Shown: one piece after another, positions 1-64,000 of the stretch
How the letters are laid out: every line of letters begins with the position of its first letter
Position numbering within the stretch: the first letter of the stretch is position 1
Assembly: GCA_018433765.1 (NCBI GenBank)
Contig: JAHDQO010000003.1
Coordinates: 124,001-188,000 of the forward strand
Direction: 5' to 3'
Origin: Tissierellales bacterium
GTDB lineage: Bacteria > Bacillota > Clostridia > Tissierellales > Sedimentibacteraceae
Length of the DNA stretch: 64,000 nucleotides
Program-made: the position numbers and the translations under genes
The notes under the pieces: model-generated
The model's input: the letters and a program-made list of their open reading frames with translations, nothing else
Databases searched by the model: none
What the model was told of the DNA's origin: nothing

Positions 1-472
1 AGTTAAAAATAAAGAAATAATAAATGATAAAAACTACTGCAGTCATTGTACTATTAACTTAAATAATACAGTTTGGGACAAGATAAACGAACTTTTTTTA
101 CATACTAGTGAAGAATTTTTTAATATAGGAAAGTATGTAATAACAGGAATTTTTATTTCAACAATATTCCAAATGATGTTTGATTCAATAGGCTTAAATA
201 ATATCAGTATAAGTAATAATCATGCGTTACTACTTATGCTTTTATTTGCTTTTTGCATTTCTGCTTGTTCTAATTCAGATGCATTTATAGCTAGAGGATT
301 AATGAATAGTTTTCCATTTGGTTCTATAATAGGTTTTTTAGTATTTGGTCCTATGCTTGATTTAAAAAATATATTAGTTCTGAACAAATATTTTAAAAGA
401 CATGTTTTGATAATATTTACAATTACATTAGTTCTTCTAACCTATACTATTGTGAGCATAGCTTTTTTTTAA
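1..472 (+). CDS. permease, UPF0718/DUF318 family, C-terminal part
   Basis: Only the 3' part of the gene is in the window; the reading frame is open from base 2 to the stop at 470-472, so the start lies upstream. The visible protein contains a Cys-rich YCSHC segment followed by at least three hydrophobic helices, with ISACSNSDAFIARGL in the second half. That pattern is typical of the last helices of UPF0718 permeases (YcgR/YraQ-like). The next gene follows 13 bp later and encodes a TIGR03943-type protein, and such permease/TIGR03943 pairs recur in Firmicutes. The substrate is unknown; a role in metal or metalloid export is suggested by family context and not by anything visible here. Confidence 0.7.
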   Translation, partial: VKNKEIINDKNYCSHCTINLNNTVWDKINELFLHTSEEFFNIGKYVITGIFISTIFQMMFDSIGLNNISISNNHALLLMLLFAFCISACSNSDAFIARGLMNSFPFGSIIGFLVFGPMLDLKNILVLNKYFKRHVLIIFTITLVLLTYTIVSIAFF

Positions 473-485
473 GGAAAGGATAAAA

Positions 486-1286
486 ATGAAATCAAAAATT
501 ACTAGAATAATAATTTTGTTAAGTTATAGTTTTGTAAATTTATATCTTATAGTAACTAAAAAAATTCTTAAGTACGTTCATCCTAAAATTATACCTATAA
601 TAGTTATAAGTATAATTATTATGAGCATTGCTAGTATGATATTAATATTAAATATAAAGATTGAAAACCATAATAAATCAAAAAAAAATATGTATATTAT
701 TTTTATTATTCCTATAGCTATGATTTTATTTATTCCATTTAAGCAATCTGAATGTTTAAATACTAATTTCACAGTTACACAAAATATTTCTATAGATAAT
801 AAAGAATTTGAATCTGCTGGTAAACAATCAATAAGCAATAATGATGTTATGAATTCAAAAGAAATAGATATAAATGAAGTTATTGAAAATAATAAGCTTG
901 ATGAAAAAATAAAAGAACTTATACTTGAAAATGATGTAATTGTTGTAACAGATAATAATTTTGTTAAATGGATGGATGAGTTATATGAAAATAAAATATA
1001 TGAAAATAAAGAAATACAAATAACTGGATTTGCTTATAAAGAATCAAATTTTAGCAAAAGTGAATTTGTTATAGCTAGATATATAATGGTTTGCTGTGCA
1101 GCTCATATGGCAGTAGGAGGTCTTATGTGTAATTATATGGCTGATGATATACAGCAAGATAGCTGGTACAATATATCTGGAACTATTAAGTATGAAACGT
1201 ATGATGGTGAGACATTACCTATTATAAAAGTTAATAAAGCAGTTGAAACAGAAACACCTAGTGTAGAATACGTGTATCCATACTAA
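486..1286 (+). CDS. TIGR03943-like membrane protein (YcgQ type), partner of the upstream permease
   Basis: 266 aa. There are two predicted transmembrane helices in residues 7-58 and a third around 68-85. A soluble extracytoplasmic domain follows, with a CCAAHMAVGG motif near residues 199-208 that resembles the conserved Cys/Ala-rich core of the TIGR03943 family. An AGGAAAGGA ribosome site lies just before the ATG. It starts 13 bp after the permease gene, so the two are almost certainly cotranscribed. Family members are usually 250-300 aa, so this copy is full length. The function is unknown; co-occurrence with the permease suggests one membrane complex. Confidence 0.65.
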   Translation: MKSKITRIIILLSYSFVNLYLIVTKKILKYVHPKIIPIIVISIIIMSIASMILILNIKIENHNKSKKNMYIIFIIPIAMILFIPFKQSECLNTNFTVTQNISIDNKEFESAGKQSISNNDVMNSKEIDINEVIENNKLDEKIKELILENDVIVVTDNNFVKWMDELYENKIYENKEIQITGFAYKESNFSKSEFVIARYIMVCCAAHMAVGGLMCNYMADDIQQDSWYNISGTIKYETYDGETLPIIKVNKAVETETPSVEYVYPY

Positions 1287-1315
1287 AAAAATTTGACAAA
1301 AGATTATTTTATAAC

Positions 1316-1344
1316 TTTACTTTTATATACATTTATGTTATTAT
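1316..1344 (+). promoter_or_regulatory. sigma-A-type promoter of the first FecBCD-like operon
   Basis: A -35 like TTTACT (1316-1321) and a -10 TATTAT (1339-1344) are separated by 17 bp. The expected start of transcription, about 1351, falls at the edge of the Fur-like box. Confidence 0.5.
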
Positions 1345-1351
1345 CGTAAAT

Positions 1352-1370
1352 GATAATAAAAATCATTATC
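1352..1370 (+). promoter_or_regulatory. Fur box
   Basis: GATAATAAAAATCATTATC matches the classic Fur consensus GATAATGATAATCATTATC at 17 of 19 positions. It covers the predicted transcription start, a repressing position. It implies iron-repressed expression of the ABC importer that follows. Confidence 0.75.
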
Positions 1371-1382
1371 TATATAATATTA

Positions 1383-1399
1383 TGTATGCCCGGCATACA
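1383..1399. promoter_or_regulatory. 17-bp palindrome in the leader, possible second operator
   Basis: TGTATGCCCGGCATACA is a perfect dyad with 8-bp arms around one central base. It lies between the Fur box and the ribosome site of the lipoprotein gene. It is unusually G+C-rich for this region. It may bind another regulator or form a small hairpin close to the ribosome site. Confidence 0.4.
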
Positions 1400-1412
1400 A
1401 AGGAGGTATAAA

Positions 1413-2507
1413 ATGAGAAAGGCTTTTATTATTCTAGTTATTGTAATATCTTTGGTAGGAATTTACGGATGCAGTGATAGAGAAGTGGCTGTAGATGATA
1501 AACTTTCTGAGATTGAAAAAAAAGAATTAAAAGAAAGAGAAGTTGTAGATTTAGGTGGTAATGTCGTTAAAATTCCATCAGCAGAAGAAATAAATCGTGT
1601 AGTAATTGTATCGCCGCCAATTACATCAATACAATATAGTGTTCTTAAGGATGCAAGTAAAATAGTTGCAGTAAATCCTCTAACATTTAAGAGTGCTAAT
1701 TCGGACATAGTAAAGGATGTTTTTGAAAATCTAGATAATATTAATACAAGTTTTGTAAAGGGATTTAATGTTGATATAGAAGCGGTATTGAATCTTAAAC
1801 CAGATATAATTTTCTATTATGGACAGCAGCAAAAGAAGGGTCTCGAGAGTTTGGAAATACCAATGGTTGATTTTATGAAACAAAAAGAAAGAAACCCTAT
1901 AATTATAACAACTGAATGGGAAAGATTAATTAGAAAAATATTTGATATTAATGATAGTACTACAATAAATGATGAGTGGAATAAAATAGATAAAAATGTT
2001 ATTAGTCGTATAAAAGAATTAAAGGTAAATAAATTAAAAGGATTAATGATATTTAACAACAGCGGTAACAAGATAACCGTTAGCGGCAACAATACATATG
2101 GAGATTACTGGATAGAGATGAGTGGATTAATAAATGTAGCTGATAATATAGATGGTGAAAAAGAAGTTAGTATAGAACAGATTTATCAATGGAATCCAGA
2201 TATAATTTATGTATTTAGGGGACCATCAGCCTCAAGCTATATAGAAGGTGAGAAGGATTGGTCTAGAATTAAAGCTGTTAAAGACAATAAAGTTTATGAT
2301 GTTCCTAAGGGTATTTATTCATGGGGAGCACCTAATGCAGATTCACCTCTTATGGTTCAGTGGATGGCAGCTAAAAATTATCCCAATTATTTTAGTGATT
2401 ATAATATAAATAATATCATAAAGGAGTATTATAAGGAACATTATAGTATAACACTGACAGATGAGATTATATCTTCAATTCTTGAACCTAAAAAAGAAAG
2501 AGAGTAA
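1413..2507 (+). CDS. iron-complex ABC transporter substrate-binding lipoprotein
   Basis: 364 aa from the ATG at 1413, chosen because AAAGGAGG (1399-1406) sits before it; an upstream in-frame ATG at 1350 lies inside the Fur box. An N-terminal lipoprotein signal ends at the lipobox VGIYGC, so Cys20 is the likely lipidated residue. The rest matches the periplasmic-binding fold of the FecB/FhuD/BtuF class (PF01497), with PDIIFYYG and PDIIYVFRGP segments. It should bind a ferric-siderophore, haem or corrinoid on the outer face of the membrane and deliver it to the permease encoded 6 bp downstream. The ligand cannot be read from sequence. The Fur box argues for iron. Confidence 0.85.
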   Translation: MRKAFIILVIVISLVGIYGCSDREVAVDDKLSEIEKKELKEREVVDLGGNVVKIPSAEEINRVVIVSPPITSIQYSVLKDASKIVAVNPLTFKSANSDIVKDVFENLDNINTSFVKGFNVDIEAVLNLKPDIIFYYGQQQKKGLESLEIPMVDFMKQKERNPIIITTEWERLIRKIFDINDSTTINDEWNKIDKNVISRIKELKVNKLKGLMIFNNSGNKITVSGNNTYGDYWIEMSGLINVADNIDGEKEVSIEQIYQWNPDIIYVFRGPSASSYIEGEKDWSRIKAVKDNKVYDVPKGIYSWGAPNADSPLMVQWMAAKNYPNYFSDYNINNIIKEYYKEHYSITLTDEIISSILEPKKERE

Positions 2508-2513
2508 TAAAAT

Positions 2514-3524
2514 ATGAAATATAATAAGTTTATTAGATACTGCATAATACTGAGTATTGTATTAATAATTCTTATAATAACTTCTTTAACAGTTGGAAAA
2601 TATGAAATATCTAGAGTTGATTTATTTAGCTTATTAAAGGATGTTTTATCTAATAGGCTTTCTATGGATGACACTAAAGCGTTTGTTATTTTTTCTGTAA
2701 GACTTCCAAGAATACTAATGGCAGTTATTGTTGGTAGTGGACTTGCTGCTGCAGGAGTAGGAATGCAGGCTATTTTTAAGAATCCATTGGTAAGTCCTAG
2801 AATTCTTGGAGTATCGGCAGGTGCAAGTTTTGGTGTTGCCTTAGGTATTTTGGTTTGCAACAACGCTATGTTTATACAATTCATGGCATTTGTATGGGGA
2901 ATTGTAGCTGTAATTCTAACTTATTTAATTGGCAAAAACAATAAATCTTCGTCTGTTATTATGTTGGTATTAGCAGGTATAATAGTAAGCGCAGTTTTCA
3001 CATCGCTATTATCGTTAGTACAGTATAGTGCCGATGTAGATACTGAACTGCCTTCGATTATTTATTGGCTTATGGGAAGCTTAGCAGGTGTTAAAATGAC
3101 TGATGTTAAAACAGCTTTTTTTCCTATAGCACTTTCACTTGTGTTACTGTTTATGATGCGATGGAAACTAAATATGTTGTCATTATCTGATGAAGAAGCG
3201 GAAGCACTTGGTCTTAATGTTAAACTATATAGAGTATTAATAATTATATCGTCTACTGTTATTTCAGCTACTGCAGTATCAATGTGTGGAATGATTGGAT
3301 GGGTAGGATTGATTACACCTCACATTGGCAGAATGATAGTAGGTACAGACAATGAAAAATTAATTCCTGTTTCAATAATCATTGGAGGAATATATCTTTT
3401 GTTAATAGATGATTTTTGTAGATTGCTATATAGTTCAGAAATACCGCTTTCAGTGTTAACAGCTTTAATAGGAGCACCTGTATTTGGAATTCTTTTAAAA
3501 AAGACTGGAGGAAAGTGGATATGA
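2514..3524 (+). CDS. FecCD-type ABC transporter permease
   Basis: 336 aa, polytopic, with the FecCD/BtuC family signatures: SVRLPRILMAVIVGSGLAAAG near residues 61-81, NPLVSPRILGVSAGASFG near 92-109, and GMIGWVGLITPHIGRM in the second half. About nine to ten helices are expected, normal for the family (about 330-350 aa). It follows the lipoprotein gene by 6 bp and overlaps the ATPase start by 4 bp (ATGA), so the three form one translationally coupled importer. Confidence 0.92.
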   Translation: MKYNKFIRYCIILSIVLIILIITSLTVGKYEISRVDLFSLLKDVLSNRLSMDDTKAFVIFSVRLPRILMAVIVGSGLAAAGVGMQAIFKNPLVSPRILGVSAGASFGVALGILVCNNAMFIQFMAFVWGIVAVILTYLIGKNNKSSSVIMLVLAGIIVSAVFTSLLSLVQYSADVDTELPSIIYWLMGSLAGVKMTDVKTAFFPIALSLVLLFMMRWKLNMLSLSDEEAEALGLNVKLYRVLIIISSTVISATAVSMCGMIGWVGLITPHIGRMIVGTDNEKLIPVSIIIGGIYLLLIDDFCRLLYSSEIPLSVLTALIGAPVFGILLKKTGGKWI

Positions 3525-4267
3525 TTTTTGAAGTTAAAGAAGGATACTTTAATTATAATGATTCACCTGTTCTAAAAAACATAAACATCATGATTAAAAA
3601 GGGAGAACTAATGACTATATTAGGACCAAATGGAGTTGGCAAAACTACATTAGTAAAATGCATGTTAGGATTTTTGAAATGGGAAAATGGTGATACATTA
3701 ATAAATGGTTATTCCATTAAAACATTTTCAAGAAATGATTTATGGAAAAAAATAGGATATGTGCCTCAGATGAAAACTTTACCCTTTTCCTATACAGTAG
3801 AATCATTAGTCCTTATGGGTCGAAATCCTTATATTAATTTCTTTTCTAAGCCAGCAAAAGAGGATTATTACTGTGTGGATAAAATATTGAAAACATTTAG
3901 GCTTGAACATTTGAAAAATAAACCAATAAATAAATTAAGTGGTGGAGAAATACAGATGATACTAATAGCTAGAGCATTAGTTGCTGATCCAGAGTTGCTA
4001 ATCCTTGATGAACCAGAGTTGAATTTAGATTTAGCAAACCAAGTTAAGATTTTTGAAATATTGGCACAACTGGTTAATTCTAAGGGGATTAGTTGCATAA
4101 TCAATACGCATCATCCTATTAATGCTGTAAGATATGGTCAAAAATCATTACTATTAATGAAAAATTATCATTATCTTTATGGTGATACAAAAGACATTTT
4201 AAACAGAGAAAATCTTTCTAAAACATTTGGATTATCAGAGGAATGGTTTAATTTTAAAATTAGCTAG
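3521..4267 (+). CDS. FecE/FhuC-type ABC transporter ATP-binding protein
   Basis: 248 aa from the ATG at 3521, which overlaps the permease stop as ATGA and lies 9 bp after GGAGG. A GTG at 3515 would be too close to the ribosome site. The Walker A motif is GPNGVGKTT (about residues 34-42), the ABC signature LSGGE, the Walker B LLILDEPE, and an H-loop His lies in NTHHP. It is the energising subunit of the importer encoded just upstream. Confidence 0.93.
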   Translation: MIFEVKEGYFNYNDSPVLKNINIMIKKGELMTILGPNGVGKTTLVKCMLGFLKWENGDTLINGYSIKTFSRNDLWKKIGYVPQMKTLPFSYTVESLVLMGRNPYINFFSKPAKEDYYCVDKILKTFRLEHLKNKPINKLSGGEIQMILIARALVADPELLILDEPELNLDLANQVKIFEILAQLVNSKGISCIINTHHPINAVRYGQKSLLLMKNYHYLYGDTKDILNRENLSKTFGLSEEWFNFKIS

Positions 4268-4277
4268 GAGGTATATA

Positions 4278-5279
4278 ATGAAAAGCAGCCCCAAAAACTT
4301 TTACAAAATGATACAAAATTATAAGGAAGCTCAGCTATTATTTGCAGCGATAGAATTAGATATTTTTTCTTATTTGAAAGATTATACAGAAGTTAAAAGT
4401 GTGACTTTAGCGACAAGTTATAATGAAAGAAATCTTAAACTTTTTTTAAATAGTTTGGTTTCAATTGGATTATTAGAGAAACAAAATGATAGATACAGAA
4501 ATACTGAACTAGTGGATTGTTATTTAAATAAAAAAAGTGATACCTTTTTAGGTGAGTTTATACTATTTAGAGAAGAAATGACAAGATTAACTAATGTAGT
4601 AGAACGTGTGAAACATGGACCAATTCAGAAAGTTGCAAAAAATAACATGGGAGTTGAAGTTTATGACTTTTATAAATTGGCAAAGGTATCAATAAATGAA
4701 ATGTATACAGGCAGAGTACAATCACTTTTAGAAGCATTGGAATCAATTTTTGATTTAGATAAAGAGTTAAAAATATTAGACTTGGGCGGAGGTTCTGGTG
4801 TATTGGCTATAGAGATAATTAAGAAATATCCTAATTCAAAAGGTATTATTTTTGAGCATCCATCAGTATCAAAACTACCGAAAGAATTAGTTAAAGAAAA
4901 GGGACTTGAGGAACGTATCAAAGTTTTATCTGGTGATTTTACTAAAGATAATATAGGAAATAATTATGACCTAATAATTGCATCAGGAATACTAGATTTT
5001 GCAAAAGATAGTTTGCCTAATATGGTAGGAAAATTATATCAATCTCTAAAAAATTCTGGATATTTATATTTAGTAAAGCATAATGTAAGCAAAGATTATA
5101 CTTCTCCAAAAGAAACAATTGTTGGATGGTTATCAAGTCATTTAGATGGATTAGATGTTTTAATAGATAGTGAAAGCATCTGTAAAGCTGTTCAAAAAGC
5201 TGGTTTTAAAGAATTAAAAATTAGCGAAGTAAAAGGAATTATAGATAACCTTGAAGGTGAGTTTTATAAAAAACATTAA
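4278..5279 (+). CDS. class I SAM-dependent methyltransferase with N-terminal dimerisation/winged-helix domain
   Basis: 333 aa from the ATG at 4278, which follows TAGGAGGT. Residues 1-100 resemble the dimerisation domain of O-methyltransferases of the acetylserotonin-methyltransferase/CrtF type (QLLFAAIELDIFSYL). Residues about 165-290 carry the SAM-binding loop ILDLGGGSGVLAIEI and an acidic IIFEHPSV strand. It starts 10 bp after the ATPase, so it belongs to the Fur-controlled operon. A methyltransferase tied to an iron-complex importer could modify or dismantle the imported chelate, but the substrate is not known. Confidence 0.8.
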   Translation: MKSSPKNFYKMIQNYKEAQLLFAAIELDIFSYLKDYTEVKSVTLATSYNERNLKLFLNSLVSIGLLEKQNDRYRNTELVDCYLNKKSDTFLGEFILFREEMTRLTNVVERVKHGPIQKVAKNNMGVEVYDFYKLAKVSINEMYTGRVQSLLEALESIFDLDKELKILDLGGGSGVLAIEIIKKYPNSKGIIFEHPSVSKLPKELVKEKGLEERIKVLSGDFTKDNIGNNYDLIIASGILDFAKDSLPNMVGKLYQSLKNSGYLYLVKHNVSKDYTSPKETIVGWLSSHLDGLDVLIDSESICKAVQKAGFKELKISEVKGIIDNLEGEFYKKH

Positions 5280-5296
5280 GTTTTTGTATATTTAAA

Positions 5297-5325
5297 TTGA
5301 AACTTATATTTCAACACTTTATAAT
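5297..5325 (+). promoter_or_regulatory. promoter of the MarR gene, overlapped by a dyad, leaderless
   Basis: A -35 TTGAAA (5297-5302) and a -10 TATAAT (5320-5325) are separated by exactly 17 bp. Transcription should begin about 7 bp after the -10, which is the ATG at 5332. The imperfect dyad TTGAAACTTATATTTCAA (5297-5314) covers the -35 and is a likely MarR self-operator. Confidence 0.6.
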
Positions 5326-5331
5326 TAAAGC

Positions 5332-5781
5332 ATGAAAGATAAAACTAGTGAAATAATGGTTGAGTTTGTTAAACTAATAGAAGTAGTAGCAAATGGTAAA
5401 AAGAAGGTATTTAATTTCGGAGATGACTTGATATTTTATAGAGGTGAAATTCATATGATTAAAGTGATAGGTGATTATCCAGGTATTTATATATCTGAAA
5501 TGGCTAGACACTTTAATGTTACTCGAGCAGTCGTTTCAAAGACTATAATGAAATTAGAAAGGAATGGATTTGTAAGTAAAGAAATAGATCCTTCTAATAA
5601 AAAACTTGTATGTCTTAAATTAACAGAAAAGGGACAGAAAGCTTATAATGAAAACAAAGCTTTTCATAAAAAGAATGATACTCCTATATTTGAATTTTTA
5701 GATACGTTAGGAGATAAAGACTTAGATTTGATAAAAGATTTTTTGGTAAAAGCAAATGGTATGGTAAAAAACAATTTTTAA
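5332..5781 (+). CDS. MarR-family transcriptional regulator
   Basis: 149 aa, the normal length for MarR proteins. The winged helix-turn-helix spans about residues 40-100 (YISEMARHFNVTRAVVSKTI, then the wing around DPSNKKLVCLKLTEKG). No ribosome site precedes the ATG, but a consensus promoter places the transcript start at or next to the ATG, so the message is probably leaderless. It follows the iron importer/methyltransferase operon and is convergent with the AraC gene, whose stop is adjacent. It probably represses itself and perhaps neighbouring genes; the effector is unknown. Confidence 0.85.
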   Translation: MKDKTSEIMVEFVKLIEVVANGKKKVFNFGDDLIFYRGEIHMIKVIGDYPGIYISEMARHFNVTRAVVSKTIMKLERNGFVSKEIDPSNKKLVCLKLTEKGQKAYNENKAFHKKNDTPIFEFLDTLGDKDLDLIKDFLVKANGMVKNNF

Positions 5782-6756
5782 TCAGAATTGTTTTTTTCTA
5801 TATTCTTTAGGCGTAAATCCAGTTGCTTGTTTAAACATCTCAGAAAAGCTGCCATGTAGTTTATAGCCTACTTTATTTGATATCTCTCCTATTTTAATGT
5901 CTGAGCATATAAGCAATTCTTTTGCTTTGTTAATGCGTAGAGACTGTATATATTCTGTTATTGTTGAGTTATAAACTTGTTTGAATGTATTAGTTAATTT
6001 GTTATGGCTCATGCATGCTATCTTAGATAATGTATCTAACGAAACAGTATTTGTATAATTTTGATTTAAATAATTTTCAACTATACTTAGCTTTTCTATT
6101 TCCCAATCAGGAATGTTATCATTGTCATTAAAAGATAATTGATTCTTTCCCCACTGCATTACCAATGAAATAAGTTCCATAACCTTACTTTCATAATATA
6201 TTCTCGCGATATCGTTAGATGGTTGGAATGAACGTATTTGATTTAATACTAACGTTATTTCAGGAACAGAATTATTTCCATCAAATTTAGAAAATATATT
6301 TAACATACTTTGTAAATCAATAGAGTATTTATTTGGCAGGAACTTTTGATAAAATTCAGGTGTAAAACAGATGCCAACATTACAAATTTTCGTATTCACG
6401 TTTATTGTCTGATGGAAAATATCATTATTACCTACATATCCTATTAAGCTTTGCATGTGTCCATTTTTATTTTTTAGTAAAAGTTCAGCATTAGATGTTT
6501 CATAATTACCAAGACATACAAAAGGTGGATGTTCATATTGGAAATAAAAATCGCTTTTGAAAGTTAAGTTAAAAATTGATATAGCATATAAATTATCTAC
6601 AGGATAAACCCAAAAAAAACCTGTACCGATTAAGGGGTCAAGTTCATAATAAATACCACAGCGTTTACTATTGTGTGGAATATCTGAAGGAAAAAATCCA
6701 AGCTTTGATAAATAAGGTAAATATAATTGATTTAGTATTGTTTTCAAAGATATCAC
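5782..6756 (-). CDS. AraC-family transcriptional regulator
   Basis: 324 aa. The C-terminal ~100 residues contain two helix-turn-helix motifs (LDTLSKIACMSHNKLTNTFK and IGEISNKVGYKLHGSFSEMF) followed by the family tail TGFTPKEYRKK. The N-terminal ~220 residues are a sensing domain without obvious cupin motifs. It is divergent from two ABC half-transporter genes of the YbtPQ/IrtAB kind. This recalls YbtA, an AraC activator of siderophore uptake that senses the loaded siderophore. The intergenic region holds a 21-bp-spaced direct repeat that is a plausible binding site. Confidence 0.88.
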   Translation of the reverse strand: MISLKTILNQLYLPYLSKLGFFPSDIPHNSKRCGIYYELDPLIGTGFFWVYPVDNLYAISIFNLTFKSDFYFQYEHPPFVCLGNYETSNAELLLKNKNGHMQSLIGYVGNNDIFHQTINVNTKICNVGICFTPEFYQKFLPNKYSIDLQSMLNIFSKFDGNNSVPEITLVLNQIRSFQPSNDIARIYYESKVMELISLVMQWGKNQLSFNDNDNIPDWEIEKLSIVENYLNQNYTNTVSLDTLSKIACMSHNKLTNTFKQVYNSTITEYIQSLRINKAKELLICSDIKIGEISNKVGYKLHGSFSEMFKQATGFTPKEYRKKQF

Positions 6757-6762
6757 TCCTAA

Positions 6763-6794
6763 AATTTTGGCTATTACACAAACAATTTTGGCTA
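6763..6794. promoter_or_regulatory. direct repeat, candidate AraC-family operator
   Basis: AATTTTGGCTA occurs at 6763-6773 and again at 6784-6794. The 21-bp spacing is two helical turns, so both copies face the same side of the DNA. It lies immediately upstream of the AraC start and in the divergent control region, as expected for an AraC dimer site. Confidence 0.5.
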
Positions 6795-6817
6795 AATGTC
6801 ATAAGGCGTTATTAATA

Positions 6818-6846
6818 TTGACTTTCATTATCATAAAATGTAGTAT
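6818..6846 (+). promoter_or_regulatory. candidate promoter for the ABC half-transporter operon
   Basis: TTGACT (6818-6823) and TAGTAT (6841-6846) are separated by 17 bp, about 160 bp before the first gene. A second, weaker option is TTGAAT at 6930. The long leader could leave room for the Fur site and activator contacts. Confidence 0.4.
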
Positions 6847-6870
6847 TTATATATTATATCAAACTATTAA

Positions 6871-6889
6871 GATAATTAAAACAATTATC
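6871..6889 (+). promoter_or_regulatory. Fur-like box
   Basis: GATAATTAAAACAATTATC is a 7-5-7 inverted repeat matching the Fur consensus at 15 of 19 positions. It is about 18 bp downstream of the predicted transcription start of the transporter operon. Confidence 0.55.
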
Positions 6890-7006
6890 TCAGACTTATG
6901 AAAAATGAATTTTCATTGTTATTTTTGAGTTGAATTTATTTGATTTAAACATACATTAAAATTCAAGTTTTCAAAAGTCTATTATTTTGTAAGAAAGGAA
7001 GGGATT

Positions 7007-8806
7007 ATGATTACTAAATCTAAAAAAACTAGTATATTGCCTAAATTAATGAAATATGCGGGAAAATACAAAATTACTATGGTATTATCATGGGTTTTTG
7101 CCGCTATTGCTGGTGTGATGAGCATAGCACCATATATCTGTATATATTTTGTAGCAAGAGAATTACTAAATACAGGAAAAGATATATCTTTATTAAATAG
7201 TGAAGCAATGACGAGTTATGGCTGGATGGCTGTAAAAGCTACCATGATGTCATTTATGTTTTATTGTTTTTCTTTAATGTTTTCTCATTTAACTGCATTT
7301 AATTTAATGGCAAATTTAAGAATTAGGCTGATAAGACACTTAGGAGAACTGCCACTTGGATTTCATATTGCAAATCCTAGCGGTAAACTTCGTAAAATTA
7401 TCGAGAAAAATGCTGAAAATACAGAAAACTTTGTAGCTCATCAGCTGCCGGATACAGTTCAGGCAATAATAACGCCCATAGCTTTCATAGCAAGTATGCT
7501 TTATTTTGACTGGCGGTTAGCTTTAATCTGTATGGTACCTATTGTTATTGGATTTGTAGTATTAAGTTTTATGCTCAAAGGAGAGAGTGAGGGATTTTTA
7601 AAACAGTATCAAAATTCTTTGGCTGATATGAGTAATGCAGCTGTAGAATATGTAAGAGGAATTTCTGTAGTAAAAGTTTTTGGTCAAACTGTCCATTCAT
7701 TTAAGAGATTTCATAATTCAATTATTACGTACAAGAAATTTGTTACAGAATATGCTTTATCTATGAAGAAACCAATGAGTCTGTATATAGCATCAGTCCA
7801 TGGAATCTTTTTTGTATTAATACCAGCTGGAATTGTATTATATCAGTTGTCGGTAAGCAAAGAAAGTTTTATACTCAGTTTTGTATTTTTTATTGTATTT
7901 ACACCGTTAGTAGCTGTTTTAATGGTTAGAATTATGTATAGTTCTTCCAAACAAATGATTACTTCACAGTCTTTAGATGTTATTGAAAGTCTTTTAAATG
8001 AAAAGCCTATGACTAATGCATCACATCCAAAAAAGCCAAAATCTTATAACATTAATTTTGATTCTGTGTCTTTTAAATACGAAAAAGATGGTGCAAAAGC
8101 TATTAATAATTTGTCTTTTACTGCTAAAGAAGGTACTGTAACGGCTCTAGTAGGTCCTTCGGGTGGAGGAAAAAGCACTGTTGCTAATTTAATTTCAAGA
8201 TTTTGGGATGTAGATAGCGGTAGTATCTGTGTTGGAGGGATAAATGTTAAAGATATGGATTATAAGGAATGGATGGAAGAGATTAGCTTTGTGTTTCAGG
8301 ATGTAAATTTGTTTAAAATGACCATTGCAGAAAATGTAGCTTTTAATAAGCCAGAAGCAAATGAAAATGAAATTTTAAGAGCGTTACATTTAGCACAATG
8401 TGACGATATTATTGCTAAGCTTCCTGAAGGTATTAATACAGTCATTGGTACAAAAGGTATATACATATCTGGTGGTGAAATGCAACGAATTGCACTTGCA
8501 AGAGCAATATTAAAAGATTCACCAGTTGTTCTTTTAGATGAAGCTACAGCTTTTGCTGACCCAGAAAATGAATATAAGATTCAACAGGCTTTAAATGTGT
8601 TGATGAAAGGAAAGACTGTTATAATGATTGCTCATAGATTATCTACTGTGATAGGAGCTGATCAAATTATAGTTTTAGATAACGGTAAAAAAGTTGAATC
8701 TGGAACTCATAATGCTTTGATAGAAAAGAACGGTATGTATGCTAAGATGTTCAGAGAATATCAAACAGGTACGACTTGGAAAATAGGAGGTGAAAAATAT
8801 GCTTAA
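7007..8806 (+). CDS. ABC transporter, fused permease/ATPase half-transporter 1 (YbtP/IrtA-like)
   Basis: 599 aa, preceded by AAGGAAGGG. Residues about 15-320 are a six-helix exporter-type membrane domain and 345-590 the nucleotide-binding domain. The NBD has Walker A GPSGGGKST, signature ISGGEMQR, Walker B VVLLDEA and an H-loop in IAHRLST. It overlaps the next half-transporter gene by 8 bp, and the two proteins should form a heterodimer. Exporter-fold pairs next to an AraC regulator and a Fur box resemble the YbtPQ and IrtAB siderophore importers, so inward transport of a ferric chelate is likely. Export of a metallophore remains possible. Confidence 0.85.
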   Translation: MITKSKKTSILPKLMKYAGKYKITMVLSWVFAAIAGVMSIAPYICIYFVARELLNTGKDISLLNSEAMTSYGWMAVKATMMSFMFYCFSLMFSHLTAFNLMANLRIRLIRHLGELPLGFHIANPSGKLRKIIEKNAENTENFVAHQLPDTVQAIITPIAFIASMLYFDWRLALICMVPIVIGFVVLSFMLKGESEGFLKQYQNSLADMSNAAVEYVRGISVVKVFGQTVHSFKRFHNSIITYKKFVTEYALSMKKPMSLYIASVHGIFFVLIPAGIVLYQLSVSKESFILSFVFFIVFTPLVAVLMVRIMYSSSKQMITSQSLDVIESLLNEKPMTNASHPKKPKSYNINFDSVSFKYEKDGAKAINNLSFTAKEGTVTALVGPSGGGKSTVANLISRFWDVDSGSICVGGINVKDMDYKEWMEEISFVFQDVNLFKMTIAENVAFNKPEANENEILRALHLAQCDDIIAKLPEGINTVIGTKGIYISGGEMQRIALARAILKDSPVVLLDEATAFADPENEYKIQQALNVLMKGKTVIMIAHRLSTVIGADQIIVLDNGKKVESGTHNALIEKNGMYAKMFREYQTGTTWKIGGEKYA

Positions 8807-10541
8807 GAAAATTTTCTCGTTAAGTAAAATGGGAATAAAAAATGTATATATGGGTATTATCCTAACTGCTTTGCATAATCTTAGTGTGATGCTTCCTACT
8901 ATATTACTTCTTTTTGTTGCATCAGATATGATAAGGAGTTATCTTGAAGGAAAGAACATGAGTCATTCATTATTTATTTATTGGGGTGCAGCTTTAATGC
9001 TGCTGATATTAATTTATTGGGTTTATAATTTTACTTATGAAAAAATTTATATTGGTGCTTATGAAGAAAGTGCTAATACTAGAATTAAACTTGCTGAGAA
9101 AATTAGGATGCTTCCTCTTTCTTATTTTGGAAATAAGGATTTAAGCGATTTAACAAGTACGCTTATGGACGATACTTCAACAGTAGAACACACACTTTCT
9201 ACCGATTTAACAGAAGTTTTTGGTGGTATTATTTCAAGTGCAGTAATCTTATTAACTTTGTTTTTCTTTGACTGGCGTATGAGTTTAAGTTTATTGATTT
9301 GTCTTCCTATATCAATATTTGTTATTGCTATAAGCCATCGTGCTAGTTCATCATCTAACTGGAAGAACCGAAATGCTAAATTGAATGTTAGCGAAGGTAT
9401 TCAAGAATATTTAGAAAATATTAAAATACTACATGCATCACCAAATAAACAAACTTATCGATTTGGGGTGGAGAAAAAAATAAAAAGAGTTGTTCGCACA
9501 TCTATCATTTATGAAGTAGTAATGGGAGTATTTATTAGTATTGCCTATAATATTTTAAGAATAGGTATAGGTCTTGTGGTAGTTACTGGTTCATATTTAA
9601 TAACTCATGGAGAACTTGATTTGATTACATATTTACTATTTCTCTTTGTTGCAGCACGAATTTATGATCCTTTAACCACTGTATTTTTCAAGATGGGTGA
9701 ATTTTTTTACTCTTTTGTAAGTGCATCTAGGATTCGAGAAATACAAGATTATCCCGCACAAGAAGGAAGTTCAGATGTTAAACTTAATTCTTATGACATT
9801 ACTTTTGAACACGTTTCTTTTGCTTATAATACTGATACTGTTATTAATGATGTTTCTTTTAAAGTAAAACAGGGAGAGATAACTGCATTAGTTGGTCCTT
9901 CAGGATGTGGAAAAAGCACTTTAAGTAAGCTTGCGTCAAGATTTTGGGATGTAAGTAAAGGTCAAATTCTTATTGATGGAAAGAATATTAATGATATTGA
10001 TCCTGAAACATTATTAGGATATTATTCAATTGTTTTTCAAGACGTTGTTTTATTTAACGATACTATATATAACAATATCAAAATAGGAAAAAAGGATGCC
10101 TCAAAAGAGGAAATTATTGCTGCTGCTAAAATGGCAAGGTGTGAAGAGTTTATTAGTAAACTTCCAGAAGGTTTTGATACAGTTATAGGAGAAAACGGTA
10201 AAACTCTTTCTGGTGGAGAAAGGCAGCGTATTTCTATTGCAAGAGCTTTTCTCAAAGATGCTCCAATTGTTTTATTGGATGAAGCAACAGCTTCTCTTGA
10301 TCCAGAGAATGAAACGTTAATTCAAGAAGCAATAGGAAAACTAATTAAAAATAAAACTGTTTTAATAATTGCTCATCGTCTGCGTTCTGTAGAGGACTGC
10401 GATAAAATTATTGTTTTAAAAGAAGGAAAAATCATGGAAATGGGAAGACACAAAGAGCTAATGTCTTTAAATGGTTTATATCATCACCTATTTGAACTGC
10501 AAAGAGAAAGTTCAAAGTGGGGAATTTGCACTGTAGATTAA
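8799..10541 (+). CDS. ABC transporter, fused permease/ATPase half-transporter 2 (YbtQ/IrtB-like)
   Basis: 580 aa from the ATG at 8799, which lies 8 bp after AGGAGG; a GTG at 8790 is inside that ribosome site. It has an N-terminal six-helix membrane domain (to about residue 310) and a C-terminal ATPase domain with Walker A GPSGCGKST, signature LSGGERQR, Walker B VLLDEATASLDPE and H-loop IAHRL. It is the second subunit of the heterodimer and is translationally coupled to the first. The following lipoprotein gene begins 38 bp later, so both may share a transcript. Confidence 0.87.
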   Translation: MLKKIFSLSKMGIKNVYMGIILTALHNLSVMLPTILLLFVASDMIRSYLEGKNMSHSLFIYWGAALMLLILIYWVYNFTYEKIYIGAYEESANTRIKLAEKIRMLPLSYFGNKDLSDLTSTLMDDTSTVEHTLSTDLTEVFGGIISSAVILLTLFFFDWRMSLSLLICLPISIFVIAISHRASSSSNWKNRNAKLNVSEGIQEYLENIKILHASPNKQTYRFGVEKKIKRVVRTSIIYEVVMGVFISIAYNILRIGIGLVVVTGSYLITHGELDLITYLLFLFVAARIYDPLTTVFFKMGEFFYSFVSASRIREIQDYPAQEGSSDVKLNSYDITFEHVSFAYNTDTVINDVSFKVKQGEITALVGPSGCGKSTLSKLASRFWDVSKGQILIDGKNINDIDPETLLGYYSIVFQDVVLFNDTIYNNIKIGKKDASKEEIIAAAKMARCEEFISKLPEGFDTVIGENGKTLSGGERQRISIARAFLKDAPIVLLDEATASLDPENETLIQEAIGKLIKNKTVLIIAHRLRSVEDCDKIIVLKEGKIMEMGRHKELMSLNGLYHHLFELQRESSKWGICTVD

Positions 10542-10579
10542 GCTTAAAAATATTTGTTTGTTAATTTGAGGAGGTTAAA

Positions 10580-12229
10580 ATGAAAAAAATATTTTCTATG
10601 TTATTATTAGTGTCAATAATACTATCATTAACAGTAGGATGTGCAAATGAAGTTGTACAAGATTCACAAAAACAAGACGAAGAACAACCAGTAAAAGAGA
10701 TAACAATATGCAATTCGTGGAGCTTTGAGGAAGGATTTCCGACTATAGCTACACCAGAAACAAATTCAAACTATGGTATTAGATTTTTAGCTAATAACTT
10801 TTATGAAACATTAGTTAATTATGAAAATGGTGAAATTGTACCTGGTCTTGCTGAAAGATGGAACATATCAGATGATGGTACAATATACACTTTTTATTTA
10901 AAAAAAGGCATTAAGTTTTCTGATGGCGAAGATTTTAATGCTAACGCGGTAAAAACTAATTTAGATAATATACCTATTATTCTTGGCAGTTATAATGGTT
11001 CATATGGTATGACAACATTGTTAATAAAGGAAGTTGTTATAGTAGATGAATATACAGTAGAAGTAAAACTTTCAGATCCATATTATGGAGCTTTGCAAGA
11101 TTTTACAATTCCATTTCCAATGAGTATGGTATCACCTAAAGCATATAATAAAGATGGTACTTACAATGATGTGATTATGACATCAACACCTGGAACAGGA
11201 CCGTATATGTATGACGGAAAATCAGATGGTACTGTATATACCTTTATTAAAAATCCTTATTATAATAGAAAAGATTCACAAGTTGATGTATTTCATGTAA
11301 AAATTATACCAAACAATGAATCAAAATTATTAGCATTGAGAAACAAAGAAGTTGATATGATATTTGGCATTGATAAATTATCTTATGACACATACATGGA
11401 TTTTATAAATAATCCACAATTTAAAACAATGGTGTCTAAAGATGTTATAAGAACTAGATTTATTACATTTAATAGTAATGCAGTACCTTTTGATGATGTA
11501 AATGTGCGATTAGCACTTAATTTTGCAATAGATAGAGAAGTAATATGCAAGCAACTTTTTTATGGATTGGAGTCGCCAGCAAATACTACTTTACATAGTT
11601 CATTACCTTATTGTGATGTCGATATAGAACCATTTAATTATGATGTAGAAAAAGCAAAAAGTTTATTAAATGATTCTGGGTGGATAGATTTAAATGGAGA
11701 TGGTATTCGTGAAAAAGAAGGAGTAAAGCTTGAAGGCGAAATACTATTCATTAATACTAAAGCAGAAGCTGAAGATTTGTTAATGTACATCTCATCAGCA
11801 GCAAAGGAAATAGGCATGGATATAAACATTACAGAACTTGATTTTATGGCATTAATAGATAAAACCATGAAGCAGGATTACACAATGGCATATAATGATT
11901 CGTATGGAGCACCGTATGATCCATATTTGCAAATAAATAATTTTAGAACAGAGCCAATGGTTGATGCATTAGGTATGCAAGCTCTTATACATTTAGAAAA
12001 TGGTAATGACATTATAAATTCATTAATAACAATGACTGATGTTAACAAAATTCAAAATCAATTTGATTTTATAATTAAAGAGATTAGAAATAATGCATCA
12101 TTCTTACCTATATCAAACATGAAGGAACTGGTAGTATATAATAAAGATATAATTTCTGGATATAAATTCTTTGGGCAACCATCAAATTTTGATGCATCGT
12201 CAGTAACTATAGAAAATAATCTTAATTGA
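10580..12229 (+). CDS. Nik/Opp-type ABC transporter solute-binding lipoprotein
   Basis: 549 aa, preceded by GAGGAGGT. The signal peptide ends at the lipobox LTVGC (Cys21), so it is membrane-anchored. The mature part belongs to solute-binding family 5 (NikA/OppA/CntA): PGLAERWNISDDG near the start, then TPGTGPYMYDGK and FAIDREVICKQLFYGLESPA further on. In this context, with Fur-like sites before the operon and metal importers around it, a metallophore- or nickel-binding role is more likely than peptide uptake. The stop codon TGA overlaps the Fur-like box that precedes the matching permease genes. Confidence 0.85.
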   Translation: MKKIFSMLLLVSIILSLTVGCANEVVQDSQKQDEEQPVKEITICNSWSFEEGFPTIATPETNSNYGIRFLANNFYETLVNYENGEIVPGLAERWNISDDGTIYTFYLKKGIKFSDGEDFNANAVKTNLDNIPIILGSYNGSYGMTTLLIKEVVIVDEYTVEVKLSDPYYGALQDFTIPFPMSMVSPKAYNKDGTYNDVIMTSTPGTGPYMYDGKSDGTVYTFIKNPYYNRKDSQVDVFHVKIIPNNESKLLALRNKEVDMIFGIDKLSYDTYMDFINNPQFKTMVSKDVIRTRFITFNSNAVPFDDVNVRLALNFAIDREVICKQLFYGLESPANTTLHSSLPYCDVDIEPFNYDVEKAKSLLNDSGWIDLNGDGIREKEGVKLEGEILFINTKAEAEDLLMYISSAAKEIGMDINITELDFMALIDKTMKQDYTMAYNDSYGAPYDPYLQINNFRTEPMVDALGMQALIHLENGNDIINSLITMTDVNKIQNQFDFIIKEIRNNASFLPISNMKELVVYNKDIISGYKFFGQPSNFDASSVTIENNLN

Positions 12230-12246
12230 TAATGATTATTATTCTT
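12228..12246 (+). promoter_or_regulatory. Fur-like box upstream of the Nik-type permease operon
   Basis: GATAATGATTATTATTCTT matches the Fur consensus at 15 of 19 positions. Its 7-1-7 core TGATAATGATTATTA starts in the stop codon of the preceding gene and abuts the -35 element at 12245. Confidence 0.55.
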
Positions 12247-12273
12247 GAAAAAGTAATTAAACGATGGTATACT
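12245..12273 (+). promoter_or_regulatory. promoter of the Nik-type permease/ATPase operon
   Basis: TTGAAA (12245-12250) and TATACT (12268-12273) are 17 bp apart. Predicted start near 12280 gives a leader of about 80 nt. The four transport genes can therefore be expressed separately from the binding protein. Confidence 0.6.
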
Positions 12274-12299
12274 TTCAATAAGGGTATAGGGATTAATTA

Positions 12300-12333
12300 G
12301 TTACTAAGGTTAGGTAGACCTAACTTTAGTAAC
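12300..12333. promoter_or_regulatory. 34-bp palindrome in the leader, DtxR/IdeR-like operator or RNA hairpin
   Basis: Two 16-bp arms around the dinucleotide AG match at 15 of 16 positions, and the single mismatch would be a G-U pair in RNA. The arm contains TAAGGTTAGG, which resembles half of the DtxR/IdeR operator (TTAGGTTAGCCTAACCTAA). There is no T-run after it, so it is not a standard terminator. It starts about 20 bp after the predicted transcription start and 28 bp before the TTG start of the permease. Confidence 0.5.
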
Positions 12334-12360
12334 TTAACTATCAGAAAGGATGCAGGTGCA

Positions 12361-13302
12361 TTGACAAAATATATTAAGAAAAGGTTAATAGGACTTATTG
12401 TAGTATTGATAGGAATTACATTTTTATCATTTATTATGTCAAATATTTCTCCAGTTGATCCAGCTGAAGCATTTATGAGGAGAAATGCACAAACAGCAAC
12501 CGAGGAACAGATAGAAAATTTAAGGGAAGAAATGGGGCTTAATTTACCCATTCATACTCAATACCTAAGATGGTTAACAAATGCCATGCAAGGTGACTTT
12601 GGTAAATCTTTGGTTAGTAATAAACCTGTAATGGAAGAAATATTAAGTAAGTTTCCTGCTACATTGACAATTGTAGGTATGGCATTAATAATAATTGTAG
12701 TTCTAACAATAATCATTGGAGTTTTATGTGCTAGCCATAAAGATAGTTTATTTGACAATTTGACTAAAGTGGTTACTATTTTAGGAGTTTCTATTCCAAA
12801 TTTTTGGCTCGGATTTATGCTGCTTTTTTTATTTGCAGTAAGTTTTAAGCTTGTTCCAGTTGTAGGATATGGAAGTATAAAAAATGCAATATTACCATCA
12901 ATTACATTAGCTATAGCTACATCATCTTCAAGCATAAGACTTTTACGTTCTAACATGCTAGAAAACCAAAATAAAGATTTTGTAACATATGCGAAAGCTA
13001 GAGGAATTCCAAAAAAGAAAATTATTTGGAAACATATTTTCAAAAACGCAGTGCCTCCTATGATTACTCTTTTTGGGCAGACAATTGGATATATGATAGC
13101 TGGTACAGCCATAGTAGAAAGTGTGTTCTCGTGGCCTGGCATAGGAAGTTATGCAGTAAATGCAATTTTTGCAAGGGATTTGCCTGTAATAAATGCTTAT
13201 GTATTGATTATGGCGTTTATATTTGTTATATGTAATTTATTGGCAGATATATTAAATGCTGCTTTAAATCCTCAGATGCTAAGAGAAAGTGGGGATTTGT
13301 AA
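12361..13302 (+). CDS. Nik/Opp-type ABC transporter permease 1 (NikB/DppB-like)
   Basis: 313 aa with a TTG start at 12361; the ATG at 12350 and GTG at 12356 are out of frame. Six helices are expected. The N-terminus MTKYIKKRLIGLIVVLIGIT and the conserved EAA-type loop (KARGIPKKKIIWKHIFKNA) are typical of the DppB/NikB class. The stop codon overlaps the start of the second permease (TAATG), so the two are coupled and form the membrane channel. Confidence 0.9.
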   Translation: MTKYIKKRLIGLIVVLIGITFLSFIMSNISPVDPAEAFMRRNAQTATEEQIENLREEMGLNLPIHTQYLRWLTNAMQGDFGKSLVSNKPVMEEILSKFPATLTIVGMALIIIVVLTIIIGVLCASHKDSLFDNLTKVVTILGVSIPNFWLGFMLLFLFAVSFKLVPVVGYGSIKNAILPSITLAIATSSSSIRLLRSNMLENQNKDFVTYAKARGIPKKKIIWKHIFKNAVPPMITLFGQTIGYMIAGTAIVESVFSWPGIGSYAVNAIFARDLPVINAYVLIMAFIFVICNLLADILNAALNPQMLRESGDL

Positions 13303-14111
13303 TGCTAGGTAAAATAATAAAAAACAAACAAGCGGTTATAGGACTTATAATGATAATAATTGTATTAATAGCAGCTGTATTAGCACCTGTTATAGCACCA
13401 AATGATCCTATGAAAGTTAATATAACTAAAAAGTTTCAAAATAATTCTAGTGAGTATCCTTTAGGTACTGACCAATTGGGCAGATGCGTATTTTCTAGAT
13501 TGGTATATGGAGCTAGATATTCTTTAGGAATAGTAATTCCTATTTTATTAGTTGTAGCCTTGTTAAGTATTATACTTGGAACTAGTGCTGCTTATGTAGG
13601 AGGAAAATTTGATAGGATTTTTATTTTAATAAGTGATATGGTTATGGCTTTTCCACCCTTAGTTATAGTTTTAGCGTTGGTAGGTTCATTAGGTCAAGGA
13701 ATTTTAAACCTTGCTTTTGCTATGATTTTTTCTGTTTGGGTATGGTATGCGAAAGTAGTTCGTAGTTACGTTTTAATTGAAAAAAATAAAGATTATGTAA
13801 CAGCAGCAATAATTGCTGGGAGTACAGATAAAGATATTATTATAAAACATATTGTTCCTAATATATTACCATCACTTATAGTGTTTTTTAGTACTGGGGT
13901 AGCAGGAATGATACTAATGATTTCTGGTTTTTCATTTTTAGGACTTGGGATTGAAGCAGGAACACCAGAATGGGGTGCAATGTTAAGCGGTGCAAAACAG
14001 TACATATATTCAAGGCCCTACATGATAGCTTATCCTGGTATATGCATACTCTTTACAGCTGCTGGATTCAATTTGTTTGGAGAAGCATTACGAGACATAA
14101 TCTCACCTTAA
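13302..14111 (+). CDS. Nik/Opp-type ABC transporter permease 2 (NikC/DppC-like)
   Basis: 269 aa, starting inside the stop of permease 1. It has the DppC/NikC N-terminus with one helix followed by HPLGTD-like YPLGTDQLGR, then the coupling loop AAIIAGSTDKDIIIKHIVPN and the end segment SGFSFLGLGIEAGTPEWGAM. Length is normal for the family. It pairs with the preceding permease. Confidence 0.92.
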   Translation: MLGKIIKNKQAVIGLIMIIIVLIAAVLAPVIAPNDPMKVNITKKFQNNSSEYPLGTDQLGRCVFSRLVYGARYSLGIVIPILLVVALLSIILGTSAAYVGGKFDRIFILISDMVMAFPPLVIVLALVGSLGQGILNLAFAMIFSVWVWYAKVVRSYVLIEKNKDYVTAAIIAGSTDKDIIIKHIVPNILPSLIVFFSTGVAGMILMISGFSFLGLGIEAGTPEWGAMLSGAKQYIYSRPYMIAYPGICILFTAAGFNLFGEALRDIISP

Positions 14112-14125
14112 TAGGAGGTATACAT

Positions 14126-14914
14126 GTGAGTAAAAAAATATTAGAAGTAGAAAATTTAAGAATAAATGTATTAGATGGAACTCCTTTAGTTAAAGGTGTA
14201 TCATTTAGAGTTTGTAAAGGTAGAGTACTTGGTATCATAGGTGAAAGCGGTAGTGGAAAAACTATGACATGTAAAGCTATAATGCAGTTATTATCAAAAA
14301 AAAATTTTGACATATCAGGAAAAATAGAGTTTAAGAATAGAAATATGCTTGATATGAAAGAAAAAGAAATCAACAAAATAATTGGCAAGGATATTTCAAT
14401 GATTATGCAAAACCCAATGACTGCTTTTAATCCGATGTTTAAAATTGGCAACCAGATCATTGAAACATTAATGACTCATTCTAATATTACAAAAAAAGAT
14501 GCATATGATATTGGTGTTAAGGAGCTTGAAAAGATGAATTTGGATAGAGCTCATGAAATAATGAATAGTTATCCATATTCTTTAAGTGGGGGTATGCTCC
14601 AAAGAATTATGATAGCAATATCATTGATGCTTACACCATCAGTAATTATTGCAGATGAAGCAACTACTGCCTTAGATGTTAAAACTCAATCTCTTATATT
14701 ATCAGAATTTGAAAGAATAAGAGATAATGATATTGGATTAATAGTTGTATCACATGATTTTGGTGTTATTGCAAGGATTGCAGATGATGTTATAGTTATG
14801 AAAGATGGAGAAATCATTGAAAATGGTACAGTATACGATATATTTGACAATACAAAAGATGATTATACAAAAGAGTTATTGTCTGCAAGATTATTAAGAA
14901 AAGAGGTGTCATAA
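14126..14914 (+). CDS. Nik/Opp-type ABC transporter ATP-binding protein (NikD/DppD-like)
   Basis: 262 aa from the GTG at 14126, 7 bp after AGGAGG; the frame is open further upstream but only over the previous gene. Walker A is GESGSGKTM, with signature SLSGGMLQR and Walker B VIIADEATTALD. The QNPMTAFNPMF loop is characteristic of the oligopeptide/nickel ATPase pair. It partners with the next gene. Confidence 0.9.
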   Translation: MSKKILEVENLRINVLDGTPLVKGVSFRVCKGRVLGIIGESGSGKTMTCKAIMQLLSKKNFDISGKIEFKNRNMLDMKEKEINKIIGKDISMIMQNPMTAFNPMFKIGNQIIETLMTHSNITKKDAYDIGVKELEKMNLDRAHEIMNSYPYSLSGGMLQRIMIAISLMLTPSVIIADEATTALDVKTQSLILSEFERIRDNDIGLIVVSHDFGVIARIADDVIVMKDGEIIENGTVYDIFDNTKDDYTKELLSARLLRKEVS

Positions 14915-14916
14915 TA

Positions 14917-15720
14917 ATGCTTAGGACTATAAATTTAGGCAGAGATTATTATGTTAAAGATAAAAATGGAAGTAAAACAAAAGTTGAAGCTGTTAAAAAT
15001 GTTTGTTTAACATTGAATGAAAACAATAGTTATAGTTTAGTTGGAGAGAGTGGTTCAGGTAAGAGTACCTTAGCAAAACTTATTATGAGTTTGGAAAAAC
15101 CAACAACTGGTGAAATATATTTAGATAATAAAAACATAGCTTTGATGAGAAAGAAACAGCTAAGAATATTACGAAGTGATTTTCAGATGGTTCTTCAAGA
15201 CAGTTACAGTGCACTTAACCCAAAGATGAAAATTTATGATAGTATAGCAGAACCTATTAGAAATTTTGAAAAGTTAACTTTAATACAAGAGAAAGAAACA
15301 ATTGAGAGTCTCATAACTAAGGTCGAACTTCCCGTTAGCTCATTAAAAAAATACCCATATCAATTGAGTGGAGGACAGCAAAAAAGAGTATGTATAGCAA
15401 GAGCAATTGCTACTAATCCTAAATTTATAGTTTTTGATGAAGCTGTCAGTGGGTTAGATGTTACTGTCAGAAAAAAAATACTTGATTTACTTTTAAAGTT
15501 GAGAAGTGATATTAAAAGTACATATCTTTTCATAACACATGATATAGATGTTGCGTTTTATATGGCTGATAATATTGCTGTAATGAAAGATGGAGAAATT
15601 GTTGAATATATTAAGAATATAAAATCACTTAATGGTTTTAAACATGAGTATTCTAGAATGTTAATTGATTCTTTACCTCCTCTTTATCCAAAACAACGAG
15701 ATTACCAAGAAGCTATATAG
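14917..15720 (+). CDS. Nik/Opp-type ABC transporter ATP-binding protein (NikE/DppF-like)
   Basis: 267 aa, beginning 2 bp after the partner ATPase stops. Walker A is GESGSGKST, Q-loop region VLQDSYSALNPKM, signature LSGGQQKR and Walker B FIVFDEAVSGLD. It completes the five-component importer (binding protein, two permeases, two ATPases). No terminator follows before the next Fur box. Confidence 0.9.
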   Translation: MLRTINLGRDYYVKDKNGSKTKVEAVKNVCLTLNENNSYSLVGESGSGKSTLAKLIMSLEKPTTGEIYLDNKNIALMRKKQLRILRSDFQMVLQDSYSALNPKMKIYDSIAEPIRNFEKLTLIQEKETIESLITKVELPVSSLKKYPYQLSGGQQKRVCIARAIATNPKFIVFDEAVSGLDVTVRKKILDLLLKLRSDIKSTYLFITHDIDVAFYMADNIAVMKDGEIVEYIKNIKSLNGFKHEYSRMLIDSLPPLYPKQRDYQEAI

Positions 15721-15776
15721 ATTATTGTTTAATTAAAATCAAAAGATTAAATTGGAAGATTTTTTGTCATATAAAT

Positions 15777-15795
15777 AATAATGATAATCATTATT
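15777..15795 (+). promoter_or_regulatory. Fur box
   Basis: AATAATGATAATCATTATT is a perfect palindrome and matches the Fur consensus at 17 of 19 positions, differing only at the two ends. It is the control site of the alpha/beta hydrolase gene, about 120 bp downstream. Confidence 0.75.
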
Positions 15796-15913
15796 TATAT
15801 GATTTTATAAAAAAGAAAGACAGTTTAATAACTTTTGGCACAGACGAATGGAAGCATGAGGATTGAAAATTAATACTGCTGTAGATTAGCAGGGAAAAAT
15901 TGTAGGTGATAGA

Positions 15914-16843
15914 ATGAAAAAAGTTTTATATAGTTTAGGAATAATTGTCATAGTTTTGTTAGTTTTGCCTTTTATTACAGGTAATTTAGAAAAACAAGAA
16001 TTAAATACTGAATCAAGATCTCAATTAGAAGGTAGTTTCATTGAACTATCTGATGGTATTACACATTATGAATTAAAGGGAGAAGCAAAAGCAAAAACAA
16101 TTATACTTGTTCATGGTAATGCAGCACCTTATTTTACGTGGGATTACAATTTTGACGTATTAGTAAATGCTGGTTTTAGAGTTTTAAGATATGATATTTA
16201 TGGTCATGGTTTTTCAGATAGACCTAATTTAGAAGTATACAATAGAGATTTATATGATAGACAGATGGTAGAACTTTTAGATGCATTAGAAATAAATGAA
16301 CCTGTTTGTTTAGTAGGTACATCTCAAGGTGGTAGTATATGTGCATATTTTACAGCACAGCATCCAAATAGAGTAAATAAGATAGCGTTTTTATCTCCAC
16401 TTTTTGATGAGTTTGAAGGAAAGGGCATGGCAGCGTTAATGAGAAGAAAAGGTATAGGTGAATATTTAATGAATTTATTTGGGGATAAGTCTCTTACAAA
16501 TCCATCTAATGTACTCTTTTCAGATGATAAAAAGCAAGAGCTTGAAGTAAAATTAAAAAAACAGGCAACTTATAAAGGTAAAAAAAGAGCAGTATTAGCT
16601 AACATGAGAGGAGATTCTCTTAGTGACGCAACAGTTTATTATAAACAAACAAAAGAAATAGGTATACCAGTTTTATTGACTTGGGGAGAAAATGATAAAA
16701 GTATTTCTTATGAGTCTATGGAAAGATTATGTGAGCTGATGCCTAAAATTCAGTATTATCAAATAAAAGATGCCTCACATTTAGCTCATTATGAATTTTC
16801 TAATGAGATTAATCCGCTACTAATAAATTTTTTCACAAACTAG
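15914..16843 (+). CDS. alpha/beta hydrolase, probably membrane-anchored
   Basis: 309 aa, preceded by TAGGTGA. Residues 4-23 form a hydrophobic helix that would anchor or export the protein. The oxyanion-hole motif VHGNAAPYFTWDYN, the nucleophile elbow GTSQGGS (Ser about 140) and a C-terminal His in DASHLAHYE complete the hydrolase triad; the acid is probably Asp in WGENDKS. A strong Fur box 120 bp upstream makes it part of the iron response, so hydrolysis of an imported ester siderophore is an attractive but untested role. General lipase or esterase activity is the alternative. Confidence 0.75.
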   Translation: MKKVLYSLGIIVIVLLVLPFITGNLEKQELNTESRSQLEGSFIELSDGITHYELKGEAKAKTIILVHGNAAPYFTWDYNFDVLVNAGFRVLRYDIYGHGFSDRPNLEVYNRDLYDRQMVELLDALEINEPVCLVGTSQGGSICAYFTAQHPNRVNKIAFLSPLFDEFEGKGMAALMRRKGIGEYLMNLFGDKSLTNPSNVLFSDDKKQELEVKLKKQATYKGKKRAVLANMRGDSLSDATVYYKQTKEIGIPVLLTWGENDKSISYESMERLCELMPKIQYYQIKDASHLAHYEFSNEINPLLINFFTN

Positions 16844-16888
16844 TAATTGTTAATAGGAGACACCTAGTTTAATTGAGGTAGTTAAATT

Positions 16889-17089
16889 ATGGATAATAAT
16901 AAGAAAGAATTGTTAGAAATGAGCATAGGTCAACTTGTTTTTTCAGAAGGGGTGCGAGCTGAATTTAGAAATAGTAGTATAAATGTCATTAAAAAAGTAA
17001 GTAGTTTAGCTTTAAGAGTTAAACTACTTTTTTCATTTCTTATTTTGATATCTAAAAAGTTTATATATAAAAAGCTACTCTGTTTGTAA
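16889..17089 (+). CDS. small open frame, doubtful
   Basis: A 66-codon frame with a weak ribosome site (GAGGTAG). The first 30 codons look protein-like (EMSIGQLVFSEGVRAEF). The later codons run through a clear terminator hairpin at 17001-17033, so the full frame is unlikely to be a real gene. It may be the remnant of a truncated gene or a very short peptide. No family was recognised. Confidence 0.2.
   Translation: MDNNKKELLEMSIGQLVFSEGVRAEFRNSSINVIKKVSSLALRVKLLFSFLILISKKFIYKKLLCL
17001..17033 (+). terminator. rho-independent terminator
   Basis: GTAGTTTA (17001-17008) pairs with TAAACTAC (17020-17027) and is followed by TTTTTT. It ends the hydrolase transcript. The A-run on the left side could serve the opposite strand gene at 17061. 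Confidence 0.75.
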
Positions 17090-17276
17090 TCTCAAATTCA
17101 TTACCACAATCTAGACATTTTACGATTATTTTTTGGTTGTTAATATCTAAGTTTAATGTAACATGAGTATAAATATTAATATTTCCATCTGTATATGGTG
17201 TTTGTAAGTAGTCAGTGCCCAATTCACAAGTTGCACCACATTTGTTACATTTAATCTCAAATTCGCAGTTTCTCAT
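17061..17276 (-). CDS. small zinc-ribbon protein
   Basis: 71 aa on the minus strand, preceded by GGGAGGGA. Two CxxC pairs, CNKCG near residue 10 and CLDCG near residue 55, should bind one metal ion in a ribbon fold. No other domain is visible. It is transcribed against the flanking iron genes. Function is unknown; similar small ribbons are often nucleic-acid or partner-binding proteins. Confidence 0.65.
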   Translation of the reverse strand: MRNCEFEIKCNKCGATCELGTDYLQTPYTDGNINIYTHVTLNLDINNQKIIVKCLDCGNEFEITNRVAFYI

Positions 17277-17414
17277 TTAGGATTCCCTCCCTTTTAAGGA
17301 TTACCCAATATTTTTAAATACATAATATTTACAGCTTTTATACTATAATATATTGTTTAATTGGTGTATTAGTTCTTATATATGAATAAATGAAATTAAA
17401 TAAAATATAAAAAT

Positions 17415-17428
17415 GTATCTGTGGATAC
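17415..17428. promoter_or_regulatory. Crp/Fnr-type dyad upstream of the second fec operon
   Basis: GTATCTGTGGATAC has 5-bp inverted arms around TGTG, the Crp/Fnr 16-bp architecture. Its centre (17421.5) is 29.5 bp before the -10 hexamer, which is position -41.5 if the start is at 17463. The same relation is found at 21226 and 47109. Confidence 0.65.
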
Positions 17429-17450
17429 TAAAAGCTTAAAATAGTTATGC

Positions 17451-17456
17451 TATAAT
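17451..17456 (+). promoter_or_regulatory. -10 element of the second fec operon
   Basis: TATAAT. There is no recognisable -35 hexamer at the right distance, which fits a promoter that needs an activator at -41.5. Confidence 0.6.
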
Positions 17457-17463
17457 ATCATTT

Positions 17464-17482
17464 AATAATGATAATTAATATC
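17464..17482 (+). promoter_or_regulatory. Fur box
   Basis: AATAATGATAATTAATATC matches the Fur consensus at 16 of 19 positions. It covers the predicted transcription start of the second FecCDB-like operon, so activation from the dyad upstream would be overridden by iron repression. Confidence 0.7.
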
Positions 17483-17504
17483 AATAAATACATAAGGAGT
17501 AAAT

Positions 17505-18575
17505 ATGAAGCAAAAATTAGATTGTCAGAATGTTCTACTTGATTATAGAAAAACGCATTTAAAAAAAGTATTTTTTATTGTTTTATTGGTAGTATCTATA
17601 ATAGTCTTCAGCTCATTTGCTATAACAGTAGGTCCTCTAGAAATGACAACAAAAGAGGCATACCAAGTTGTATTGCACAAAGTAATACCTAATTTAGTCA
17701 GTTCTCCAGGTGAATGTATAGAAAATACAGTGTGGTTTGTTCGTGTTCCCAGAGTTATAACTAGTTTAGTAGTAGGGTTTAGCTTAGCAGTAGCTGGTGC
17801 AGTTATGCAGCCTGTATTAAGAAATCCTATGGCTAGCCCTTTTACATTGGGTATATCTTCAGGAGCAGGATTTGGAGCTGCTCTTGCTATAATTTTGGGT
17901 AAAAGTATAGGGAGCGGTTCTTATCATGTTGTTGCAAATGCATTTTTCTTTTCACTTCTTACATCATTTGCAATATTGTTATTGTCAAAGCGTAAAGGAA
18001 CTACACCTGAGATGATGATACTAATAGGTATAGCACTATCGCATCTTTTTACAGCGTGTACAACTGTAATGCAATATTTTGCTGATTCATGGGCAACCGC
18101 CGAAGTAGTATTTTGGATGGTAGGCAGTCTTTCAAAGGGAACATGGCAGACATTAAAATACATGTTTCCAGTAGCACTAATATGTATACCATTCTTAATT
18201 ATCAAAGCATGGGATTTAAACTCTATAAGTGCTGGAGATGATGCAGCTAAAAGTTTAGGTGTTAATGTAGAAAAAACTAGATTAATTTTAATGATAGTGG
18301 CATCACTTGTTACTTCCATAACAATTTGTTTTACAGGTACAATTGGATTTATTGGTTTGGTGGCTCCTCATATTACTAGAATGATTGGAGGAGGAGATAA
18401 TAGATTTGTGGTACCTGCATCAGGTCTTGTAGGGGCATTATTGTTAGCTATATCAGATATTGTTGCAATGAATATTATTCCACCAGTAGTTATACCAATA
18501 GGAGTTATGACATCTTTCATGGGAGTTCCGTTATTTATATTCCTAATAGTAAGAATGAAAAGGGGGAGTTTATAA
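17505..18575 (+). CDS. FecCD-type ABC transporter permease (second system)
   Basis: 356 aa, preceded by AAGGAG. It carries the FecCD signatures VRVPRVITSLVVGFSLAVAG, NPMASPFTLGISSGAGFG and TGTIGFIGLVAPHITRM. It is the membrane subunit of the second iron-complex importer. The stop TAA overlaps the ATPase start (TAATG). Unlike the first system, the binding-protein gene comes last in the operon. Confidence 0.92.
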   Translation: MKQKLDCQNVLLDYRKTHLKKVFFIVLLVVSIIVFSSFAITVGPLEMTTKEAYQVVLHKVIPNLVSSPGECIENTVWFVRVPRVITSLVVGFSLAVAGAVMQPVLRNPMASPFTLGISSGAGFGAALAIILGKSIGSGSYHVVANAFFFSLLTSFAILLLSKRKGTTPEMMILIGIALSHLFTACTTVMQYFADSWATAEVVFWMVGSLSKGTWQTLKYMFPVALICIPFLIIKAWDLNSISAGDDAAKSLGVNVEKTRLILMIVASLVTSITICFTGTIGFIGLVAPHITRMIGGGDNRFVVPASGLVGALLLAISDIVAMNIIPPVVIPIGVMTSFMGVPLFIFLIVRMKRGSL

Positions 18576-19348
18576 TGAAAATTCAAATAAAAGATTTAGA
18601 ATTTAGTTATTCTGATGATAAGGTTTTAAAGGGTATTAATCTTAATATTTTACCGGGTGAATGTCTTTCAATTTTAGGACCTAATGGAACAGGAAAATCT
18701 ACATTAATAAAATGCATTGATGGATTACTAAAACCACAAAAAGGAGATATAAAAATTGATGGACAGAATATAAAAGATTTACGAAGAGAGCAAATAGCTA
18801 AAAAGTTAGGTTATGTTCCTCAATCCTCAGCAAGCTTATTTCCTTTAAAAGTTTTTGACATGGTGCTTCTAGGCAGAAGTCCGCACATTACATGGAAAAG
18901 CACCAAAACAGATCAAAACAAAGTGCTTAAAGCATTGAAAATGTTAAATATAGAAAATTTAGCAATGAAAAATTTTAATGAAATTAGTGGAGGACAGCAG
19001 CAGAAAGTTATAATAGCAAGAGCTCTTGCTCAAGAGACAGATATACTTTTATTGGACGAAGCAACAAGTAACCTTGATATAAGACATCAATTAGAGGTTA
19101 TGGATATAATAAGAAAACTTGTAGATAATTTAGGGATTTCAGCTGTCATGATTGTGCATGATTTAAACATTGCTGCACGTTATTCAGATAAAATTATAAT
19201 TTTGAATGAAGGTAAAGTAGCAGTTTCTGGGAAGCCTGAGGATGTATTAACTAAGGATAATATTACTTCAACATATGGAGTAGAAGTAAGTGTCAGTAAA
19301 ATAGACAACAAGCCTTGTATTATACCTTTGAAAGCAAAGTATGCTTAA
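18575..19348 (+). CDS. FecE/FhuC-type ABC transporter ATP-binding protein (second system)
   Basis: 257 aa. Walker A GPNGTGKST, signature ISGGQQQK, Walker B ILLLDEATSNLD and H-loop VHDLN are all intact. It is coupled to the permease by a 1-bp overlap, and energises uptake with the binding protein encoded 34 bp downstream. Confidence 0.93.
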   Translation: MKIQIKDLEFSYSDDKVLKGINLNILPGECLSILGPNGTGKSTLIKCIDGLLKPQKGDIKIDGQNIKDLRREQIAKKLGYVPQSSASLFPLKVFDMVLLGRSPHITWKSTKTDQNKVLKALKMLNIENLAMKNFNEISGGQQQKVIIARALAQETDILLLDEATSNLDIRHQLEVMDIIRKLVDNLGISAVMIVHDLNIAARYSDKIIILNEGKVAVSGKPEDVLTKDNITSTYGVEVSVSKIDNKPCIIPLKAKYA

Positions 19349-19382
19349 ATTAAATAAAAATTTATTTTTTAGGAGGAGAATC

Positions 19383-20498
19383 ATGAAATATTTTAAAAAC
19401 TGTTTAGTAATTTTATTAATAAGTGTTTCTATTTTTAATCTTACAGGTTGTGATGGAGATAAAGAAATGATTGGGAGAACATCAGATTTAGATGAGACTA
19501 TTAAAATAGTTGATTGTGCAGGAAGGCAAGTAGAATTAAAAGAAGAAGCAGAAAGAATTGTTGATTTGACATTTTTAGAAGGTGTACGTACATTAATAGA
19601 ATTAGGTGCACAAAATCATTTAGTTGGAATGAGTGATATGGATCATCAAGCATTTAATCCTAATGGAGTTTTGAAGAATTATTATATTATTGTATCTCAA
19701 GTCGCTCCTGAATTAATAAACATAGCAAATGTAGGAAGTCATGAAGAACCTAATATAGAAAAGATAATGTCACTAAATCCAGATGTTATATTTGTAGAGT
19801 GGAGCAGACAAGACTATGCAGATACACTTCAAAACCAAATTAATATTCCAGTAGTATGTGTAGGCGGTTATGGAAGCTTCAATTATGAGATTTTTAGCGT
19901 TGTAGGTAAAATTGTAGGTAAAGAAGAAAGAGCTGAAGAATTAATATCTTTTACTAAAAGCAAAATAAAAGCTGTTACAGATATTACTAAAGATATTTCC
20001 AAAGAGGAAAAGAAAAAAATTTATTACTGGGTGAGACCTTATATTGGAGATCCAAGAACTAATGGTCGCTATGAAGCATTTGAGCTTGCAGGAGGCAGAA
20101 ATGTTGCTGCTGAAGGAGATACTATTCCTTATGGAGTATACAAAGTAACAAAAGAACAAATAGCAGCTTGGAATCCAGAATATATATTTAGACATTCAGC
20201 TTTCTTAGAAGATATTGAAGGATGGCATACAATAGATACAATTAAAAAAGATGCTGTAATAAGAAGTACAAAAGCAGTAAGTAATAACAATGTTTTTCCA
20301 ACAAAAGGACATATGAGGGGTTGGGACATAGCTACTGAATCTACGGAAGTATTTTATCTTGCTAAGATTTTATATCCAGAAAAATTTCCAAACTTAGATG
20401 TTGAATTAGTAGGTAATGAGATTTTAGAAAAGTTTTATGGTATAAAAGGACTATACACTGATATGAGCAATAAAATTGGACTTTATCAGTGGAAATAA
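19383..20498 (+). CDS. iron-complex ABC transporter substrate-binding lipoprotein (second system)
   Basis: 371 aa from the ATG at 19383, which follows AGGAGGAGA; an upstream in-frame start at 19341 lies over the ATPase gene. The signal peptide ends in the lipobox LTGC (Cys about 19). The body is a PF01497 binding fold with NPDVIFVEWS and WNPEYIFRHSAF segments. It should capture a ferric chelate, haem or cobalamin. The gene ends 10 bp before the convergent Crp/Fnr regulator. Confidence 0.86.
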   Translation: MKYFKNCLVILLISVSIFNLTGCDGDKEMIGRTSDLDETIKIVDCAGRQVELKEEAERIVDLTFLEGVRTLIELGAQNHLVGMSDMDHQAFNPNGVLKNYYIIVSQVAPELINIANVGSHEEPNIEKIMSLNPDVIFVEWSRQDYADTLQNQINIPVVCVGGYGSFNYEIFSVVGKIVGKEERAEELISFTKSKIKAVTDITKDISKEEKKKIYYWVRPYIGDPRTNGRYEAFELAGGRNVAAEGDTIPYGVYKVTKEQIAAWNPEYIFRHSAFLEDIEGWHTIDTIKKDAVIRSTKAVSNNNVFPTKGHMRGWDIATESTEVFYLAKILYPEKFPNLDVELVGNEILEKFYGIKGLYTDMSNKIGLYQWK

Positions 20499-20508
20499 AT
20501 TATTTATT

Positions 20509-21192
20509 TCATATATTACCTAATATGATTTCCAACTTTTCACGATTTAAAATTTTAATTGTTTTATTATTGACATCAATTATTCCTTCGTCACTTAGTG
20601 CTTTTAATTCTCTACTAAGGGTTGAACGAGATACATTTAAATGTTCAGCCCAAGCTTTCTTAGAATATGGTAGTTGAATTATAGATTTATTGTTTGATTT
20701 AATATAGTGCAGTAAAGAATAGGCTATTTTCTCTTTAATTGAAGAGTAAGAAAATAGTTCTATTTTTTTATTTAGCATTAATATTTCTTTTGCAAATAAA
20801 TTAATTATATTAGAAGCTATAGTACTATCTTTAAAAAGAATTTCTGAGACACTTTTCTGATGAATTAATAAAATAGTACAATGCTCTTTAGCTATTACAT
20901 CAAAATTACAAGTAGATATATTTGAGAAAACTAAAGCACCTCCAAAAACTTCACTTTGTTTCTTATAAAAAATATTAATGAATTTACCTGATTCAAGGTT
21001 ATTTTGTATTTCTATACTTCCTTCTAAGATTATGCCAAGATAAATACAAGGAAGATCTGCTCTAAAAATAAAATCATTTTTTTTATAATGACATATTTTA
21101 TATTGAGTTTTTAACAAAACATTTTTTATTTCATTTTTGTCCTTTCCATTAAAAAGTGGACATTTACATAATATATTCAAATATTCTTCCAT
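20509..21192 (-). CDS. Crp/Fnr-family transcriptional regulator (paralogue A)
   Basis: 227 aa. Residues 1-130 are a cyclic-nucleotide-binding-like beta-roll (IYLGIILEGSIEIQ) and 150-220 a winged helix with WAEHLNVSRSTLSRELKAL. Neither the Cys cluster of FNR nor the canonical cAMP-binding Arg/Ser motif is evident, so the ligand is unknown. It is clearly related along its whole length to the regulator at 49784. It lies between two promoters (17.4 kb and 21.2 kb) that share a Crp-type dyad, and is the best candidate to bind them. Confidence 0.88.
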   Translation of the reverse strand: MEEYLNILCKCPLFNGKDKNEIKNVLLKTQYKICHYKKNDFIFRADLPCIYLGIILEGSIEIQNNLESGKFINIFYKKQSEVFGGALVFSNISTCNFDVIAKEHCTILLIHQKSVSEILFKDSTIASNIINLFAKEILMLNKKIELFSYSSIKEKIAYSLLHYIKSNNKSIIQLPYSKKAWAEHLNVSRSTLSRELKALSDEGIIDVNNKTIKILNREKLEIILGNI

Positions 21193-21225
21193 CTAAATCC
21201 CTCACATTAAAAAATACGTAAAAGT

Positions 21226-21239
21226 GTATCCATAGAAAC
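21226..21239. promoter_or_regulatory. Crp/Fnr-type dyad upstream of the BadF activase
   Basis: GTATCCATAGAAAC matches the reverse complement of the 17415 site at 12 of 14 positions. Its centre (21232.5) is again 29.5 bp before the -10 TATAAT at 21262. Confidence 0.6.
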
Positions 21240-21261
21240 AACAATTACAAAATTATTATAC

Positions 21262-21267
21262 TATAAT
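21262..21267 (+). promoter_or_regulatory. -10 element of the BadF activase gene
   Basis: TATAAT, with no good -35 hexamer, as expected for an activator-dependent promoter. Confidence 0.55.
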
Positions 21268-21278
21268 AACAATTAAAT

Positions 21279-21297
21279 GTAAATGATTAGCATTATC
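21279..21297 (+). promoter_or_regulatory. Fur-like box
   Basis: GTAAATGATTAGCATTATC matches the Fur consensus at 15 of 19 positions and lies just after the predicted transcription start. It lies in the divergent interval and could affect both the activase and the regulator. Confidence 0.6.
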
Positions 21298-21330
21298 ATT
21301 TACTAAAAGAAATAACAGGAGGAGTTAAAA

Positions 21331-24300
21331 TTGTATAGTTTAGGGATAGACATAGGATATTCAGCGATAAAAGCAGCCTTGATAGATAGTAATAATGAGG
21401 TTAAATATGAAAAATATATACTCCATAAAGGAAGAATTAAGCAAAGCCTAAATGATATCATCAGTGATTTACTTAATAATTATAATATAAAAAATATTAC
21501 CTATGGAGCAGTAACAGGAAGTGGTAGTGAGTTTTTAACTAAAACAAAACAAATAAAATCTATCAATGAAGTAACATCAATAGTAGAAGGTAGTATAAAT
21601 ACTAATAAAAATATTGGTTCAATTATTGAAATTGGAGGACAAAGTGCTAAATATATAACTGATTTTAGTGAAAATAACAAATCAAAAATAAAAATTTCTA
21701 TGAATTCAAATTGTTCTGCAGGTACTGGTTCATTCTTAGAAGAACAAGTATCAAGATTAAATTTAAATTTAGAAGATTACTCAACTTATGCTAGTAAGGC
21801 TAAATCAATACCGAGAATAGCTGGTAGATGTAGTGTATTTGCAAAGACAGATATTACACATCATCAGCAAGAAGGAGTTTCTGTTGAAGACATATTGTTA
21901 GGATTAGCTTATGCTTTAATTAGAAACTATAAAGGGTCTGTAATGAAAAAGCTGCCAATGAAAAAACCAATACTATTTATTGGAGGTGTTGCTCATAATC
22001 AGGGTATTATTACAGCATTAAAAGATATACTTAAATTAAATGAAGAAGAATTAATAATTCCTAATAACTTCAGCAGCATTGGAGCTATAGGAACAGCAAT
22101 AATTGCTAATAAAGAAAATATGAATATTAATTTAAAAGATTTAATGAAAGATTTAGAAATAGAAAAAGATTTAGAATATGATAATGAGGTTTCTTTACCC
22201 AAATTGATATCTTATGGTGAAGGAGACAGTTACAATAAGCATATTTGCACATCTATAAATAATAAAGAAACTCAAGATATTTATTTAGGCATTGATATTG
22301 GTTCTACGAGTACTAACATTATTTTGATGAACAATGAGAAAGAAATCTTATCTTATAAATATTTAAAAACTCATGGAGATCCTATTAAAGCTATAAGTAA
22401 TGGTTTTAAAGATTTAAAGAAAGAGTTTGGAGATAGTTTAAATGTAATGGGGGTTGGTATTACAGGGTCTGGTAGATATATGATAGGTAGGCTTATTGGT
22501 GCAGATATTATCAAAGATGAAATTACAGCACAAGCTAAGGCAGCAGTAACTATTGATAATAGTGTAGATACAGTATTTGAAATAGGAGGACAGGATTCAA
22601 AATTTATTAGTATTGAAGATGGAGTTGTAAAAGACTTTCAAATGAATAAAATATGTGCAGCTGGAACGGGTTCTTTTATTGAGGAACAAGCTAAAAAATT
22701 TAATATACCAATAAATGATTTTGGAGAAATAGCATTAAGAAGTAATGAACCTATCAATTTAGGAGAAAGATGTACTGTTTTTATAGAAACTAGTATAGCT
22801 GCAAACTTATCAAGAGGGGCAAAACTTGACGATATTACTTCAGGTCTATGCTATTCTATAGTAAAAAATTATCTTAACAGAGTAGTAGGACAGAAGAAAA
22901 TAGGTAATAAAATATTCTTGCAGGGAGGTATTGCATACAATCAAGGAATTATAAATGCCTTTAGAGCAATTACAGGAAAAGAAATATATATTCCACCATT
23001 TTTTAGTGTTACAGGTTCTTATGGAGCTGCGATATTAGCAAAAGAAGAAATAGAAACTGAAAAAAGTAAATTTAAGGGATTTGAAGTAGAAGTAAGTGAT
23101 GAGTTTGTTCAAAAACAAAAGAAATCTAAATTAAAAGTAGCTAATAATACAAAATTTAATGATACTGTTAATAATTTAGTATTTAAAGGATATGATGGAC
23201 AAATAGATTATAGTAAAAAGACAGTAGGAATACCTAGAGCACTGTTTACTTATGGTATGTATCCTATGTTTAGTACTTTTTTCAAAGAATTAGGATTTAA
23301 TGTATTGTTATCAGATAAAACTGATGAAAAGACTATTAAACTAGGTCAGGAATATTCTTTAGATGAAACTTGTTATCCAGTAAAATTAATAAATGGTCAC
23401 GTAGCAGAATTGGTTGAAAAAAAAGTTGATTATATATTTTTCCCTGATTTATTTACAGTAGACCATCCGGATTCACATACAAGGCAGAATTATGGTTGTG
23501 CTTATATGCAGCTTGCTTTTAAAGTTGTTAAGCAGGCAATGGAATTAGATAAAAAAGGAATAGAACTATTATCACCAACTATAGCTTTTAATTTAGGACC
23601 AGAATTTATGCATAAGAGCTTTTCCGGTTTAGGTAGACAACTTGGAAAAACCTCAGAAGAAACTACTAAAGCCCTTCATGAAGGAGTAAAAGCTTTCCAT
23701 AAATTTGAAGAGAGACTTGGACAAAATGGTAAGAAAGTTGTTAAGGAACTTAAATCTGATGAAAGAGCATTTGTTATTATATCAAAAACATATGGAGTAG
23801 TAGACCCATTATTAAATATGTCTATACCAGATAAGCTTATGAGTATGGGATATAAAGTGCTATCTTTCTTTGATTTACCAGAAGGTAATGTAGCTAAAGA
23901 GTATCCCAACATGTATTGGCCTTTTGGACAGCATATATTAGAAGCAGCTCAAATAGTTAAGCAGCACCCTAATTTATATGCTATATTTCTTACACATCAT
24001 TGCTGTGGCCCAGATACAATGTTTACACATTACTTTAGAGAAATAATGGGTGATAAACCTTATTTAAATATAGAAGTAGATGAGCACTCTTCAAGCGTTG
24101 GAGTTATCACTAGAGTAGAAGCTTTTGTTAATAGCTTAAATAAAATTGGTATTCAGCAAGCCGAAAGTATGGAAACTTATCCTGATAGGATAGAGCATAA
24201 ACAAGTAAATATAAAGAAAAGCATAAATGAATTAAGGGGTGAAACTATACTTTACCTGCCGTATATTTATCCTTATTCACATATATTTAAAGAAATACTA

Positions 24301-25320
24301 ATTAGAAAAGGTATAAATGTAGAAGTCTTACCCATGACAAACAGGGCAACTATTAATGTAGGTAGAAAACATACAATGACAAATGAGTACTTTTCTTTAA
24401 CAGCTGTTTTAGGAGATGTACTTAAACAACTAATGGAATTAGAAAACAATAAAGATAATACTGCTTTTTATATTCCTAGAACAGAAGGAGCAGAAGCGGA
24501 CGGTCAGTACAGCAGATTATTGAGGACAAAACTAGATGAGCAGGGATTTAAAGATGCAGTGATTATTTCCCCTTTTATAGAAGATGCCCTTCTTAATAGT
24601 GATGAAGATATTGAGTCTATGTTTTATGGGATATTAGCAGGAGATATTATTAGAGTTTCACACAGCAAAAGCAGAGATAAGTATTTAGAACAAATTCTTA
24701 TTTCTATAAAAAACAACAGCTTAAATATAAATAAACTAAAAGAAATATCAATCCAAATATATAAAGAACTTAAAAATATAAAATACAAAAAAAGAGTTTT
24801 CGCAGCAGGTGAAACGCTGATTCTATACAGTGATTTTATGAATAATTTCACTTTTCAAAACCTTGAAGATAATGGATACAAAATAAATTATAGTTTATTA
24901 AGTGAGTCTATGTGGATGATATGGAAAGACTTTATAAATAATAATGATAAAAAAACTCATACGTTTAAACAAAAATTAGATGCATTTAAAGACTGTATAA
25001 ACACTATATCTGACTGTTTATTAGATGAGAGTCCTTTTGAAAAGAATTTAGAGAATCTTATTACTAGAGCAGATAACTCTATTGGATATTATTCTGGAGC
25101 AAATGGGAGATACAGAGAAGCTAAAATATTAGGAGAGATGAATAATATTGATGGAATTATAACTGTTTCATCTATGTATGAAAATACTGGTATAGCTCTA
25201 AACATACTACACAAGGGTTTCGAAAATGGTAAAAGTAAACCTATTCTTAACTTAACATTTGACGGAAATGAAAATGAAAATGATAAAATAAAGATAGAAT
25301 CATTTATATATTATATATAA
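21331..25320 (+). CDS. giant BadF/BadG/BcrA-type activase with DUF2229 region
   Basis: 1329 aa with a TTG start after GGAGGAG. Residues 1-270 and 315-590 are two ASKHA-type ATPase repeats (LGIDIGYSAIK and LGIDIGSTSTN). Each has the cluster-ligand Cys of the 2-hydroxyacyl-CoA dehydratase activators (CSAGTGSFLEEQ and CAAGTGSFIEEQA, each with a second Cys in GRC or ERC). The remaining ~700 residues match the DUF2229/dehydratase-like part, with CYPVKLINGHVAEL and THHCCGPDTMF as candidate Fe-S ligands. Such proteins couple ATP hydrolysis to low-potential electron transfer, but no dehydratase is encoded nearby. A Fur-like box and a Crp-type dyad precede the gene, suggesting an iron-limitation role. 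Confidence 0.85.
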   Translation: MYSLGIDIGYSAIKAALIDSNNEVKYEKYILHKGRIKQSLNDIISDLLNNYNIKNITYGAVTGSGSEFLTKTKQIKSINEVTSIVEGSINTNKNIGSIIEIGGQSAKYITDFSENNKSKIKISMNSNCSAGTGSFLEEQVSRLNLNLEDYSTYASKAKSIPRIAGRCSVFAKTDITHHQQEGVSVEDILLGLAYALIRNYKGSVMKKLPMKKPILFIGGVAHNQGIITALKDILKLNEEELIIPNNFSSIGAIGTAIIANKENMNINLKDLMKDLEIEKDLEYDNEVSLPKLISYGEGDSYNKHICTSINNKETQDIYLGIDIGSTSTNIILMNNEKEILSYKYLKTHGDPIKAISNGFKDLKKEFGDSLNVMGVGITGSGRYMIGRLIGADIIKDEITAQAKAAVTIDNSVDTVFEIGGQDSKFISIEDGVVKDFQMNKICAAGTGSFIEEQAKKFNIPINDFGEIALRSNEPINLGERCTVFIETSIAANLSRGAKLDDITSGLCYSIVKNYLNRVVGQKKIGNKIFLQGGIAYNQGIINAFRAITGKEIYIPPFFSVTGSYGAAILAKEEIETEKSKFKGFEVEVSDEFVQKQKKSKLKVANNTKFNDTVNNLVFKGYDGQIDYSKKTVGIPRALFTYGMYPMFSTFFKELGFNVLLSDKTDEKTIKLGQEYSLDETCYPVKLINGHVAELVEKKVDYIFFPDLFTVDHPDSHTRQNYGCAYMQLAFKVVKQAMELDKKGIELLSPTIAFNLGPEFMHKSFSGLGRQLGKTSEETTKALHEGVKAFHKFEERLGQNGKKVVKELKSDERAFVIISKTYGVVDPLLNMSIPDKLMSMGYKVLSFFDLPEGNVAKEYPNMYWPFGQHILEAAQIVKQHPNLYAIFLTHHCCGPDTMFTHYFREIMGDKPYLNIEVDEHSSSVGVITRVEAFVNSLNKIGIQQAESMETYPDRIEHKQVNIKKSINELRGETILYLPYIYPYSHIFKEILIRKGINVEVLPMTNRATINVGRKHTMTNEYFSLTAVLGDVLKQLMELENNKDNTAFYIPRTEGAEADGQYSRLLRTKLDEQGFKDAVIISPFIEDALLNSDEDIESMFYGILAGDIIRVSHSKSRDKYLEQILISIKNNSLNINKLKEISIQIYKELKNIKYKKRVFAAGETLILYSDFMNNFTFQNLEDNGYKINYSLLSESMWMIWKDFINNNDKKTHTFKQKLDAFKDCINTISDCLLDESPFEKNLENLITRADNSIGYYSGANGRYREAKILGEMNNIDGIITVSSMYENTGIALNILHKGFENGKSKPILNLTFDGNENENDKIKIESFIYYI

Positions 25321-25379
25321 ATAATGTAAAGAAACATGATATATACATTAAATATTTTTAAAATTTGAAAGGAGTAAAA

Positions 25380-25982
25380 ATGATGCAAAATAATAAAAGA
25401 TGTAATAGCAAACATTTTTGTAAAGGAAATAGAAGTAGACACGGTCCAAGTAGTTTCGATATGCAGGATCATAACACTGTTTTTAATGAGCTTAAACTTG
25501 TAAAAGGGCAATCTTTTCTTGATATAGGCTGTGGATCAGGAGATTATTCTTTACATGCTTCTAAAATAATAGGTGACTCTGGAAGAGTATATGCTATAGA
25601 TAAATGGGAAGAATTAATTAATAATTTAACTCAAAGAGCTATTTCAAATGGATTAAAAAATATCAAAGGAAAAGTTGCAGACATTAGTGTTGATAAATTA
25701 CCTTTTGAAGATAGCAGCATTGATGTTTGTTTTATTGCTACTGTTCTTCATACTATTGATATTTCTAAATATGGTAAAAACATATTTAGTGAAATTAGTA
25801 GAGTCTTAAAACCAAATGGACGTTTAGCAATTATTGAATGTAAAAAAGATAACAATTTTGGCCCTCCAAAACATCTGCGTTTATCACCAGAGGAAATAGG
25901 GTCTGTAGTTCTACAATACGGTTTTAATAGATTAAATTTAACAGATCTTGGATATAATTTTTTAATACAGTTTAAAAAATAA
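25380..25982 (+). CDS. class I SAM-dependent methyltransferase
   Basis: About 200 aa; the ATG at 25380 or the adjacent one at 25383 follows AAAGGAG. The SAM-binding motif FLDIGCGSGDYSLHA lies near residues 45-60, followed by an acidic VYAIDKW strand and a motif-IV VLHTIDI region, a UbiE/ArsM-type arrangement. It lies 59 bp after the activase and is probably cotranscribed, ending at a strong terminator. An N-terminal stretch rich in Lys, Arg, His and Cys (residues 5-25) is unusual and could bind metal. The substrate is unknown. Confidence 0.8.
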   Translation: MMQNNKRCNSKHFCKGNRSRHGPSSFDMQDHNTVFNELKLVKGQSFLDIGCGSGDYSLHASKIIGDSGRVYAIDKWEELINNLTQRAISNGLKNIKGKVADISVDKLPFEDSSIDVCFIATVLHTIDISKYGKNIFSEISRVLKPNGRLAIIECKKDNNFGPPKHLRLSPEEIGSVVLQYGFNRLNLTDLGYNFLIQFKK

Positions 25983-25995
25983 AATAGATATGCTT

Positions 25996-26064
25996 AAGTA
26001 GGAATTAGTGTTATATAAAAGTAATAACATTATCTAACATTAGTATCCTACTTTTATTTTTTTT
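25996..26064 (+). terminator. rho-independent terminator with a long stem
   Basis: The arms 25996-26013 and 26035-26053 form a long, nearly continuous stem and are followed by TTATTTTTTTT. It closes the activase/methyltransferase transcript. Confidence 0.8.
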
Positions 26065-26101
26065 GCATATAATTTTGTAAGTACTAGTTGGAGGTTGTTT
26101 A

Positions 26102-27196
26102 GTGTATATTACTTTTAAATTAAGTAAAAAATATATGTTTTTCATTTTATTTATCATCCTGTTAATTATATATATATGTTTTAAGCCAATGGCATTATCT
26201 TATTCTATTTTTGAAAATGAAGAAATAACAAGAAAAATCCAAAAGTTATTTGATATTAGAAATGATGCTATTTTAAATGAAAACGTCCAAGTTTTAGATA
26301 AAATGTATGATAAAAAAGTAACATATGGTTTATGGGCATACGAACACGAGATAAAAAAAATGGAATACCTTAAAAGTTGGTCTGATAAACAGGGTGTAGA
26401 ATTTACTGATATTAAGTCTAAAATCACAGTAAGATGGATAAAAAATAAAGAAACAGAGCTTACAATGAATTTAATTGTTAGTACAGAGTACAGTTATGTA
26501 TATGAAGATTCTAAAAAAGTAAACAACTTTAGGATTGGTACTTATCATTCTTTAGATGTAAAAGAGCAAGACGAAAATTTATTAATAACTAGAGAATGGT
26601 ATACAGATCCATTTGCTGATTCAATGCACTTAGAGCAGATAAAATCTGATTCGATTAAAAATTATATATTATCACAAAATTATAGAGATATGACTGATAT
26701 TATAGATCGAAGAAAAAATGCTGTACAATATGCTGATGATTATTGCGGTGCAGCGGCAGAAAAGGATTACTCATATAATAAGGAATATAAAGATTATAAT
26801 TCATTAGGTGGGGATTGTGCTAATTTTGCTTCTCAAATATTGCATGAAGGTGGTAAATTCAAAAAGAATTATACATGGAATTATAAAAAAGATGGAAGTA
26901 AAGCTTGGGTAAACGCTCAAGCATTTAAAAATTATATGATTTATAGTGGAAGAGCTTCAACAGTTGCTCATGGAACTTATGATAAAGTATATAAAGCATC
27001 ATATAAACTTCTTCCCGGTGATTTTGTTGCTTATCAGAAAAAGGGAAAAATAACTCATATATCTGTAGTGACAGGGGCTGATTCAAAAGGATATACCCTT
27101 GTAAATTCACATAATACTGACAGATATAGAGTACCATGGGATCTTGGATGGAGTGATAAAGGAATTAAATACTGGCTTATCCATGTGCATTTCTAA
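26102..27196 (+). CDS. amidase_6 domain (PF12671) surface protein
   Basis: 364 aa from a GTG at 26102, 7 bp after GGAGG. Residues 8-30 form one hydrophobic anchor or signal helix. Residues about 35-190 resemble the charged N-terminal half seen in this family. The C-terminal ~150 residues hold the amidase_6 core: a nucleophile-type GGDCANFASQILHEGG, then PGDFVAYQKKGKITHISVVTG and the NSHNTDR end motif. It probably acts outside the cell on peptide or amide bonds in the envelope. It is monocistronic, between a terminator and a convergent operon. Confidence 0.78.
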   Translation: MYITFKLSKKYMFFILFIILLIIYICFKPMALSYSIFENEEITRKIQKLFDIRNDAILNENVQVLDKMYDKKVTYGLWAYEHEIKKMEYLKSWSDKQGVEFTDIKSKITVRWIKNKETELTMNLIVSTEYSYVYEDSKKVNNFRIGTYHSLDVKEQDENLLITREWYTDPFADSMHLEQIKSDSIKNYILSQNYRDMTDIIDRRKNAVQYADDYCGAAAEKDYSYNKEYKDYNSLGGDCANFASQILHEGGKFKKNYTWNYKKDGSKAWVNAQAFKNYMIYSGRASTVAHGTYDKVYKASYKLLPGDFVAYQKKGKITHISVVTGADSKGYTLVNSHNTDRYRVPWDLGWSDKGIKYWLIHVHF

Positions 27197-27208
27197 AAAA
27201 CACTATTT

Positions 27209-27229
27209 GGGGACGGTTCTTTTTTGCTC
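27209..27229 (+). repeat. GGGGACGGTTC short repeat (RAYT-associated type)
   Basis: GGGGACGGTTCTTTTTTGCT at this locus shares 19 identical bases with the copy at 35390-35408, which lies just before the transposase gene. It sits in the 37-bp gap between two convergent genes. Confidence 0.6.
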
Positions 27230-27233
27230 GATT

Positions 27234-28133
27234 TTACAGTTTTTTCCACTCAATAATAATGCTAATATTAGTATTATTGAGTTTTGCAGTAATTGTTCCA
27301 TTCATTTGTTCAACTAATATTTTTACTATTGAAAGACCAAGTCCTGTGCTTTGTTTACTTCTCGGTTTGTCTGCTGTATAAAAGCGATCAAATAAATGCT
27401 GTATATCTTTATCAGAAAGATTTGAACCGTCATTTGTAAACTCTGTAGTTATTATCCCATTGTTATTATAGAGACGTATTTTAATAAAATTATTACCATG
27501 TCTTATCACATTTTGAATTAGATTGTTAAATATACGTGATACAGCATTTTCATCAGCTATAATTTGTGGTAAGTTTTCATCTATTTCAATTATTGGTTCA
27601 AGTCCATTTGATGTAAAATCATCATAATAAGAGGCAATATGTTCAGATAATATATTTTGTAAATTGATTGAAGTATAGTTAAATTTATATTCTTTTGCTT
27701 CAAGCCTAGATAAATCATAAAAACCGATTATAAGATTTTTCAATGATTTTGAACGTTTTTCAACTATATCAATATAGTGATTTCTCTCATTTTCAGGCAA
27801 TGATGTATCTTTTATTAACTGAATATAACCTAATATTGATGTAAGTGGTGTTCTTAAATCATGTGACATGTTAGTTATTGCTCGTCTTAATTCTACTTCA
27901 TTGTTTTTGTATTTAATTTCTATCTGCTTTTTTTTATTTATAGTTTTGTTGATTTCTTTACTTAATTTCTCAAGATTATTATTTGGAAATGATATTGTTA
28001 TTTCTTTGTTAGTAGAAATATTGTTTATTTCTTTAAGATTCTCTGTAATGTTTTTAATACCTTTTATATTTAATACGAGAAGGGTGACAGCTATGCTTGC
28101 TATTACACCCAATATAATAATTATCCAAATCAT
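27234..28133 (-). CDS. sensor histidine kinase
   Basis: 299 aa from the ATG at 28133 (GAAAGGG ribosome site; a GTG at 28142 touches that site). There is one N-terminal helix (about 3-25), a coiled linker to about residue 85, and the HisKA box MSHDLRTPLTSILGYI with the phospho-accepting His. The HATPase domain follows, with N box NLIQNVIRHG and G box STGLGLSIVKILVE. With only one helix and no sensor domain it probably senses through the ABC transporter encoded in the same operon. Its partner is the response regulator at 29907. Confidence 0.88.
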   Translation of the reverse strand: MIWIIIILGVIASIAVTLLVLNIKGIKNITENLKEINNISTNKEITISFPNNNLEKLSKEINKTINKKKQIEIKYKNNEVELRRAITNMSHDLRTPLTSILGYIQLIKDTSLPENERNHYIDIVEKRSKSLKNLIIGFYDLSRLEAKEYKFNYTSINLQNILSEHIASYYDDFTSNGLEPIIEIDENLPQIIADENAVSRIFNNLIQNVIRHGNNFIKIRLYNNNGIITTEFTNDGSNLSDKDIQHLFDRFYTADKPRSKQSTGLGLSIVKILVEQMNGTITAKLNNTNISIIIEWKKL

Positions 28134-28152
28134 ATCTGACACCCTTTCAAAT

Positions 28153-28896
28153 TTATGTTATATCTTTTTTTCTTATGTAAATTACTCCAAGTATGCTAAA
28201 TACTACAGCATATGCTAAACCAATACATACTGCTGTCAAAGACTGGGTACTTGAAACAGCAGCATCACTGCTTAAAATTTCTAGTTGTCCACTAATTAAC
28301 ATATTTTTAGCATAGAAGAATTTGTCTGAAACCAAGTATCCTAAAATATTAATAATTTGTTTAACACTAACAAACAATATAACATATATTGATGCGAATA
28401 GAGTGTTATTTTTTATTAAAAAAGCTATATATGTACATAGCGAAATTGTACCTATCCAAAGAGGAACAGCTGATAAAATTCTAAATGTAAAATCTCTTAA
28501 TAATTCTGAAGAAAAATTCTCACCTATACCTGTAATCATCATACTGCTAACTAAAAATATAGTTAATATTATTATAGCGGAGATTACTGCAAGTATAGTC
28601 GACACAATAATCTTTGATAAATACATTTTATTTCTTGATAGACCTGATGCCAAGACATTTTTAATAGTAAGATTTTTGTTTTCTTCACTGGTAACCATAT
28701 CAACTATCATTACAACAATGTAAATAGGTATACTAAGCATCTTTATACTCATTAGCATCATTTTATCCAAACCTATATTTTGATTTGCTACAAGTAAATT
28801 AGATAAAATTGCAAAAAATGAAATACTTGCTGTGAAAGCATAAAAATAAATTCTATTGAAATTTCTATAAAGTTCGGCTTTCATGTAATTAAGCAT
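28153..28896 (-). CDS. ABC-2 type transporter permease
   Basis: 247 aa with about six hydrophobic segments and the ABC-2 N-terminus MLNYMKAELYRNFNRIYFY. The ATG follows AGGAGGTAAT and overlaps the end of the ATPase gene by 8 bp. It forms the membrane part of a bacitracin/lantibiotic-immunity-like exporter. Family assignment rests on topology and neighbours. Confidence 0.8.
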   Translation of the reverse strand: MLNYMKAELYRNFNRIYFYAFTASISFFAILSNLLVANQNIGLDKMMLMSIKMLSIPIYIVVMIVDMVTSEENKNLTIKNVLASGLSRNKMYLSKIIVSTILAVISAIIILTIFLVSSMMITGIGENFSSELLRDFTFRILSAVPLWIGTISLCTYIAFLIKNNTLFASIYVILFVSVKQIINILGYLVSDKFFYAKNMLISGQLEILSSDAAVSSTQSLTAVCIGLAYAVVFSILGVIYIRKKDIT

Positions 28897-29812
28897 TTTG
28901 ATTACCTCCTATTAAATCAACAAAATAATCTTCTAAGTTTGCTCCACACTGATTTATTGTAGATACCATAATATTATTCTTAATTAATGCTTGTGTCACA
29001 ATTTCAGGAGTATCTATAAACGCATATATTTTTATTTGATTATCGTTAAGCACGTGGTAATCATCACACCCAAGTTCTTTTTCAATTACAACAGAAGCTT
29101 TTGCAGTATCATTTACTTTAACTAGCAAATGGTGTCTGCATTTTTCTTCAATTTCTTTTGAAGTAATTTCTTGCAGTAATCTTCCATTATCAATAAATCC
29201 ATAGGTAGTTGCTAATTGTGAAAGTTCACCTAAAATGTGGCTTGAAATAATTATTGTTGTATTTCTTTCACGGTTAAGCTTTTTAAGTATTTCTCTAAAT
29301 TCTACAATTCCTATAGGATCAAGTCCATTAATAGGTTCATCTAAAATTAATAAATCTGGATTTCCCATTATAGCAAGTGCTAATCCTAGTCTTTGTTTCA
29401 TACCAAGAGAATAATTTTTGAATTTCTTATTTCCTATTTCGGAAAGTCCGACATTATTCAAAGCCTTTTCAACACATTCTTTTCCCGGTATTCCTTTTTG
29501 AATTCGATAATACTCAAGATTTTTTCTTGCAGATAAATAAGGGTAAAAATTCGGACTTTCAATAATACATCCAGTTCTTGATCGTACACTATTTAAATCA
29601 CTTTCAGAAGTTTGGCCAAATATTTCTAGCTTACCTTCATTTAATATTGAGAGACCGCTAATTATTCTAAGCAAAGTTGTTTTTCCTGCTCCGTTTTTAC
29701 CTATGAGTCCATATATATCTCCTTTTCTAATATTAATACTAACATTATTAAGAGCAAAATTGTTTTTATACTTTTTAGTTATGTTTTGTGTTCTAATTAC
29801 TATATCTGTCAA
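28889..29812 (-). CDS. ABC transporter ATP-binding protein (BcrA/lantibiotic-immunity type)
   Basis: 307 aa from a TTG at 29812, 9 bp after GAAAGGT; a TTG at 29821 overlaps that site. Walker A GKNGAGKTT, signature YSLGMKQR (the degenerate form typical of BcrA/NatA ATPases), Walker B LLILDEPINGLDP and H-loop ISSHIL are present. The C-terminal ~90 residues are the extra domain of these ATPases. It partners with the overlapping permease. Confidence 0.9.
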   Translation of the reverse strand: MTDIVIRTQNITKKYKNNFALNNVSINIRKGDIYGLIGKNGAGKTTLLRIISGLSILNEGKLEIFGQTSESDLNSVRSRTGCIIESPNFYPYLSARKNLEYYRIQKGIPGKECVEKALNNVGLSEIGNKKFKNYSLGMKQRLGLALAIMGNPDLLILDEPINGLDPIGIVEFREILKKLNRERNTTIIISSHILGELSQLATTYGFIDNGRLLQEITSKEIEEKCRHHLLVKVNDTAKASVVIEKELGCDDYHVLNDNQIKIYAFIDTPEIVTQALIKNNIMVSTINQCGANLEDYFVDLIGGNQNA

Positions 29813-29906
29813 TTTAATCAACCTTTCGTTTATAATTTATGTTTATATATTAAAACACAATCTGAAAGATAAAATAAAAAAAGTATTAAGAAAGTATTAA
29901 GTTTAA

Positions 29907-30599
29907 TTATTCCATTTTAAAACCTATACCCCAAACTGTTTTTATATATTGTGTTTGTGGGTTGATCTTTGCTATTTTGGAACGTATGTTGCTAATATGT
30001 ACGTTTACAGTATTGTCATCTCCAAAAAATTCATCATTCCACACATGTTCAAATAAAACAGCTTTTGTAAAGACTTTTTTAGGATACTGCATTAATAAAG
30101 CTAGTATTTCAAATTCTCTGGCTGTAAGAAAAATTTCCTTATTGCTAACAAATACTTTATATTCATCCTTATATAAAGTAATATCTTTAAATTTTAAAGT
30201 TGACTTATTTTGTATTGATTCAGAAAAAACAAGATATCTCCTAAGCTGTGCTTCAACTCTTGCTAAAACTTCATCAACATCAAATGGTTTTGAAATAAAA
30301 TCATCTGCGCCAAGCTTTAAAACTTCAATTTTTGTTTCCTGACCTGGTTTTGCAGAAATTACTATTATAGGCATGACCTTAATTTTACGTATGTTTGCTA
30401 TAAGCTGCTCACCTGTTATTGCAGGAAGCATTAAATCAAGTAAAACCAGCTGAAAATCATACATTTCAAGACACATCTTTGCTTCTGAACCTGAGAATGC
30501 ACTCTTAACATTATAGTTTTGCTTTTCAAGTATTCTGCATAATAATATATTTATATCTTCATCATCTTCAACTACTAATATATTTATATCTTCATTCAT
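29907..30599 (-). CDS. OmpR-family response regulator
   Basis: 230 aa, preceded by AAGGAGA. It has a receiver domain (acidic VEDDED near residue 10, phospho-accepting Asp in LVLLDLMLP, Lys in ISKPFD) and a C-terminal winged helix ending VKTVWGIGFKME. It is the first gene of the operon regulator-ATPase-permease-kinase. The set probably senses and expels a cell-wall-active peptide. Confidence 0.92.
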   Translation of the reverse strand: MNEDINILVVEDDEDINILLCRILEKQNYNVKSAFSGSEAKMCLEMYDFQLVLLDLMLPAITGEQLIANIRKIKVMPIIVISAKPGQETKIEVLKLGADDFISKPFDVDEVLARVEAQLRRYLVFSESIQNKSTLKFKDITLYKDEYKVFVSNKEIFLTAREFEILALLMQYPKKVFTKAVLFEHVWNDEFFGDDNTVNVHISNIRSKIAKINPQTQYIKTVWGIGFKME

Positions 30600-30640
30600 T
30601 AATATTTCTCCTTAGATTTTAATATTTAGAAATAATTTAA

Positions 30641-30655
30641 ATCATTAATAATGAT
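30641..30655. promoter_or_regulatory. 15-bp palindrome upstream of the response regulator
   Basis: ATCATTAATAATGAT is a perfect dyad about 45 bp before the start codon. It may be an operator of the operon; AT-richness makes chance plausible. The remaining ~280-bp gap to the acetyltransferase gene holds the terminator at 30796 and nothing else recognised. Confidence 0.3.
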
Positions 30656-30795
30656 ATTATATAAAATATTTAATATAAATAACAACTTTTTTTAACTATA
30701 AATTAAGCACTAATAAGTAGATTAGGATACAATAAATCAATTCTTTATTTGAGATATGTATGTTTAGTATACTTCGATTTTTCTTCCAATAAAAA

Positions 30796-30853
30796 ATACC
30801 TCCAAGTAGATAATCTAATTTTTATTTAATTAGACTGTCTACTTTGGAAGTAT
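30796..30853 (-). terminator. long-stem terminator of the acetyltransferase gene
   Basis: Arms 30796-30820 and 30828-30853 pair with few mismatches. On the minus strand the stem is followed by TTTTTTA. Confidence 0.7.
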
Positions 30854-30880
30854 CAAACCTCTTTTTTTAATCTTATATTA

Positions 30881-31375
30881 TTATGTTAACTTCAGATACA
30901 TATCATACCATTTAGCTCCACCGTGTGTGGAGTCTGATATACCTTTATTTACATAACCAAATTGCTCATAAAAACCTATTAAATGTTGCTTACATGTGAG
31001 AAATATTTTTTTTCTACCATCTTTTTTTGCTTCCTCAATAAAATGATTCATTAATTCTTTCGCATATCCTTTTTTTTGATGTTCGGGTAATACATCAAGA
31101 CCAAAAATCATTAAGTTCTCACCGTTATGTAAATGTAAATTCATTGTCTTAAAAAAATCATCTTCGAGAGTGTTTTCGTTTGAAGCTCCGCCATTAATAA
31201 AACCTATTACTTCATTATTTAGTTCTGCAACAAAAAATCCTTTTGGAAAAACTTCAATCCTTTCTTTAAACACGTTTTTGGGTGCAGCTTCTGCTGAGGG
31301 GAAACAAATAGATTCTATTTTAGAAATTACATTTAAATCATTTGACAGTGCATTTCTTATTTTTAGATTTGACAT
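30881..31375 (-). CDS. GNAT-family N-acetyltransferase
   Basis: 164 aa from the ATG at 31375, which follows GGAGGTGA; an in-frame start 18 bp upstream is inside the ribosome site. The acetyl-CoA-binding motif A is visible as FGLDVLPEHQKKGYAKELM, and the end YEQFGYVNKGISDS is typical. The acceptor substrate cannot be predicted. Monocistronic. Confidence 0.85.
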   Translation of the reverse strand: MSNLKIRNALSNDLNVISKIESICFPSAEAAPKNVFKERIEVFPKGFFVAELNNEVIGFINGGASNENTLEDDFFKTMNLHLHNGENLMIFGLDVLPEHQKKGYAKELMNHFIEEAKKDGRKKIFLTCKQHLIGFYEQFGYVNKGISDSTHGGAKWYDMYLKLT

Positions 31376-31431
31376 AAAAATCACCTCCATCAATTATTAT
31401 ACTTCTAAAGATAATTAATAACAATTTATTC

Positions 31432-31460
31432 TTGTATATTTTTATTAATTGTATTATAAT
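31432..31460 (+). promoter_or_regulatory. promoter of the MATE-CsoR operon
   Basis: TTGTAT (31432-31437) and TATAAT (31455-31460) are 17 bp apart; transcription should start near 31467, inside the CsoR-like operator. Confidence 0.65.
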
Positions 31461-31464
31461 TTAA

Positions 31465-31484
31465 ATATCCCCTGTAGGGGGATA
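31465..31484. promoter_or_regulatory. CsoR-like operator
   Basis: ATATCCCCTGTAGGGGGATA is a G-tract/C-tract dyad like known CsoR-family sites. It covers the predicted start of transcription of an operon that itself encodes a CsoR-family repressor. Confidence 0.7.
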
Positions 31485-31497
31485 AAAGGAGGACATA

Positions 31498-32868
31498 ATG
31501 TATAAAATAAAAAAGTATATAAGCATAAAGGAAAATATAGATAGAAATTTAATAAAAACTGTTTTTGTTCTGGCATTTCCAGTAATTATAGAAAATATTT
31601 TGCAGGTATTGCTAGGGACTGCTGATTCTTATTTTGTAAGCAAACTGGATTCTACTGCTATTGCAGGTATAGGATTAACAAACTTAATAATGAATATTTA
31701 TATTGCTTTTTTTATAGCGGTTGGTGCTGGTACTACAGCGGTTGTTTCAAGATATTATGGAATGGGTAATATTAAAAAAGCAATTAATGCAATAAAACAA
31801 TCAATAATTTTTTCTGTTATTATTAGTGTTATAATAGGTGCTTTAAGTTTAGTTTTTTCCAAACAAATTTTTAATTTATTAGGAGCAGAAGATGATGTAT
31901 TAGTATATACACTGCCTTATTTTAACGCAGTTGCTGTGCCTTCAGTATTCTTGAGTTTAATACTAATTCTATCAAGCGCATTAAGGGGAATAGGTGATAC
32001 TAAAAGTCCAATGATTGCAGTCGGAATATCAAGTATTTTAAACATTATACTAGATTATATTTTTATTTTTGGAATTTTTGGATTTGATGGACTTGGAATA
32101 TTAGGTGCTGGGATTGCAACTACTTTATCTAGGTTTGTGGCTGTTGTAATTTTATTTAATAAATTTAATAATAAAGACACTATAATCATTAAGCTAAGTG
32201 ATAGCTGGAAGATAGATAAGAAAATGATTAAAACAATTAGCAGGATTGGAGTACCTGCTGGAATGGAAAAATTATTTATGCGTTTAGGTCAGCTTGTATA
32301 TAATTCATTTATAATATCATTAGGAACTTCTTCTTATGTTGCACATAATATAGCTGGTACAATAGACAGTTATACTTATCTTCCTGCTATGGGTTTTGGA
32401 GTTGCAGCTGCTACTTTAGTAGGTCAAAATCTTGGAGCTAATAAACCAGAACAAGCAAAAAAATATGGATTGCTATCTTATGGGTTTTCTACTATACTTA
32501 TGGTAACAATAGGATTATTAATATTTATATTTGCACCAAATCTAGTAGGAATATTTACAGATGATAATGAAATAATATCACTTTCTGCATCTGTTTTGAG
32601 AATAATAGCAATTACACAACCATTTTTATCAATTACAATGGTAATTGCAAGTGCTTTACAAGGTGCTGGAGATACAAAATTTCCTATGTACTTAACTTTA
32701 ATAGGAATATGGATTTTACGAGTTGGACTTGGATATATCTTAGCTAATACTTTTAATTTAGGATTAGTCGGCATATGGTTAGCATTATCGTTTGATATTG
32801 TAATAAGAGGAATTATACTTATGAAAAGATTTTTAAATGGAAAGTGGAAGAATATTAAAATAAATTAG
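31498..32868 (+). CDS. MATE-family efflux transporter
   Basis: 456 aa, normal length, preceded by AAAGGAGG. Twelve helices are expected. MATE motifs visible include SALRGIGDTKSPMIAVG in the first half and SALQGAGDTKFPMYLTL in the second, showing the internal duplication. It exports cationic compounds using an ion gradient. Control by a CsoR-type operator and cotranscription with a CsoR-like repressor suggest induction by a metal or reactive sulfur/aldehyde species. Confidence 0.92.
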   Translation: MYKIKKYISIKENIDRNLIKTVFVLAFPVIIENILQVLLGTADSYFVSKLDSTAIAGIGLTNLIMNIYIAFFIAVGAGTTAVVSRYYGMGNIKKAINAIKQSIIFSVIISVIIGALSLVFSKQIFNLLGAEDDVLVYTLPYFNAVAVPSVFLSLILILSSALRGIGDTKSPMIAVGISSILNIILDYIFIFGIFGFDGLGILGAGIATTLSRFVAVVILFNKFNNKDTIIIKLSDSWKIDKKMIKTISRIGVPAGMEKLFMRLGQLVYNSFIISLGTSSYVAHNIAGTIDSYTYLPAMGFGVAAATLVGQNLGANKPEQAKKYGLLSYGFSTILMVTIGLLIFIFAPNLVGIFTDDNEIISLSASVLRIIAITQPFLSITMVIASALQGAGDTKFPMYLTLIGIWILRVGLGYILANTFNLGLVGIWLALSFDIVIRGIILMKRFLNGKWKNIKIN

Positions 32869-32879
32869 AGGTGAACATA

Positions 32880-33158
32880 ATGACTAATAATGAACATAAT
32901 CATCCTTCAAGAAAGCAAGTTATAAATAGATTTTCAAGAGTGATTGGGCATGCGGAGGCAGTAAAAAAAATGTATATTGAGGGAGCAGATTGCAGTGATG
33001 TGCTAATACAGATTTCTGCTGTAAAATCAGCCCTCAACAATATTGGAAAAATTGTTTTAAAGGATCACATAAATCACTGCCTTGTAGATATAACAGAAGA
33101 AAACAATAAAGAAGCATTATTAAAGTTAAATGAAGCTATAGATAAATATATGAAATAA
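32880..33158 (+). CDS. CsoR-family metal-sensing repressor
   Basis: 92 aa from the ATG at 32880, which follows GAGGTGA; a GTG at 32871 lies inside that site. It is an all-helical DUF156 protein with Cys38, His63 and Cys67, the spacing of the Cu(I)-binding C-H-C triad of CsoR. A His-containing N-terminus (NNEHNHP) could add ligands. It should repress its own operon through the box at 31465. Copper is the default inducer by ligand pattern, though CsoR relatives sense other signals. Confidence 0.88.
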   Translation: MTNNEHNHPSRKQVINRFSRVIGHAEAVKKMYIEGADCSDVLIQISAVKSALNNIGKIVLKDHINHCLVDITEENNKEALLKLNEAIDKYMK

Positions 33159-33178
33159 ATTTAAAAATTTAAATTAAA

Positions 33179-33212
33179 AAAACTGAAAGAATTTTTTCAA
33201 TCAGTTTTTTTT
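33179..33212 (+). terminator. rho-independent terminator
   Basis: AAAACTGA (33179-33186) pairs with TCAGTTTT (33201-33208) and continues into a T-run. It ends the MATE-CsoR operon. Confidence 0.75.
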
Positions 33213-33261
33213 ATTACTTTTAAAGCTTATTTATAGATAATTTTCACAACATCTGTTGTTT

Positions 33262-35313
33262 TTATTTTATCTTAGATGCAGGCATTTCTTGTCCATTTTG
33301 ATGCAATATTAATTTTACTACTTGCCCACTGTCGTCTTTTTCAAAAACAATTTTTGCATCTATTAATTTATAAATGTATTCCGTTTCTGAAATAGGGAAT
33401 ATTTCAAATTTATCTTGACCTGTAAGTTGTGCATAAATTTTGTTATCTTCCTTTGTAATAGTATATATTATATTTTCAGTTAATTCATATTCTCCTACAT
33501 ATGCATCATATATTGAAGAATCTACAGTGATTATAGTATTGTCTTTTGTATTCTCTGTTACTTTATAGACAAATTTCATACCTAATTGTTCTAGAATAAC
33601 CTCAGTAACTTCATCTTTATCATTGGTTACAAATTCAATAGTAACTTCAATTTGTTTTGCAAAAAAATTATTTTTTGTCATAGGAAATATTTCAAAGGCA
33701 TTCTGACCTTCTAATTGTGCATAAAGATTATTATCGTTTTTAATTATGTTTAGATACGTTCCATCTAAATAATACTTTCCTACATAACTGTCATATAAAT
33801 TTGGATCATCTATTTCAATCTCTTTTATAATTTTAGGCATTTCATAATCTTTGTTAAGAATTATAGAAGATAAAGTATTTGATAAAGTCATAACATCATA
33901 TAAACGATTATTAGTTAAAACAATTATAGTAATATCTGCATCTACATATCTAACAATAATGGAAGTGAATCCCATAGTGGCGCCATCATGAAGTATTACA
34001 TTATCATCATCAGTGTTAGCTATTAGCCAACCATAACCATAGTTACATCCTTCTGAAACAGATATATATCCATCAAATATTTGATCTAAGGTTTGCTGTT
34101 TAACAAGTTGCTCTGTTTTTAAAGCACGATCCCATCTGTATAAGTCTTCTACTGTAGAATACAAACTTCCAGCACCAAAAGTTTGAGTTAATGTAAGCTT
34201 GTCATCTATTGGAGTTACTTCCAGATATCCTATATATGGAGTTGCACCGCAAAAATCATTATCTTCACTATAGCTTGTACCTGTGTTTGTCATGTTAAGT
34301 GGATTAAAAATATTGTTTTGTAAATAGTCTGCTAAAGGTATTTCTGCTACTTTCTCAACTATCATACCCAGCAGCACATAGTTTGTGTTACAATATAAAT
34401 ATTTTTCACCGGGTTCAAACTCAAGCGGTATATCTTTAATAAGATTGACACATACCATAGGGTCTTTATTATCTGTATTTAACATCATAAATTCATTTAA
34501 TTCGGTAAAATTTTTAAGTCCAGATGTATGTGTTAATAAATTATGTATAGTTATTAAATCTCCATTAGGAAGATCAGGTATATATTTTGAAACTTTATCA
34601 TTTACATCTAACAAACCTTTTTCGCTAAGCTGCATGATAGCCATTGCTGTGAATTGTTTTGTAATAGAGCCTATAGCAAATTTAGTTTGAGATTTATTCA
34701 TGGTGTTTTGCTTAAGGTCTGAAAATCCATAACCTTGATTAAGAAGTACTTTTCCTTCTTTAGCGACTAATACACTTCCATGAAAATTTTGATTTTGCTT
34801 AAGAGCTTTCATGTAATCATCTAACTTTTCTTGAGTATTGTTATCTACTGACATTGTAAAGAAAGTTTCTGTATTCTTTTGTGGCTCATGTATTTTCAAA
34901 GTCTGCTGATTATTATTCATATCAATAACTAAATCTAAAGCTTTGCTGAAAAATTCTACAGGTACAAATGTTTTGTCTTCTTTAATAATAGGTTTTGAAA
35001 GTATTTCAATATTTTTTTCATTTACCTTTATATTTGGGTCACCAATTTTTAAATCAATAACCTGTGATTCTTTTGTAAGTATAATACTCTGATCGTTTCC
35101 ATCCCAAGTAACTTGATAATCTAATAGTTCAACGAGTTCACGTAATGGACAAAATATATGTCCTTCTTCATTTATCAATGTTTTGTCCTGTAAAGAAATT
35201 GCTTCATCATTTAATACAATACTTGGTAATGGCTGTGGAACACCGATTGCTGTGACAGACATGCCAAGAATTAAACTAATAGCTAAAATTACAGGTAATA
35301 ATTTTTTTAACAT
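33262..35313 (-). CDS. secreted serine hydrolase: copper-amine-oxidase-N domain plus beta-lactamase/PBP4-type domain
   Basis: 683 aa from the ATG at 35313 (AAAGGAGAAGG before it; an in-frame ATG 24 bp upstream has no site). The signal peptide is about residues 1-25. Residues 30-140 form a copper-amine-oxidase-like N-terminal (PF07833) wall-associated module. Residues 165-480 are a class C beta-lactamase/DD-peptidase fold with the nucleophile motif SITKQFT (SxxK), YCNTN as the YxN motif, and HDGATMG as the KTG equivalent. The C-terminal ~180 residues contain two DAYVGEYEL/DSYVGKYYL repeats (DUF3471-like). Probably a cell-wall or ester hydrolase. Confidence 0.85.
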   Translation of the reverse strand: MLKKLLPVILAISLILGMSVTAIGVPQPLPSIVLNDEAISLQDKTLINEEGHIFCPLRELVELLDYQVTWDGNDQSIILTKESQVIDLKIGDPNIKVNEKNIEILSKPIIKEDKTFVPVEFFSKALDLVIDMNNNQQTLKIHEPQKNTETFFTMSVDNNTQEKLDDYMKALKQNQNFHGSVLVAKEGKVLLNQGYGFSDLKQNTMNKSQTKFAIGSITKQFTAMAIMQLSEKGLLDVNDKVSKYIPDLPNGDLITIHNLLTHTSGLKNFTELNEFMMLNTDNKDPMVCVNLIKDIPLEFEPGEKYLYCNTNYVLLGMIVEKVAEIPLADYLQNNIFNPLNMTNTGTSYSEDNDFCGATPYIGYLEVTPIDDKLTLTQTFGAGSLYSTVEDLYRWDRALKTEQLVKQQTLDQIFDGYISVSEGCNYGYGWLIANTDDDNVILHDGATMGFTSIIVRYVDADITIIVLTNNRLYDVMTLSNTLSSIILNKDYEMPKIIKEIEIDDPNLYDSYVGKYYLDGTYLNIIKNDNNLYAQLEGQNAFEIFPMTKNNFFAKQIEVTIEFVTNDKDEVTEVILEQLGMKFVYKVTENTKDNTIITVDSSIYDAYVGEYELTENIIYTITKEDNKIYAQLTGQDKFEIFPISETEYIYKLIDAKIVFEKDDSGQVVKLILHQNGQEMPASKIK

Positions 35314-35389
35314 ATTCCTTCTCCTTTTACTAATCATTTTTATTTACTTATAAAATATCATATATTGGATATTATTACAAGATAATATA

Positions 35390-35408
35390 GGGACGGTTCT
35401 TTTTTGCT
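35390..35408 (+). repeat. GGGACGGTTC short repeat before the RAYT gene
   Basis: GGGACGGTTCTTTTTTGCT is identical over 19 bp to part of 27209-27229. Motifs of this kind adjoin REP-associated transposase genes, so it may be the sequence recognised by the enzyme encoded 55 bp downstream. Confidence 0.6.
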
Positions 35409-35462
35409 AAATAGAAAATATTATGATATAATCAAATATAAATTTTAAAGTAGGTGATCAAT

Positions 35463-36299
35463 ATGAGAACAGCTAGAAAAGAAAGTGCTAGCGGATATTA
35501 TCATGTAATGGTAAGAGGAATAAACAAAAGTCCTATCTTTATGTCTAAAGAAGAGAAAGAAAAATTAATTCAATATATTAAAGATGCAAAAGAAGAAATT
35601 GATATATATATTTTGGCGTATTGCATAATGAATAATCATATGCATCTTTTAGTAAAAAGTGAAAAAGAAAACTTAGCTCAATTTATGAAAAAAATTGGTA
35701 TAAGATATGCTATGTACTATAATAAGAAGCATAAACGAGTTGGAAGCGTTTTTCAAGATAGATTTAAAAGTCAAAATATAGAAGATGAAAATTACTTATT
35801 AAGTGCTATAAGGTATATACATAACAATCCTATCAAAGCTGAAATTGTGAAAAAAGTTACAGAGTATAAGTATAGTAGTATTAACGAGTATTATAATGGT
35901 GTAAATGTTATAATTGACTCCAGTGGCAGGATATTAATAAAAAATTATTTTAAAAATATAGAGCAATTTATTGATTTTCATGAAAAAGAGGATATGTTAA
36001 TACATTTAGATATAAAAGAAGATATGAAACAAAATCAACTAAACAAAGCTCAAATGATAATAGACAAAATAATTGATAGAGAGGGCATGGGTAATATTAA
36101 ACGTATTAGGAGGATTAATGGAGTTAAAAGAGAGGTAATTAATGAGCTATTATTAAGCACAAACTTAACTGCAAGAGAAATAGCAGAATTAACTTACACG
36201 TCAAGGAGTACTGTATCAAGATTAAAAACAGAAAGAAAAAATCGGATTAGAGAAAAATATAATTTGATTGGCAAGCAATCTAAAATAAACCATGATTGA
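35463..36299 (+). CDS. REP-associated tyrosine transposase (RAYT, Y1_Tnp domain)
   Basis: 278 aa from the ATG at 35463, after TAGGTGA; a GTG nine bases upstream overlaps that site. The N-terminus MRTARKESASGYYHVMVRGI is typical. The HUH metal motif is NNHMHLL, and the conserved Tyr-containing helix is IRYIHNNPIKA. The C-terminal ~90 residues add a DnaA-like helix-turn-helix (ITARE-type LTAREIAELTYTSRSTVSRL). RAYTs cut single-stranded DNA at short palindromic repeats and are single-copy domesticated relatives of IS200 transposases. The flanking GGGACGGTTC motif and the dispersed 147-bp element in this window are candidate substrates. Confidence 0.88.
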   Translation: MRTARKESASGYYHVMVRGINKSPIFMSKEEKEKLIQYIKDAKEEIDIYILAYCIMNNHMHLLVKSEKENLAQFMKKIGIRYAMYYNKKHKRVGSVFQDRFKSQNIEDENYLLSAIRYIHNNPIKAEIVKKVTEYKYSSINEYYNGVNVIIDSSGRILIKNYFKNIEQFIDFHEKEDMLIHLDIKEDMKQNQLNKAQMIIDKIIDREGMGNIKRIRRINGVKREVINELLLSTNLTAREIAELTYTSRSTVSRLKTERKNRIREKYNLIGKQSKINHD

Positions 36300-36330
36300 C
36301 AATCATTAGAATATATGGTATATTGTCTAT

Positions 36331-36365
36331 AAGACATTCCACAAAAAATAAATGTGGAGTGTCTT
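36331..36365. repeat. hairpin downstream of the RAYT gene
   Basis: AAGACATTCCACA (36331-36343) pairs with TGTGGAGTGTCTT (36353-36365), 13 bp with one G-U. No T-run follows, so it is either a weak terminator or a REP-like palindrome. Confidence 0.5.
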
Positions 36366-36444
36366 GTCATATATTTAAATAAAAAAAGTGTTAATTTTGT
36401 AATCTAAAATATATAAATTATGAAATAAAATAGGAGGTATTAAA

Positions 36445-37023
36445 ATGAATATTGAAACACTTACTGCTACGGTAAGAAAGGAAAAAGGTAAAAAAGTTAG
36501 AAGACAAGGATTTGTACCAGCTGTAATTTATGGACAGGGAATTGAAAGTGTACCAATTAAGTTGAATGCATCAGATATAACACGTGTATTGAAGAAACAT
36601 GGAAATAGAACTAGGCTTAAACTTAAGTTTGATGATTACGAGAAAACTGGAATTATTAAAGATGTTGATTTTAATCCAGTTACATCTACAATACAGCATT
36701 TGGATATACAGATTGTAGAAAAGGATGAAAAAGTTAATTGGGAAATACCTATTGTTTTTGCAGGAAGAGATATGTTGAAATCAAGAAATTTATTGCTTCA
36801 AGTAGATATTTCGCAAATTAAAGTTTCAGGTGAAGCTAATGATATTCCTGATAATATAAAGATAGATGTGAGCGACAAAGATATTAATGATACTGTAACA
36901 ATGGCTGATTTAAATTTAAATCCTAACATTACAGTTTTTAGACCTTCTGAAACAGTATTGGCGATGGTAAAATCAAATAAAGATAATAGAGAAGAAGTTG
37001 AAGAAGAAGAAACTGAAGAATAA
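36445..37023 (+). CDS. rplY: 50S ribosomal protein L25, Ctc form
   Basis: 192 aa, preceded by TAGGAGGT. The N-terminal ~90 residues are the L25 5S-rRNA-binding domain (RRQGFVPAVIYGQG), and residues 95-180 the TL5/Ctc C-terminal beta domain. The tail is very acidic (EEVEEEETEE). It stands alone between the RAYT gene and a terminator that has been invaded by the 147-bp element. Confidence 0.92.
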   Translation: MNIETLTATVRKEKGKKVRRQGFVPAVIYGQGIESVPIKLNASDITRVLKKHGNRTRLKLKFDDYEKTGIIKDVDFNPVTSTIQHLDIQIVEKDEKVNWEIPIVFAGRDMLKSRNLLLQVDISQIKVSGEANDIPDNIKIDVSDKDINDTVTMADLNLNPNITVFRPSETVLAMVKSNKDNREEVEEEETEE

Positions 37024-37028
37024 TATGA

Positions 37029-37055
37029 TGAGCTGTTCACTAGAAGAACAGCTCA
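37029..37055 (+). terminator. left duplicate of the L25 terminator hairpin (no T-run)
   Basis: TGAGCTGTTC pairs with GAACAGCTCA around a CTAGAA loop. It is identical to 37203-37229 but is followed by the 147-bp element and not by Ts, so it has lost terminator function. Confidence 0.75.
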
Positions 37056-37202
37056 GGCTATTGACAAACCCGAATTTCATCGTTGTTGCCTCAATCGAGA
37101 ATGCTCACGTATTTTTATATACGCTCCGCTTACTCGCTTTCGGCACGCCTCGAACTTCAAGTTTCTCAAAAGCCTGTCATCATGTTGACTTTGTCAACAA
37201 TC
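37056..37202 (+). mobile_element. 147-bp terminator-inserted element, copy A
   Basis: It has imperfect inverted ends GGCTATTGACAAA and (reverse complement of the right end) GATTGTTGACAAA, 10 of 13 identical. It is clearly richer in G+C than its surroundings. It matches copies B (45715-45861) and C (60192-60338) at about 97% with identical length. A ~50-codon frame through it is not conserved as protein (three of five A/C differences change the amino acid). Internal short palindromes, including one around ACGTATTTTTATATACG, suggest a structured RNA or DNA. Confidence 0.8.
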
Positions 37203-37235
37203 TGAGCTGTTCACTAGAAGAACAGCTCATTTTTT
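37203..37235 (+). terminator. right duplicate of the L25 terminator with T-run
   Basis: The same 27-bp hairpin as 37029-37055, followed by TTTTTT. Termination after L25 is thus restored beyond the inserted element. Confidence 0.8.
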
Positions 37236-37313
37236 ATGTAATAGTTTATAAGTCATACTTATGAGCGTACAACTGTCTTAACATTAAATTTAGCTATGTA
37301 TTAAAAATTTTTA

Positions 37314-37342
37314 TTGACATATATAGATTATCTATATATAAT
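37314..37342 (+). promoter_or_regulatory. consensus promoter of the PadR operon
   Basis: TTGACA (37314-37319), 17 bp, TATAAT (37337-37342): a perfect sigma-A promoter lying inside the large palindrome. Confidence 0.8.
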
Positions 37343-37365
37343 TATATATAGATAATCTATATATG
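37318..37365. promoter_or_regulatory. 48-bp perfect palindrome, PadR operator
   Basis: The dyad is perfect over 48 bp, centred between 37341 and 37342. It consists of two copies of AGATTATCT/AGATAATCT-type half-regions within runs of TATA. It covers the -10 and spacer and ends 15 bp before the PadR ATG. This matches the ATAT-rich inverted operators of PadR repressors and predicts strong autorepression. Confidence 0.75.
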
Positions 37366-37379
37366 AAAGGGGTCGAGTT

Positions 37380-37730
37380 ATGACTATTGAGAAGAGGTTG
37401 TTAACCGGTAGTACTACGATGCTTGTACTAAAGTTGCTAGCAGATAAGGATATGTATGGATACCAAATGATTGAGGAGTTGTCAAAGAGATCAGATGATA
37501 CCTTTAATCTTAAAGCTGGAACTCTTTATCCTTTGCTTCATAATCTTGAGCAAAAGGGGATGGTAAGTTCGTATAATGATAATGCTGACAGTGCAAGAGT
37601 TCGAAAGTATTACAGCATAACAAAAAAAGGCAAAGCTTTACTTGCTGAAAAAAGAACAGAATGGAAAATATACTCATCTGCTGTTAATAAAGTATTAAAA
37701 GGAGGTGCTACTCTTGCAGAGACATGCTAA
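37380..37730 (+). CDS. PadR-family transcriptional repressor
   Basis: 116 aa, preceded by AAAGGGG. The winged helix occupies residues 10-85 (MYGYQMIEELSKRSDDTFNLKAGTLYPLLHNLE in the family, seen here as DMYGYQMIEEL and LKAGTLYPLLH), with a short C-terminal helix for dimerisation. It overlaps the next gene by 17 bp, so regulator and target are coupled. Confidence 0.9.
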   Translation: MTIEKRLLTGSTTMLVLKLLADKDMYGYQMIEELSKRSDDTFNLKAGTLYPLLHNLEQKGMVSSYNDNADSARVRKYYSITKKGKALLAEKRTEWKIYSSAVNKVLKGGATLAETC

Positions 37731-39042
37731 AATAGAACAGTATCTTGATTTAATCTGCAATCAAATTAGATGTAAAAAAATCCATAATGAGATTTGTGAA
37801 GAAATAGAAAATCATATAAATGACCAAAAAGATGCTTATAAAGTTCAGGGAATAGATGAAGAGACTGCTACATTAAAAGCTATTGAACAAATGGGTGATC
37901 CTGTTATAGTTGGTACAGAACTTGATCGTTCACATAGACCTAAACCTGAATGGTCAATTATAGTGTTAACTCTTTTGTTACTGGTTACAGGTATTGTTAT
38001 AAGGAGTTTTACTTCACCACAAGATTTGAATGGTTTAGAGTTATTTAATAAACAATTAGTTTTTACAGTAGTAGGAATAGGGTTGATGATTCTTTGCTAC
38101 TACATAGATTTTACTTTCATAGGTAAATATCCAAAAATAATATTTTTGTTATTTACTGCGTTAATTATCATTTTAATTGCTAAATCAACTCCTGTAAATG
38201 GAAGATATATTTATGCTTCTTATCTACTTTTGTTATTTCCTACATTATTTGCAGGAATTGTTTACAATATGAGAAACAAAGGCTATCTAGGAATAATTAT
38301 TTGCGGTTTATTTTTAACAATACCTTTTGTAATTTCTAGAATGGTTTCAAGTTTTGCGTTTTCCATAATCATTGTTATGTCATGTTTTGTTATACTTACT
38401 ATAGCTGTTGCAAAAAAATGGTTTAGAGTAAAAAGGCTTTATGCATTATTACTTATTTATCTTCCTGCGATAGCAATTGTGGTAATTATACTTGCCAGTA
38501 ACAGCTATTTTTTACAAAGGATTATTAATGTTTTGTTCCCATCCATTGATCCTACTGGTTCATCATATATTATAAATGTTATTAATCAGCTTTTGCTAGG
38601 TGCCAAATTTATAGGACAAGGTATTCTTCCAAGTAAATTTCAAGGAATGTCTGCAGCACAATGTTTGCCAGGTGTAAACAATGATTTTTTTCTAACATAC
38701 ATAACCCATAGGTTTGGATGGGTGGTCTCGTTTATGGTTGTAATATTGTTAACTGTATTCATTATTCGTGCATTTATTCTTTGTACAAAGCAGAAAAGTG
38801 TTCTTGCTTTATTAGTTTCAACAGCTGCAACTTTAACAATTGCAATACAGACATTTTTCTATATTATGTCTAATCTAGGCTTTATGCTTTTTGCACCGCT
38901 GTCGTTACCATTAATTTCTCAAAGTAGTGGATTTTTATTGATAAATATGAGCCTTGTAGGAGTACTTCTTTCAGTATTTAGAACAGGTTATTTTATCAAA
39001 GATGAAGTAATAAATAATAAAGGAATATCAAGCTCTTTCTAA
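37714..39042 (+). CDS. HAAS-domain FtsW/RodA/SpoVE-family membrane protein
   Basis: 442 aa from the TTG at 37714, 8 bp after AGGAGG; the GTG at 37705 is the last base of that site. Residues 1-75 form a HAAS signalling domain (IEQYLDLICNQIR through AIEQMGDPVIVGTELD). The remaining ~360 residues have about ten helices of the SEDS family. FtsW/RodA proteins polymerise peptidoglycan with a partner transpeptidase. HAAS fusions under PadR control are an accessory form whose job is unclear. A terminator follows 4 bp later. Confidence 0.85.
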   Translation: MQRHAKIEQYLDLICNQIRCKKIHNEICEEIENHINDQKDAYKVQGIDEETATLKAIEQMGDPVIVGTELDRSHRPKPEWSIIVLTLLLLVTGIVIRSFTSPQDLNGLELFNKQLVFTVVGIGLMILCYYIDFTFIGKYPKIIFLLFTALIIILIAKSTPVNGRYIYASYLLLLFPTLFAGIVYNMRNKGYLGIIICGLFLTIPFVISRMVSSFAFSIIIVMSCFVILTIAVAKKWFRVKRLYALLLIYLPAIAIVVIILASNSYFLQRIINVLFPSIDPTGSSYIINVINQLLLGAKFIGQGILPSKFQGMSAAQCLPGVNNDFFLTYITHRFGWVVSFMVVILLTVFIIRAFILCTKQKSVLALLVSTAATLTIAIQTFFYIMSNLGFMLFAPLSLPLISQSSGFLLINMSLVGVLLSVFRTGYFIKDEVINNKGISSSF

Positions 39043-39046
39043 AACT

Positions 39047-39081
39047 AATGAGCTGTTCAATAGAAGAACAGCTCATTTTTT
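39047..39081. terminator. bidirectional terminator
   Basis: AATGAGCTGTTC (39047-39058) pairs with GAACAGCTCATT (39066-39077) and runs into Ts. It differs from the L25 terminator hairpin, 2 kb away, only in two loop bases. It overlaps the 3' end of the convergent Crp/Fnr gene. Confidence 0.75.
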
Positions 39082-39771
39082 AATATCAAGATTGTTTAAT
39101 TTTTCTACATTAAGAATAGTAAATTTATTCTTTTGGAATTCTATGAGCTTTTCATCTCTCATCTTAGACAATTCTCTTGAAAGAGCACTGCGATTTACAT
39201 TGAGATAATCAGCAAGTTCATTGCGATTATATGGTATTGTAATTGTTGATTTTTGCTGCAAAGCTAATTGATTAATCAGATATGATGCAATTTTTTCTTT
39301 TGTAGATTTTTTACCAAGATAGTCTAATTTTTCGGTAAGCATTAAGTTTTTTTTAGCAATTATTTTTAACATATTTTGAATTAATCTATTGTGAAAAGTA
39401 CATGAATTTCTACAACTAGTAATTAATTTTTTAAAATTAATGTACATTATTTCTGATTTGGTAGCTGAATAAATAGTAACTGGAGATTTTTTTATTTCAG
39501 CACATACAAAGGCTTCACCAAATAAATGTGATGTAGAAATACGAGATATCAAACTTCTATTGCCGCATATATCTTCTTTTACAATGTCAAGAGTACCTGA
39601 TAGTACAATACCTATAGAATTAATATTATCTCCAGCAAGACAAACTATGCTATTTTTATTATATTTTTTAGTTTTTGCTCCAAGGCAGTGTAGCATTGAA
39701 TTTAAATCATTACTATCTATATCATCAAATAATTTTACTTGTTTTAAGATGTGAAAATATTCTTTCAACAA
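39073..39771 (-). CDS. Crp/Fnr-family regulator, candidate HcpR-type
   Basis: 232 aa from a TTG at 39771 after TAGGAGG. It has an N-terminal beta-roll (INSIGIVLSGTLDIV) and a C-terminal winged helix with RNELADYLNVNRSALSRELSKM. The Cys residues at about 29, 44 and 81 do not form a recognisable FNR cluster. It is the last gene of an operon (7-bp overlap with the kinase) that is divergent from ferredoxin-hcp. Clostridial hcp genes are commonly controlled by a Crp/Fnr protein called HcpR, so this is a good candidate for the factor that binds the dyad at 43245. Confidence 0.85.
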   Translation of the reverse strand: MLKEYFHILKQVKLFDDIDSNDLNSMLHCLGAKTKKYNKNSIVCLAGDNINSIGIVLSGTLDIVKEDICGNRSLISRISTSHLFGEAFVCAEIKKSPVTIYSATKSEIMYINFKKLITSCRNSCTFHNRLIQNMLKIIAKKNLMLTEKLDYLGKKSTKEKIASYLINQLALQQKSTITIPYNRNELADYLNVNRSALSRELSKMRDEKLIEFQKNKFTILNVEKLNNLDIKK

Positions 39772-40907
39772 AGACCTCCTAAATTTGTATTTTCAATTAT
39801 TTTATCTACTGTAGATATTTTCAGATGTATTTCAAAGGTAGTTTTTTCCTTATCACTGTAAGCTGAAATTTGACCTGAATGTAACTCAATAATACTTTTT
39901 GCTATAGCTAGTCCTAAACCTGCTCCTCCTGTAGCTTCAGAACGAGATGGTTCAATTCGATAAAATCTTTCAAATATAAAAGGTAGAAAGTGCTTAGGTA
40001 TAGTATTGCCATAATTAGTTATTTTAACAATGACAGTATTGTTGCTTTGCACTAAATCAATATCTATATATTTACCATTTTTTCCGTATCTAACTGCATT
40101 TGTAAGAATGTTTTCAAATGCTCTTACTAACATATCACCATTGCCAAATACATATATTTTTTTTGGGGGTAAATTTAACCTACAGTCTATTTTCTCATTT
40201 TGAAAAATAGGAAAAAATTCGTCTGTTAATTGGTTTAGTAACTCTGAAAGGTTTATATCTGAATATTCAGCTTTTGTATTATTATAATTTATTTTAGTAA
40301 ATTCAAATAATTGATCAATTAGTTTCTTCAATCGCTGAGATTTATTATATACAATATTAATATAATTTTTCAGCTCTTCTTCATCTTTATACTTGTTGTT
40401 TACAATAAGTTCTAGATAACCAAGTATTGATGTTAAGGGTGTACGTAAATCATGGGATACGCTAGTAATTAATTCTTCTTTGTCTCTTTCAGCATTCCTT
40501 TCATCTTCAATAGAAGTTTTTAATTGTTCAACCATTTTATTTATATTTTTTGTAAGTTCTCCAAGTTCATTGGATTCTCTTACTGGAATTTTTATATTTA
40601 GATTTCCTTGAGCAATTTTTTGAAGTTCCAATGATATTTCATCTACATATTTTAATTTTCTTTCAGCGGATAATATTCTTCTTATTAGTAAAAAGAATAC
40701 TAAAGAAAGAATAATGCCTGTTCCAATAACTATAGTATAAATACCTATACCATATTTAAGATTTCGCATAAAATCATGAAGCCAAGGTACATAATATATT
40801 CTTCTAGCTATAGATAACAAATAATATACACACAGAAAAGCTAATCCAATACTTAGTATTACAATTAATATATACTTTTTGTTGATATTAAAATTTTTAT
40901 TTTTCAA
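39765..40907 (-). CDS. sensor histidine kinase with HAMP domain
   Basis: 380 aa. Two helices (about 10-33 and 48-73) flank a short extracellular loop, followed by a HAMP linker (to about 130). The HisKA box is VSHDLRTPLTSILGYLEL, with HATPase N box NILTNAVRYG and G boxes in GGAGLGLAIAKSI. It overlaps the response regulator by 11 bp and the downstream regulator by 7 bp. Confidence 0.9.
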   Translation of the reverse strand: MKNKNFNINKKYILIVILSIGLAFLCVYYLLSIARRIYYVPWLHDFMRNLKYGIGIYTIVIGTGIILSLVFFLLIRRILSAERKLKYVDEISLELQKIAQGNLNIKIPVRESNELGELTKNINKMVEQLKTSIEDERNAERDKEELITSVSHDLRTPLTSILGYLELIVNNKYKDEEELKNYINIVYNKSQRLKKLIDQLFEFTKINYNNTKAEYSDINLSELLNQLTDEFFPIFQNEKIDCRLNLPPKKIYVFGNGDMLVRAFENILTNAVRYGKNGKYIDIDLVQSNNTVIVKITNYGNTIPKHFLPFIFERFYRIEPSRSEATGGAGLGLAIAKSIIELHSGQISAYSDKEKTTFEIHLKISTVDKIIENTNLGGLC

Positions 40908-41601
40908 TTTTATAACCTACTCCCCATACTGTTTTAATAAACTTAGGTTGTCTAGGGTTTTGTTCAATTTTTTCTCTGATTTTTCTAATATGAACCATAA
41001 CAGTGTTATTAGATCCAGCAAAATATCGTTCTTTCCATATTTGTTTAAAAAGTTCTTCTGTACTAAATACTCTACCTCTATTACTTGCTAGTAAAAAAAG
41101 TATTTCAAATTCTGTAGGAGTTAAATTTTTCCCTTCTCCATATATTGAAACAGTGTGATTTTCATAGTTTATAAAAAGTTCATCTATATTAATAATATTT
41201 TTAGACATATTGTCAGCATTCTGAGGATTAAGATAAATATATCTTCGTAATTGAGATTTTACTCTGGCAACTAACTCTAGAGGATTAAACGGTTTTGAAA
41301 TATAGTCATCAGCTCCAGTACTTAATCCTATTATTTTATCTATGTCTTCAGAACGAGCACTTAACATTAAAATAGGTATATTCATTTTTTTTCTAATTTG
41401 CCTGCATAATTCTAGTCCATCAATGCCAGGCATCATAATATCTAGTATTGCAAGATGAATTTTATTATTATCAATTGCTCTAAGAGCATCATACCCATTA
41501 TATGCCTTGATAATTTTATATCCTTCACTAGATAAATGAATTTTTATAAGTTCTACAATTTCTTTATCATCATCTACAACTAATATCTTAATATCATCCA
41601 T
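40897..41601 (-). CDS. OmpR-family response regulator
   Basis: 234 aa. The receiver domain has VVDDDKE, the phospho-acceptor in LAILDIMMPGIDG and Lys in ISKPFN. The winged helix ends IKTVWGVGYKIEK. It is the partner of the overlapping kinase. It begins 48 bp after the solute-binding lipoprotein. Confidence 0.92.
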   Translation of the reverse strand: MDDIKILVVDDDKEIVELIKIHLSSEGYKIIKAYNGYDALRAIDNNKIHLAILDIMMPGIDGLELCRQIRKKMNIPILMLSARSEDIDKIIGLSTGADDYISKPFNPLELVARVKSQLRRYIYLNPQNADNMSKNIINIDELFINYENHTVSIYGEGKNLTPTEFEILFLLASNRGRVFSTEELFKQIWKERYFAGSNNTVMVHIRKIREKIEQNPRQPKFIKTVWGVGYKIEK

Positions 41602-41649
41602 TTCATATTCCTTTAGTTACATATAATTTTTATAATGCATAAAATTTAA

Positions 41650-43026
41650 TTATAGCTGTTCATTCAAATATATTGATACCTTGTTTTGTATAATTTGTGC
41701 AGCTTGTTCTGCTGTTTTTTCTTCTGAAAAATACATTTTAACATATTCATTTACTATTTCCAATATTTCTGGATTTGCATCTCTACAAGTAGTTATACTT
41801 GAAACAAATTCTTTAAGTTGAAAAGTATAATTTTCTAACAACTCATTATTTTTTTCAATAGAAATTTCATTAAATTCTTTACATTCATCTGTAAGTTGTT
41901 TTTGATCCTTTTCTAGTTTTTTATTAAAAGATGTATTATTAACAGGAAACCAATATAATTTAGGAGATGTCTGAATTTCATCAGAAAGCATGAATTTAAT
42001 AAATTTCCAAGCCAATTTTTTGTTTTCTGAATTATTATTTACAGCGTATTTATGGATAGCATTAATCATTACTCCGTTATTACCACTATTTGAAGGAGTT
42101 TTGTAATAATATCTTGTTGCGTTGTCTAGTACGTATGAACAAATACCATCAGAAACTATATCATAAAGAGAATTCACACTATATGTTTCAAATATACGCT
42201 TGCTTTTTTTTCGATCATCTGAAGTTTTACATATAATCTTATCATCAGCTAAGCTTTTACAATACTTCATTATATCAATAAATTCTTTTGATGTAAAATT
42301 TGCAGTTTTTTCTTCTTCGTCAACATAGTTTTTATATTCATTTTGAAAGATTTCTTCAAAAAATCTATCAACAGTTATAGTAAAAATATATTCTGTATCA
42401 ATATTTTGAGTGTCTTTACTTAATGTTTCTTGAGCAGAAGAAAAGAAATTCTGCCAGTTCCAAGTGGAATCATCTATACCTAAATTGTAGTTACTTGTAA
42501 TTAAACCTAAAGAATAATCTAGTGGTATAACAAATAATCCATCTTTGTAGTGATAAGTTTCAAATACCTTTGTATTGTAGTTATTTATGTTGAATTCTTT
42601 ATCATTTTTCATCAATTTATATATATTTGCAATCATACCGCTGTCAATATAGTTTTTGTATGGCAGGTTACTTAAGTCAATAATATCTGGTGCAATACCA
42701 CTCATAAGTTCTGTGTTAATTGTTGATCTATATTTTTGCATTTCCTCATCAGATGTTTCTGTTGAGCTGAATGTTCTTCCATCTTCAAGCTCTACAACAT
42801 TTTTTATTACATTACCGTAAACCTTAATTTTTACATTTGTATCTGGATTTGAAGCATTAAATTTTTGAACAGCTTCTTCTAATAAAGGATTCTCTTTAAA
42901 AGTTGAGATAGTTAGTATATTGTTATTGTTTGCTTCAGTACTTATGTTTTCGTTTAATGAATTAAAACAAGCTGTAAGATTAACACATAGTATTAGTGAC
43001 ATAATCAGTATAAATAGTTTTTTCAT
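41650..43026 (-). CDS. extracellular solute-binding lipoprotein, family 1
   Basis: 458 aa, preceded by AAAAGGAGAA. The signal peptide ends in the lipobox NLTAC (Cys20). The mature protein is a family-1 binding fold (sugar-type): VQKFNASDP-like QKFNASNPDTNVKIK, then WNWQNFFSSAQETLS and AWKFIKFMLSDEIQ. No permease or ATPase genes adjoin. Instead it is followed by a response regulator and kinase, so it may feed a ligand signal to the kinase and not a transporter. Confidence 0.82.
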   Translation of the reverse strand: MKKLFILIMSLILCVNLTACFNSLNENISTEANNNNILTISTFKENPLLEEAVQKFNASNPDTNVKIKVYGNVIKNVVELEDGRTFSSTETSDEEMQKYRSTINTELMSGIAPDIIDLSNLPYKNYIDSGMIANIYKLMKNDKEFNINNYNTKVFETYHYKDGLFVIPLDYSLGLITSNYNLGIDDSTWNWQNFFSSAQETLSKDTQNIDTEYIFTITVDRFFEEIFQNEYKNYVDEEEKTANFTSKEFIDIMKYCKSLADDKIICKTSDDRKKSKRIFETYSVNSLYDIVSDGICSYVLDNATRYYYKTPSNSGNNGVMINAIHKYAVNNNSENKKLAWKFIKFMLSDEIQTSPKLYWFPVNNTSFNKKLEKDQKQLTDECKEFNEISIEKNNELLENYTFQLKEFVSSITTCRDANPEILEIVNEYVKMYFSEEKTAEQAAQIIQNKVSIYLNEQL

Positions 43027-43076
43027 GGTTTTCTCCTTTTTATTTTTTAATTTTCTATAATATTTTTCTGCAATAT

Positions 43077-43121
43077 TTAATATAAGATGATTTGACTTTA
43101 CTGTGTTACGCTCAGGATGAC
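43077..43121 (+). repeat. dispersed repeat ending TTACGCTCAGGATGAC, copy 1
   Basis: TTTAATATAAGAT, a variable middle, then TTACGCTCAGGATGAC. The same two blocks recur at 47727-47762. It lies in the divergent interval (43027-43327) before the solute-binding gene. Confidence 0.6.
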
Positions 43122-43244
43122 GCGACTATATATTTAAAAGTCTATAAAAGAATTATTAATTAAATGCTTGGGATTTTCTTAAGTTTTCCTTAACATTTTT
43201 AATTTAGTAAATTTGAATATAAAAAGGATAAAAAAATTAATTTA

Positions 43245-43260
43245 TGTTGCATATGCAACA
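43245..43260. promoter_or_regulatory. perfect 16-bp Crp/Fnr-type dyad before ferredoxin-hcp
   Basis: TGTTGCATATGCAACA is perfectly symmetric. Its centre (43252.5) is 29.5 bp before the -10 hexamer, i.e. about -41.5, the class II activator position. It is a candidate HcpR operator. Confidence 0.75.
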
Positions 43261-43281
43261 GATATTTTACGCTATTTACAT

Positions 43282-43287
43282 TATACT
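43282..43287 (+). promoter_or_regulatory. -10 element of the ferredoxin-hcp operon
   Basis: TATACT, with no consensus -35 at 17 bp; predicted start near 43294. Confidence 0.65.
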
Positions 43288-43327
43288 CATATCAATACAA
43301 AAAAATTATTTTGAGAGGTGAAATTAA

Positions 43328-44050
43328 ATGATTAGAAATATTATAAATATTGATGAAGAAAAATGTAATGGATGTGGATTATGTGTAGATGCATGCCATG
43401 AAGGAGCCTTAAAAATGATTGATGGAAAGGCAAAATTAGTTTCAGAATCATATTGTGATGGATTGGGAGATTGTTTACCTGAATGCCCAACTGGTGCAAT
43501 TACTATAGAAAAAAGAGAAGCGGAGGCATATGATGAAGAATTGGTAAAGGAAAATATGCTAAAAAATAAGGAAAAAGCTTTAGAAGAACCATTAGCATGT
43601 GGGTGCCCCAGTATTCAAGCTAAAAAAATTAATAGAAGAGATGATACTAGAGTTGAAAGTCAAATGACTTCACAAGTACCACTTCAGTCTGAGCTTAATC
43701 AATGGCCTTGTCAAATAAAATTAGTGCCAGTAAAAGCACCATATTTAGCTAATGCACATTTGCTAATTGCAGCAGATTGTACAGCTTATGCCTATGCTGA
43801 TTTGCATAATAAATTTATGAAAAACAAGATAACACTCATAGGATGTCCAAAATTGGATAGCGGTGACTATTCAGAAAAGCTTACTGAAATATTAAAGAAT
43901 AATGATATAAAAAGCATAACAATAGTAAGAATGGACGTTCCATGCTGTGGTGGAATAGTTAATGCAGTTAAGCAATCATTAATAAACAGTCAAAAGATGA
44001 TTCCATGGAGTATTTTTACAGTGACAACTGATGGACGAATTATAACATAA
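43328..44050 (+). CDS. 4Fe-4S ferredoxin-type protein of the hcp operon
   Basis: 240 aa, preceded by GAGAGGTG. Residues 10-60 hold two cluster motifs: CNGCGLCVDAC, then CDGLGDCLPECP, in which the second motif is spaced CxxxxxCxxxC. A further Cys-rich CGCPS follows near residue 92. The C-terminal ~150 residues are a conserved domain with DCTAYAYADLH and VPCCGG. It is the usual genetic partner of hcp in clostridia and probably delivers electrons to the hybrid cluster protein encoded 61 bp downstream. Confidence 0.85.
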   Translation: MIRNIINIDEEKCNGCGLCVDACHEGALKMIDGKAKLVSESYCDGLGDCLPECPTGAITIEKREAEAYDEELVKENMLKNKEKALEEPLACGCPSIQAKKINRRDDTRVESQMTSQVPLQSELNQWPCQIKLVPVKAPYLANAHLLIAADCTAYAYADLHNKFMKNKITLIGCPKLDSGDYSEKLTEILKNNDIKSITIVRMDVPCCGGIVNAVKQSLINSQKMIPWSIFTVTTDGRIIT

Positions 44051-44111
44051 AGTTAAAAGTATGAATGCAAAATGGCAAAATTATAATAAATAAAAAATAA
44101 GGAGAATAATT

Positions 44112-45677
44112 ATGGACAAAATGTTTTGTTTTCAATGTGAACAAACGGCCAAAGGAACAGGCTGTAAAAATGTAGGAGTATGTGGTAAACAAGCTGATAC
44201 ATCCAATGAGCAAGATGCTCTTACATGTGCACTAATAGGATTAGCACGAGCAGCGGGAGGCAAATCTCCTAATAAGAGAGCCGATGAACTTATTATTAGC
44301 GGTTTGTTTACAACTATAACAAATGTAAGTTTTGATAGTCAGAAGGTAAAGTTGCTTAAAGACAGCATTATTAAAGAAAAGGAAGCACTTGGAGGAGCAG
44401 AAGATTATTCAGTAGAAAAATTATGGTCAGGTAATGAAGATATTGTATCACTTCGTTCTACACTGTTATTCGGACTGCGAGGAATGGCAGCGTATGCTTC
44501 ACATGCAAATGCATTAGGTAAATATGATAAAGGAGTTACTGATTGGTTCTATAAAGGTATGTCTGCTATAGGTGAAGAACATACTGCTGAAGAATGGATG
44601 GATCTGCTTATGGAATTCGGCATGGTTAATTTACGCTGCATGGAACTTTTAGATGAAGCAAACACATCAGCATATGGAAATCCAGTACCTACTAGTGTAT
44701 CTATGACTGTAGAAAAAGGACCGTTTATTGTAATAACAGGACATGATTTATATGATCTAAAGCAGCTTTTGGAACAAACAGAAGGTAAGGGAATTAACAT
44801 TTACACACATAGTGAAATGCTTCCTGCTCATGGATATCCTGAATTAAATAAATACAAACATTTAAAAGGAAATTTTGGTACAGCATGGCAGAATCAGAAA
44901 AAAGAATTTGATAATGTTCCAGCAGCATTTCTGTTTACAACAAACTGTTTAATGCCTCCTTTGGATTCTTATAAGGACAATGTGTTTACTACATCTGTTG
45001 TACAATTTCCTTATACAACACATATTTCAGAGGATATAAATGGTAAAAAAGATTTCACAGCTGTGATCGATAAAGCTCTTGAATTAGGAGGATGGGAAGA
45101 AAATAAAACATTTACAGGTATAAATGGAGGTAGTGAGTTATTAACAGGATTTGGACATAATACAGTACTAGGCGTGGCGGATAAGGTTATTGATGCTGTT
45201 AAAGCAGGTGCTATAAGTCACTTTTTCTTAGTTGGCGGCTGTGACGGAGCTCGTACAGGACGTAATTATTATACTGATTTTGTTAAGCAGTCACCGGATG
45301 ATTCAATAATATTAACCCTTGCTTGTGGTAAATATCGTTTTAATGACCTAGATATTGGTCAAATAGGTGGGCTTCCTCGTATAATGGATATGGGGCAATG
45401 TAACGATGCGTATTCTGCAATACAAGTGGCACTTGCTTTATCAAAAGCTTTTGAATGTGGTGTTAATGAATTACCACTTACATTAGTATTATCATGGTAT
45501 GAACAAAAAGCTGTTTGTATACTTTTAACATTACTTGCTCTTGGAATCAAAAACATTTATATAGGTCCATCAATACCAGCATTCTTTTCATCAAATGTTT
45601 TAAATATATTGGTTGATAAATTTGGGCTAACACCAATAAGTACACCAGAAGAAGATTTAAAGAAAATTCTTGGATAG
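44112..45677 (+). CDS. hcp: hybrid cluster protein / hydroxylamine reductase
   Basis: 521 aa. N-terminal cluster ligands Cys6, Cys9, Cys18 and Cys24 (CFQCEQTAKGTGC and VGVC) match the Hcp pattern. Hybrid-cluster ligands are visible downstream in TNCLMPP, GGCDGAR and ACGKYRFNDLDIG, with Glu in the ELPLTLVLSWYEQ region. The protein reduces hydroxylamine and, physiologically, nitric oxide, protecting anaerobes from nitrosative stress. Its terminator has been split by copy B of the 147-bp element. Confidence 0.95.
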   Translation: MDKMFCFQCEQTAKGTGCKNVGVCGKQADTSNEQDALTCALIGLARAAGGKSPNKRADELIISGLFTTITNVSFDSQKVKLLKDSIIKEKEALGGAEDYSVEKLWSGNEDIVSLRSTLLFGLRGMAAYASHANALGKYDKGVTDWFYKGMSAIGEEHTAEEWMDLLMEFGMVNLRCMELLDEANTSAYGNPVPTSVSMTVEKGPFIVITGHDLYDLKQLLEQTEGKGINIYTHSEMLPAHGYPELNKYKHLKGNFGTAWQNQKKEFDNVPAAFLFTTNCLMPPLDSYKDNVFTTSVVQFPYTTHISEDINGKKDFTAVIDKALELGGWEENKTFTGINGGSELLTGFGHNTVLGVADKVIDAVKAGAISHFFLVGGCDGARTGRNYYTDFVKQSPDDSIILTLACGKYRFNDLDIGQIGGLPRIMDMGQCNDAYSAIQVALALSKAFECGVNELPLTLVLSWYEQKAVCILLTLLALGIKNIYIGPSIPAFFSSNVLNILVDKFGLTPISTPEEDLKKILG

Positions 45678-45686
45678 TTTATAATA

Positions 45687-45713
45687 GAGCAGACTTATTT
45701 AGTAAGTCTGCTC
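45687..45713 (+). terminator. left duplicate of the hcp terminator hairpin
   Basis: GAGCAGACTTA pairs with TAAGTCTGCTC around a short loop. It is directly followed by the 147-bp element and not by Ts. Confidence 0.7.
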
Positions 45714-45714
45714 A

Positions 45715-45861
45715 GATTGTTGACAAAGTCAACAAGATGACAGGTTTTTGAGAAACTTGAAGTTCGAGGCGTGCCGAAAGCGAGTAAGCAGAGCGTATAT
45801 AGAAATACGTGAGCATTCTCGATTGAGGCAACAACGATGAAATTCGGGTTTGTCAATAGCC
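45715..45861 (-). mobile_element. 147-bp terminator-inserted element, copy B (reverse orientation)
   Basis: Read on the minus strand, it differs from copy A at four positions and has the same ends. It is inserted between two near-identical copies of the hcp terminator hairpin (45687-45713 and 45863-45889). The opposite orientation relative to transcription shows that the element is tolerated both ways. Confidence 0.8.
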
Positions 45862-45862
45862 T

Positions 45863-45889
45863 GAGCAGACTTATTTAATAAGTCTGCTT
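45863..45889 (+). terminator. right duplicate of the hcp terminator hairpin
   Basis: GAGCAGACTTATTTAATAAGTCTGCTT, one loop base and one stem-end base different from the left copy. Only three Ts follow. Confidence 0.65.
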
Positions 45890-45968
45890 TAAATGTTTAT
45901 TACTTAAGTAATAAATAAGATACAAAAGATAATAATAATAATAAAGCTAAAAGAGAAAGGGGAAAAAT

Positions 45969-46295
45969 ATGATAGAACAAGTATTTCATTATAGTACAGA
46001 AAACAATAAGGCTGTTGAAAAAATTATAATGGATGAGAATATTAATTATATTCATATGATTTTTAATAAAAAAGAAGGACTTCCAGAACATTATTCTAAT
46101 TCTAATGTATATATGACAGTAATTAGAGGAACATTGTCTATACAATTAAATGAACAGCAAGTTCATGAATATGTTAAAGGGGATATATTAAAAATTCCTT
46201 ATAAAACAAAAATGAATGTTAATAACTTACATAACGAAGTTCTTGAATTAATTGTTGTAAAGGCTCCTGCACCATCACAAAACCTTAAACACTAA
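45969..46295 (+). CDS. small cupin-domain protein
   Basis: 108 aa, preceded by AAAGGGG. One beta-barrel cupin: motif 1 is seen as PEHYSNSNVYMTVIRGTLSI and motif 2 as GDILKIPYKTKMNVNN, with fewer His ligands than usual. It may bind a small molecule or metal. It follows hcp by about 290 bp and has nearly the same terminator hairpin. Function is unknown. Confidence 0.75.
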   Translation: MIEQVFHYSTENNKAVEKIIMDENINYIHMIFNKKEGLPEHYSNSNVYMTVIRGTLSIQLNEQQVHEYVKGDILKIPYKTKMNVNNLHNEVLELIVVKAPAPSQNLKH

Positions 46296-46320
46296 GCAGA
46301 CTTATTTTTTAAGTCTGCTT
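46294..46320 (+). terminator. terminator hairpin of the cupin gene
   Basis: AAGCAGACTT pairs with AAGTCTGCTT around ATTTTTT. It is a third variant of the hcp terminator hairpin, within 600 bp. Confidence 0.65.
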
Positions 46321-47029
46321 TAATTCATAATTATTTCTATTATAACTTCGCCGCCTCCTGTTACTTTGGAATTAGCTAGTTTTAGTTTTCTATTGTTTTC
46401 ATATTGCTATTTATATATTTTAAGTAGCATCTCTGCTCGTCATTTAAGTTAGTGTCATTTAAAAGTTCTGCATTTCCCTTTAAAATTGTGATTGGAGTTT
46501 TTGTGTCATGAGCAATAGATGATATTTGCTCTTTCTTTAATTTCTGCAGTTTCCACTGCTCTTTTAAAGATTGTTTAAGTTCATTCTTCATATCATCCAT
46601 AGAAGAAATAACGTCATCAATTTCTTTTATATTTGAATATTCTACATCAAAATCAAGGTTTTGCTCCTTGATTTTTTTTGTTACAATATTTAGTTTTTTT
46701 AGACTTAATACAAATTTATTAGCATTAATTTTTGTAGCAATGATTATTGTTATTATAAGCAGTATTATAGGTACTACAATGAATATAAAATTAACATTAA
46801 AAAAATATTTATTTAGATAATCTAACTTATATCTCGGCAGCAAATAATACTGTATAACGCAAATATCGTTTTTTCGCTTTATTACTGCATATTGCCTTGT
46901 ATTAAAAGATAGGTACTTATTGTCTACTGCTTTTTTTGCTTCACCAATAAATTTATTATCTAAATTTCCGTATAATGTATTTAAGTAATAATCATTATAA
47001 AAAGTATTTTTAAGGATTTTATAAGGTTT
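46320..47029 (-). pseudogene. decayed sensor histidine kinase
   Basis: The minus frame is open from 47029 but has no convincing start; a TTG at 46843 would give only 153 aa. Conceptual translation shows an extracellular segment (NDYYLNTLYGNLDNKFIGEA), one helix, a HAMP-like linker and the HisKA box SIAHDTKTPITILKG. It then stops after MKTIEN at 46382. In another frame the last ~20 codons (LANSKVTGGGEVIIEI) look like the C-terminus of a lantibiotic-type kinase ATPase domain. The ATP-binding domain is therefore deleted, and the gene is also truncated at its 5' end. Confidence 0.7.
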
Positions 47030-47108
47030 TTAAATTTAGCTGTGTTATTCTGTGGTTTAAATAGATTATGTTTATTATTTTAAGTTTTCTATAAAAAAAC
47101 TTAAAAGT

Positions 47109-47122
47109 GTAACTACAGATAC
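47109..47122. promoter_or_regulatory. Crp/Fnr-type dyad upstream of fur
   Basis: GTAACTACAGATAC matches the reverse complement of the 17415 site at 12 of 14 positions. Its centre (47115.5) is 29.5 bp before the -10 TATACT, as at the two other sites. Confidence 0.6.
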
Positions 47123-47144
47123 GGCAAATATTAATTAAGTATAT

Positions 47145-47150
47145 TATACT
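47145..47150 (+). promoter_or_regulatory. -10 element of the fur gene
   Basis: TATACT, with predicted start near 47157 and a 65-nt leader. No good -35 hexamer is seen. Confidence 0.55.
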
Positions 47151-47221
47151 TATGTTAATGTGAAAATATTGTAATGCTATATTCACAATAATTTTAAATT
47201 TTTAAGTAAGGGGATATAGGA

Positions 47222-47683
47222 ATGTGTAGTATTGTAAAACAAAATGAATTTTATAATGTTTTTAAAGAAAATGGATATAGATTAACAACACAGCGTAAGA
47301 TAGTATTAGATATTTTAATTGAATATAAAGAAGAACATCTAAGTATTAAAGAAATATTTGATAAAGTCAAAGAAATATATCCGCATATAGGTATGGCAAC
47401 AGTATATAGAACGATTCTATTATTTGAAAAAGTTGGAATTGTACAGAGTATTTATTTAAACAACGATTATATGAGATATCAGCTTAAGGATCCACAAGAA
47501 AAGCATTTTCATCATCATGTTGTATGTGAGCATTGTGGTGCTGTATTTGATATACAAGATGATTTATTAGAACTGTTAGAAGAGCAGGTTTTTATACAAA
47601 AAGGTTTTACAGTGACTAATCATAAAGTTGTTCTTATAGGAATATGTAAAGAATGCTCTGAATCTTTAGGAAGTCAAAACTAG
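47222..47683 (+). CDS. fur: Fur-family metalloregulator, probably Fur
   Basis: 153 aa. The winged helix is residues 1-90 (YRLTTQRKIVLDIL, then HIGMATVYRTILLFEKVGIV). The dimerisation domain has the His cluster HFHHHVVCEHCG and the structural Zn site formed by CEHC and CKEC. The many Fur-type boxes in this window and the absence of another Fur-family gene favour iron sensing, but PerR or Zur cannot be excluded from sequence alone. A Crp-type dyad precedes its promoter. No strong Fur box was seen at its own promoter. Confidence 0.85.
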   Translation: MCSIVKQNEFYNVFKENGYRLTTQRKIVLDILIEYKEEHLSIKEIFDKVKEIYPHIGMATVYRTILLFEKVGIVQSIYLNNDYMRYQLKDPQEKHFHHHVVCEHCGAVFDIQDDLLELLEEQVFIQKGFTVTNHKVVLIGICKECSESLGSQN

Positions 47684-47726
47684 ATGGATTATGAAACTGT
47701 AAATATAGTATTTTAGCTCTTAAAGT

Positions 47727-47762
47727 TTAATATAAGATCCTTCGGCTTACGCTCAGGATGAC
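47727..47762 (+). repeat. dispersed repeat ending TTACGCTCAGGATGAC, copy 2
   Basis: TTTAATATAAGAT followed after 7 bp by TTACGCTCAGGATGAC, the same two blocks as 43077-43121. The inner CCTTCGG...CTCAGG could form a small hairpin. The rest of the interval 47684-47895 is AT-rich with no clear operator. Confidence 0.6.
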
Positions 47763-47895
47763 CAAATAAAAAATCTAGTATATCTATTTACAAACAATTC
47801 ATTAGTTAATAACTAGATGATATTTAGAAAACTATATTAACACAATTAATATTAATATTATTAATTTAGTAACTGTATAAATCAAAGGAGGTATT

Positions 47896-48657
47896 ATGAA
47901 ACAGCAAAATGTTTTAGAATTAAGAGAACTTTGTGTTCAAGTTGATGGTAAGGAACTGCTGCACAACATAAATTTAACTATCCCTTCTGGAGAAGTACAT
48001 GCTATATTTGGGCTTAATGGAAGTGGAAAGACATCTTTAATGATGGCTATAATGGGTTATGCGAAATATGAAGTTACAAATGGACAAATTTTATTTGAAG
48101 GTAAAGATATTACTGATATGGACATTACAGAGAGAAGTAGGTTAGGTATAAGTATAGCTCAGCAGAGACCTCCAACTATTTCAGGTGTCAAATTAAGAGA
48201 TGTTATTAATTATACATCGACTCATAATTCACGTAAGTTAAGTGATATTGACAGAATAATTAAAGATGCACACATGGAAAATCTTATAGACAGAGATATA
48301 AATAGAGGATTATCAGGCGGTGAAATCAAACGTTCAGAGTTACTCCAACTTCTAGTACTTCAACCAAAATTCAGTATGCTTGATGAGCCTGATTCAGGAG
48401 TTGACGTAGAATCTTTAGGTCTTGTTGGAGAGCTAATTAATAAGCTTTTTTCAAGTAATTCAATAAGACCGGCTAAACGTAAAGCTGGTATAATTATAAC
48501 TCACAGTGGGAATATGCTAAACCATATTAATATAGATAAAGCACATGTCATGCTAAATGGACGAATAGGATGTACAGGTAATCCTCATATTATTTTGGAA
48601 AGAATAAGTAAATGCGGATATGAAGAATGTATTAGATGTATGCAGGAAGGGGCGTGA
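47896..48657 (+). CDS. sufC: SufC-type Fe-S assembly ATPase
   Basis: 253 aa, preceded by AAAGGAGG. Walker A FGLNGSGKTS, the SufC-type region SIAQQRPPTISGVKL, signature LSGGEIKRSELLQ and Walker B FSMLDEPDSGVDVESL are intact. It acts with SufB as the ATP-driven scaffold for Fe-S cluster assembly. Only sufB follows (4 bp later). With no sufD, sufU or sufS adjacent, this is the minimal two-gene form found in many anaerobes. Confidence 0.92.
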   Translation: MKQQNVLELRELCVQVDGKELLHNINLTIPSGEVHAIFGLNGSGKTSLMMAIMGYAKYEVTNGQILFEGKDITDMDITERSRLGISIAQQRPPTISGVKLRDVINYTSTHNSRKLSDIDRIIKDAHMENLIDRDINRGLSGGEIKRSELLQLLVLQPKFSMLDEPDSGVDVESLGLVGELINKLFSSNSIRPAKRKAGIIITHSGNMLNHINIDKAHVMLNGRIGCTGNPHIILERISKCGYEECIRCMQEGA

Positions 48658-48661
48658 TTTG

Positions 48662-49783
48662 ATGAATACTTGTTACAATAATCAATTAGAAAAAAATGAT
48701 ATAGAAACACTAGCTGATGTGGGAATTATTATGGAAGAAGATAAAAAGTCCGGTTCATTTATTATGCGAGACTATGAGCAGTTATTTGTTCACAGTCAAA
48801 TAGAAGGATTAGAAATATTGCCTATAGCTGATGCTCTTGATAAATATGATTGGCTTCGTAAGAAATATTATTGTAAAGCTGTTCCACACGATAAGTTAGA
48901 AAAACTTAGTCAAATAAATGATGATATTAAACCTCAAGGGTTTTTTATACATGTTCACAAAGGTACAAAAGTAAGATTTCCTTTTAATGCTGCTATATAT
49001 ATGTCTAAAGAAAATATACATCAAAATGTGCATAATGTAGTAATACTTGACGATGACACTGAACTTCACTTAATTACTGGGTGCGCTACTCAGCATAGTA
49101 TAAATTCAGGAACTCATTTAGCTATAAGTGAGCAGTATATAGGCAAAAACTCTAAACTAACAAGTACTATGATTCATAGCTGGGGTTCTAATGTTAAAGT
49201 AATTCCTCGTTCTGGTACTATAGTAGATGAAGGAGGAAGTTTTGAAAATAATTATATATGTCTTAGAACAGCTAAAGATATAAATTCAAATCCTCAAACT
49301 TGGCTTAATGGTAGTGGATCATCTGCTAAATATCTAACAATAATACTTTGTTCAGAAGGTTCAAAAATTAATACGGGTGGAGATGTATATCTTAATGGGC
49401 AAAACACTACTGCTGAACTTGCTCATCGTGCAGTATGTACAGGTGGACAAATAAATCAAACAGGGCTGTTAATAGGCAATGCCTTATGTAAAGCTCATGT
49501 TGATTGTGCAGGTATGTTAATTGATGCTGGTCAGGATGGGTATATAGAATCAATTCCCGGCTTAAAGGCATTACACCCTGAAGCTCAAATGAGTCATGAA
49601 GCTAGTTTAGGGAAAATTGCTCCTGAGCAAGTTGAATATCTTCAATCAAGAGGTATGGACGAAACTGAGGCTATATCTCTGCTTATTCGTGGTTTTTTAG
49701 GGGCAGACGTAGCGGGACTTGGTCCAGAACTAGATGCACGTATTGCGGAAATAGCTGAATTAGCTGGACATGGTGAAGAATAA
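48662..49783 (+). CDS. sufB: SufB/SufD-type Fe-S scaffold protein of the minimal system
   Basis: 373 aa from the ATG at 48662; an in-frame start at 48620 lies inside sufC. It is a beta-helix scaffold (residues 90-310) with the conserved C-terminal region HPEAQMSHEASLGKIAPEQVEYLQSRG (seen as MSHEASLGKIAPEQVEYLQS) and GFLGADV. It is shorter than the ~460-aa SufB of complete systems, as in two-component SUF systems. It probably forms a homodimer with SufC. The stop codon abuts the convergent regulator gene. Confidence 0.88.
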   Translation: MNTCYNNQLEKNDIETLADVGIIMEEDKKSGSFIMRDYEQLFVHSQIEGLEILPIADALDKYDWLRKKYYCKAVPHDKLEKLSQINDDIKPQGFFIHVHKGTKVRFPFNAAIYMSKENIHQNVHNVVILDDDTELHLITGCATQHSINSGTHLAISEQYIGKNSKLTSTMIHSWGSNVKVIPRSGTIVDEGGSFENNYICLRTAKDINSNPQTWLNGSGSSAKYLTIILCSEGSKINTGGDVYLNGQNTTAELAHRAVCTGGQINQTGLLIGNALCKAHVDCAGMLIDAGQDGYIESIPGLKALHPEAQMSHEASLGKIAPEQVEYLQSRGMDETEAISLLIRGFLGADVAGLGPELDARIAEIAELAGHGEE

Positions 49784-50464
49784 TTAACTAGTTAATATAG
49801 ATTCTAACTGTTCCTTTTTCAAAATTATTATTATTTTATTGTTTACCTTTATAATTCCCTTATTGCTCAAATGTGTTAGTTCTCTGGAAAGAGATGGGCG
49901 GGATACATTTAAGTGTTCTGCCCAAGATTTTTTTGAATTAATTAAGCTGATATAATTAGTTTTATTTATTTCCATATTGTAGAGTAGACTGAAAGCTATC
50001 TTTTTTTGGATTGAGTAATAAGAAAATAACTCCAATTTCTTATTTAAGGCTAAAACACTGTTAGCAAATGAAACTATAAGATTAGAATTAATAATGCTAT
50101 CTTTTAGTAAAATATCAGATGTACTTTGTTTGTCAATCAATAATATATTACTTTCTTCAGTAGCTATGATATCATAATCATAAGTAGGTTTTTTTGAAAG
50201 TGCTACTTCCTCGCCAAAAAGGTTTCCTTTGTCTTTATAAAGAAAATTAATAACCTTTCCACAAGCAAGAATTTTTTGTATTTCGATGCGTCCTTTCAAT
50301 ACAATTCCAATATAAAAAGAAGGTTCATCTGCTTTAAAAATGATTTCATTCTTTTTATAATGTTTAATCTTATAATTAGCTTCAGATAGTATTTGTTCTA
50401 TATTGTTTTTATCCTTTCCTTTAAATAAAGTACATGAACATAAGATATCTAAAATTTCTTTCAT
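49784..50464 (-). CDS. Crp/Fnr-family transcriptional regulator (paralogue B)
   Basis: 226 aa from the ATG at 50464, after GGTGAG; an in-frame start at 50503 is upstream of the predicted transcription start. It has the beta-roll domain FYIGIVLKGRIEIQ and a winged helix WAEHLNVSRPSLSRELTHL. It is similar along its full length to the regulator at 20509 (shared ILC-CPLF/CTLF, HYKKN, KKSWAEHLNVSR) and almost the same size. A Fur box and a good promoter precede it. It probably links iron status to other genes; targets may include sufCB, fur or the GTATC-type sites. Confidence 0.88.
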   Translation of the reverse strand: MKEILDILCSCTLFKGKDKNNIEQILSEANYKIKHYKKNEIIFKADEPSFYIGIVLKGRIEIQKILACGKVINFLYKDKGNLFGEEVALSKKPTYDYDIIATEESNILLIDKQSTSDILLKDSIINSNLIVSFANSVLALNKKLELFSYYSIQKKIAFSLLYNMEINKTNYISLINSKKSWAEHLNVSRPSLSRELTHLSNKGIIKVNNKIIIILKKEQLESILTS

Positions 50465-50480
50465 TACACTCACCAACTTA

Positions 50481-50509
50481 ATTATACTATAATATTTATA
50501 CATTGTAAA
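50481..50509 (-). promoter_or_regulatory. promoter of Crp/Fnr paralogue B
   Basis: On the minus strand, TTTACA (50509-50504) and TATAAT (50486-50481) are 17 bp apart; start near 50474. Confidence 0.6.
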
Positions 50510-50510
50510 T

Positions 50511-50529
50511 AAGAATGATAATCTTTATC
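50511..50529. promoter_or_regulatory. Fur box
   Basis: AAGAATGATAATCTTTATC matches the Fur consensus at 16 of 19 positions and includes the dyad AATGATAA/TTATCATT (50514-50532). It abuts the -35 of the regulator promoter. Confidence 0.65.
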
Positions 50530-50587
50530 ATTTTAGTGTACAATTGTCTAATCCATTGAAGAGAGAGTCTCTATCATTAACTAAAGC

Positions 50588-50668
50588 ATGCCTGAACCTT
50601 CTAATATACAATTAGCTGGTACAGTAATTGATTGTCATCCATCGTTAGGCTTGATTTTTGATATATAA
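50588..50668 (+). CDS. 26-codon open frame, possible gene remnant
   Basis: ATG to TAA encodes MPEPSNIQLAGTVIDCHPSL plus six residues. Composition is protein-like and unlike the AT-rich spacer around it. There is no ribosome site. It may be a fragment of a lost gene. The rest of the interval 50530-50842 shows nothing recognisable. Confidence 0.2.
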   Translation: MPEPSNIQLAGTVIDCHPSLGLIFDI

Positions 50669-50842
50669 ATAATATAAGAATTTATTATTAGAGATTGATT
50701 TAAAATTAACAATATAATAAAACTTAAAAAATACTAAAAAATAGTATAACTGAAATAAAGCTTTCGATTAATAATTATTAATCTAGAAAAGATTATTATT
50801 ATTAAGTAAAGCAGAGGCAAAAACAGACAATAAAAACAAAGA

Positions 50843-50871
50843 TTGACAAAATAATAACATAGAATTATAAT
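50843..50871 (+). promoter_or_regulatory. consensus promoter of the formate dehydrogenase operon
   Basis: TTGACA (50843-50848), 17 bp, TATAAT (50866-50871). Start near 50878 gives an unusually long leader of about 200 nt. Confidence 0.75.
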
Positions 50872-50923
50872 GTTGATAATAGTAATAAATGGTAAACGTT
50901 CAAAAATTATCAATTAAATTATA

Positions 50924-50975
50924 ATTATCCAATGATATTATCCAATGATATTATCCAATGATATTATCCAATGAG
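50924..50975 (+). repeat. four 13-bp tandem repeats in the formate dehydrogenase leader
   Basis: ATTATCCAATGAT is repeated head to tail four times; only the last base of the fourth copy differs. It begins about 45 nt after the predicted transcription start. Such an array could be a multi-site operator or a slippage-prone leader. Confidence 0.9.
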
Positions 50976-51079
50976 GAAAAGGTTTTCGCAAAAATAGGAA
51001 CTATCTATTTCAAAAGTAATATTAATAATTAATTTTTATAATTGACTAATAAAAAAGGCTATAGAAGGAGGTTGTAATA

Positions 51080-51583
51080 ATGGAAAGTAATTTTGATTTT
51101 GATACTAAGGAAAATGAGTTTAAAGAGTTAAAAGATTTTATTGATAGCATAAAAGATAAAGGAGGAATATTAATTCAGATTCTTCATAAAGCTCAGAATA
51201 TATTTGGATATTTACCATTAGAAGTTCAAAAGTTTATATCTGACGAAACTAATATCCCAATGTCTGAAATTTATGGAGTAGTTACTTTTTATACTCAATT
51301 TTCAATCAATCCTAAAGGAAAACATATAATTGGTGTTTGCTTAGGAACAGCATGCTATGTAAAAGGTTCACAAGATGTATTAGATAAAATAGTTGAAGAA
51401 ACAAATACTAAAGTTGGACAAACAACAGAAGATGGTATATTTACTATTGAAGCTACAAGATGTTTAGGATGTTGTGGACTAGCTCCTGTTATGACAATAG
51501 ATGAAGATGTGTATGGTAAAATTGATCCTAACAATATACCAAAAATACTTGAGAAATACAGAGTAATAGGCGATAGTGAATGA
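51080..51583 (+). CDS. NuoE-like [2Fe-2S] subunit of the formate dehydrogenase complex
   Basis: 167 aa, preceded by GAAGGAGG. It is a thioredoxin-like ferredoxin domain. The four cluster ligands are visible as CLGTAC (residues about 91-96) and CLGCCG (about 131-135). The N-terminal helix bundle (ILIQILHKAQNIFGYLP) matches the NuoE/HydC/HndA family. It forms the electron-input module with the NuoF-like protein. Confidence 0.92.
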   Translation: MESNFDFDTKENEFKELKDFIDSIKDKGGILIQILHKAQNIFGYLPLEVQKFISDETNIPMSEIYGVVTFYTQFSINPKGKHIIGVCLGTACYVKGSQDVLDKIVEETNTKVGQTTEDGIFTIEATRCLGCCGLAPVMTIDEDVYGKIDPNNIPKILEKYRVIGDSE

Positions 51584-51632
51584 AAGTATAAGAATTATAT
51601 TTTAGATCTGATAGTTAGTATAGGATTTAGAA

Positions 51633-51679
51633 GAACATATCGTAAATAGTAACATCGTGAGCGAATATACGATATGTTC
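51633..51679 (+). other. hairpin between the NuoE and NuoF genes
   Basis: GAACATATCGTA (51633-51644) pairs perfectly with TACGATATGTTC (51668-51679), leaving a 23-nt loop. No T-run follows, so it is more likely an mRNA processing or stability element than a terminator. It lies in the 145-bp gap between the first two genes. Confidence 0.6.
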
Positions 51680-51728
51680 AGAAGGAAAATAATGTTTTTA
51701 TATTAAATAAAAGATTGGAGGTACGATT

Positions 51729-53519
51729 GTGACAATTTTTAGATCGCATGTTTTGATGTGTAGTGGTACTGGATGTGTATCATCAAATGCCGATCAAATA
51801 TTAGCAAGATTTAAAGAGAAAATTAAAGAGGTTGGTCTTGAAAAGGAAGTTCAAGTAATTAAAACGGGATGTTTTGGACTTTGTGAGTCAGGTCCAAATG
51901 TACTTATATATCCAGAAGGATCATTTTATAGCCATATGAGTGTTGATAAAGTTGATGAAGTAGTTGATGAACACTTATTAAAAGGTAGAATAGTAAAAAA
52001 ATATTTATATAAAGAAAGTATTGATAAAGATTTAATCAAATCAGTAGATGAAATTAATTTTTATAAGAAACAAAAGAGAGTGGCATTAAAAAATTGTGGA
52101 ATTATTGATCCGGAGAATATTAATGAATATATAGCAATGAATGGTTATATGGCATTAGGCAAAGCATTGACTGAAATGAATCCAGATGAAGTTATACAAT
52201 TAATAAAAGATTCAGGACTTCGAGGCAGAGGTGGTGGAGGATTTCCTACAGGAGTAAAATGGAGTTTTGCTGCTAGAAATAAAGCAGATCAGAAGTATAT
52301 GATTTGTAATGCAGATGAAGGTGATCCAGGAGCTTTTATGGACAGAAGTGTACTTGAAGGTGATCCTCATACTGTAATAGAAGCAATGGCAATAGCAGGT
52401 TATGCAATAGGTGCAACAAAAGGATTTGTCTATGTTAGGGCGGAATATCCAATAGCTGTAAATAGGTTAGAAATTGCTATTAATCAAGCAAAAGAAAAAG
52501 GATTATTAGGTAAAAATATTTTTAATTCAGGATTTGATTTTGATTTAGAAATAAGATTAGGTGCTGGAGCTTTTGTTTGCGGTGAAGAAACATCATTGAT
52601 AGCATCAATAGAAGGTCATCGTGGTATGTCTAGATGCAAACCTCCATTTCCTGCAAACCAAGGATTATGGACAAGACCAACTATAATAAATAATGTTGAA
52701 ACATTAGCGAATATTACACAGATAGTTTTAAACGGTTCAAAATGGTTCAGAAGTTTTGGAACTGAGAATTCTCCAGGAACTAAAGTTTTTGCACTTGGAG
52801 GAAAAATAAATAATACCGGACTAGTTGAAATACCAATGGGAACAACTTTAAGAGAAGTTATTTATGATATTGGTGGTGGATGTCCTAATGGAAAAGAATT
52901 TAAAGCAGTTCAAACAGGGGGACCATCTGGAGGATGTATTACAAAAGAAAATATTGATATACCCATAGATTTTGATACCCTTACCTCAATAGGCTCTATG
53001 ATGGGATCTGGTGGTATGATAGTAATGGATGAAGATAACTGTATGGTTGATATTGCAAGGTTTTTCTTAGATTTTACTGTAGATGAATCATGTGGTAAGT
53101 GTACACCATGTAGAGATGGAACAAAAAAGATGCATGAAATTCTTGATAATATAACTAGTGGGAAAGGTATTAATGGTGATATTGAAAAATTATTGGATTT
53201 AGCATATACGATTAAAGATAGTGCATTATGTGGTCTTGGACAAACTGCGCCAAATCCAGTAATATCTACTATTAGATATTTTAGAGATGAATATGAAGCA
53301 CATATTAATGAAAAAAGATGCCCTGCTGGAGTGTGTAAACCATTGCTGTCATATTATATAACAGATAACTGTATTGGATGTACAAAATGCGCAAGAAACT
53401 GTCCTGTAAATTGTATTAGTGGTGAAGTTAAGAAAAAACATGTAATAGATACTAATGCATGTATAAAGTGTGGTTCATGTATAACTGATTGTCCAGTTAA
53501 TGCAATTATTAAGAGATAA
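51729..53519 (+). CDS. NuoF-like FMN/NAD(P)H-binding flavoprotein subunit
   Basis: 596 aa from a GTG after GGAGGT. Residues 1-95 are a thioredoxin-like [2Fe-2S] domain (CSGTGC and CFGLCESGP). Residues 130-420 are the FMN/NAD core with GLRGRGGGGFPTGVKW and GAGAFVCGEETSL. The 4Fe-4S motif SCGKCTPCRDG lies near 455. Residues 535-596 add two 4Fe-4S ferredoxin motifs (CIGCTKCARNCP, CIKCGSCITDCP). This HymB/HndC/HydB layout is found in electron-bifurcating hydrogenases and formate dehydrogenases. Confidence 0.95.
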   Translation: MTIFRSHVLMCSGTGCVSSNADQILARFKEKIKEVGLEKEVQVIKTGCFGLCESGPNVLIYPEGSFYSHMSVDKVDEVVDEHLLKGRIVKKYLYKESIDKDLIKSVDEINFYKKQKRVALKNCGIIDPENINEYIAMNGYMALGKALTEMNPDEVIQLIKDSGLRGRGGGGFPTGVKWSFAARNKADQKYMICNADEGDPGAFMDRSVLEGDPHTVIEAMAIAGYAIGATKGFVYVRAEYPIAVNRLEIAINQAKEKGLLGKNIFNSGFDFDLEIRLGAGAFVCGEETSLIASIEGHRGMSRCKPPFPANQGLWTRPTIINNVETLANITQIVLNGSKWFRSFGTENSPGTKVFALGGKINNTGLVEIPMGTTLREVIYDIGGGCPNGKEFKAVQTGGPSGGCITKENIDIPIDFDTLTSIGSMMGSGGMIVMDEDNCMVDIARFFLDFTVDESCGKCTPCRDGTKKMHEILDNITSGKGINGDIEKLLDLAYTIKDSALCGLGQTAPNPVISTIRYFRDEYEAHINEKRCPAGVCKPLLSYYITDNCIGCTKCARNCPVNCISGEVKKKHVIDTNACIKCGSCITDCPVNAIIKR

Positions 53520-53551
53520 AGTAGATATGATTTAATAAGAGAGGTGTAAAC

Positions 53552-56239
53552 ATGGAAAAAATAATCATTATTATTAATGGAAAAGAAGCTCAAGTTGATA
53601 AAAATTTTACTATTCTTCAAGCTGCAAAAAGCTTAGGAATTGAGGTGCCGACTATATGTAATGATAATAGATTAGTTCCTCATGGTGCATGTAGAATGTG
53701 TGTTGTAGAAGTTAAAAATGCGAGAGCTCTTCTAACTGCTTGTACAACACCTGTTGCTGAAGGTATGGAAATAAATACTCATAGTGAGAGGGTAATTAAT
53801 TCCAGAAAAACAACATTGGAACTTATGATTGCAAATCATCCTCTTGACTGCTTAACATGTTCAAAAGCTGGAAATTGCAAGTTGCAGGATTATTGTTTTG
53901 AATATGATGTGACAGGAGAGAAATTTAGTGGATTTGATAAAGATGATTTACCAATAGATGATAGCAATGACTTTTATACATTTGATCCAAACAAATGTAT
54001 TTTATGTGGTAAATGTGTTAAAGTTTGCGATGAATTACAATGTACAAGTGCTATAGGTTTTAGTGGAAGGGGATTTTCTACTCATGTTTCTCATCCATTT
54101 GAGGCTGGAATGGATTATTCTACATGTGTTTCATGTGGAAACTGTGTGTCTGTATGTCCTGTGGGAGCTTTAATGCCTAAGGAAAAAACAAAATTTAGGG
54201 AATGGGAAGTAAAAAAAACTCAAACAACTTGTTCTTACTGTGGTGTAGGGTGTCAAATAGAATTAAAAGTTAAAAACAATAAAGTTGTTGGTGTTGATCC
54301 TGCAATGGGACCTTCAAATGATGGATTGTTATGTGTAAAAGGTAAATTTGGTTATAAATTTATAAATCATCCAGATAGATTGAAAATACCTTTAATTAAA
54401 AAAGATGGAGTTTTTAATGAAGCAACATGGGATGAAGCCTATGATTTAATTGCTTCGAAAATTAATGAAATAAAGAAAGAACACGGTTCTGATTCAATAG
54501 CTGGATTGTCTTCTGCCAGAGCAACAAATGAAGATAATTATTTAATGCAAAAAATGATGAGAGCTGTAATTGGTACAAATAATATTGATCATTGTGCACG
54601 TCTCTGACACTCCTCTACTGTTGCAGGTCTTGCAACAACATTTGGTAGTGGAGCAATGACAAATAGTATTAATGAAATTGATAAGTCTGAAGTTATATTT
54701 ATTATAGGTTCAAATACTACAGAAAATCACCCAGTAATAGGGTCAAGAATTAGAAGAGCTATTAAGCAAAATGGAGCTAAACTAATTGTTGCAGATCCAC
54801 GTAATATAGATATCGCTAATGATGCTGAAGTATTTATGCAAATTAAACCTGGTACTAATATAGCTTTATTGAATTCAATGATGAATGTTATTATTGAAGA
54901 AAAATTATATGATAAGGAATATGTTGATACAAAGACTGAAGATTTTGAAAAATTAGTAGAAACAGTAAGTAATTATTCTGCTAAAGTCGGTGCAAAAATT
55001 TGCGGGGTAGATGCTGAAGATATTAAAAGAGCATCTAAATTATATGCAAAAGCTAATGTTGCGAGTTTGTTTTATGCAATGGGTATAACTCAGCATACTT
55101 CAGGTACATACAATGTTATGGCAATAGCTAACTTAGCTATGTTATGTGGTAATGTTGGAAAAGAAGGTGGAGGTGTAAATCCTCTTCGTGGTCAAAACAA
55201 TGTGCAAGGAGCATGTGATATGGGTGCTTTACCTAATGTATATCCTGGATATCAAAAGGTAGTTCTTCCAGAAGTAAAAGAAAAATTTGAAAAAGCATGG
55301 AATACTAAACTTGATAATAAAGTTGGACTTTCAATTCCAAAAATACTGGATAAAGCTATTTCTGGTGATTTGAAAATGTTATATATTTTTGGAGAGAATC
55401 CAATGGTTTCAGATCCTGATACAAAACATATAGAAAAAGCTTTAAAAAACTTGGAATTCATTGTTTCTCAAGATATCTTTTTGAATGAAACGGGAGAATT
55501 AGCAGATGTAGTTTTACCTGCTGCTTGTTTTGCGGAAAAAGAGGGAACATTCACTAATACAGAGAGAAGAGTACAAAGAGTTAGAAAAGCAGTTGAAGCT
55601 CCAGGTAAGGCAAAACCTGATTGGGTTATTCTTTCAGAATTAATGAGTAAATTAGGATATGATTGTTCTTATAATAGTGCTTCAAATATTTTTGATGAGA
55701 TGGCATCATTGACACCATCTTATGCTGGAATATCTTATAAAAGATTAGAGAACAATCAAGGACTTCAATGGCCATGTCCATCTGAGGATCACCCAGGTAC
55801 AAAGTATTTACATAAAGATAAATTTGCTAGAGGTTTAGGAATATTTAAACCTTCAGAATATATTACAGCTGATGAACTGCCTGATGAAGAATTTCCATTA
55901 ATAATGACAACAGGAAGAATTTTATATCAGTATCATACAATGACTATGTCAGGAAGAGTTGAAGGTTTAAACAAACAAGCTCCTGAAAGTTATATAGAGA
56001 TATCTTCCAAAACAGCTAAGATTTTACGTGTTATTAATGGAGAAATGGTTAGAGTAACTTCAAGAAGAGGTACGATTGAAACAAGAGTTAAAGTGACAGA
56101 AATTGTAGAAGAAGGTGTAGTATTTATGCCTTTTCATTATGCAAACGGTGCTAATGTTATTACAAATCCAGCAACTGACCCACTAAGTGGCATTTCAGAG
56201 GTTAAAGTTTGTGCAGTAAAAATTGAAAAAATTGCTTGA
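53552..56239 (+). CDS. selenocysteine formate dehydrogenase alpha subunit fused to a NuoG-type ferredoxin region
   Basis: 895 aa, reading through the in-frame TGA at 54605-54607 as selenocysteine 352. The frame is continuous on both sides (DHCARL-U-HSSTVAGLATT), and the context matches FdhF/FdhA active sites. Residues 1-80 are a plant-type [2Fe-2S] domain, 80-120 the His-ligated cluster segment HPLDCLTCSKAGNC, 135-210 two 4Fe-4S motifs, and 225 onward the molybdopterin domain starting CSYCGVGC. The terminal ~115 residues are the dinucleotide-binding domain. It oxidises formate or reduces CO2, exchanging electrons with NAD(P)H through NuoE/F and probably ferredoxin. The final stop is also TGA but lacks a SECIS. 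Confidence 0.93.
54605..54642 (+). other. selenocysteine UGA with SECIS-like hairpin
   Basis: The TGA (54605-54607) is followed 12 bp later by GTTGCA-GGTCT-TGCAAC (54620-54636). The GGTCT apical loop is that of the E. coli fdhF SECIS. The spacing to the UGA is as in E. coli. Confidence 0.88.
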
Positions 56240-56333
56240 TAGTTTAAATTTATGAGTTGTATGGGTTAAGGTTATTATTTTAAAACCTGAGGTCATTTTA
56301 GGACTACATGAAATGAAATTAGAAAGGAATAAT

Positions 56334-56951
56334 ATGGAAAATATAGATACCGCTATTATATTGGCGGGTGGTCAGAGTAGAAGAATGGGGTTTGACAAGA
56401 AATACATTGAAGTTGAAGGAAAATATTTATTAGATTCTATTGTTAAAAATTTAGAAAAAGAGTTTGAAAGAATTATTATAGTAACTAACACCCCATACTA
56501 CTTAATAAAGATAAATATAAGTTATATTAAAGATGAAATTGAAAACATTGGACCTTTAGGGGGTATTCATTCGGGTTTGAAGTATTCTGACTCTGAATAT
56601 AACTATATAATAGCTTGTGATATGCCATATATAAATTTAAAGTATATTAGATATTTGAAAAAGCAGGTAGAAGATAATATTAAGTTAAAACCTGATGCAG
56701 TAGTAACGAGATTTAATGAATGGATAGAACCATTTAATGGAATTTATTCCAAAAAAATTGTAAAAAACATAGAAGACTATATTAATAACAAAAAAAGAAA
56801 TATTTATTCTTTGATAAGTACAATGAATACGTTATATGTTGAAGAAAAACTTGCTAGAAAATTTAGTCCTGATTGGAAAATGTTTAAGAATTTGAATACA
56901 AAAAGAGATTTATATGAGTATGTAAATAGTTATGAATATGAGGCATTATAA
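56334..56951 (+). CDS. mobA: molybdenum cofactor guanylyltransferase
   Basis: 205 aa from the ATG at 56334, after AAAGGA; an in-frame ATG at 56313 has no site. The nucleotide-binding motif is AIILAGGQSRRMGFDK, then IGPLGGIHSGL and the metal-binding DMP in ACDMPY. It attaches GMP to molybdopterin to give the guanine dinucleotide cofactor needed by the formate dehydrogenase encoded upstream. Confidence 0.92.
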   Translation: MENIDTAIILAGGQSRRMGFDKKYIEVEGKYLLDSIVKNLEKEFERIIIVTNTPYYLIKINISYIKDEIENIGPLGGIHSGLKYSDSEYNYIIACDMPYINLKYIRYLKKQVEDNIKLKPDAVVTRFNEWIEPFNGIYSKKIVKNIEDYINNKKRNIYSLISTMNTLYVEEKLARKFSPDWKMFKNLNTKRDLYEYVNSYEYEAL

Positions 56952-56952
56952 A

Positions 56953-57738
56953 ATGGAAATGATTGATGAAATGGAAATAGTAAAAATTATTTCTTTTCAA
57001 CAAGAAATTACAAACGATAATGTTATTCGTGAATATGCGATGACATTAATTGTAAATGATGTAGAAATTGCTACTTTGATGTGTTCACCTGATTCTTTGC
57101 AATATCTTGCTATTGGATTTTTGTTATCTGAAAATATTATTGATTATAAGGAAGATTATAGAGAAATTGTAGTTGATGAAAAAAACGGAATAGTCAATGT
57201 GAAGTTAGCACAAGAGCTGAAATATAAAAGAAAAAATAAAATTATTTATACTGATGGCAGAGACCTGAGTATAGATAAAGATTTTTTAAATAATTTTAGG
57301 CAAATAAAATTAAGAAGTGACATTAAATTAAATTATGAATATCTATTTAATATTTCTAAAGAATTAGATGATAAATCCGTTATATTTAAAAAAACAGGCG
57401 GAACGCATAGTGCTTGCTTATGTGACGAGAAAGGTATGATACTTTTCAGAGAAGATGTTAGTAGACATAATGCTATAGATAAAATATTAGGCGAAGCGTT
57501 TATTAAAGAGATTTCATTAGATAATAAGTTTGTTTTTGTTAGCGGAAGATTAACCTCTGAAATGTTATTAAAAATAGTGAGAGTGGGGGGAGTTATAATT
57601 ATTTCTCGTTCGGCTCCAACAGATTTAGCTGTTAAAATTGCAAGAAACTTAAATATTACTTTAGTTGGGTTTGTACGAGGTAATAGAATGAATATTTATT
57701 CTGGTGAATTACGAATAGTTTGTAAAAAAAATATATAA
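56953..57738 (+). CDS. fdhD: formate dehydrogenase accessory sulfurtransferase
   Basis: 261 aa from the ATG at 56953, 9 bp after GAGG and just after the mobA stop; in-frame starts at 56932 and 56938 overlap mobA. The active-site loop is GGTHSACLCDEKG, with two Cys in place of the CxxC of E. coli FdhD. Later motifs EDVSRHNAIDKILG and SRSAPTDLAVKIA are typical. It transfers sulfur to the molybdenum cofactor before insertion into formate dehydrogenase. Confidence 0.93.
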   Translation: MEMIDEMEIVKIISFQQEITNDNVIREYAMTLIVNDVEIATLMCSPDSLQYLAIGFLLSENIIDYKEDYREIVVDEKNGIVNVKLAQELKYKRKNKIIYTDGRDLSIDKDFLNNFRQIKLRSDIKLNYEYLFNISKELDDKSVIFKKTGGTHSACLCDEKGMILFREDVSRHNAIDKILGEAFIKEISLDNKFVFVSGRLTSEMLLKIVRVGGVIIISRSAPTDLAVKIARNLNITLVGFVRGNRMNIYSGELRIVCKKNI

Positions 57739-57753
57739 TGTCAGGAGGATATT

Positions 57754-58590
57754 ATGGAAAAAGTAATTTTATCACATGAAGAAAATATTGAAAAAGAAAG
57801 CGGATTTATAATGCAAAAAAGAATTTTATCACCTAGTGAAGTTGCTGAAGCTACTTGTAAAGCGGGATTAGCAAAAGCGAATAAATCCGCAGTAGTTTTA
57901 ATTTTGCTTGGAATATTGGCTGGTCTGTATATTGGTCTTGGAGGAGTTGGTGCTACAGTTTTATGGGCAAATTTTGCAGCTGACGGAATGATAGGTTGGG
58001 GAAAATTTATGGGTGCAGCTGTTTTTCCGGTTGGACTTATGTTAGTAATTATGTGTGGATCTGAATTATTTACAGGTAATAACTTAATGACTTTAGGATG
58101 TTTTAGAGGTGATTATAAATTTTCAAGAGTTTTAAGAAATTGGGTACTTGTATATCTTGGTAATTTTATAGGATCTTTATTTTTAGCAATTATGATTGCT
58201 AATATGGGTTTGTTTGCAGGAGCAGTAGGCGAAAAAGCTATTTCAATTGCAACAGGCAAAGTAGGACTTAGTTTTAGTGCAGCAGTAATAAGAGGTGTTT
58301 TGTGTAATATATTAGTTGTACTTGCAGTATGGCTTGTTACAGCAGGTAGAGATTTAATAAGTAAAATATTTGCTTGTTGGTTTCCTATTATGTTATTCGT
58401 GCTTTGCGGGTTTGAACATAGTGTAGCAAATATGTACTTCATATCAGTAGGTAAGTTTCTTGGTGCGGATATAACTTGGAGTCAATTTTGGATAAATAAT
58501 TTAATTCCTGTAACTATAGGGAACCTTATTGGCGGAGCGGTATTTATACCTGCTATATATTATTTCATTTTTATTAGAAAATCAAAATAG
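57754..58590 (+). CDS. formate/nitrite transporter family channel (FocA-like)
   Basis: 278 aa, preceded by CAGGAGGA. Six helices are expected. FNT motifs include AGLYIGLGGVGATVLWAN in helix 1-2, GSELFTGNNLM, GVLCNILVVLAVW and GFEHSVANMYFISVG. As the last gene of the formate dehydrogenase operon it probably moves formate across the membrane; nitrite or hydrosulfide are known alternatives in the family. Confidence 0.92.
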   Translation: MEKVILSHEENIEKESGFIMQKRILSPSEVAEATCKAGLAKANKSAVVLILLGILAGLYIGLGGVGATVLWANFAADGMIGWGKFMGAAVFPVGLMLVIMCGSELFTGNNLMTLGCFRGDYKFSRVLRNWVLVYLGNFIGSLFLAIMIANMGLFAGAVGEKAISIATGKVGLSFSAAVIRGVLCNILVVLAVWLVTAGRDLISKIFACWFPIMLFVLCGFEHSVANMYFISVGKFLGADITWSQFWINNLIPVTIGNLIGGAVFIPAIYYFIFIRKSK

Positions 58591-58845
58591 CAAATTATTT
58601 GTGTACTATTATAATAATCTTCTATTACAAAAAGTTTAAATTAATCTGAATATTTTTTATTCATTGATATGGTAGTTCCTTTATTAAGTATATATTATCG
58701 TCCTTATTTTGTACACTTCTGGTGTTCGTTCCAGTACTGTTTTGACATTTTGGAAACTATGTTATAATTAATTTATCAAGAGTTATACATAAATATTAAG
58801 GCGATTATGATATAAAATTATAATTATTAAGAAGGAGGATAACTT
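58591..58845. other. intergenic region before the amidohydrolase
   Basis: It contains TTGACA (58742-58747) and TATAAT (58763-58768), only 15 bp apart, a suboptimal promoter. An imperfect dyad CTGG...CCAG (58720-58734) lies just upstream and could be an operator. No terminator hairpin with a T-run and no recognisable riboswitch were seen. Confidence 0.4.
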
Positions 58846-60141
58846 ATGACTTATGATATATTGCTTAAAAATGCAAATATAATTGATCATGAAGGCAAGA
58901 TATCAACAAATATTAATATCTATATTAAGGATGGATTAATTACTAATATAACTGATGACATTTATGAAGAAATAACAAAAGAAGTTATTGATTGCAGTAA
59001 TTACTTTGTAACACCCGGATTGGTTAATTTGCATACGCATACTCCTATGAATGTTTTTAAGGGTATAGCAGAAGATGTAAATGCTGACGATTGGTTTAAT
59101 ACAGAGATTTGGCCGTATGAAAGTAAAATGACAGAGGATGATGTATATGTGGGTTCACTTGCTGCAATAAAGGAAATGATTGATAATGGTGTTACAGCAT
59201 TTGCAGACCATTATTTTTGTGCTGATAGAATATGTGATGCTGTAATAGAAACAGGCATTAAAGCTGATATTGCACCAACTGTATTTGGTATGAGTGAAGA
59301 CTTTAATGAAACTCTAGAAAAAGTAACAAATATGATTAAGGAAAAGAAAGACATAAGTAGCAGACTTAATGTAAGAATGGGTCCTCATGCTCCTTATACT
59401 TGTCCAAATGATACTTTAAAAAAGATAATTAATAGAGCAAAGGAATTAAATGTAGGAATCCATCTGCATGTTTCTGAAAATCAACAGCAGGTTGACGAAA
59501 GCTTAAAGATTTATGGTCAAACTCCATTTGAAAGGGTAAATGATGCGGGAGGCTTTGATATACCATGTATAATTGCTCATGGTTTATGGATTACCCAAGA
59601 TGACAGAAAATATTTAAATGATAATACATATATTGCAGTTTGCCCAAAAACATATATGAAATTAAGCTTAGGATTAGGACATATTTGGGATAATAGTAGC
59701 GAACTTCCTTTGTGTACTGGAACAGATAGTGCTGCAAGTTCTAATACTTTGGATCCTATTGAGCAAGCTAGATTGTTTGCGTTAATAGGTAAATATACAA
59801 AGTATGCTCCGAATTCTTTTATTCTTAGTGATATATGGAAAATGCTTATGAGAGGTCATGAAGCTTTACCATTTAATTCAGGAAAAATAGAAGAAAATTA
59901 TGCTGCTGATCTTGTCATATGGGATTTTAAACTTCATAATACAGCACCTATTTATAATCCTCTTGCGTCAATCATTTATAGTTCTAACTCTAGCAATGTT
60001 CTTTACAACATTGTAGATGGCAAAATATTAAAAAGAAATGGTGTTGTCGAAACAGTTTCAGAGAATTTAGTAAATGAATTAAGTAAAGTTTCAAATGATA
60101 TTTTAAGAAGAGGTAAAGGTAAAACAAATTTAGTTTTTTAA
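58846..60141 (+). CDS. amidohydrolase of the TrzA/SsnA/MtaD deaminase group
   Basis: 431 aa, preceded by AAGGAGGA. The metal-binding NLHTHTPMN, HLHVSE, IAHGLW and GTDSAASSN motifs are all present in order, as in aminohydrolases acting on adenosine-type or triazine-like rings (5-methylthioadenosine/S-adenosylhomocysteine deaminase is the commonest in anaerobes). The exact substrate is uncertain. It is monocistronic and ends in a terminator holding copy C of the 147-bp element. Confidence 0.88.
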   Translation: MTYDILLKNANIIDHEGKISTNINIYIKDGLITNITDDIYEEITKEVIDCSNYFVTPGLVNLHTHTPMNVFKGIAEDVNADDWFNTEIWPYESKMTEDDVYVGSLAAIKEMIDNGVTAFADHYFCADRICDAVIETGIKADIAPTVFGMSEDFNETLEKVTNMIKEKKDISSRLNVRMGPHAPYTCPNDTLKKIINRAKELNVGIHLHVSENQQQVDESLKIYGQTPFERVNDAGGFDIPCIIAHGLWITQDDRKYLNDNTYIAVCPKTYMKLSLGLGHIWDNSSELPLCTGTDSAASSNTLDPIEQARLFALIGKYTKYAPNSFILSDIWKMLMRGHEALPFNSGKIEENYAADLVIWDFKLHNTAPIYNPLASIIYSSNSSNVLYNIVDGKILKRNGVVETVSENLVNELSKVSNDILRRGKGKTNLVF

Positions 60142-60164
60142 TGAAGTAGCAGTCTTTTTTATTC

Positions 60165-60190
60165 AAGTATCTGTATTAATACAGATACTT
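60165..60190 (+). terminator. left duplicate of the amidohydrolase terminator hairpin
   Basis: AAGTATCTGTATTAATACAG continues to a perfect 26-bp palindrome ending at 60190. It is followed by the 147-bp element and not by Ts. Confidence 0.75.
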
Positions 60191-60191
60191 A

Positions 60192-60338
60192 GGCTATTGA
60201 CAAACCCGAATTTCATCGTTGCTGCCTCAATCGAGAATGCTCACGTATTTCTATATACGCTCCGCTTACTCGCTTTCGGCACGCCTCGAACTTCGAGTTT
60301 CTCAAAAGCCTATCATCTTGTTGACTTTGTCAACAATC
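60192..60338 (+). mobile_element. 147-bp terminator-inserted element, copy C
   Basis: It is identical to copy A at 142 of 147 positions by hand comparison, with the same ends and length. It lies between two copies of a terminator hairpin whose sequence is unrelated to those at copies A and B, which shows that the hairpins come from the target and not from the element. Confidence 0.82.
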
Positions 60339-60340
60339 TG

Positions 60341-60370
60341 AGTATCTGTATTAATACAGATACTTTTTTT
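60341..60370 (+). terminator. right duplicate of the amidohydrolase terminator with T-run
   Basis: AGTATCTGTATTAATACAGA (60341 on) repeats the left hairpin and is followed by TTTTTTT. Confidence 0.8.
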
Positions 60371-60585
60371 ATAGTTGAAAGTAATAAAAATCATAAATAT
60401 GGTAATAATTAGATTAGTAGCATTTTTTATGAATAAATTATCATAATGATAGTAAGAAAACCTTTACAAACGAAAAAAGACAAGTTATTATTAAAATGAA
60501 AAATATATAATATCAAAAATATCAAAATGATAACGATATTATATTATTTAAAATAACAATACTAAAATTTTAAGGAGTTGAAAAT

Positions 60586-61710
60586 ATGAAAAAGTCATTT
60601 GTTATTTTACTTATAGCTTTAATGGTAGTATCTATGTTTAGTGGGTGTGCACCAAAGGAACAAGATGTAGTTAAAATTGCAGTAGCTGCACCATTAACAG
60701 GAGATTTTGCTGAGTATGGTACAGGATTTAAAAACGCTGTTGAATTAATGGTAGAACAGTGGAACACAGATAAAGGTGGAGTTTTAGATAAAAAAGTTGA
60801 AGTAGTAGTATATGATGATAAAAACAATGGCGAGGAAGCTGCAACAATTGCAGAAAAAATTGTTGGAGATGCTGCAATAGCTGGTGTTGTTGGTCACTTT
60901 GCAAGTGGTGTTTGTATGGCTGCTTCTCCAACTTATCAAGAAGCAGGTATTGTCGAAATTTCACCATCAGCATCACATCCAGATTACTCAAGCGAAGGTG
61001 ATTACATTTTTAGAAATAATACTGTAATAAATGTAGAGGCAAGAGAAGCTATAGATATTGCAGTTAATGCTTTAAATGCAAAGAATATTGGAATATTATC
61101 AGTAAAAACTGACTGGGGAACATCTACAGCATCTATAGTAAAAGAAATAGCAAATGAATATGAAGGTGTATCAGTAGTTGAACATCAAGAAATTATAGAC
61201 GGTACAGTTGACTTTAGTCCAGTTGTTACAGCTTTTAACAAAGCTAAGCCTGATGTAGTTATTGTAGTCGGAATGTATAATGTTCTTGCTCCATTTGCTA
61301 CACAATATAAAGCTATTAATTCTGATATTAATTTTGTAGGTTTTTCAAATGCTTATAGTCAAGAACTTATAAATTTAGGAAAAGAATTTGTTGAAGGTGT
61401 ATATCTTCCAGCAATATTCTTCCACGGAAGTACAAATGAAAATATAAAAGGTTTTGTTGAAGCATATGAAGCAAAATATGGTTCAGCACCTAGTAGTTTA
61501 ACAGCACAAGCTTATGATTCAGCTGGAATTATACTATCTGCAATTGAAAATATAGAATCAACAGATAGAGCAGCTATTAAAGATGAATTATATAAAATTT
61601 CATATCCAGGTGTAACTGGCGAAACAACATTTAATGAAAATGGAGACGCACAAAAAACATTTGCGTGGTTGAAAGTTGAAAACGGTGCATTTGTTGAAGT
61701 AGATAAATAA
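60586..61710 (+). CDS. branched-chain-amino-acid-type ABC transporter substrate-binding lipoprotein (LivJ-like)
   Basis: 374 aa, preceded by AAGGAG. The signal peptide ends in the lipobox FSGC (Cys20). The receptor-ligand-binding fold shows VKIAVAAPLTGDFAEYGTGF, VGHFASGVCMAASPTYQEAG and ALTAQAYDSAGI-like SLTAQAYDSAGIIL. It binds a branched-chain amino acid or related small molecule outside the membrane. First gene of a liv operon that continues beyond the window. Confidence 0.9.
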   Translation: MKKSFVILLIALMVVSMFSGCAPKEQDVVKIAVAAPLTGDFAEYGTGFKNAVELMVEQWNTDKGGVLDKKVEVVVYDDKNNGEEAATIAEKIVGDAAIAGVVGHFASGVCMAASPTYQEAGIVEISPSASHPDYSSEGDYIFRNNTVINVEAREAIDIAVNALNAKNIGILSVKTDWGTSTASIVKEIANEYEGVSVVEHQEIIDGTVDFSPVVTAFNKAKPDVVIVVGMYNVLAPFATQYKAINSDINFVGFSNAYSQELINLGKEFVEGVYLPAIFFHGSTNENIKGFVEAYEAKYGSAPSSLTAQAYDSAGIILSAIENIESTDRAAIKDELYKISYPGVTGETTFNENGDAQKTFAWLKVENGAFVEVDK

Positions 61711-61749
61711 AATAGAAATTACTGAAACAATTTGAAAGGTGGGGATACT

Positions 61750-62628
61750 TTGCTGTTTCAACAAATATTTGATGGTTTAACTTTGGGAATGGTATATGCA
61801 CTAATAGCTGTAGGTTATTCACTTGTTTTCGGGATTTTAAGATTAGTTAATTTCTCTCATGGATCTGTTTATGCTTTTGGTGCGCATATTGCCCTTGTAG
61901 TAGCGGTATCAATGCAGTGGGGTATTTTCCCCGCTCTTGTAATAAGTATAATTTTTACTGGATTATTAGGAATAATGATTGACAAGATTAGTTTAAAACC
62001 TTTACGAGAAAAAAAATCTAAACCAATTGCAGCTTTAATAACTACTATTGGTGTGTCGTATATCATTCAAAATTTACTAATGATAATTTTCGGAAGTCAT
62101 AGTAAATGGTTCCCTAAGATATTCGACTATGGAATTATCAAGTTAGGTGATATTAGTATTAATTCAACTCAGTTATTCATTTTTCTTGTTTCTTTATTAC
62201 TCCTAGTATTCTTAACAATAATAATTCAAAAAACTAAAATTGGACTTGCAATGAGAGCTGTCGAGCAAAATCCGAAAGCAGCTCATCTAATGGGTATAAA
62301 TGTAAACTATATAATATCGTTTACCTTCTTTTTAGGCGGTGCTTCTGCTGCAATTGCAGGTACTTTAATAAGTGGATATTACCAAGTGGTATACCCTAAT
62401 ATGGGTTTTATTGCAGGATTAAAAGCATTTTCAGCTGCTGTATTAGGCGGAATAGGAGTTCTTTATGGTTCTGTAATAGGAGGACTTGTTGTAGGCTTAT
62501 CAGAGAGCTTTGCAGTTTCATATTTTGGCGGTGGTTACAGAGATGCAGTAGCTTTTGTAATACTGATTTTGGTTTTAATAATTAGACCAAAAGGTATATT
62601 TGGTAAGAAAGAAATTACTAAAGTATAA
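61750..62628 (+). CDS. LivH-type ABC transporter permease
   Basis: 292 aa from the TTG at 61750, after AAAGGTGGGG; a TTG at 61732 precedes that site. The N-terminus QQIFDGLTLGMVYALIAVGY and the loop GLAMRAVEQNPKAAHLMGIN are characteristic. About eight helices. It pairs with the LivM-like permease. Confidence 0.92.
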   Translation: MLFQQIFDGLTLGMVYALIAVGYSLVFGILRLVNFSHGSVYAFGAHIALVVAVSMQWGIFPALVISIIFTGLLGIMIDKISLKPLREKKSKPIAALITTIGVSYIIQNLLMIIFGSHSKWFPKIFDYGIIKLGDISINSTQLFIFLVSLLLLVFLTIIIQKTKIGLAMRAVEQNPKAAHLMGINVNYIISFTFFLGGASAAIAGTLISGYYQVVYPNMGFIAGLKAFSAAVLGGIGVLYGSVIGGLVVGLSESFAVSYFGGGYRDAVAFVILILVLIIRPKGIFGKKEITKV

Positions 62629-62642
62629 ACAGGGGGCAGGAA

Positions 62643-63671
62643 ATGAAAAATAGATTAATGGAAAATGTAAATAATTTTATAATGTTAATGGAAAAGAAAA
62701 AATCAGTAAAGTTTTCTGTTTATGGTGCAGTATTCTTAGTAATGTTGATAATTCCTAAAATTGGACTTCCAATGTTTATGGTTAGAATAATGACTATGAT
62801 TGGAATGTATGTAATTCTTTCAATGAGTTTAAATTTAATTACTGGCTATACGGGACAAGTATCTATTGGTCATGCTGGGTTCTGTGCTATAGGTGCTTAT
62901 ACTTCTGCTTTAATTAGTTTAAACTTTGGTACTAATTTCTTTATTACAGCTTTATTGGGTGCTGTTGTTGCTGGTATCTTTGGACTTTTGCTAGGACTTC
63001 CTACTCTTAGACTATCAGGAACATACTTAACAATAGCTACTTTAGGCTTTGGAGAAGTAATAAGGATGGTTATTTTAAATTGGGAAAGTTTAACTAATGG
63101 GCCTTTGGGAATTACGAAAATACCAAGACCTGTATTTTTCGGGATAGAGCTTACTTCATTAAATGGTGGTCTATATTATCTTGTTTGGATACTGGTGATT
63201 ATAACAACTGTAGTTATTTACAGGATAATAAGATCTAAAATGGGTAGAGCTTTAATGGCCATAAGAGAAGATGAACTGGTTTCTAAACTTATGGGAATAA
63301 AAACTGTAAATCTTAAGATATATGCATTTATAATATCTGCATTCTTTGCAGGATTAGCAGGAAGCTATTATGCACACATGATAAGATACATTGATCCAAA
63401 TACCTTTACTTTTGATACATCTATAATGATTATTAGTATAGTTATATTTGGAGGTATGGGAACAATAAAAGGAATGTTTTTAGGATCAGCTCTATTAATT
63501 TCATTCCCAGAAGTATTAAGATTTTTACAAGAATATAGATTTGTAGTATTTGGGTTAATATTAGTTTTAATGATTAGATTTAGACCGCAAGGTATTTTAG
63601 GTGGTCAAAGTAGAAGAGATTATAAAATGCCTAAAGGTGTTAACTTAGAAAAGATTATGAAAGAGGGTTGA
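62643..63671 (+). CDS. LivM-type ABC transporter permease
   Basis: 342 aa, preceded by AGGGGGCAGG. Signatures are LNLITGYTGQVSIGHAGFCA, LPTLRLSGTYLTIATLGFGE and GRALMAIREDELVSKLMGI. It forms the channel with LivH, and the ATPase gene starts 4 bp downstream. Confidence 0.92.
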   Translation: MKNRLMENVNNFIMLMEKKKSVKFSVYGAVFLVMLIIPKIGLPMFMVRIMTMIGMYVILSMSLNLITGYTGQVSIGHAGFCAIGAYTSALISLNFGTNFFITALLGAVVAGIFGLLLGLPTLRLSGTYLTIATLGFGEVIRMVILNWESLTNGPLGITKIPRPVFFGIELTSLNGGLYYLVWILVIITTVVIYRIIRSKMGRALMAIREDELVSKLMGIKTVNLKIYAFIISAFFAGLAGSYYAHMIRYIDPNTFTFDTSIMIISIVIFGGMGTIKGMFLGSALLISFPEVLRFLQEYRFVVFGLILVLMIRFRPQGILGGQSRRDYKMPKGVNLEKIMKEG

Positions 63672-63675
63672 TGAT

Positions 63676-64000
63676 ATGGCGCTTTTGGAAGTAAAAAATT
63701 TATCTAAACATTTTGGAGGATTAAAAGCTGTTGATTCTGTAAATTTTAAAGTTGAAAAAGGCGAAATAATAAGTATTATTGGCCCTAATGGAGCAGGAAA
63801 AACTACAATTTTTAATTTATTAACAGGTATTTATACTACAACATCAGGCCAGATTATTTTCGATAATAAGGAAATTCAAAATTTAACACCGCAGGAGATT
63901 GTAGGTCATGGAATGGCTAGAACATTCCAAAATATTCGATTATTTAAAGAACTAAGAGTAATTGAAAATGTTTTAATAGGAATGCATATACAAATTGATT
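63676..64000 (+). CDS. LivG-type ABC transporter ATP-binding protein, N-terminal part
   Basis: The first 108 codons are in the window. Walker A GPNGAGKTT is near residues 36-44, followed by MARTFQNIRLFKELRVIENV, the LivG-type Q-loop region. The gene is cut by the window end. Confidence 0.9.
   Translation, partial: MALLEVKNLSKHFGGLKAVDSVNFKVEKGEIISIIGPNGAGKTTIFNLLTGIYTTTSGQIIFDNKEIQNLTPQEIVGHGMARTFQNIRLFKELRVIENVLIGMHIQID

Follow-up and report, generated by a model that had tools for sequence, protein, structure and literature searches.

A MATE exporter gene paired with a DUF156-family repressor gene behind an NreA-like operator dyad in a Tissierellales bacterium: a probable nickel- or cobalt-responsive efflux module

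The window (the whole 64,000-nucleotide stretch of Tissierellales bacterium DNA that was analysed) contains a two-gene operon in which a MATE exporter gene is followed by the gene of a DUF156 (CsoR/RcnR-family) repressor, with a putative operator dyad at its head (Table 1). The original prediction had named both families, and the assignments stand on scores above the model cut-offs: the MATE protein reaches 303.9 bits with TIGR00797 (cut-off 147.4) and an E-value of 2.4e-70 with PF01554, and the repressor 85.8 bits with PF02583 (E 2.7e-24, gathering score 22.8), the conserved Cys38 included. No equivalog model exceeded its cut-off for either protein, and the best of the named MATE equivalogs (NorM, MepA, FepA, EmmdR and others) was PRK10189, at 239.3 bits against a required 465. 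The MATE stop codon occupies 32866-32868 and the repressor ATG comes 11 nt later; this ATG, preceded by eye by AGAGGTGA, is the more likely start over a GTG at 32871. Upstream of the operon lies a GNAT gene of opposite direction, with its start at 31393, and beyond the possible terminator a beta-lactamase-family gene lies on the other strand.

The candidate promoter was placed by eye; a consensus promoter scan (threshold 4/6 per hexamer) did not list the TTGTAT/TATAAT pair, and the region has as many promoter-like sites as shuffled sequence yields (15 versus a mean of 15.0). On this by-eye placement the dyad would begin at about +1. At the other end of the operon, RNA folding of 33160-33225 gives -12.2 kcal/mol (z -2.97), with 2 of 200 shuffles equally good, and the A/T-rich terminator candidate in this segment was not picked up by a G+C-based terminator scan.

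Table 1. Coordinates of the operon and its candidate signals, in window positions
Feature	Position	Strand	Basis
Candidate promoter: TTGTAT (31432-31437), 17-nt spacer, TATAAT (31455-31460, perfect)	31432-31460	+	by eye
Putative operator dyad TATCCC-N7-GGGATA (TATCC-N9-GGATA in NreA notation)	31466-31484	.	genome scan and comparison
Ribosome-binding site AGGAGG of the MATE gene	31487-31492	+	by eye
MATE exporter gene, 456 aa	31498-32868	+	TIGR00797, PF01554
DUF156 (CsoR/RcnR-family) repressor gene, 92 aa	32880-33158	+	PF02583
Possible intrinsic terminator, A/T-rich stem and U run	33176-33211	+	RNA fold

The dyad (TATCCCCTGTAGGGGGATA) is a 19 bp C/G-tract element with arms TATCCCC and GGGGATA around TGTAG; it ends 13 nt 5' of the MATE ATG, with the AGGAGG in between. 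Scanning both strands of the genome (38 contigs, 4,186,474 bases) for TATCCCN7GGGATA with at most one mismatch returned this single site, and the reversed-pattern control returned 0 matches, which suggests a dedicated target. An operator of the CsoR-family type had been predicted at the start of this operon, at 31465-31484, and the scan agrees with that placement.

The pairing of MATE and regulator is conserved in other genomes, where it is scattered and infrequent. We defined the regulator clade as 92 rows with a local HMM score above 92, in which longer copies (L133-L140) replace L013-L020, and the window stands for the own-genome locus, L001-L003 and L102-L104 having been left out; rows are loci counted, not independent events, and their neighbours were labelled with local HMMs made from a few of these loci, curated models having been run on part. 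A MATE gene adjoins 20 of the 92 regulators, with an operator at 0-1 mismatch in all 20. One locus within this count, L135, has its MATE gene 547 nt downstream and from another MATE branch. A scan of named genome contigs gave nine loci, the regulator adjoining MATE in five and EamA in two, and 61 genomes (relatives and the own genome) gave nine close matches including the window (5 MATE, 1 EamA, 1 NF006749-type, 2 none). In a phylum sample of 398 genomes the MATE-linked cases among the fetched clade loci were the window, L044, L051, L058 and L059 (a repeat of the search returned the same places and the centre genome, and was counted once); in a class sample of 291 genomes (27 match rows, 24 examined) MATE stood beside the window regulator only. 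The order of Cytobacillus firmus (249 genomes) held 12 genomes with a match at 1e-24, and of the 11 non-centre matches 8 were fetched, MATE being present in six (L125-L130) as well as in the centre locus L009. Relatives of the repressor occur on two S. aureus plasmids; in the one that was read, the conjugative pJ01-01, the gene lies 5' of a MATE gene between IS257 copies, so the pair can travel. Its dyad there is partial, at one mismatch, and a poor fit to the NreA consensus discussed below. Confinement of the pairing to this strain had been named beforehand as a refuting outcome; what we find is the pair with its operator in other Bacillota genomes, and with the partial dyad on the staphylococcal plasmid.

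The conservation of the dyad was established by sequence comparison. In close relatives a similar dyad stands 5' of the operon, whichever gene comes first. A pattern (AWCCCN7GGGWT) built from the window and 13 loci was then tried on other loci, and among held-out clade members it occurred with 0 mismatches at 10/10 MATE loci, 1/1 EamA locus and 5/5 loci of an NF006749-type membrane protein, and at P1B ATPase loci in 7/10 cases with 0 mismatches and 10/10 with at most one. The corresponding counts were 3/52 and 8/52 for clade members lacking an efflux neighbour (48 of these rows unseen when the pattern was built, 4 already scanned), and 0/752 and 28/752 for background windows without an operator. 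Over all 92 rows, at most one mismatch was found in 40/40 efflux-linked loci versus 8/52 others (Fisher p 2.3e-18, a value that overstates independence because the rows share ancestry). The pattern by itself is unspecific in whole genomes, where it gave 2-31 sites versus 1-17 for the reversed pattern (9 genomes). One locus, L124, carries the operator at one mismatch, yet as a poor dyad.

The MATE proteins of these pairs are themselves related. When the window MATE was compared with eight genomes selected for their linked pairs, the linked MATE was its closest match in 8/8, a count that includes the own genome, where the match is the query itself, and omits G023, whose linked MATE belongs to another branch. 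In a tree that includes 22 paralogues, out of the 49 further MATE matches in those genomes, 19 of the 20 linked MATEs form one clade apart from the paralogues (support 1.00), the exception being L135. This branch is mostly tied to DUF156 regulators and, by sequence and comparison, repressor and MATE have been inherited together in most cases. Three MATEs encoded on plasmids of Listeria (L171), Planococcus (L172) and Cytobacillus (L173) also belong to this clade (support 1.00), and the stretch read around each of them (about 3-3.5 kb on each side) contains no DUF156 gene and no operator, which counts against the reading preferred below. The Listeria gene lies between a heavy-metal P-type ATPase gene and a CopY-cupredoxin-copper ATPase operon, and the Cytobacillus gene adjoins one for a multicopper oxidase; these copper-type neighbours speak for a connection between the MATE clade and metals, not for nickel as such. 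A search of the linked MATEs for signature metal ligands found nothing diagnostic. Cys is absent from the window MATE and its single His (H283) is present in 19/20 linked MATEs and 6/22 paralogues, so that nickel, if it is moved, may go as a chelate or at carboxylates.

The repressor carries Thr2, His6/His8, Asp37, Cys38, His63, His66 and Cys67, and His63, both Cys and an N-terminal His are kept in 20/20 MATE-linked regulators. The Cys-His-Cys ligands (C38, H63, C67) are present, as in the original prediction; their interpretation there as a copper triad was not supported, for InrS uses these three ligands to bind Ni(II) (PMC4235346, in the part available to us), NreA needs them for its Ni response, and Asp37 takes the place of a Tyr. 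We dropped the triad as a predictor of the metal, since the W-X-Y-Z ligands of the DUF156 family are described as no predictor of it, in the same available part of PMC4235346, where the second-shell Tyr appears predictive of Cu(I). Position 37 is Asp or Glu in 20/20 MATE-linked regulators and Tyr in the own-genome CopA-linked DUF156 protein and in three CsoR references; by a hand count on the alignment, Lys82 of the window protein aligns with Glu81 of Mtb CsoR and Glu98 of InrS, and Ala79 with InrS Glu95. Two other assignments were rejected: RcnR, in which the last residue of the Cys-His-His set, His64, is replaced here by Cys67 (NF011613, 45.5 bits versus a cut-off of 138), and FrmR, which has Pro2 next to Cys35 where the window protein has Thr2 (NF008464, 38.2 bits versus 133). 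The best solved relative is PDB 6ahx, a putative cytosolic protein (E 7e-22), identical over 78/78 aligned residues to the MATE-linked clade regulator L130, which has an operator; a literature search for the code 6AHX returned only unrelated matches.

The strongest clue to the effector is the operator. The nreAXY genes of Mesorhizobium are under the Ni-responsive repressor NreA, whose operator has the consensus TATCCYCTCCRGGRGGATA, with distal repeats that are crucial; NreA depends on C38, H63 and C67 to respond to Ni, and on R17, R20, Q44 and K91 to repress (PMC12724321, in the part available to us). The window site agrees with this consensus at 17/19 positions, including 10/10 fixed ones, and the repressor shares C38, H63, C67, R17, R20 and Q44 at the same numbers, and H66 also, with Met91 at the position of NreA Lys91 and Lys89 and Lys92 beside it. 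Among the 36 efflux-linked operators with zero mismatches to our pattern, the ten fixed positions are all matched in 21, and only 23 reach 16/19. A plasmid of strain NT-25 (Rhizobiaceae) has an annotated NreA gene before an annotated Ni/Co exporter gene, RcnA, with an operator (TATCCTCTCCAGGGGGATA) matching at 19/19; on a Methylobacterium plasmid the repressor gene lies 5' of that of an MFS transporter, with a site at one mismatch. Sequence identity is no arbiter between NreA and the copper paralogue, the window repressor being 35% identical to the annotated NreA of NT-25 and 33% to its own CopA-linked paralogue. The fold would be no guide to the metal either, being similar throughout the DUF156 family. 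In a regulator tree that includes NreA (from which, and only from which, one row with unknown residues was dropped) InrS joins the window clade with support 0.96, copper CsoRs falling outside that node; the nodes around NreA have support of 0.50 and 0.74, and by tree distance the copper CsoR 4m1p (2.10) is nearer to the window repressor than NreA (2.58). Because the ligands do not predict the metal, the case for nickel rests on operator type, tree and context.

As to context, in sister lineages the same operator precedes genes of P1B heavy-metal ATPases. Genes of the CbiM/CbiQ or NikA/NikBC type occur in the fetched stretch of 13/52 clade loci without an efflux neighbour versus 2/40 efflux-linked ones (Fisher p 0.011), a NikA-type gene in both of the latter; with FecCD, FmdE-like and NuoB/NuoL-type genes (complex I or group 4 hydrogenase) added, the counts are 22/52 versus 3/40. 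Matches above curated cut-offs are NikA and the nickel/cobalt permease Opp1B in L107 and CbiM in L085, and those below are CbiM in L105, L115 and L117 and NikA/NikB-type in L110 and L064; the FmdE-like protein had no NCBIfam match, and the one in L116 is NuoB by model. At L115 and L117 an operator with one mismatch lies in the gap that separates the regulator from a divergent CbiM-type gene. The window genome yielded no match to the NicO/RcnA family and 25 NikA-type matches, two of them over the cut-off (one barely) and some of which may be peptide-binding proteins; it may thus import nickel without having that classic exporter. Which kind of neighbour is present (MATE, EamA, NF006749-type or P1B) differs from one part of the regulator tree to another, with operator and ligand residues unchanged, suggesting that regulator and operator form a cassette behind which the exporter is exchangeable.

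Our preferred reading, which we regard as probable though by no means secure, is that the repressor is an NreA/InrS-like one for Ni(II)/Co(II) and has a metal-efflux MATE as its dedicated target in a self-regulated module, of which we infer the effector and the substrate. The apo DUF156 tetramer would occupy the dyad at the transcription start and keep both genes silent; binding of Ni(II) or Co(II) at the intersubunit site C38'-H63-C67, perhaps together with an N-terminal His, would then make the repressor let go of the dyad. The MATE protein so made would lower intracellular metal, either as the free ion or as a small-molecule chelate. The original prediction had offered two options, a MATE that exports a metal complex or a repressor that senses something else; metal sensing is the one we favour, and copper as the default metal gives way to nickel or cobalt, which we put ahead of it.

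Bacterial MATE proteins are mainly regarded as drug and xenobiotic exporters. We suggest, as a bolder generalisation that is somewhat less likely than not, that a distinct bacterial MATE branch, mostly tied to an NreA/InrS-type repressor and a TATCC-N9-GGATA-like operator, could be a true exporter of nickel/cobalt (or of a Ni-chelate), one of several (P1B ATPase, EamA, NF006749-type, MATE) swapped behind one regulator-operator cassette. If true, this would extend the MATE family to metals and suggest a substrate to test for genes annotated merely as MATE family efflux transporter, and exporter swapping behind one operator would make the substrates of little-known membrane proteins, such as NF006749-type and EamA members, inferable from the regulator. 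Among the matches listed by our literature searches, whose coverage leaves most subscription journals outside, we found no publication on a MATE-CsoR/DUF156 pair, and no paper joining 'CsoR family' with 'MATE family', MATE with DUF156, or both NCBI product names.

An effector that is another divalent metal (Zn, Cd or several) seems unlikely to us, although some of the evidence points that way. Of six P1B ATPases tested next to clade regulators, the five full-length ones exceed the cut-off of the cadmium-type model TIGR01512, and the sixth is truncated at a contig end; the five also exceed that of the copper-type TIGR01511, with higher scores on the cadmium-type model. Zn too impairs InrS-DNA binding in vitro (PMC4235346, in the part available), and the plant MATE AtDTX1 is reported as a cadmium extruder (PMC11676175, likewise in part). 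Against these stand the NreA-type operator and the CbiMQ/NikAB context, which favour Ni or Co.

We give somewhat less credence to an organic or reactive compound (an aldehyde, a persulfide or a drug) as both the signal for the repressor and the substrate exported by the MATE. MATE and EamA proteins usually export organic molecules, a general expectation that speaks for it. Within the repressor's own family, FrmR and CstR sense non-metals (PMC5016687, in the part available). The invariance of His63, both Cys and the N-terminal His in the MATE-linked regulators argues for metal instead, as do Thr2, unlike the Pro2 of FrmR, and the sister lineages, which serve metal ATPases and Ni/Co-type uptake genes.

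That a copper-responsive CsoR controls the MATE we consider improbable. Membership of the DUF156 family and the Cys-His-Cys triad fit copper, Cu(I) too impairs InrS-DNA binding in vitro (PMC4235346, in the part available), two of the plasmid MATEs adjoin copper-type genes, and the sister-locus P1B ATPases pass the copper-type model as well. We set a Cu(I)-sensing CsoR aside on its second shell, with Asp37 in place of Tyr and Lys82 in place of Glu, and on the operator, which is TCC-N9-GGA and not the TAC-N9-GTA dyad described for several CsoR sites, the Mtb one being different (PMC3902906, in the part available). The position of the copper CsoRs outside the node joining InrS and the window clade also counts against it, as does a further DUF156 gene in the same genome, whose product has the Tyr and which stands beside a separate CopA-like ATPase gene (an 869-residue open frame with GMTCSAC and CPC motifs and a P-type ATPase domain, called CopA-like by eye). 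Finally, it is very improbable that the dyad is a transcription terminator or a chance G/C tract and no operator: the terminator scan of the region marks it as terminator-like on the minus strand, but no listed minus-strand gene ends there (the GNAT gene runs away from it), the same dyad stands 5' of the operon in both gene orders and in other genomes, and it is unique in this one.

Among the known systems closest to the nickel- or cobalt-responsive module that we favour is NreA-nreXY of Mesorhizobium, which, as far as the available part of its description goes, likewise has a DUF156 repressor with C38/H63/H66/C67 and R17/R20/Q44, a TATCC-N9-GGATA operator, and regulator and exporters in one operon. 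That operator lies between -35 and -10, whereas ours would lie at about +1 by the promoter placed by eye, and the exporters there are the Ni efflux transporters NreX and NreY. Mesorhizobium NreA was compared by its published residue numbers, the protein actually aligned being the annotated one of NT-25. The InrS-NrsD system of Synechocystis, again from a partial account, shares with the window a Cys-His-Cys site with an N-terminal His, the lack of a second-shell Tyr and a repressed exporter gene, and differs in having Glu98 and Glu95 where the window repressor has Lys82 and Ala79. NrsD is an exporter of the MFS type. The CsoR-CopA copper systems have the family, the triad and the G/C-tract type of operator in common with this operon, and differ from it in that equivalents of Tyr35 and Glu81, and the TAC-N9-GTA dyad, are absent here.

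Among the 92 DUF156 (CsoR/RcnR-family) regulators that group with the window repressor, those with CbiMQ, NikAB, FecCD/FmdE-like or NuoB/L-type neighbours (L046, L060, L061, L064, L085, L105, L107-L111, L113-L117 and L120) mostly lack the TATCC operator, the TATCC-N9-GGATA-type dyad found upstream of the window MATE gene; two of them, L115 and L117, carry a one-mismatch form of it. A second NikA-type match, which passes its cut-off of 393 at 421 bits, lies ~10 kb upstream of the window start, in addition to the match inside the window (see table).

The VanR-like and VanS-like genes are separated by genes for a membrane protein and an ABC ATPase of the lantibiotic-protection type, with scores likewise under the curated cut-offs, and the serine hydrolase carries a copper amine oxidase N1 domain at its N-terminus, plus DUF3471 stretches. 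The region listed last contains a dyad in two identical 27-nt copies spaced 174 nt, as well as an inverted repeat whose 24-nt arms pair perfectly.

Other genes and repeats in the window (window coordinates)
Feature	Position	Strand	Evidence
NikA-type substrate-binding protein	10793-12151		352 bits, below cut-off of 393
VanR/VanS-like two-component pair	27234-30599	-	scores under curated cut-offs
Beta-lactamase-family serine hydrolase	33262-35337	-	family/domain matches
REP-associated tyrosine transposase	35454-36299	+	curated cut-off passed
Dyad and inverted repeat	37029-37365		

Plasmid loci include a metal-sensing repressor-MATE pair on S. aureus pJ01-01 (L175, NZ_CP040620.1 4504-10770), flanked by IS257 copies and close to mupA. 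Three further plasmid MATEs belong to the branch holding 19 of the 20 DUF156-linked MATEs and are without a DUF156 neighbour: those of Listeria (L171, NZ_CP053633.1), which has a heavy-metal P-type ATPase on one side and a CopY copper operon on the other, Planococcus (L172) and Cytobacillus (L173), the last adjoined by a multicopper oxidase. The best solved relative of the window repressor, PDB 6ahx ('putative cytosolic protein'), matches the MATE-linked, operator-bearing regulator L130 at all 78 aligned residues.

Follow-up and report, generated by a model that had tools for sequence, protein, structure and literature searches.

The window (the whole stretch of DNA analysed, 64,000 nt of a Tissierellales genome) contains a perfect dyad, TGTTGCATATGCAACA, 83 bp upstream of frdX-hcp, and raises the question of which protein reads this dyad and to what effect. 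Our answer, drawn from sequence comparison, is that the dyad is very probably the operator of the Crp/Fnr regulator HcpR encoded at 39073-39771, which would activate frdX-hcp from position -41.5 under nitrosative stress. The circuit type is already known; less expected are its half-site, the displaced hcpR gene and a Cys/His tetrad in the regulator. If we are right, a single regulator can be assigned to a single operator in a clostridial genome not characterised so far. In Table 1, we report the features of the locus.

Table 1. Features of the frdX-hcp locus and related sites in the window
Feature	Position	Strand	Basis or remark
HcpR box (predicted), TGTTGC-ATAT-GCAACA	43245..43260	.	Perfect 16-bp dyad, centre 43252.5; relatives' architecture
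Putative -10 box TATACT	43282..43287	+	Starts 29.5 bp after dyad centre; dyad at -41.5, as for a class II activator
frdX ribosome-binding site GAGAGGT	43313..43319	+	Sequence
frdX, ferredoxin-like protein, 240 aa	43328..44050	+	Fer4/Fer4_7
hcp, hybrid cluster protein / hydroxylamine reductase, 521 aa	44112..45677	+	TIGR01703, 672.6 bits (cut-off 360.8)
Solute-binding lipoprotein, first gene of divergent cluster	41650..43026	-	Domain matches
OmpR/VanR-like response regulator	40897..41601	-	Domain matches
Sensor histidine kinase	39765..40907	-	3' end overlaps hcpR start by 7 bases
hcpR, Crp/Fnr regulator, 232 aa, last gene of divergent cluster	39073..39771	-	Domains, tree, structure model
hcpR codon of C29 (first member of tetrad)	39685..39687	-	
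hcpR codons of C120-x3-C124-x2-H127	39391..39414	-	Loop and first turn of dimer helix
hcpR recognition-helix residues RSALSR	39175..39192	-	aa 194-199; CRP positions 180-185
GTATC-type dyad GTATCTGTGGATAC	17415-17428		Perfect; TATAAT at 29.5 bp
GTATC-type dyad GTATCCATAGAAAC	21226-21239		Imperfect; TATAAT at 29.5 bp
GTATC-type dyad GTAACTACAGATAC	47109-47122		Imperfect; TATACT at 29.5 bp

The dyad and its promoter

A sequence-only reading of the window had claimed that a flawless 16-bp palindrome is centred 29.5 bp before TATACT, that three GTATC-type sites have the same geometry, and that the divergent cluster ends in a Crp/Fnr gene. All of this holds. The palindrome is perfect over its 16 bp. 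With TATACT taken as the -10 box, the distance from the palindrome's centre to the first base of TATACT (43252.5 to 43282) puts that centre at -41.5. The cluster running from 43026 to 39073 does end in a Crp/Fnr gene. The GTATC-type sites all exist with the same spacing, and the one at 17415 is the only perfect dyad amongst them. Downstream of them are an ABC transporter, a 1329-aa ORF and a Fur-family gene, and they lie near two paralogous Crp/Fnr genes, 20509 and 49784, that are 54% identical. For the frdX-hcp promoter, the best -35 candidate is CAGATA at 17-bp spacing, with a match of 3/6 that fits what is expected of an activator-dependent promoter.

The dyad lies in an intergenic region of 301 bp between the divergent cluster and frdX-hcp. 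In 4000 Markov-1 simulations of this region, any perfect 16-bp palindrome appears in 4.75% of cases, and one with at least 6 G/C in 0.025%, about 1 in 4000. The exact pattern GTTGCN4GCAAC has 7 matches in the 4.19-Mb genome versus 0 for the reversed control pattern. A TATAAT-like hexamer (at least 5/6) stands at 29.5 bp in only two of the 7, those of frdX-hcp and of C33:44328, which adjoins the Crp/Fnr gene C33:44353. With so few promoter-like matches, we rejected this search as a means to define a genome-wide regulon.

The promoter in relatives and the recognition helix

We gathered frdX loci from public genomes and from the family, the order and the class, and compared about 150 relatives. 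Most of these loci have a directly divergent Crp/Fnr gene next to frdX and, upstream of frdX, a dyad with N4 spacing, usually 60-170 bp before the start codon. Taking the 107 distinct dyad-plus-downstream sequences (the window's own included), 97 carry, exactly 29.5 bp from the dyad centre, a hexamer that matches TATAAT in 5/6 positions or more; at the flanking offsets of 28.5 and 30.5, none of the 107 does. The half-sites differ by lineage (GTAAC, GTTGC, GTTGT, GTGGT, GTATC, GTTGG, GTTGA), so what is conserved is the architecture and not a single sequence. Same-family relatives mostly combine GTAAC with a regulator whose recognition helix reads RPSLSR; genome G024 combines GTTGC with RSALSR, as in the window. 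The HcpR proteins of G024 (locus L104) and of G552 (L187) hardly differ, with end branches of about 0.03. As the two genomes are placed in separate families, this suggests a recent transfer of the hcpR-frdX module.

Comparing helix with half-site in 109 distinct regulators with a perfect dyad, which are related to each other, we find GTTGC with RSALSR (15/15), RSAMSR (2/2) and RSSMSR (2/2), that is, with RS[AS][LM]SR in 19 of 19 cases. GTAAC goes with RPSLSR or RPALSR (22/23), GTTGT with RSALSN or RSAMSN (24/24), GTATC with RPSMSR (6/6), and GTGGT with RTALSK or RTNMSK (6/6). Arg at residue 185 agrees with C as base 5 of the half-site in 107 of the 109 regulators. A rule fixed before the hold-out loci were looked at is correct in 34 of 42 hold-out cases, against an average of 11.5 under shuffling and never more than 22 in 10,000 shuffles. 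Its failures are RPSMSR (5), RSAMSK (2) and RPSLSR (1). A simple rule by which P181 with R185 gives GTAAC and K185 gives GTGGT is broken by RPSMSR, which goes with GTATC or GTAGC, and by RSAMSK, which goes with GTTGT. A phylogenetic sign test of helix against half-site is not significant, as there are too few independent switches on the tree. Overall, these comparisons support the view that the HcpR recognition helix tracks the half-site of the adjacent dyad. The relationship can be tested directly, as it predicts that a single change in the helix switches the half-site from GTTGC to GTTGT or GTAAC.

Another set includes 25 genomes in which frdX has a dyad and the stretch examined contains no regulator next to it; for these we took the best HcpR-like protein of the genome. 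The expected helix appears in 6 of 6 GTAAC genomes and in 3 of 3 readable GTTGT genomes, and GTAGC genomes have RPSMSR in 5 of 5. For GTTGC, the best match is a regulator of the [ST]181...R185 type in 4 of 10 genomes (RSAMSR twice, RSAMMR and RTAVSR once each), and the misfits are G232-G234, G523, G454 and G417. The best match for the frdX GTTGC dyads of G523, G454 and G232-G234 (loci L179, L185, L147, L146 and L148) has RPSMSR or RPSLSR. The regulator of G417 adjoins a second hcp with its own GTAAC box, and that of G358 adjoins an hcp with a GTTGC box; these two cases indicate that the misfit is partly due to which regulator was picked. Given this mixed outcome, we refrain from deducing an RSxxSR regulator from GTTGC. 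The data support the direction from helix to half-site.

The regulator that probably reads the dyad

Protein 39073 has a cNMP-binding roll and a Crp-type HTH (PF00027 and PF13545, both above cut-off). Its AF2 model has a pLDDT of 93, and the Foldseek matches are CRP/FNR structures. In the viral contigs searched, we find no relative of it. We find seven Crp/Fnr proteins in the genome, two of which, 39073 and C33:44353, carry the RSALSR helix. When the helix and tetrad columns are left out of the regulator tree, 39073 clusters with the hcp-adjacent RSALSR regulators L046, L183, L192 and L197 (SH-aLRT 93), inside a 96-row clade of hcp-linked regulators that has support 96, a branch anchored by no named HcpR2 reference. 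Regulator 39073 is encoded close to hcp and to a dyad with a half-site that matches its helix residues 180, 181 and 185. The sequence-only reading had paired 39073 with the dyad and had proposed a comparison of the upstream regions of hcp in relatives. That comparison gives dyads of the same architecture and spacing before frdX-hcp in most of them, and together with the RSALSR-GTTGC class and the position in the tree it lends support to the pairing.

The choice between the two RSALSR regulators is the weakest step of the operator model as regards action in vivo. It is conceivable, if unlikely, that C33:44353 is the main reader of the dyad and that 39073 serves some other purpose in the sensor-kinase cluster to which it was recruited, or that both share the two GTTGC boxes. 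C33:44353 has the same helix, from which the same sites are predicted, and the same Cys/His tetrad. It also has a GTTGC box of its own, with a perfect TATAAT at 29.5 bp directed at a divergent ArsP_1-family permease pair. On the other side, it falls outside the 96-row clade, on a long branch, and it is on a different contig with its own target adjoining. Each RSALSR regulator has one neighbouring box, and cross-talk between the two proteins at the two boxes is possible. The permease pair lies at 5125-7016 of locus L162 (G000 C33), and the GTTGC dyad there overlaps the start region of the C33:44353 regulator gene. The genome's five remaining Crp/Fnr proteins (20509, 49784, C33:12713, C17:110569 and C3) are very unlikely to be the readers of the dyad at frdX-hcp. 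Two of them lie within the window, but their helices (RSTLSR, RPSLSR, RTSLSR, TPSLSR and YRHLTR) differ from RSALSR, 20509 and 49784 group with a GTATC-associated subfamily and have GTATC-type sites nearby, and C33:12713 has a GTTAC dyad just upstream. Their helices and neighbouring dyads do not fit, and we rejected them as readers of the hcp box. In locus L163 (4662-5379, G000 C33), an RTSLSR Crp/Fnr regulator is preceded by GTTACCATGGTAAC and is divergent from two ORFs; similar dyads stand beside RTSLSR regulators in L313, L314 and L316.

That the dyad is no operator at all, and instead a terminator stem or a chance palindrome, we find scarcely credible. A terminator scan does list it, with 6 pairs and the tail GATATTTTAC, and two other genomic GTTGC dyads (C11 and C36) resemble stems between genes. 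However, it sits between divergent genes, where there is nothing to terminate, its T tract is poor, and relatives keep dyads with altered half-sites at an unchanged spacing to the -10 box. On this conservation and spacing we rejected the reading. Against the operator model itself stand the position of hcpR three genes away, versus directly divergent in most relatives, and, from the comparisons above, the second RSALSR regulator, the GTTGC genomes that do not fit, the failures of the fixed rule and the small number of helix switches on the tree. The arrangement of lipoprotein, response regulator and kinase genes beside hcpR is not found in any relative compared, and the closest lipoprotein matches outside this genome are at most 35% identical, for which we rejected the three genes as conserved companions of hcpR. 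The lipoprotein has two paralogues in the genome, C13:279478 and C13:290127 (58% and 55% identical); the order holds only distant relatives of the three.

In the operator model, HcpR would be a homodimer of the Crp/Fnr family that attaches to the dyad in response to nitrosative stress, each RSALSR helix reading one GTTGC half-site. Bound at -41.5, the class II position, it would recruit RNA polymerase to a promoter with a good -10 and a poor -35, and FrdX and the NO-detoxifying hybrid cluster protein would then be made under nitrosative stress. To the dyad, spacing, conservation, helix-to-half-site match and regulator clade demonstrated by the comparisons above, the model adds three points that we infer by analogy with known HcpR systems (PMC1274295, PMC12915319): that HcpR activates, that NO is its signal, and the direction of control.

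The Cys/His tetrad and known systems

Amongst 135 distinct frdX-adjacent HcpR regulators, 83 have all of C29, C120, C124 and H127, 42 have none and 10 have a part. The tetrad thus appears nearly all-or-none in these proteins; it is undescribed and resembles a metal site. Its presence changes about 7 to 11 times on the tree. The finding is exploratory, since it was noticed by inspecting conservation in the alignment. In the AlphaFold model, C29 ends helix 20-29, and C120 and C124 are in the loop before helix 125-152; the tetrad is invariant in the AlphaFold alignment by selection, because that alignment was chosen from tetrad-bearing sequences. FNR has three N-terminal cysteines and C122. The cysteines of 39073 are C29, C44, C69, C90, C120 and C124, of which only C29 is near the N-terminus, so that the FNR-type set of three N-terminal cysteines and one central is absent. 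The Met68 haem ligand of the Porphyromonas gingivalis HcpR aligns to K65 in 39073, and the same column has K, Q, R, S or N in at least 77 of the 83 tetrad-bearing regulators.

A search for ferrochelatase finds none in 79 of 80 genomes, this one included, with a control search that is positive in 8 of 14 known genomes. AhbD has no match above the curated cut-off, with strong sub-cut-off matches in G024, G552 and G466. Haem uptake or a siroheme route is possible. The tetrad, the replaced Met ligand and the missing ferrochelatase together suggest a non-haem metal or Fe-S sensor. We give an even chance to the proposal that most clostridial hcp-linked HcpRs, 39073 included, sense nitrosative stress through such a centre on C29, C120, C124 and H127, lost as a unit in several lineages. 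Current descriptions of HcpR make it a haem sensor, so the tetrad raises the question of how haem-poor anaerobes sense NO with a Crp/Fnr protein.

The view of the sequence-only reading that clostridial hcp genes are often under HcpR agrees with the available portions of PMC1274295 and PMC12915319. The former (Rodionov et al. 2005) describes an HcpR2-hcp regulon in Clostridia, Thermotogales, Bacteroides and Treponema, in which the regulator adjoins hcp in most Clostridium species and members with Ser at 181 (C. thermocellum, C. difficile) are reported to have a motif other than GTAAC (GTAACnnnnGTTAC), one that the portion does not spell out and that may be GTTGC or another. As in that regulon, so far as the portion describes it, we find a Crp/Fnr protein linked to hcp and frdX, an N4-spaced dyad, and helix residues 180 and 181 that track the site; unlike it, the half-site here is GTTGC and a lipoprotein-response regulator-kinase cluster parts hcpR from frdX. 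A C. difficile hcpR mutant is sensitive to NO and expresses frdX and hcp at a lower level (PMC12915319, whose available portion reports no sensor chemistry). Regulation of frdX and hcp, here predicted, and a putative site upstream of frdX-hcp are common to both, but the gene order differs.

The P. gingivalis HcpR (PMC12750200; PDB 9day) has a CRP fold, controls hcp, responds to NO and binds haem with a Met68 ligand. Protein 39073 shares the fold and, by prediction, the control of hcp and the NO response; it differs by Lys65 at the Met68 position and by a 4-residue gap in the aligned 9day sequence in the region of C120/C124/H127. With the FNR of E. coli and A. fischeri (PDB 5e44), it shares the CRP/FNR fold, cysteines in the sensor domain and class II spacing; unlike FNR, it has one N-terminal cysteine and a C-x3-C-x2-H at the start of the dimer helix. 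If the tetrad does hold a metal or Fe-S centre, sensing would be unlike that of the haem-based HcpR of Bacteroidota and unlike that of canonical FNR.
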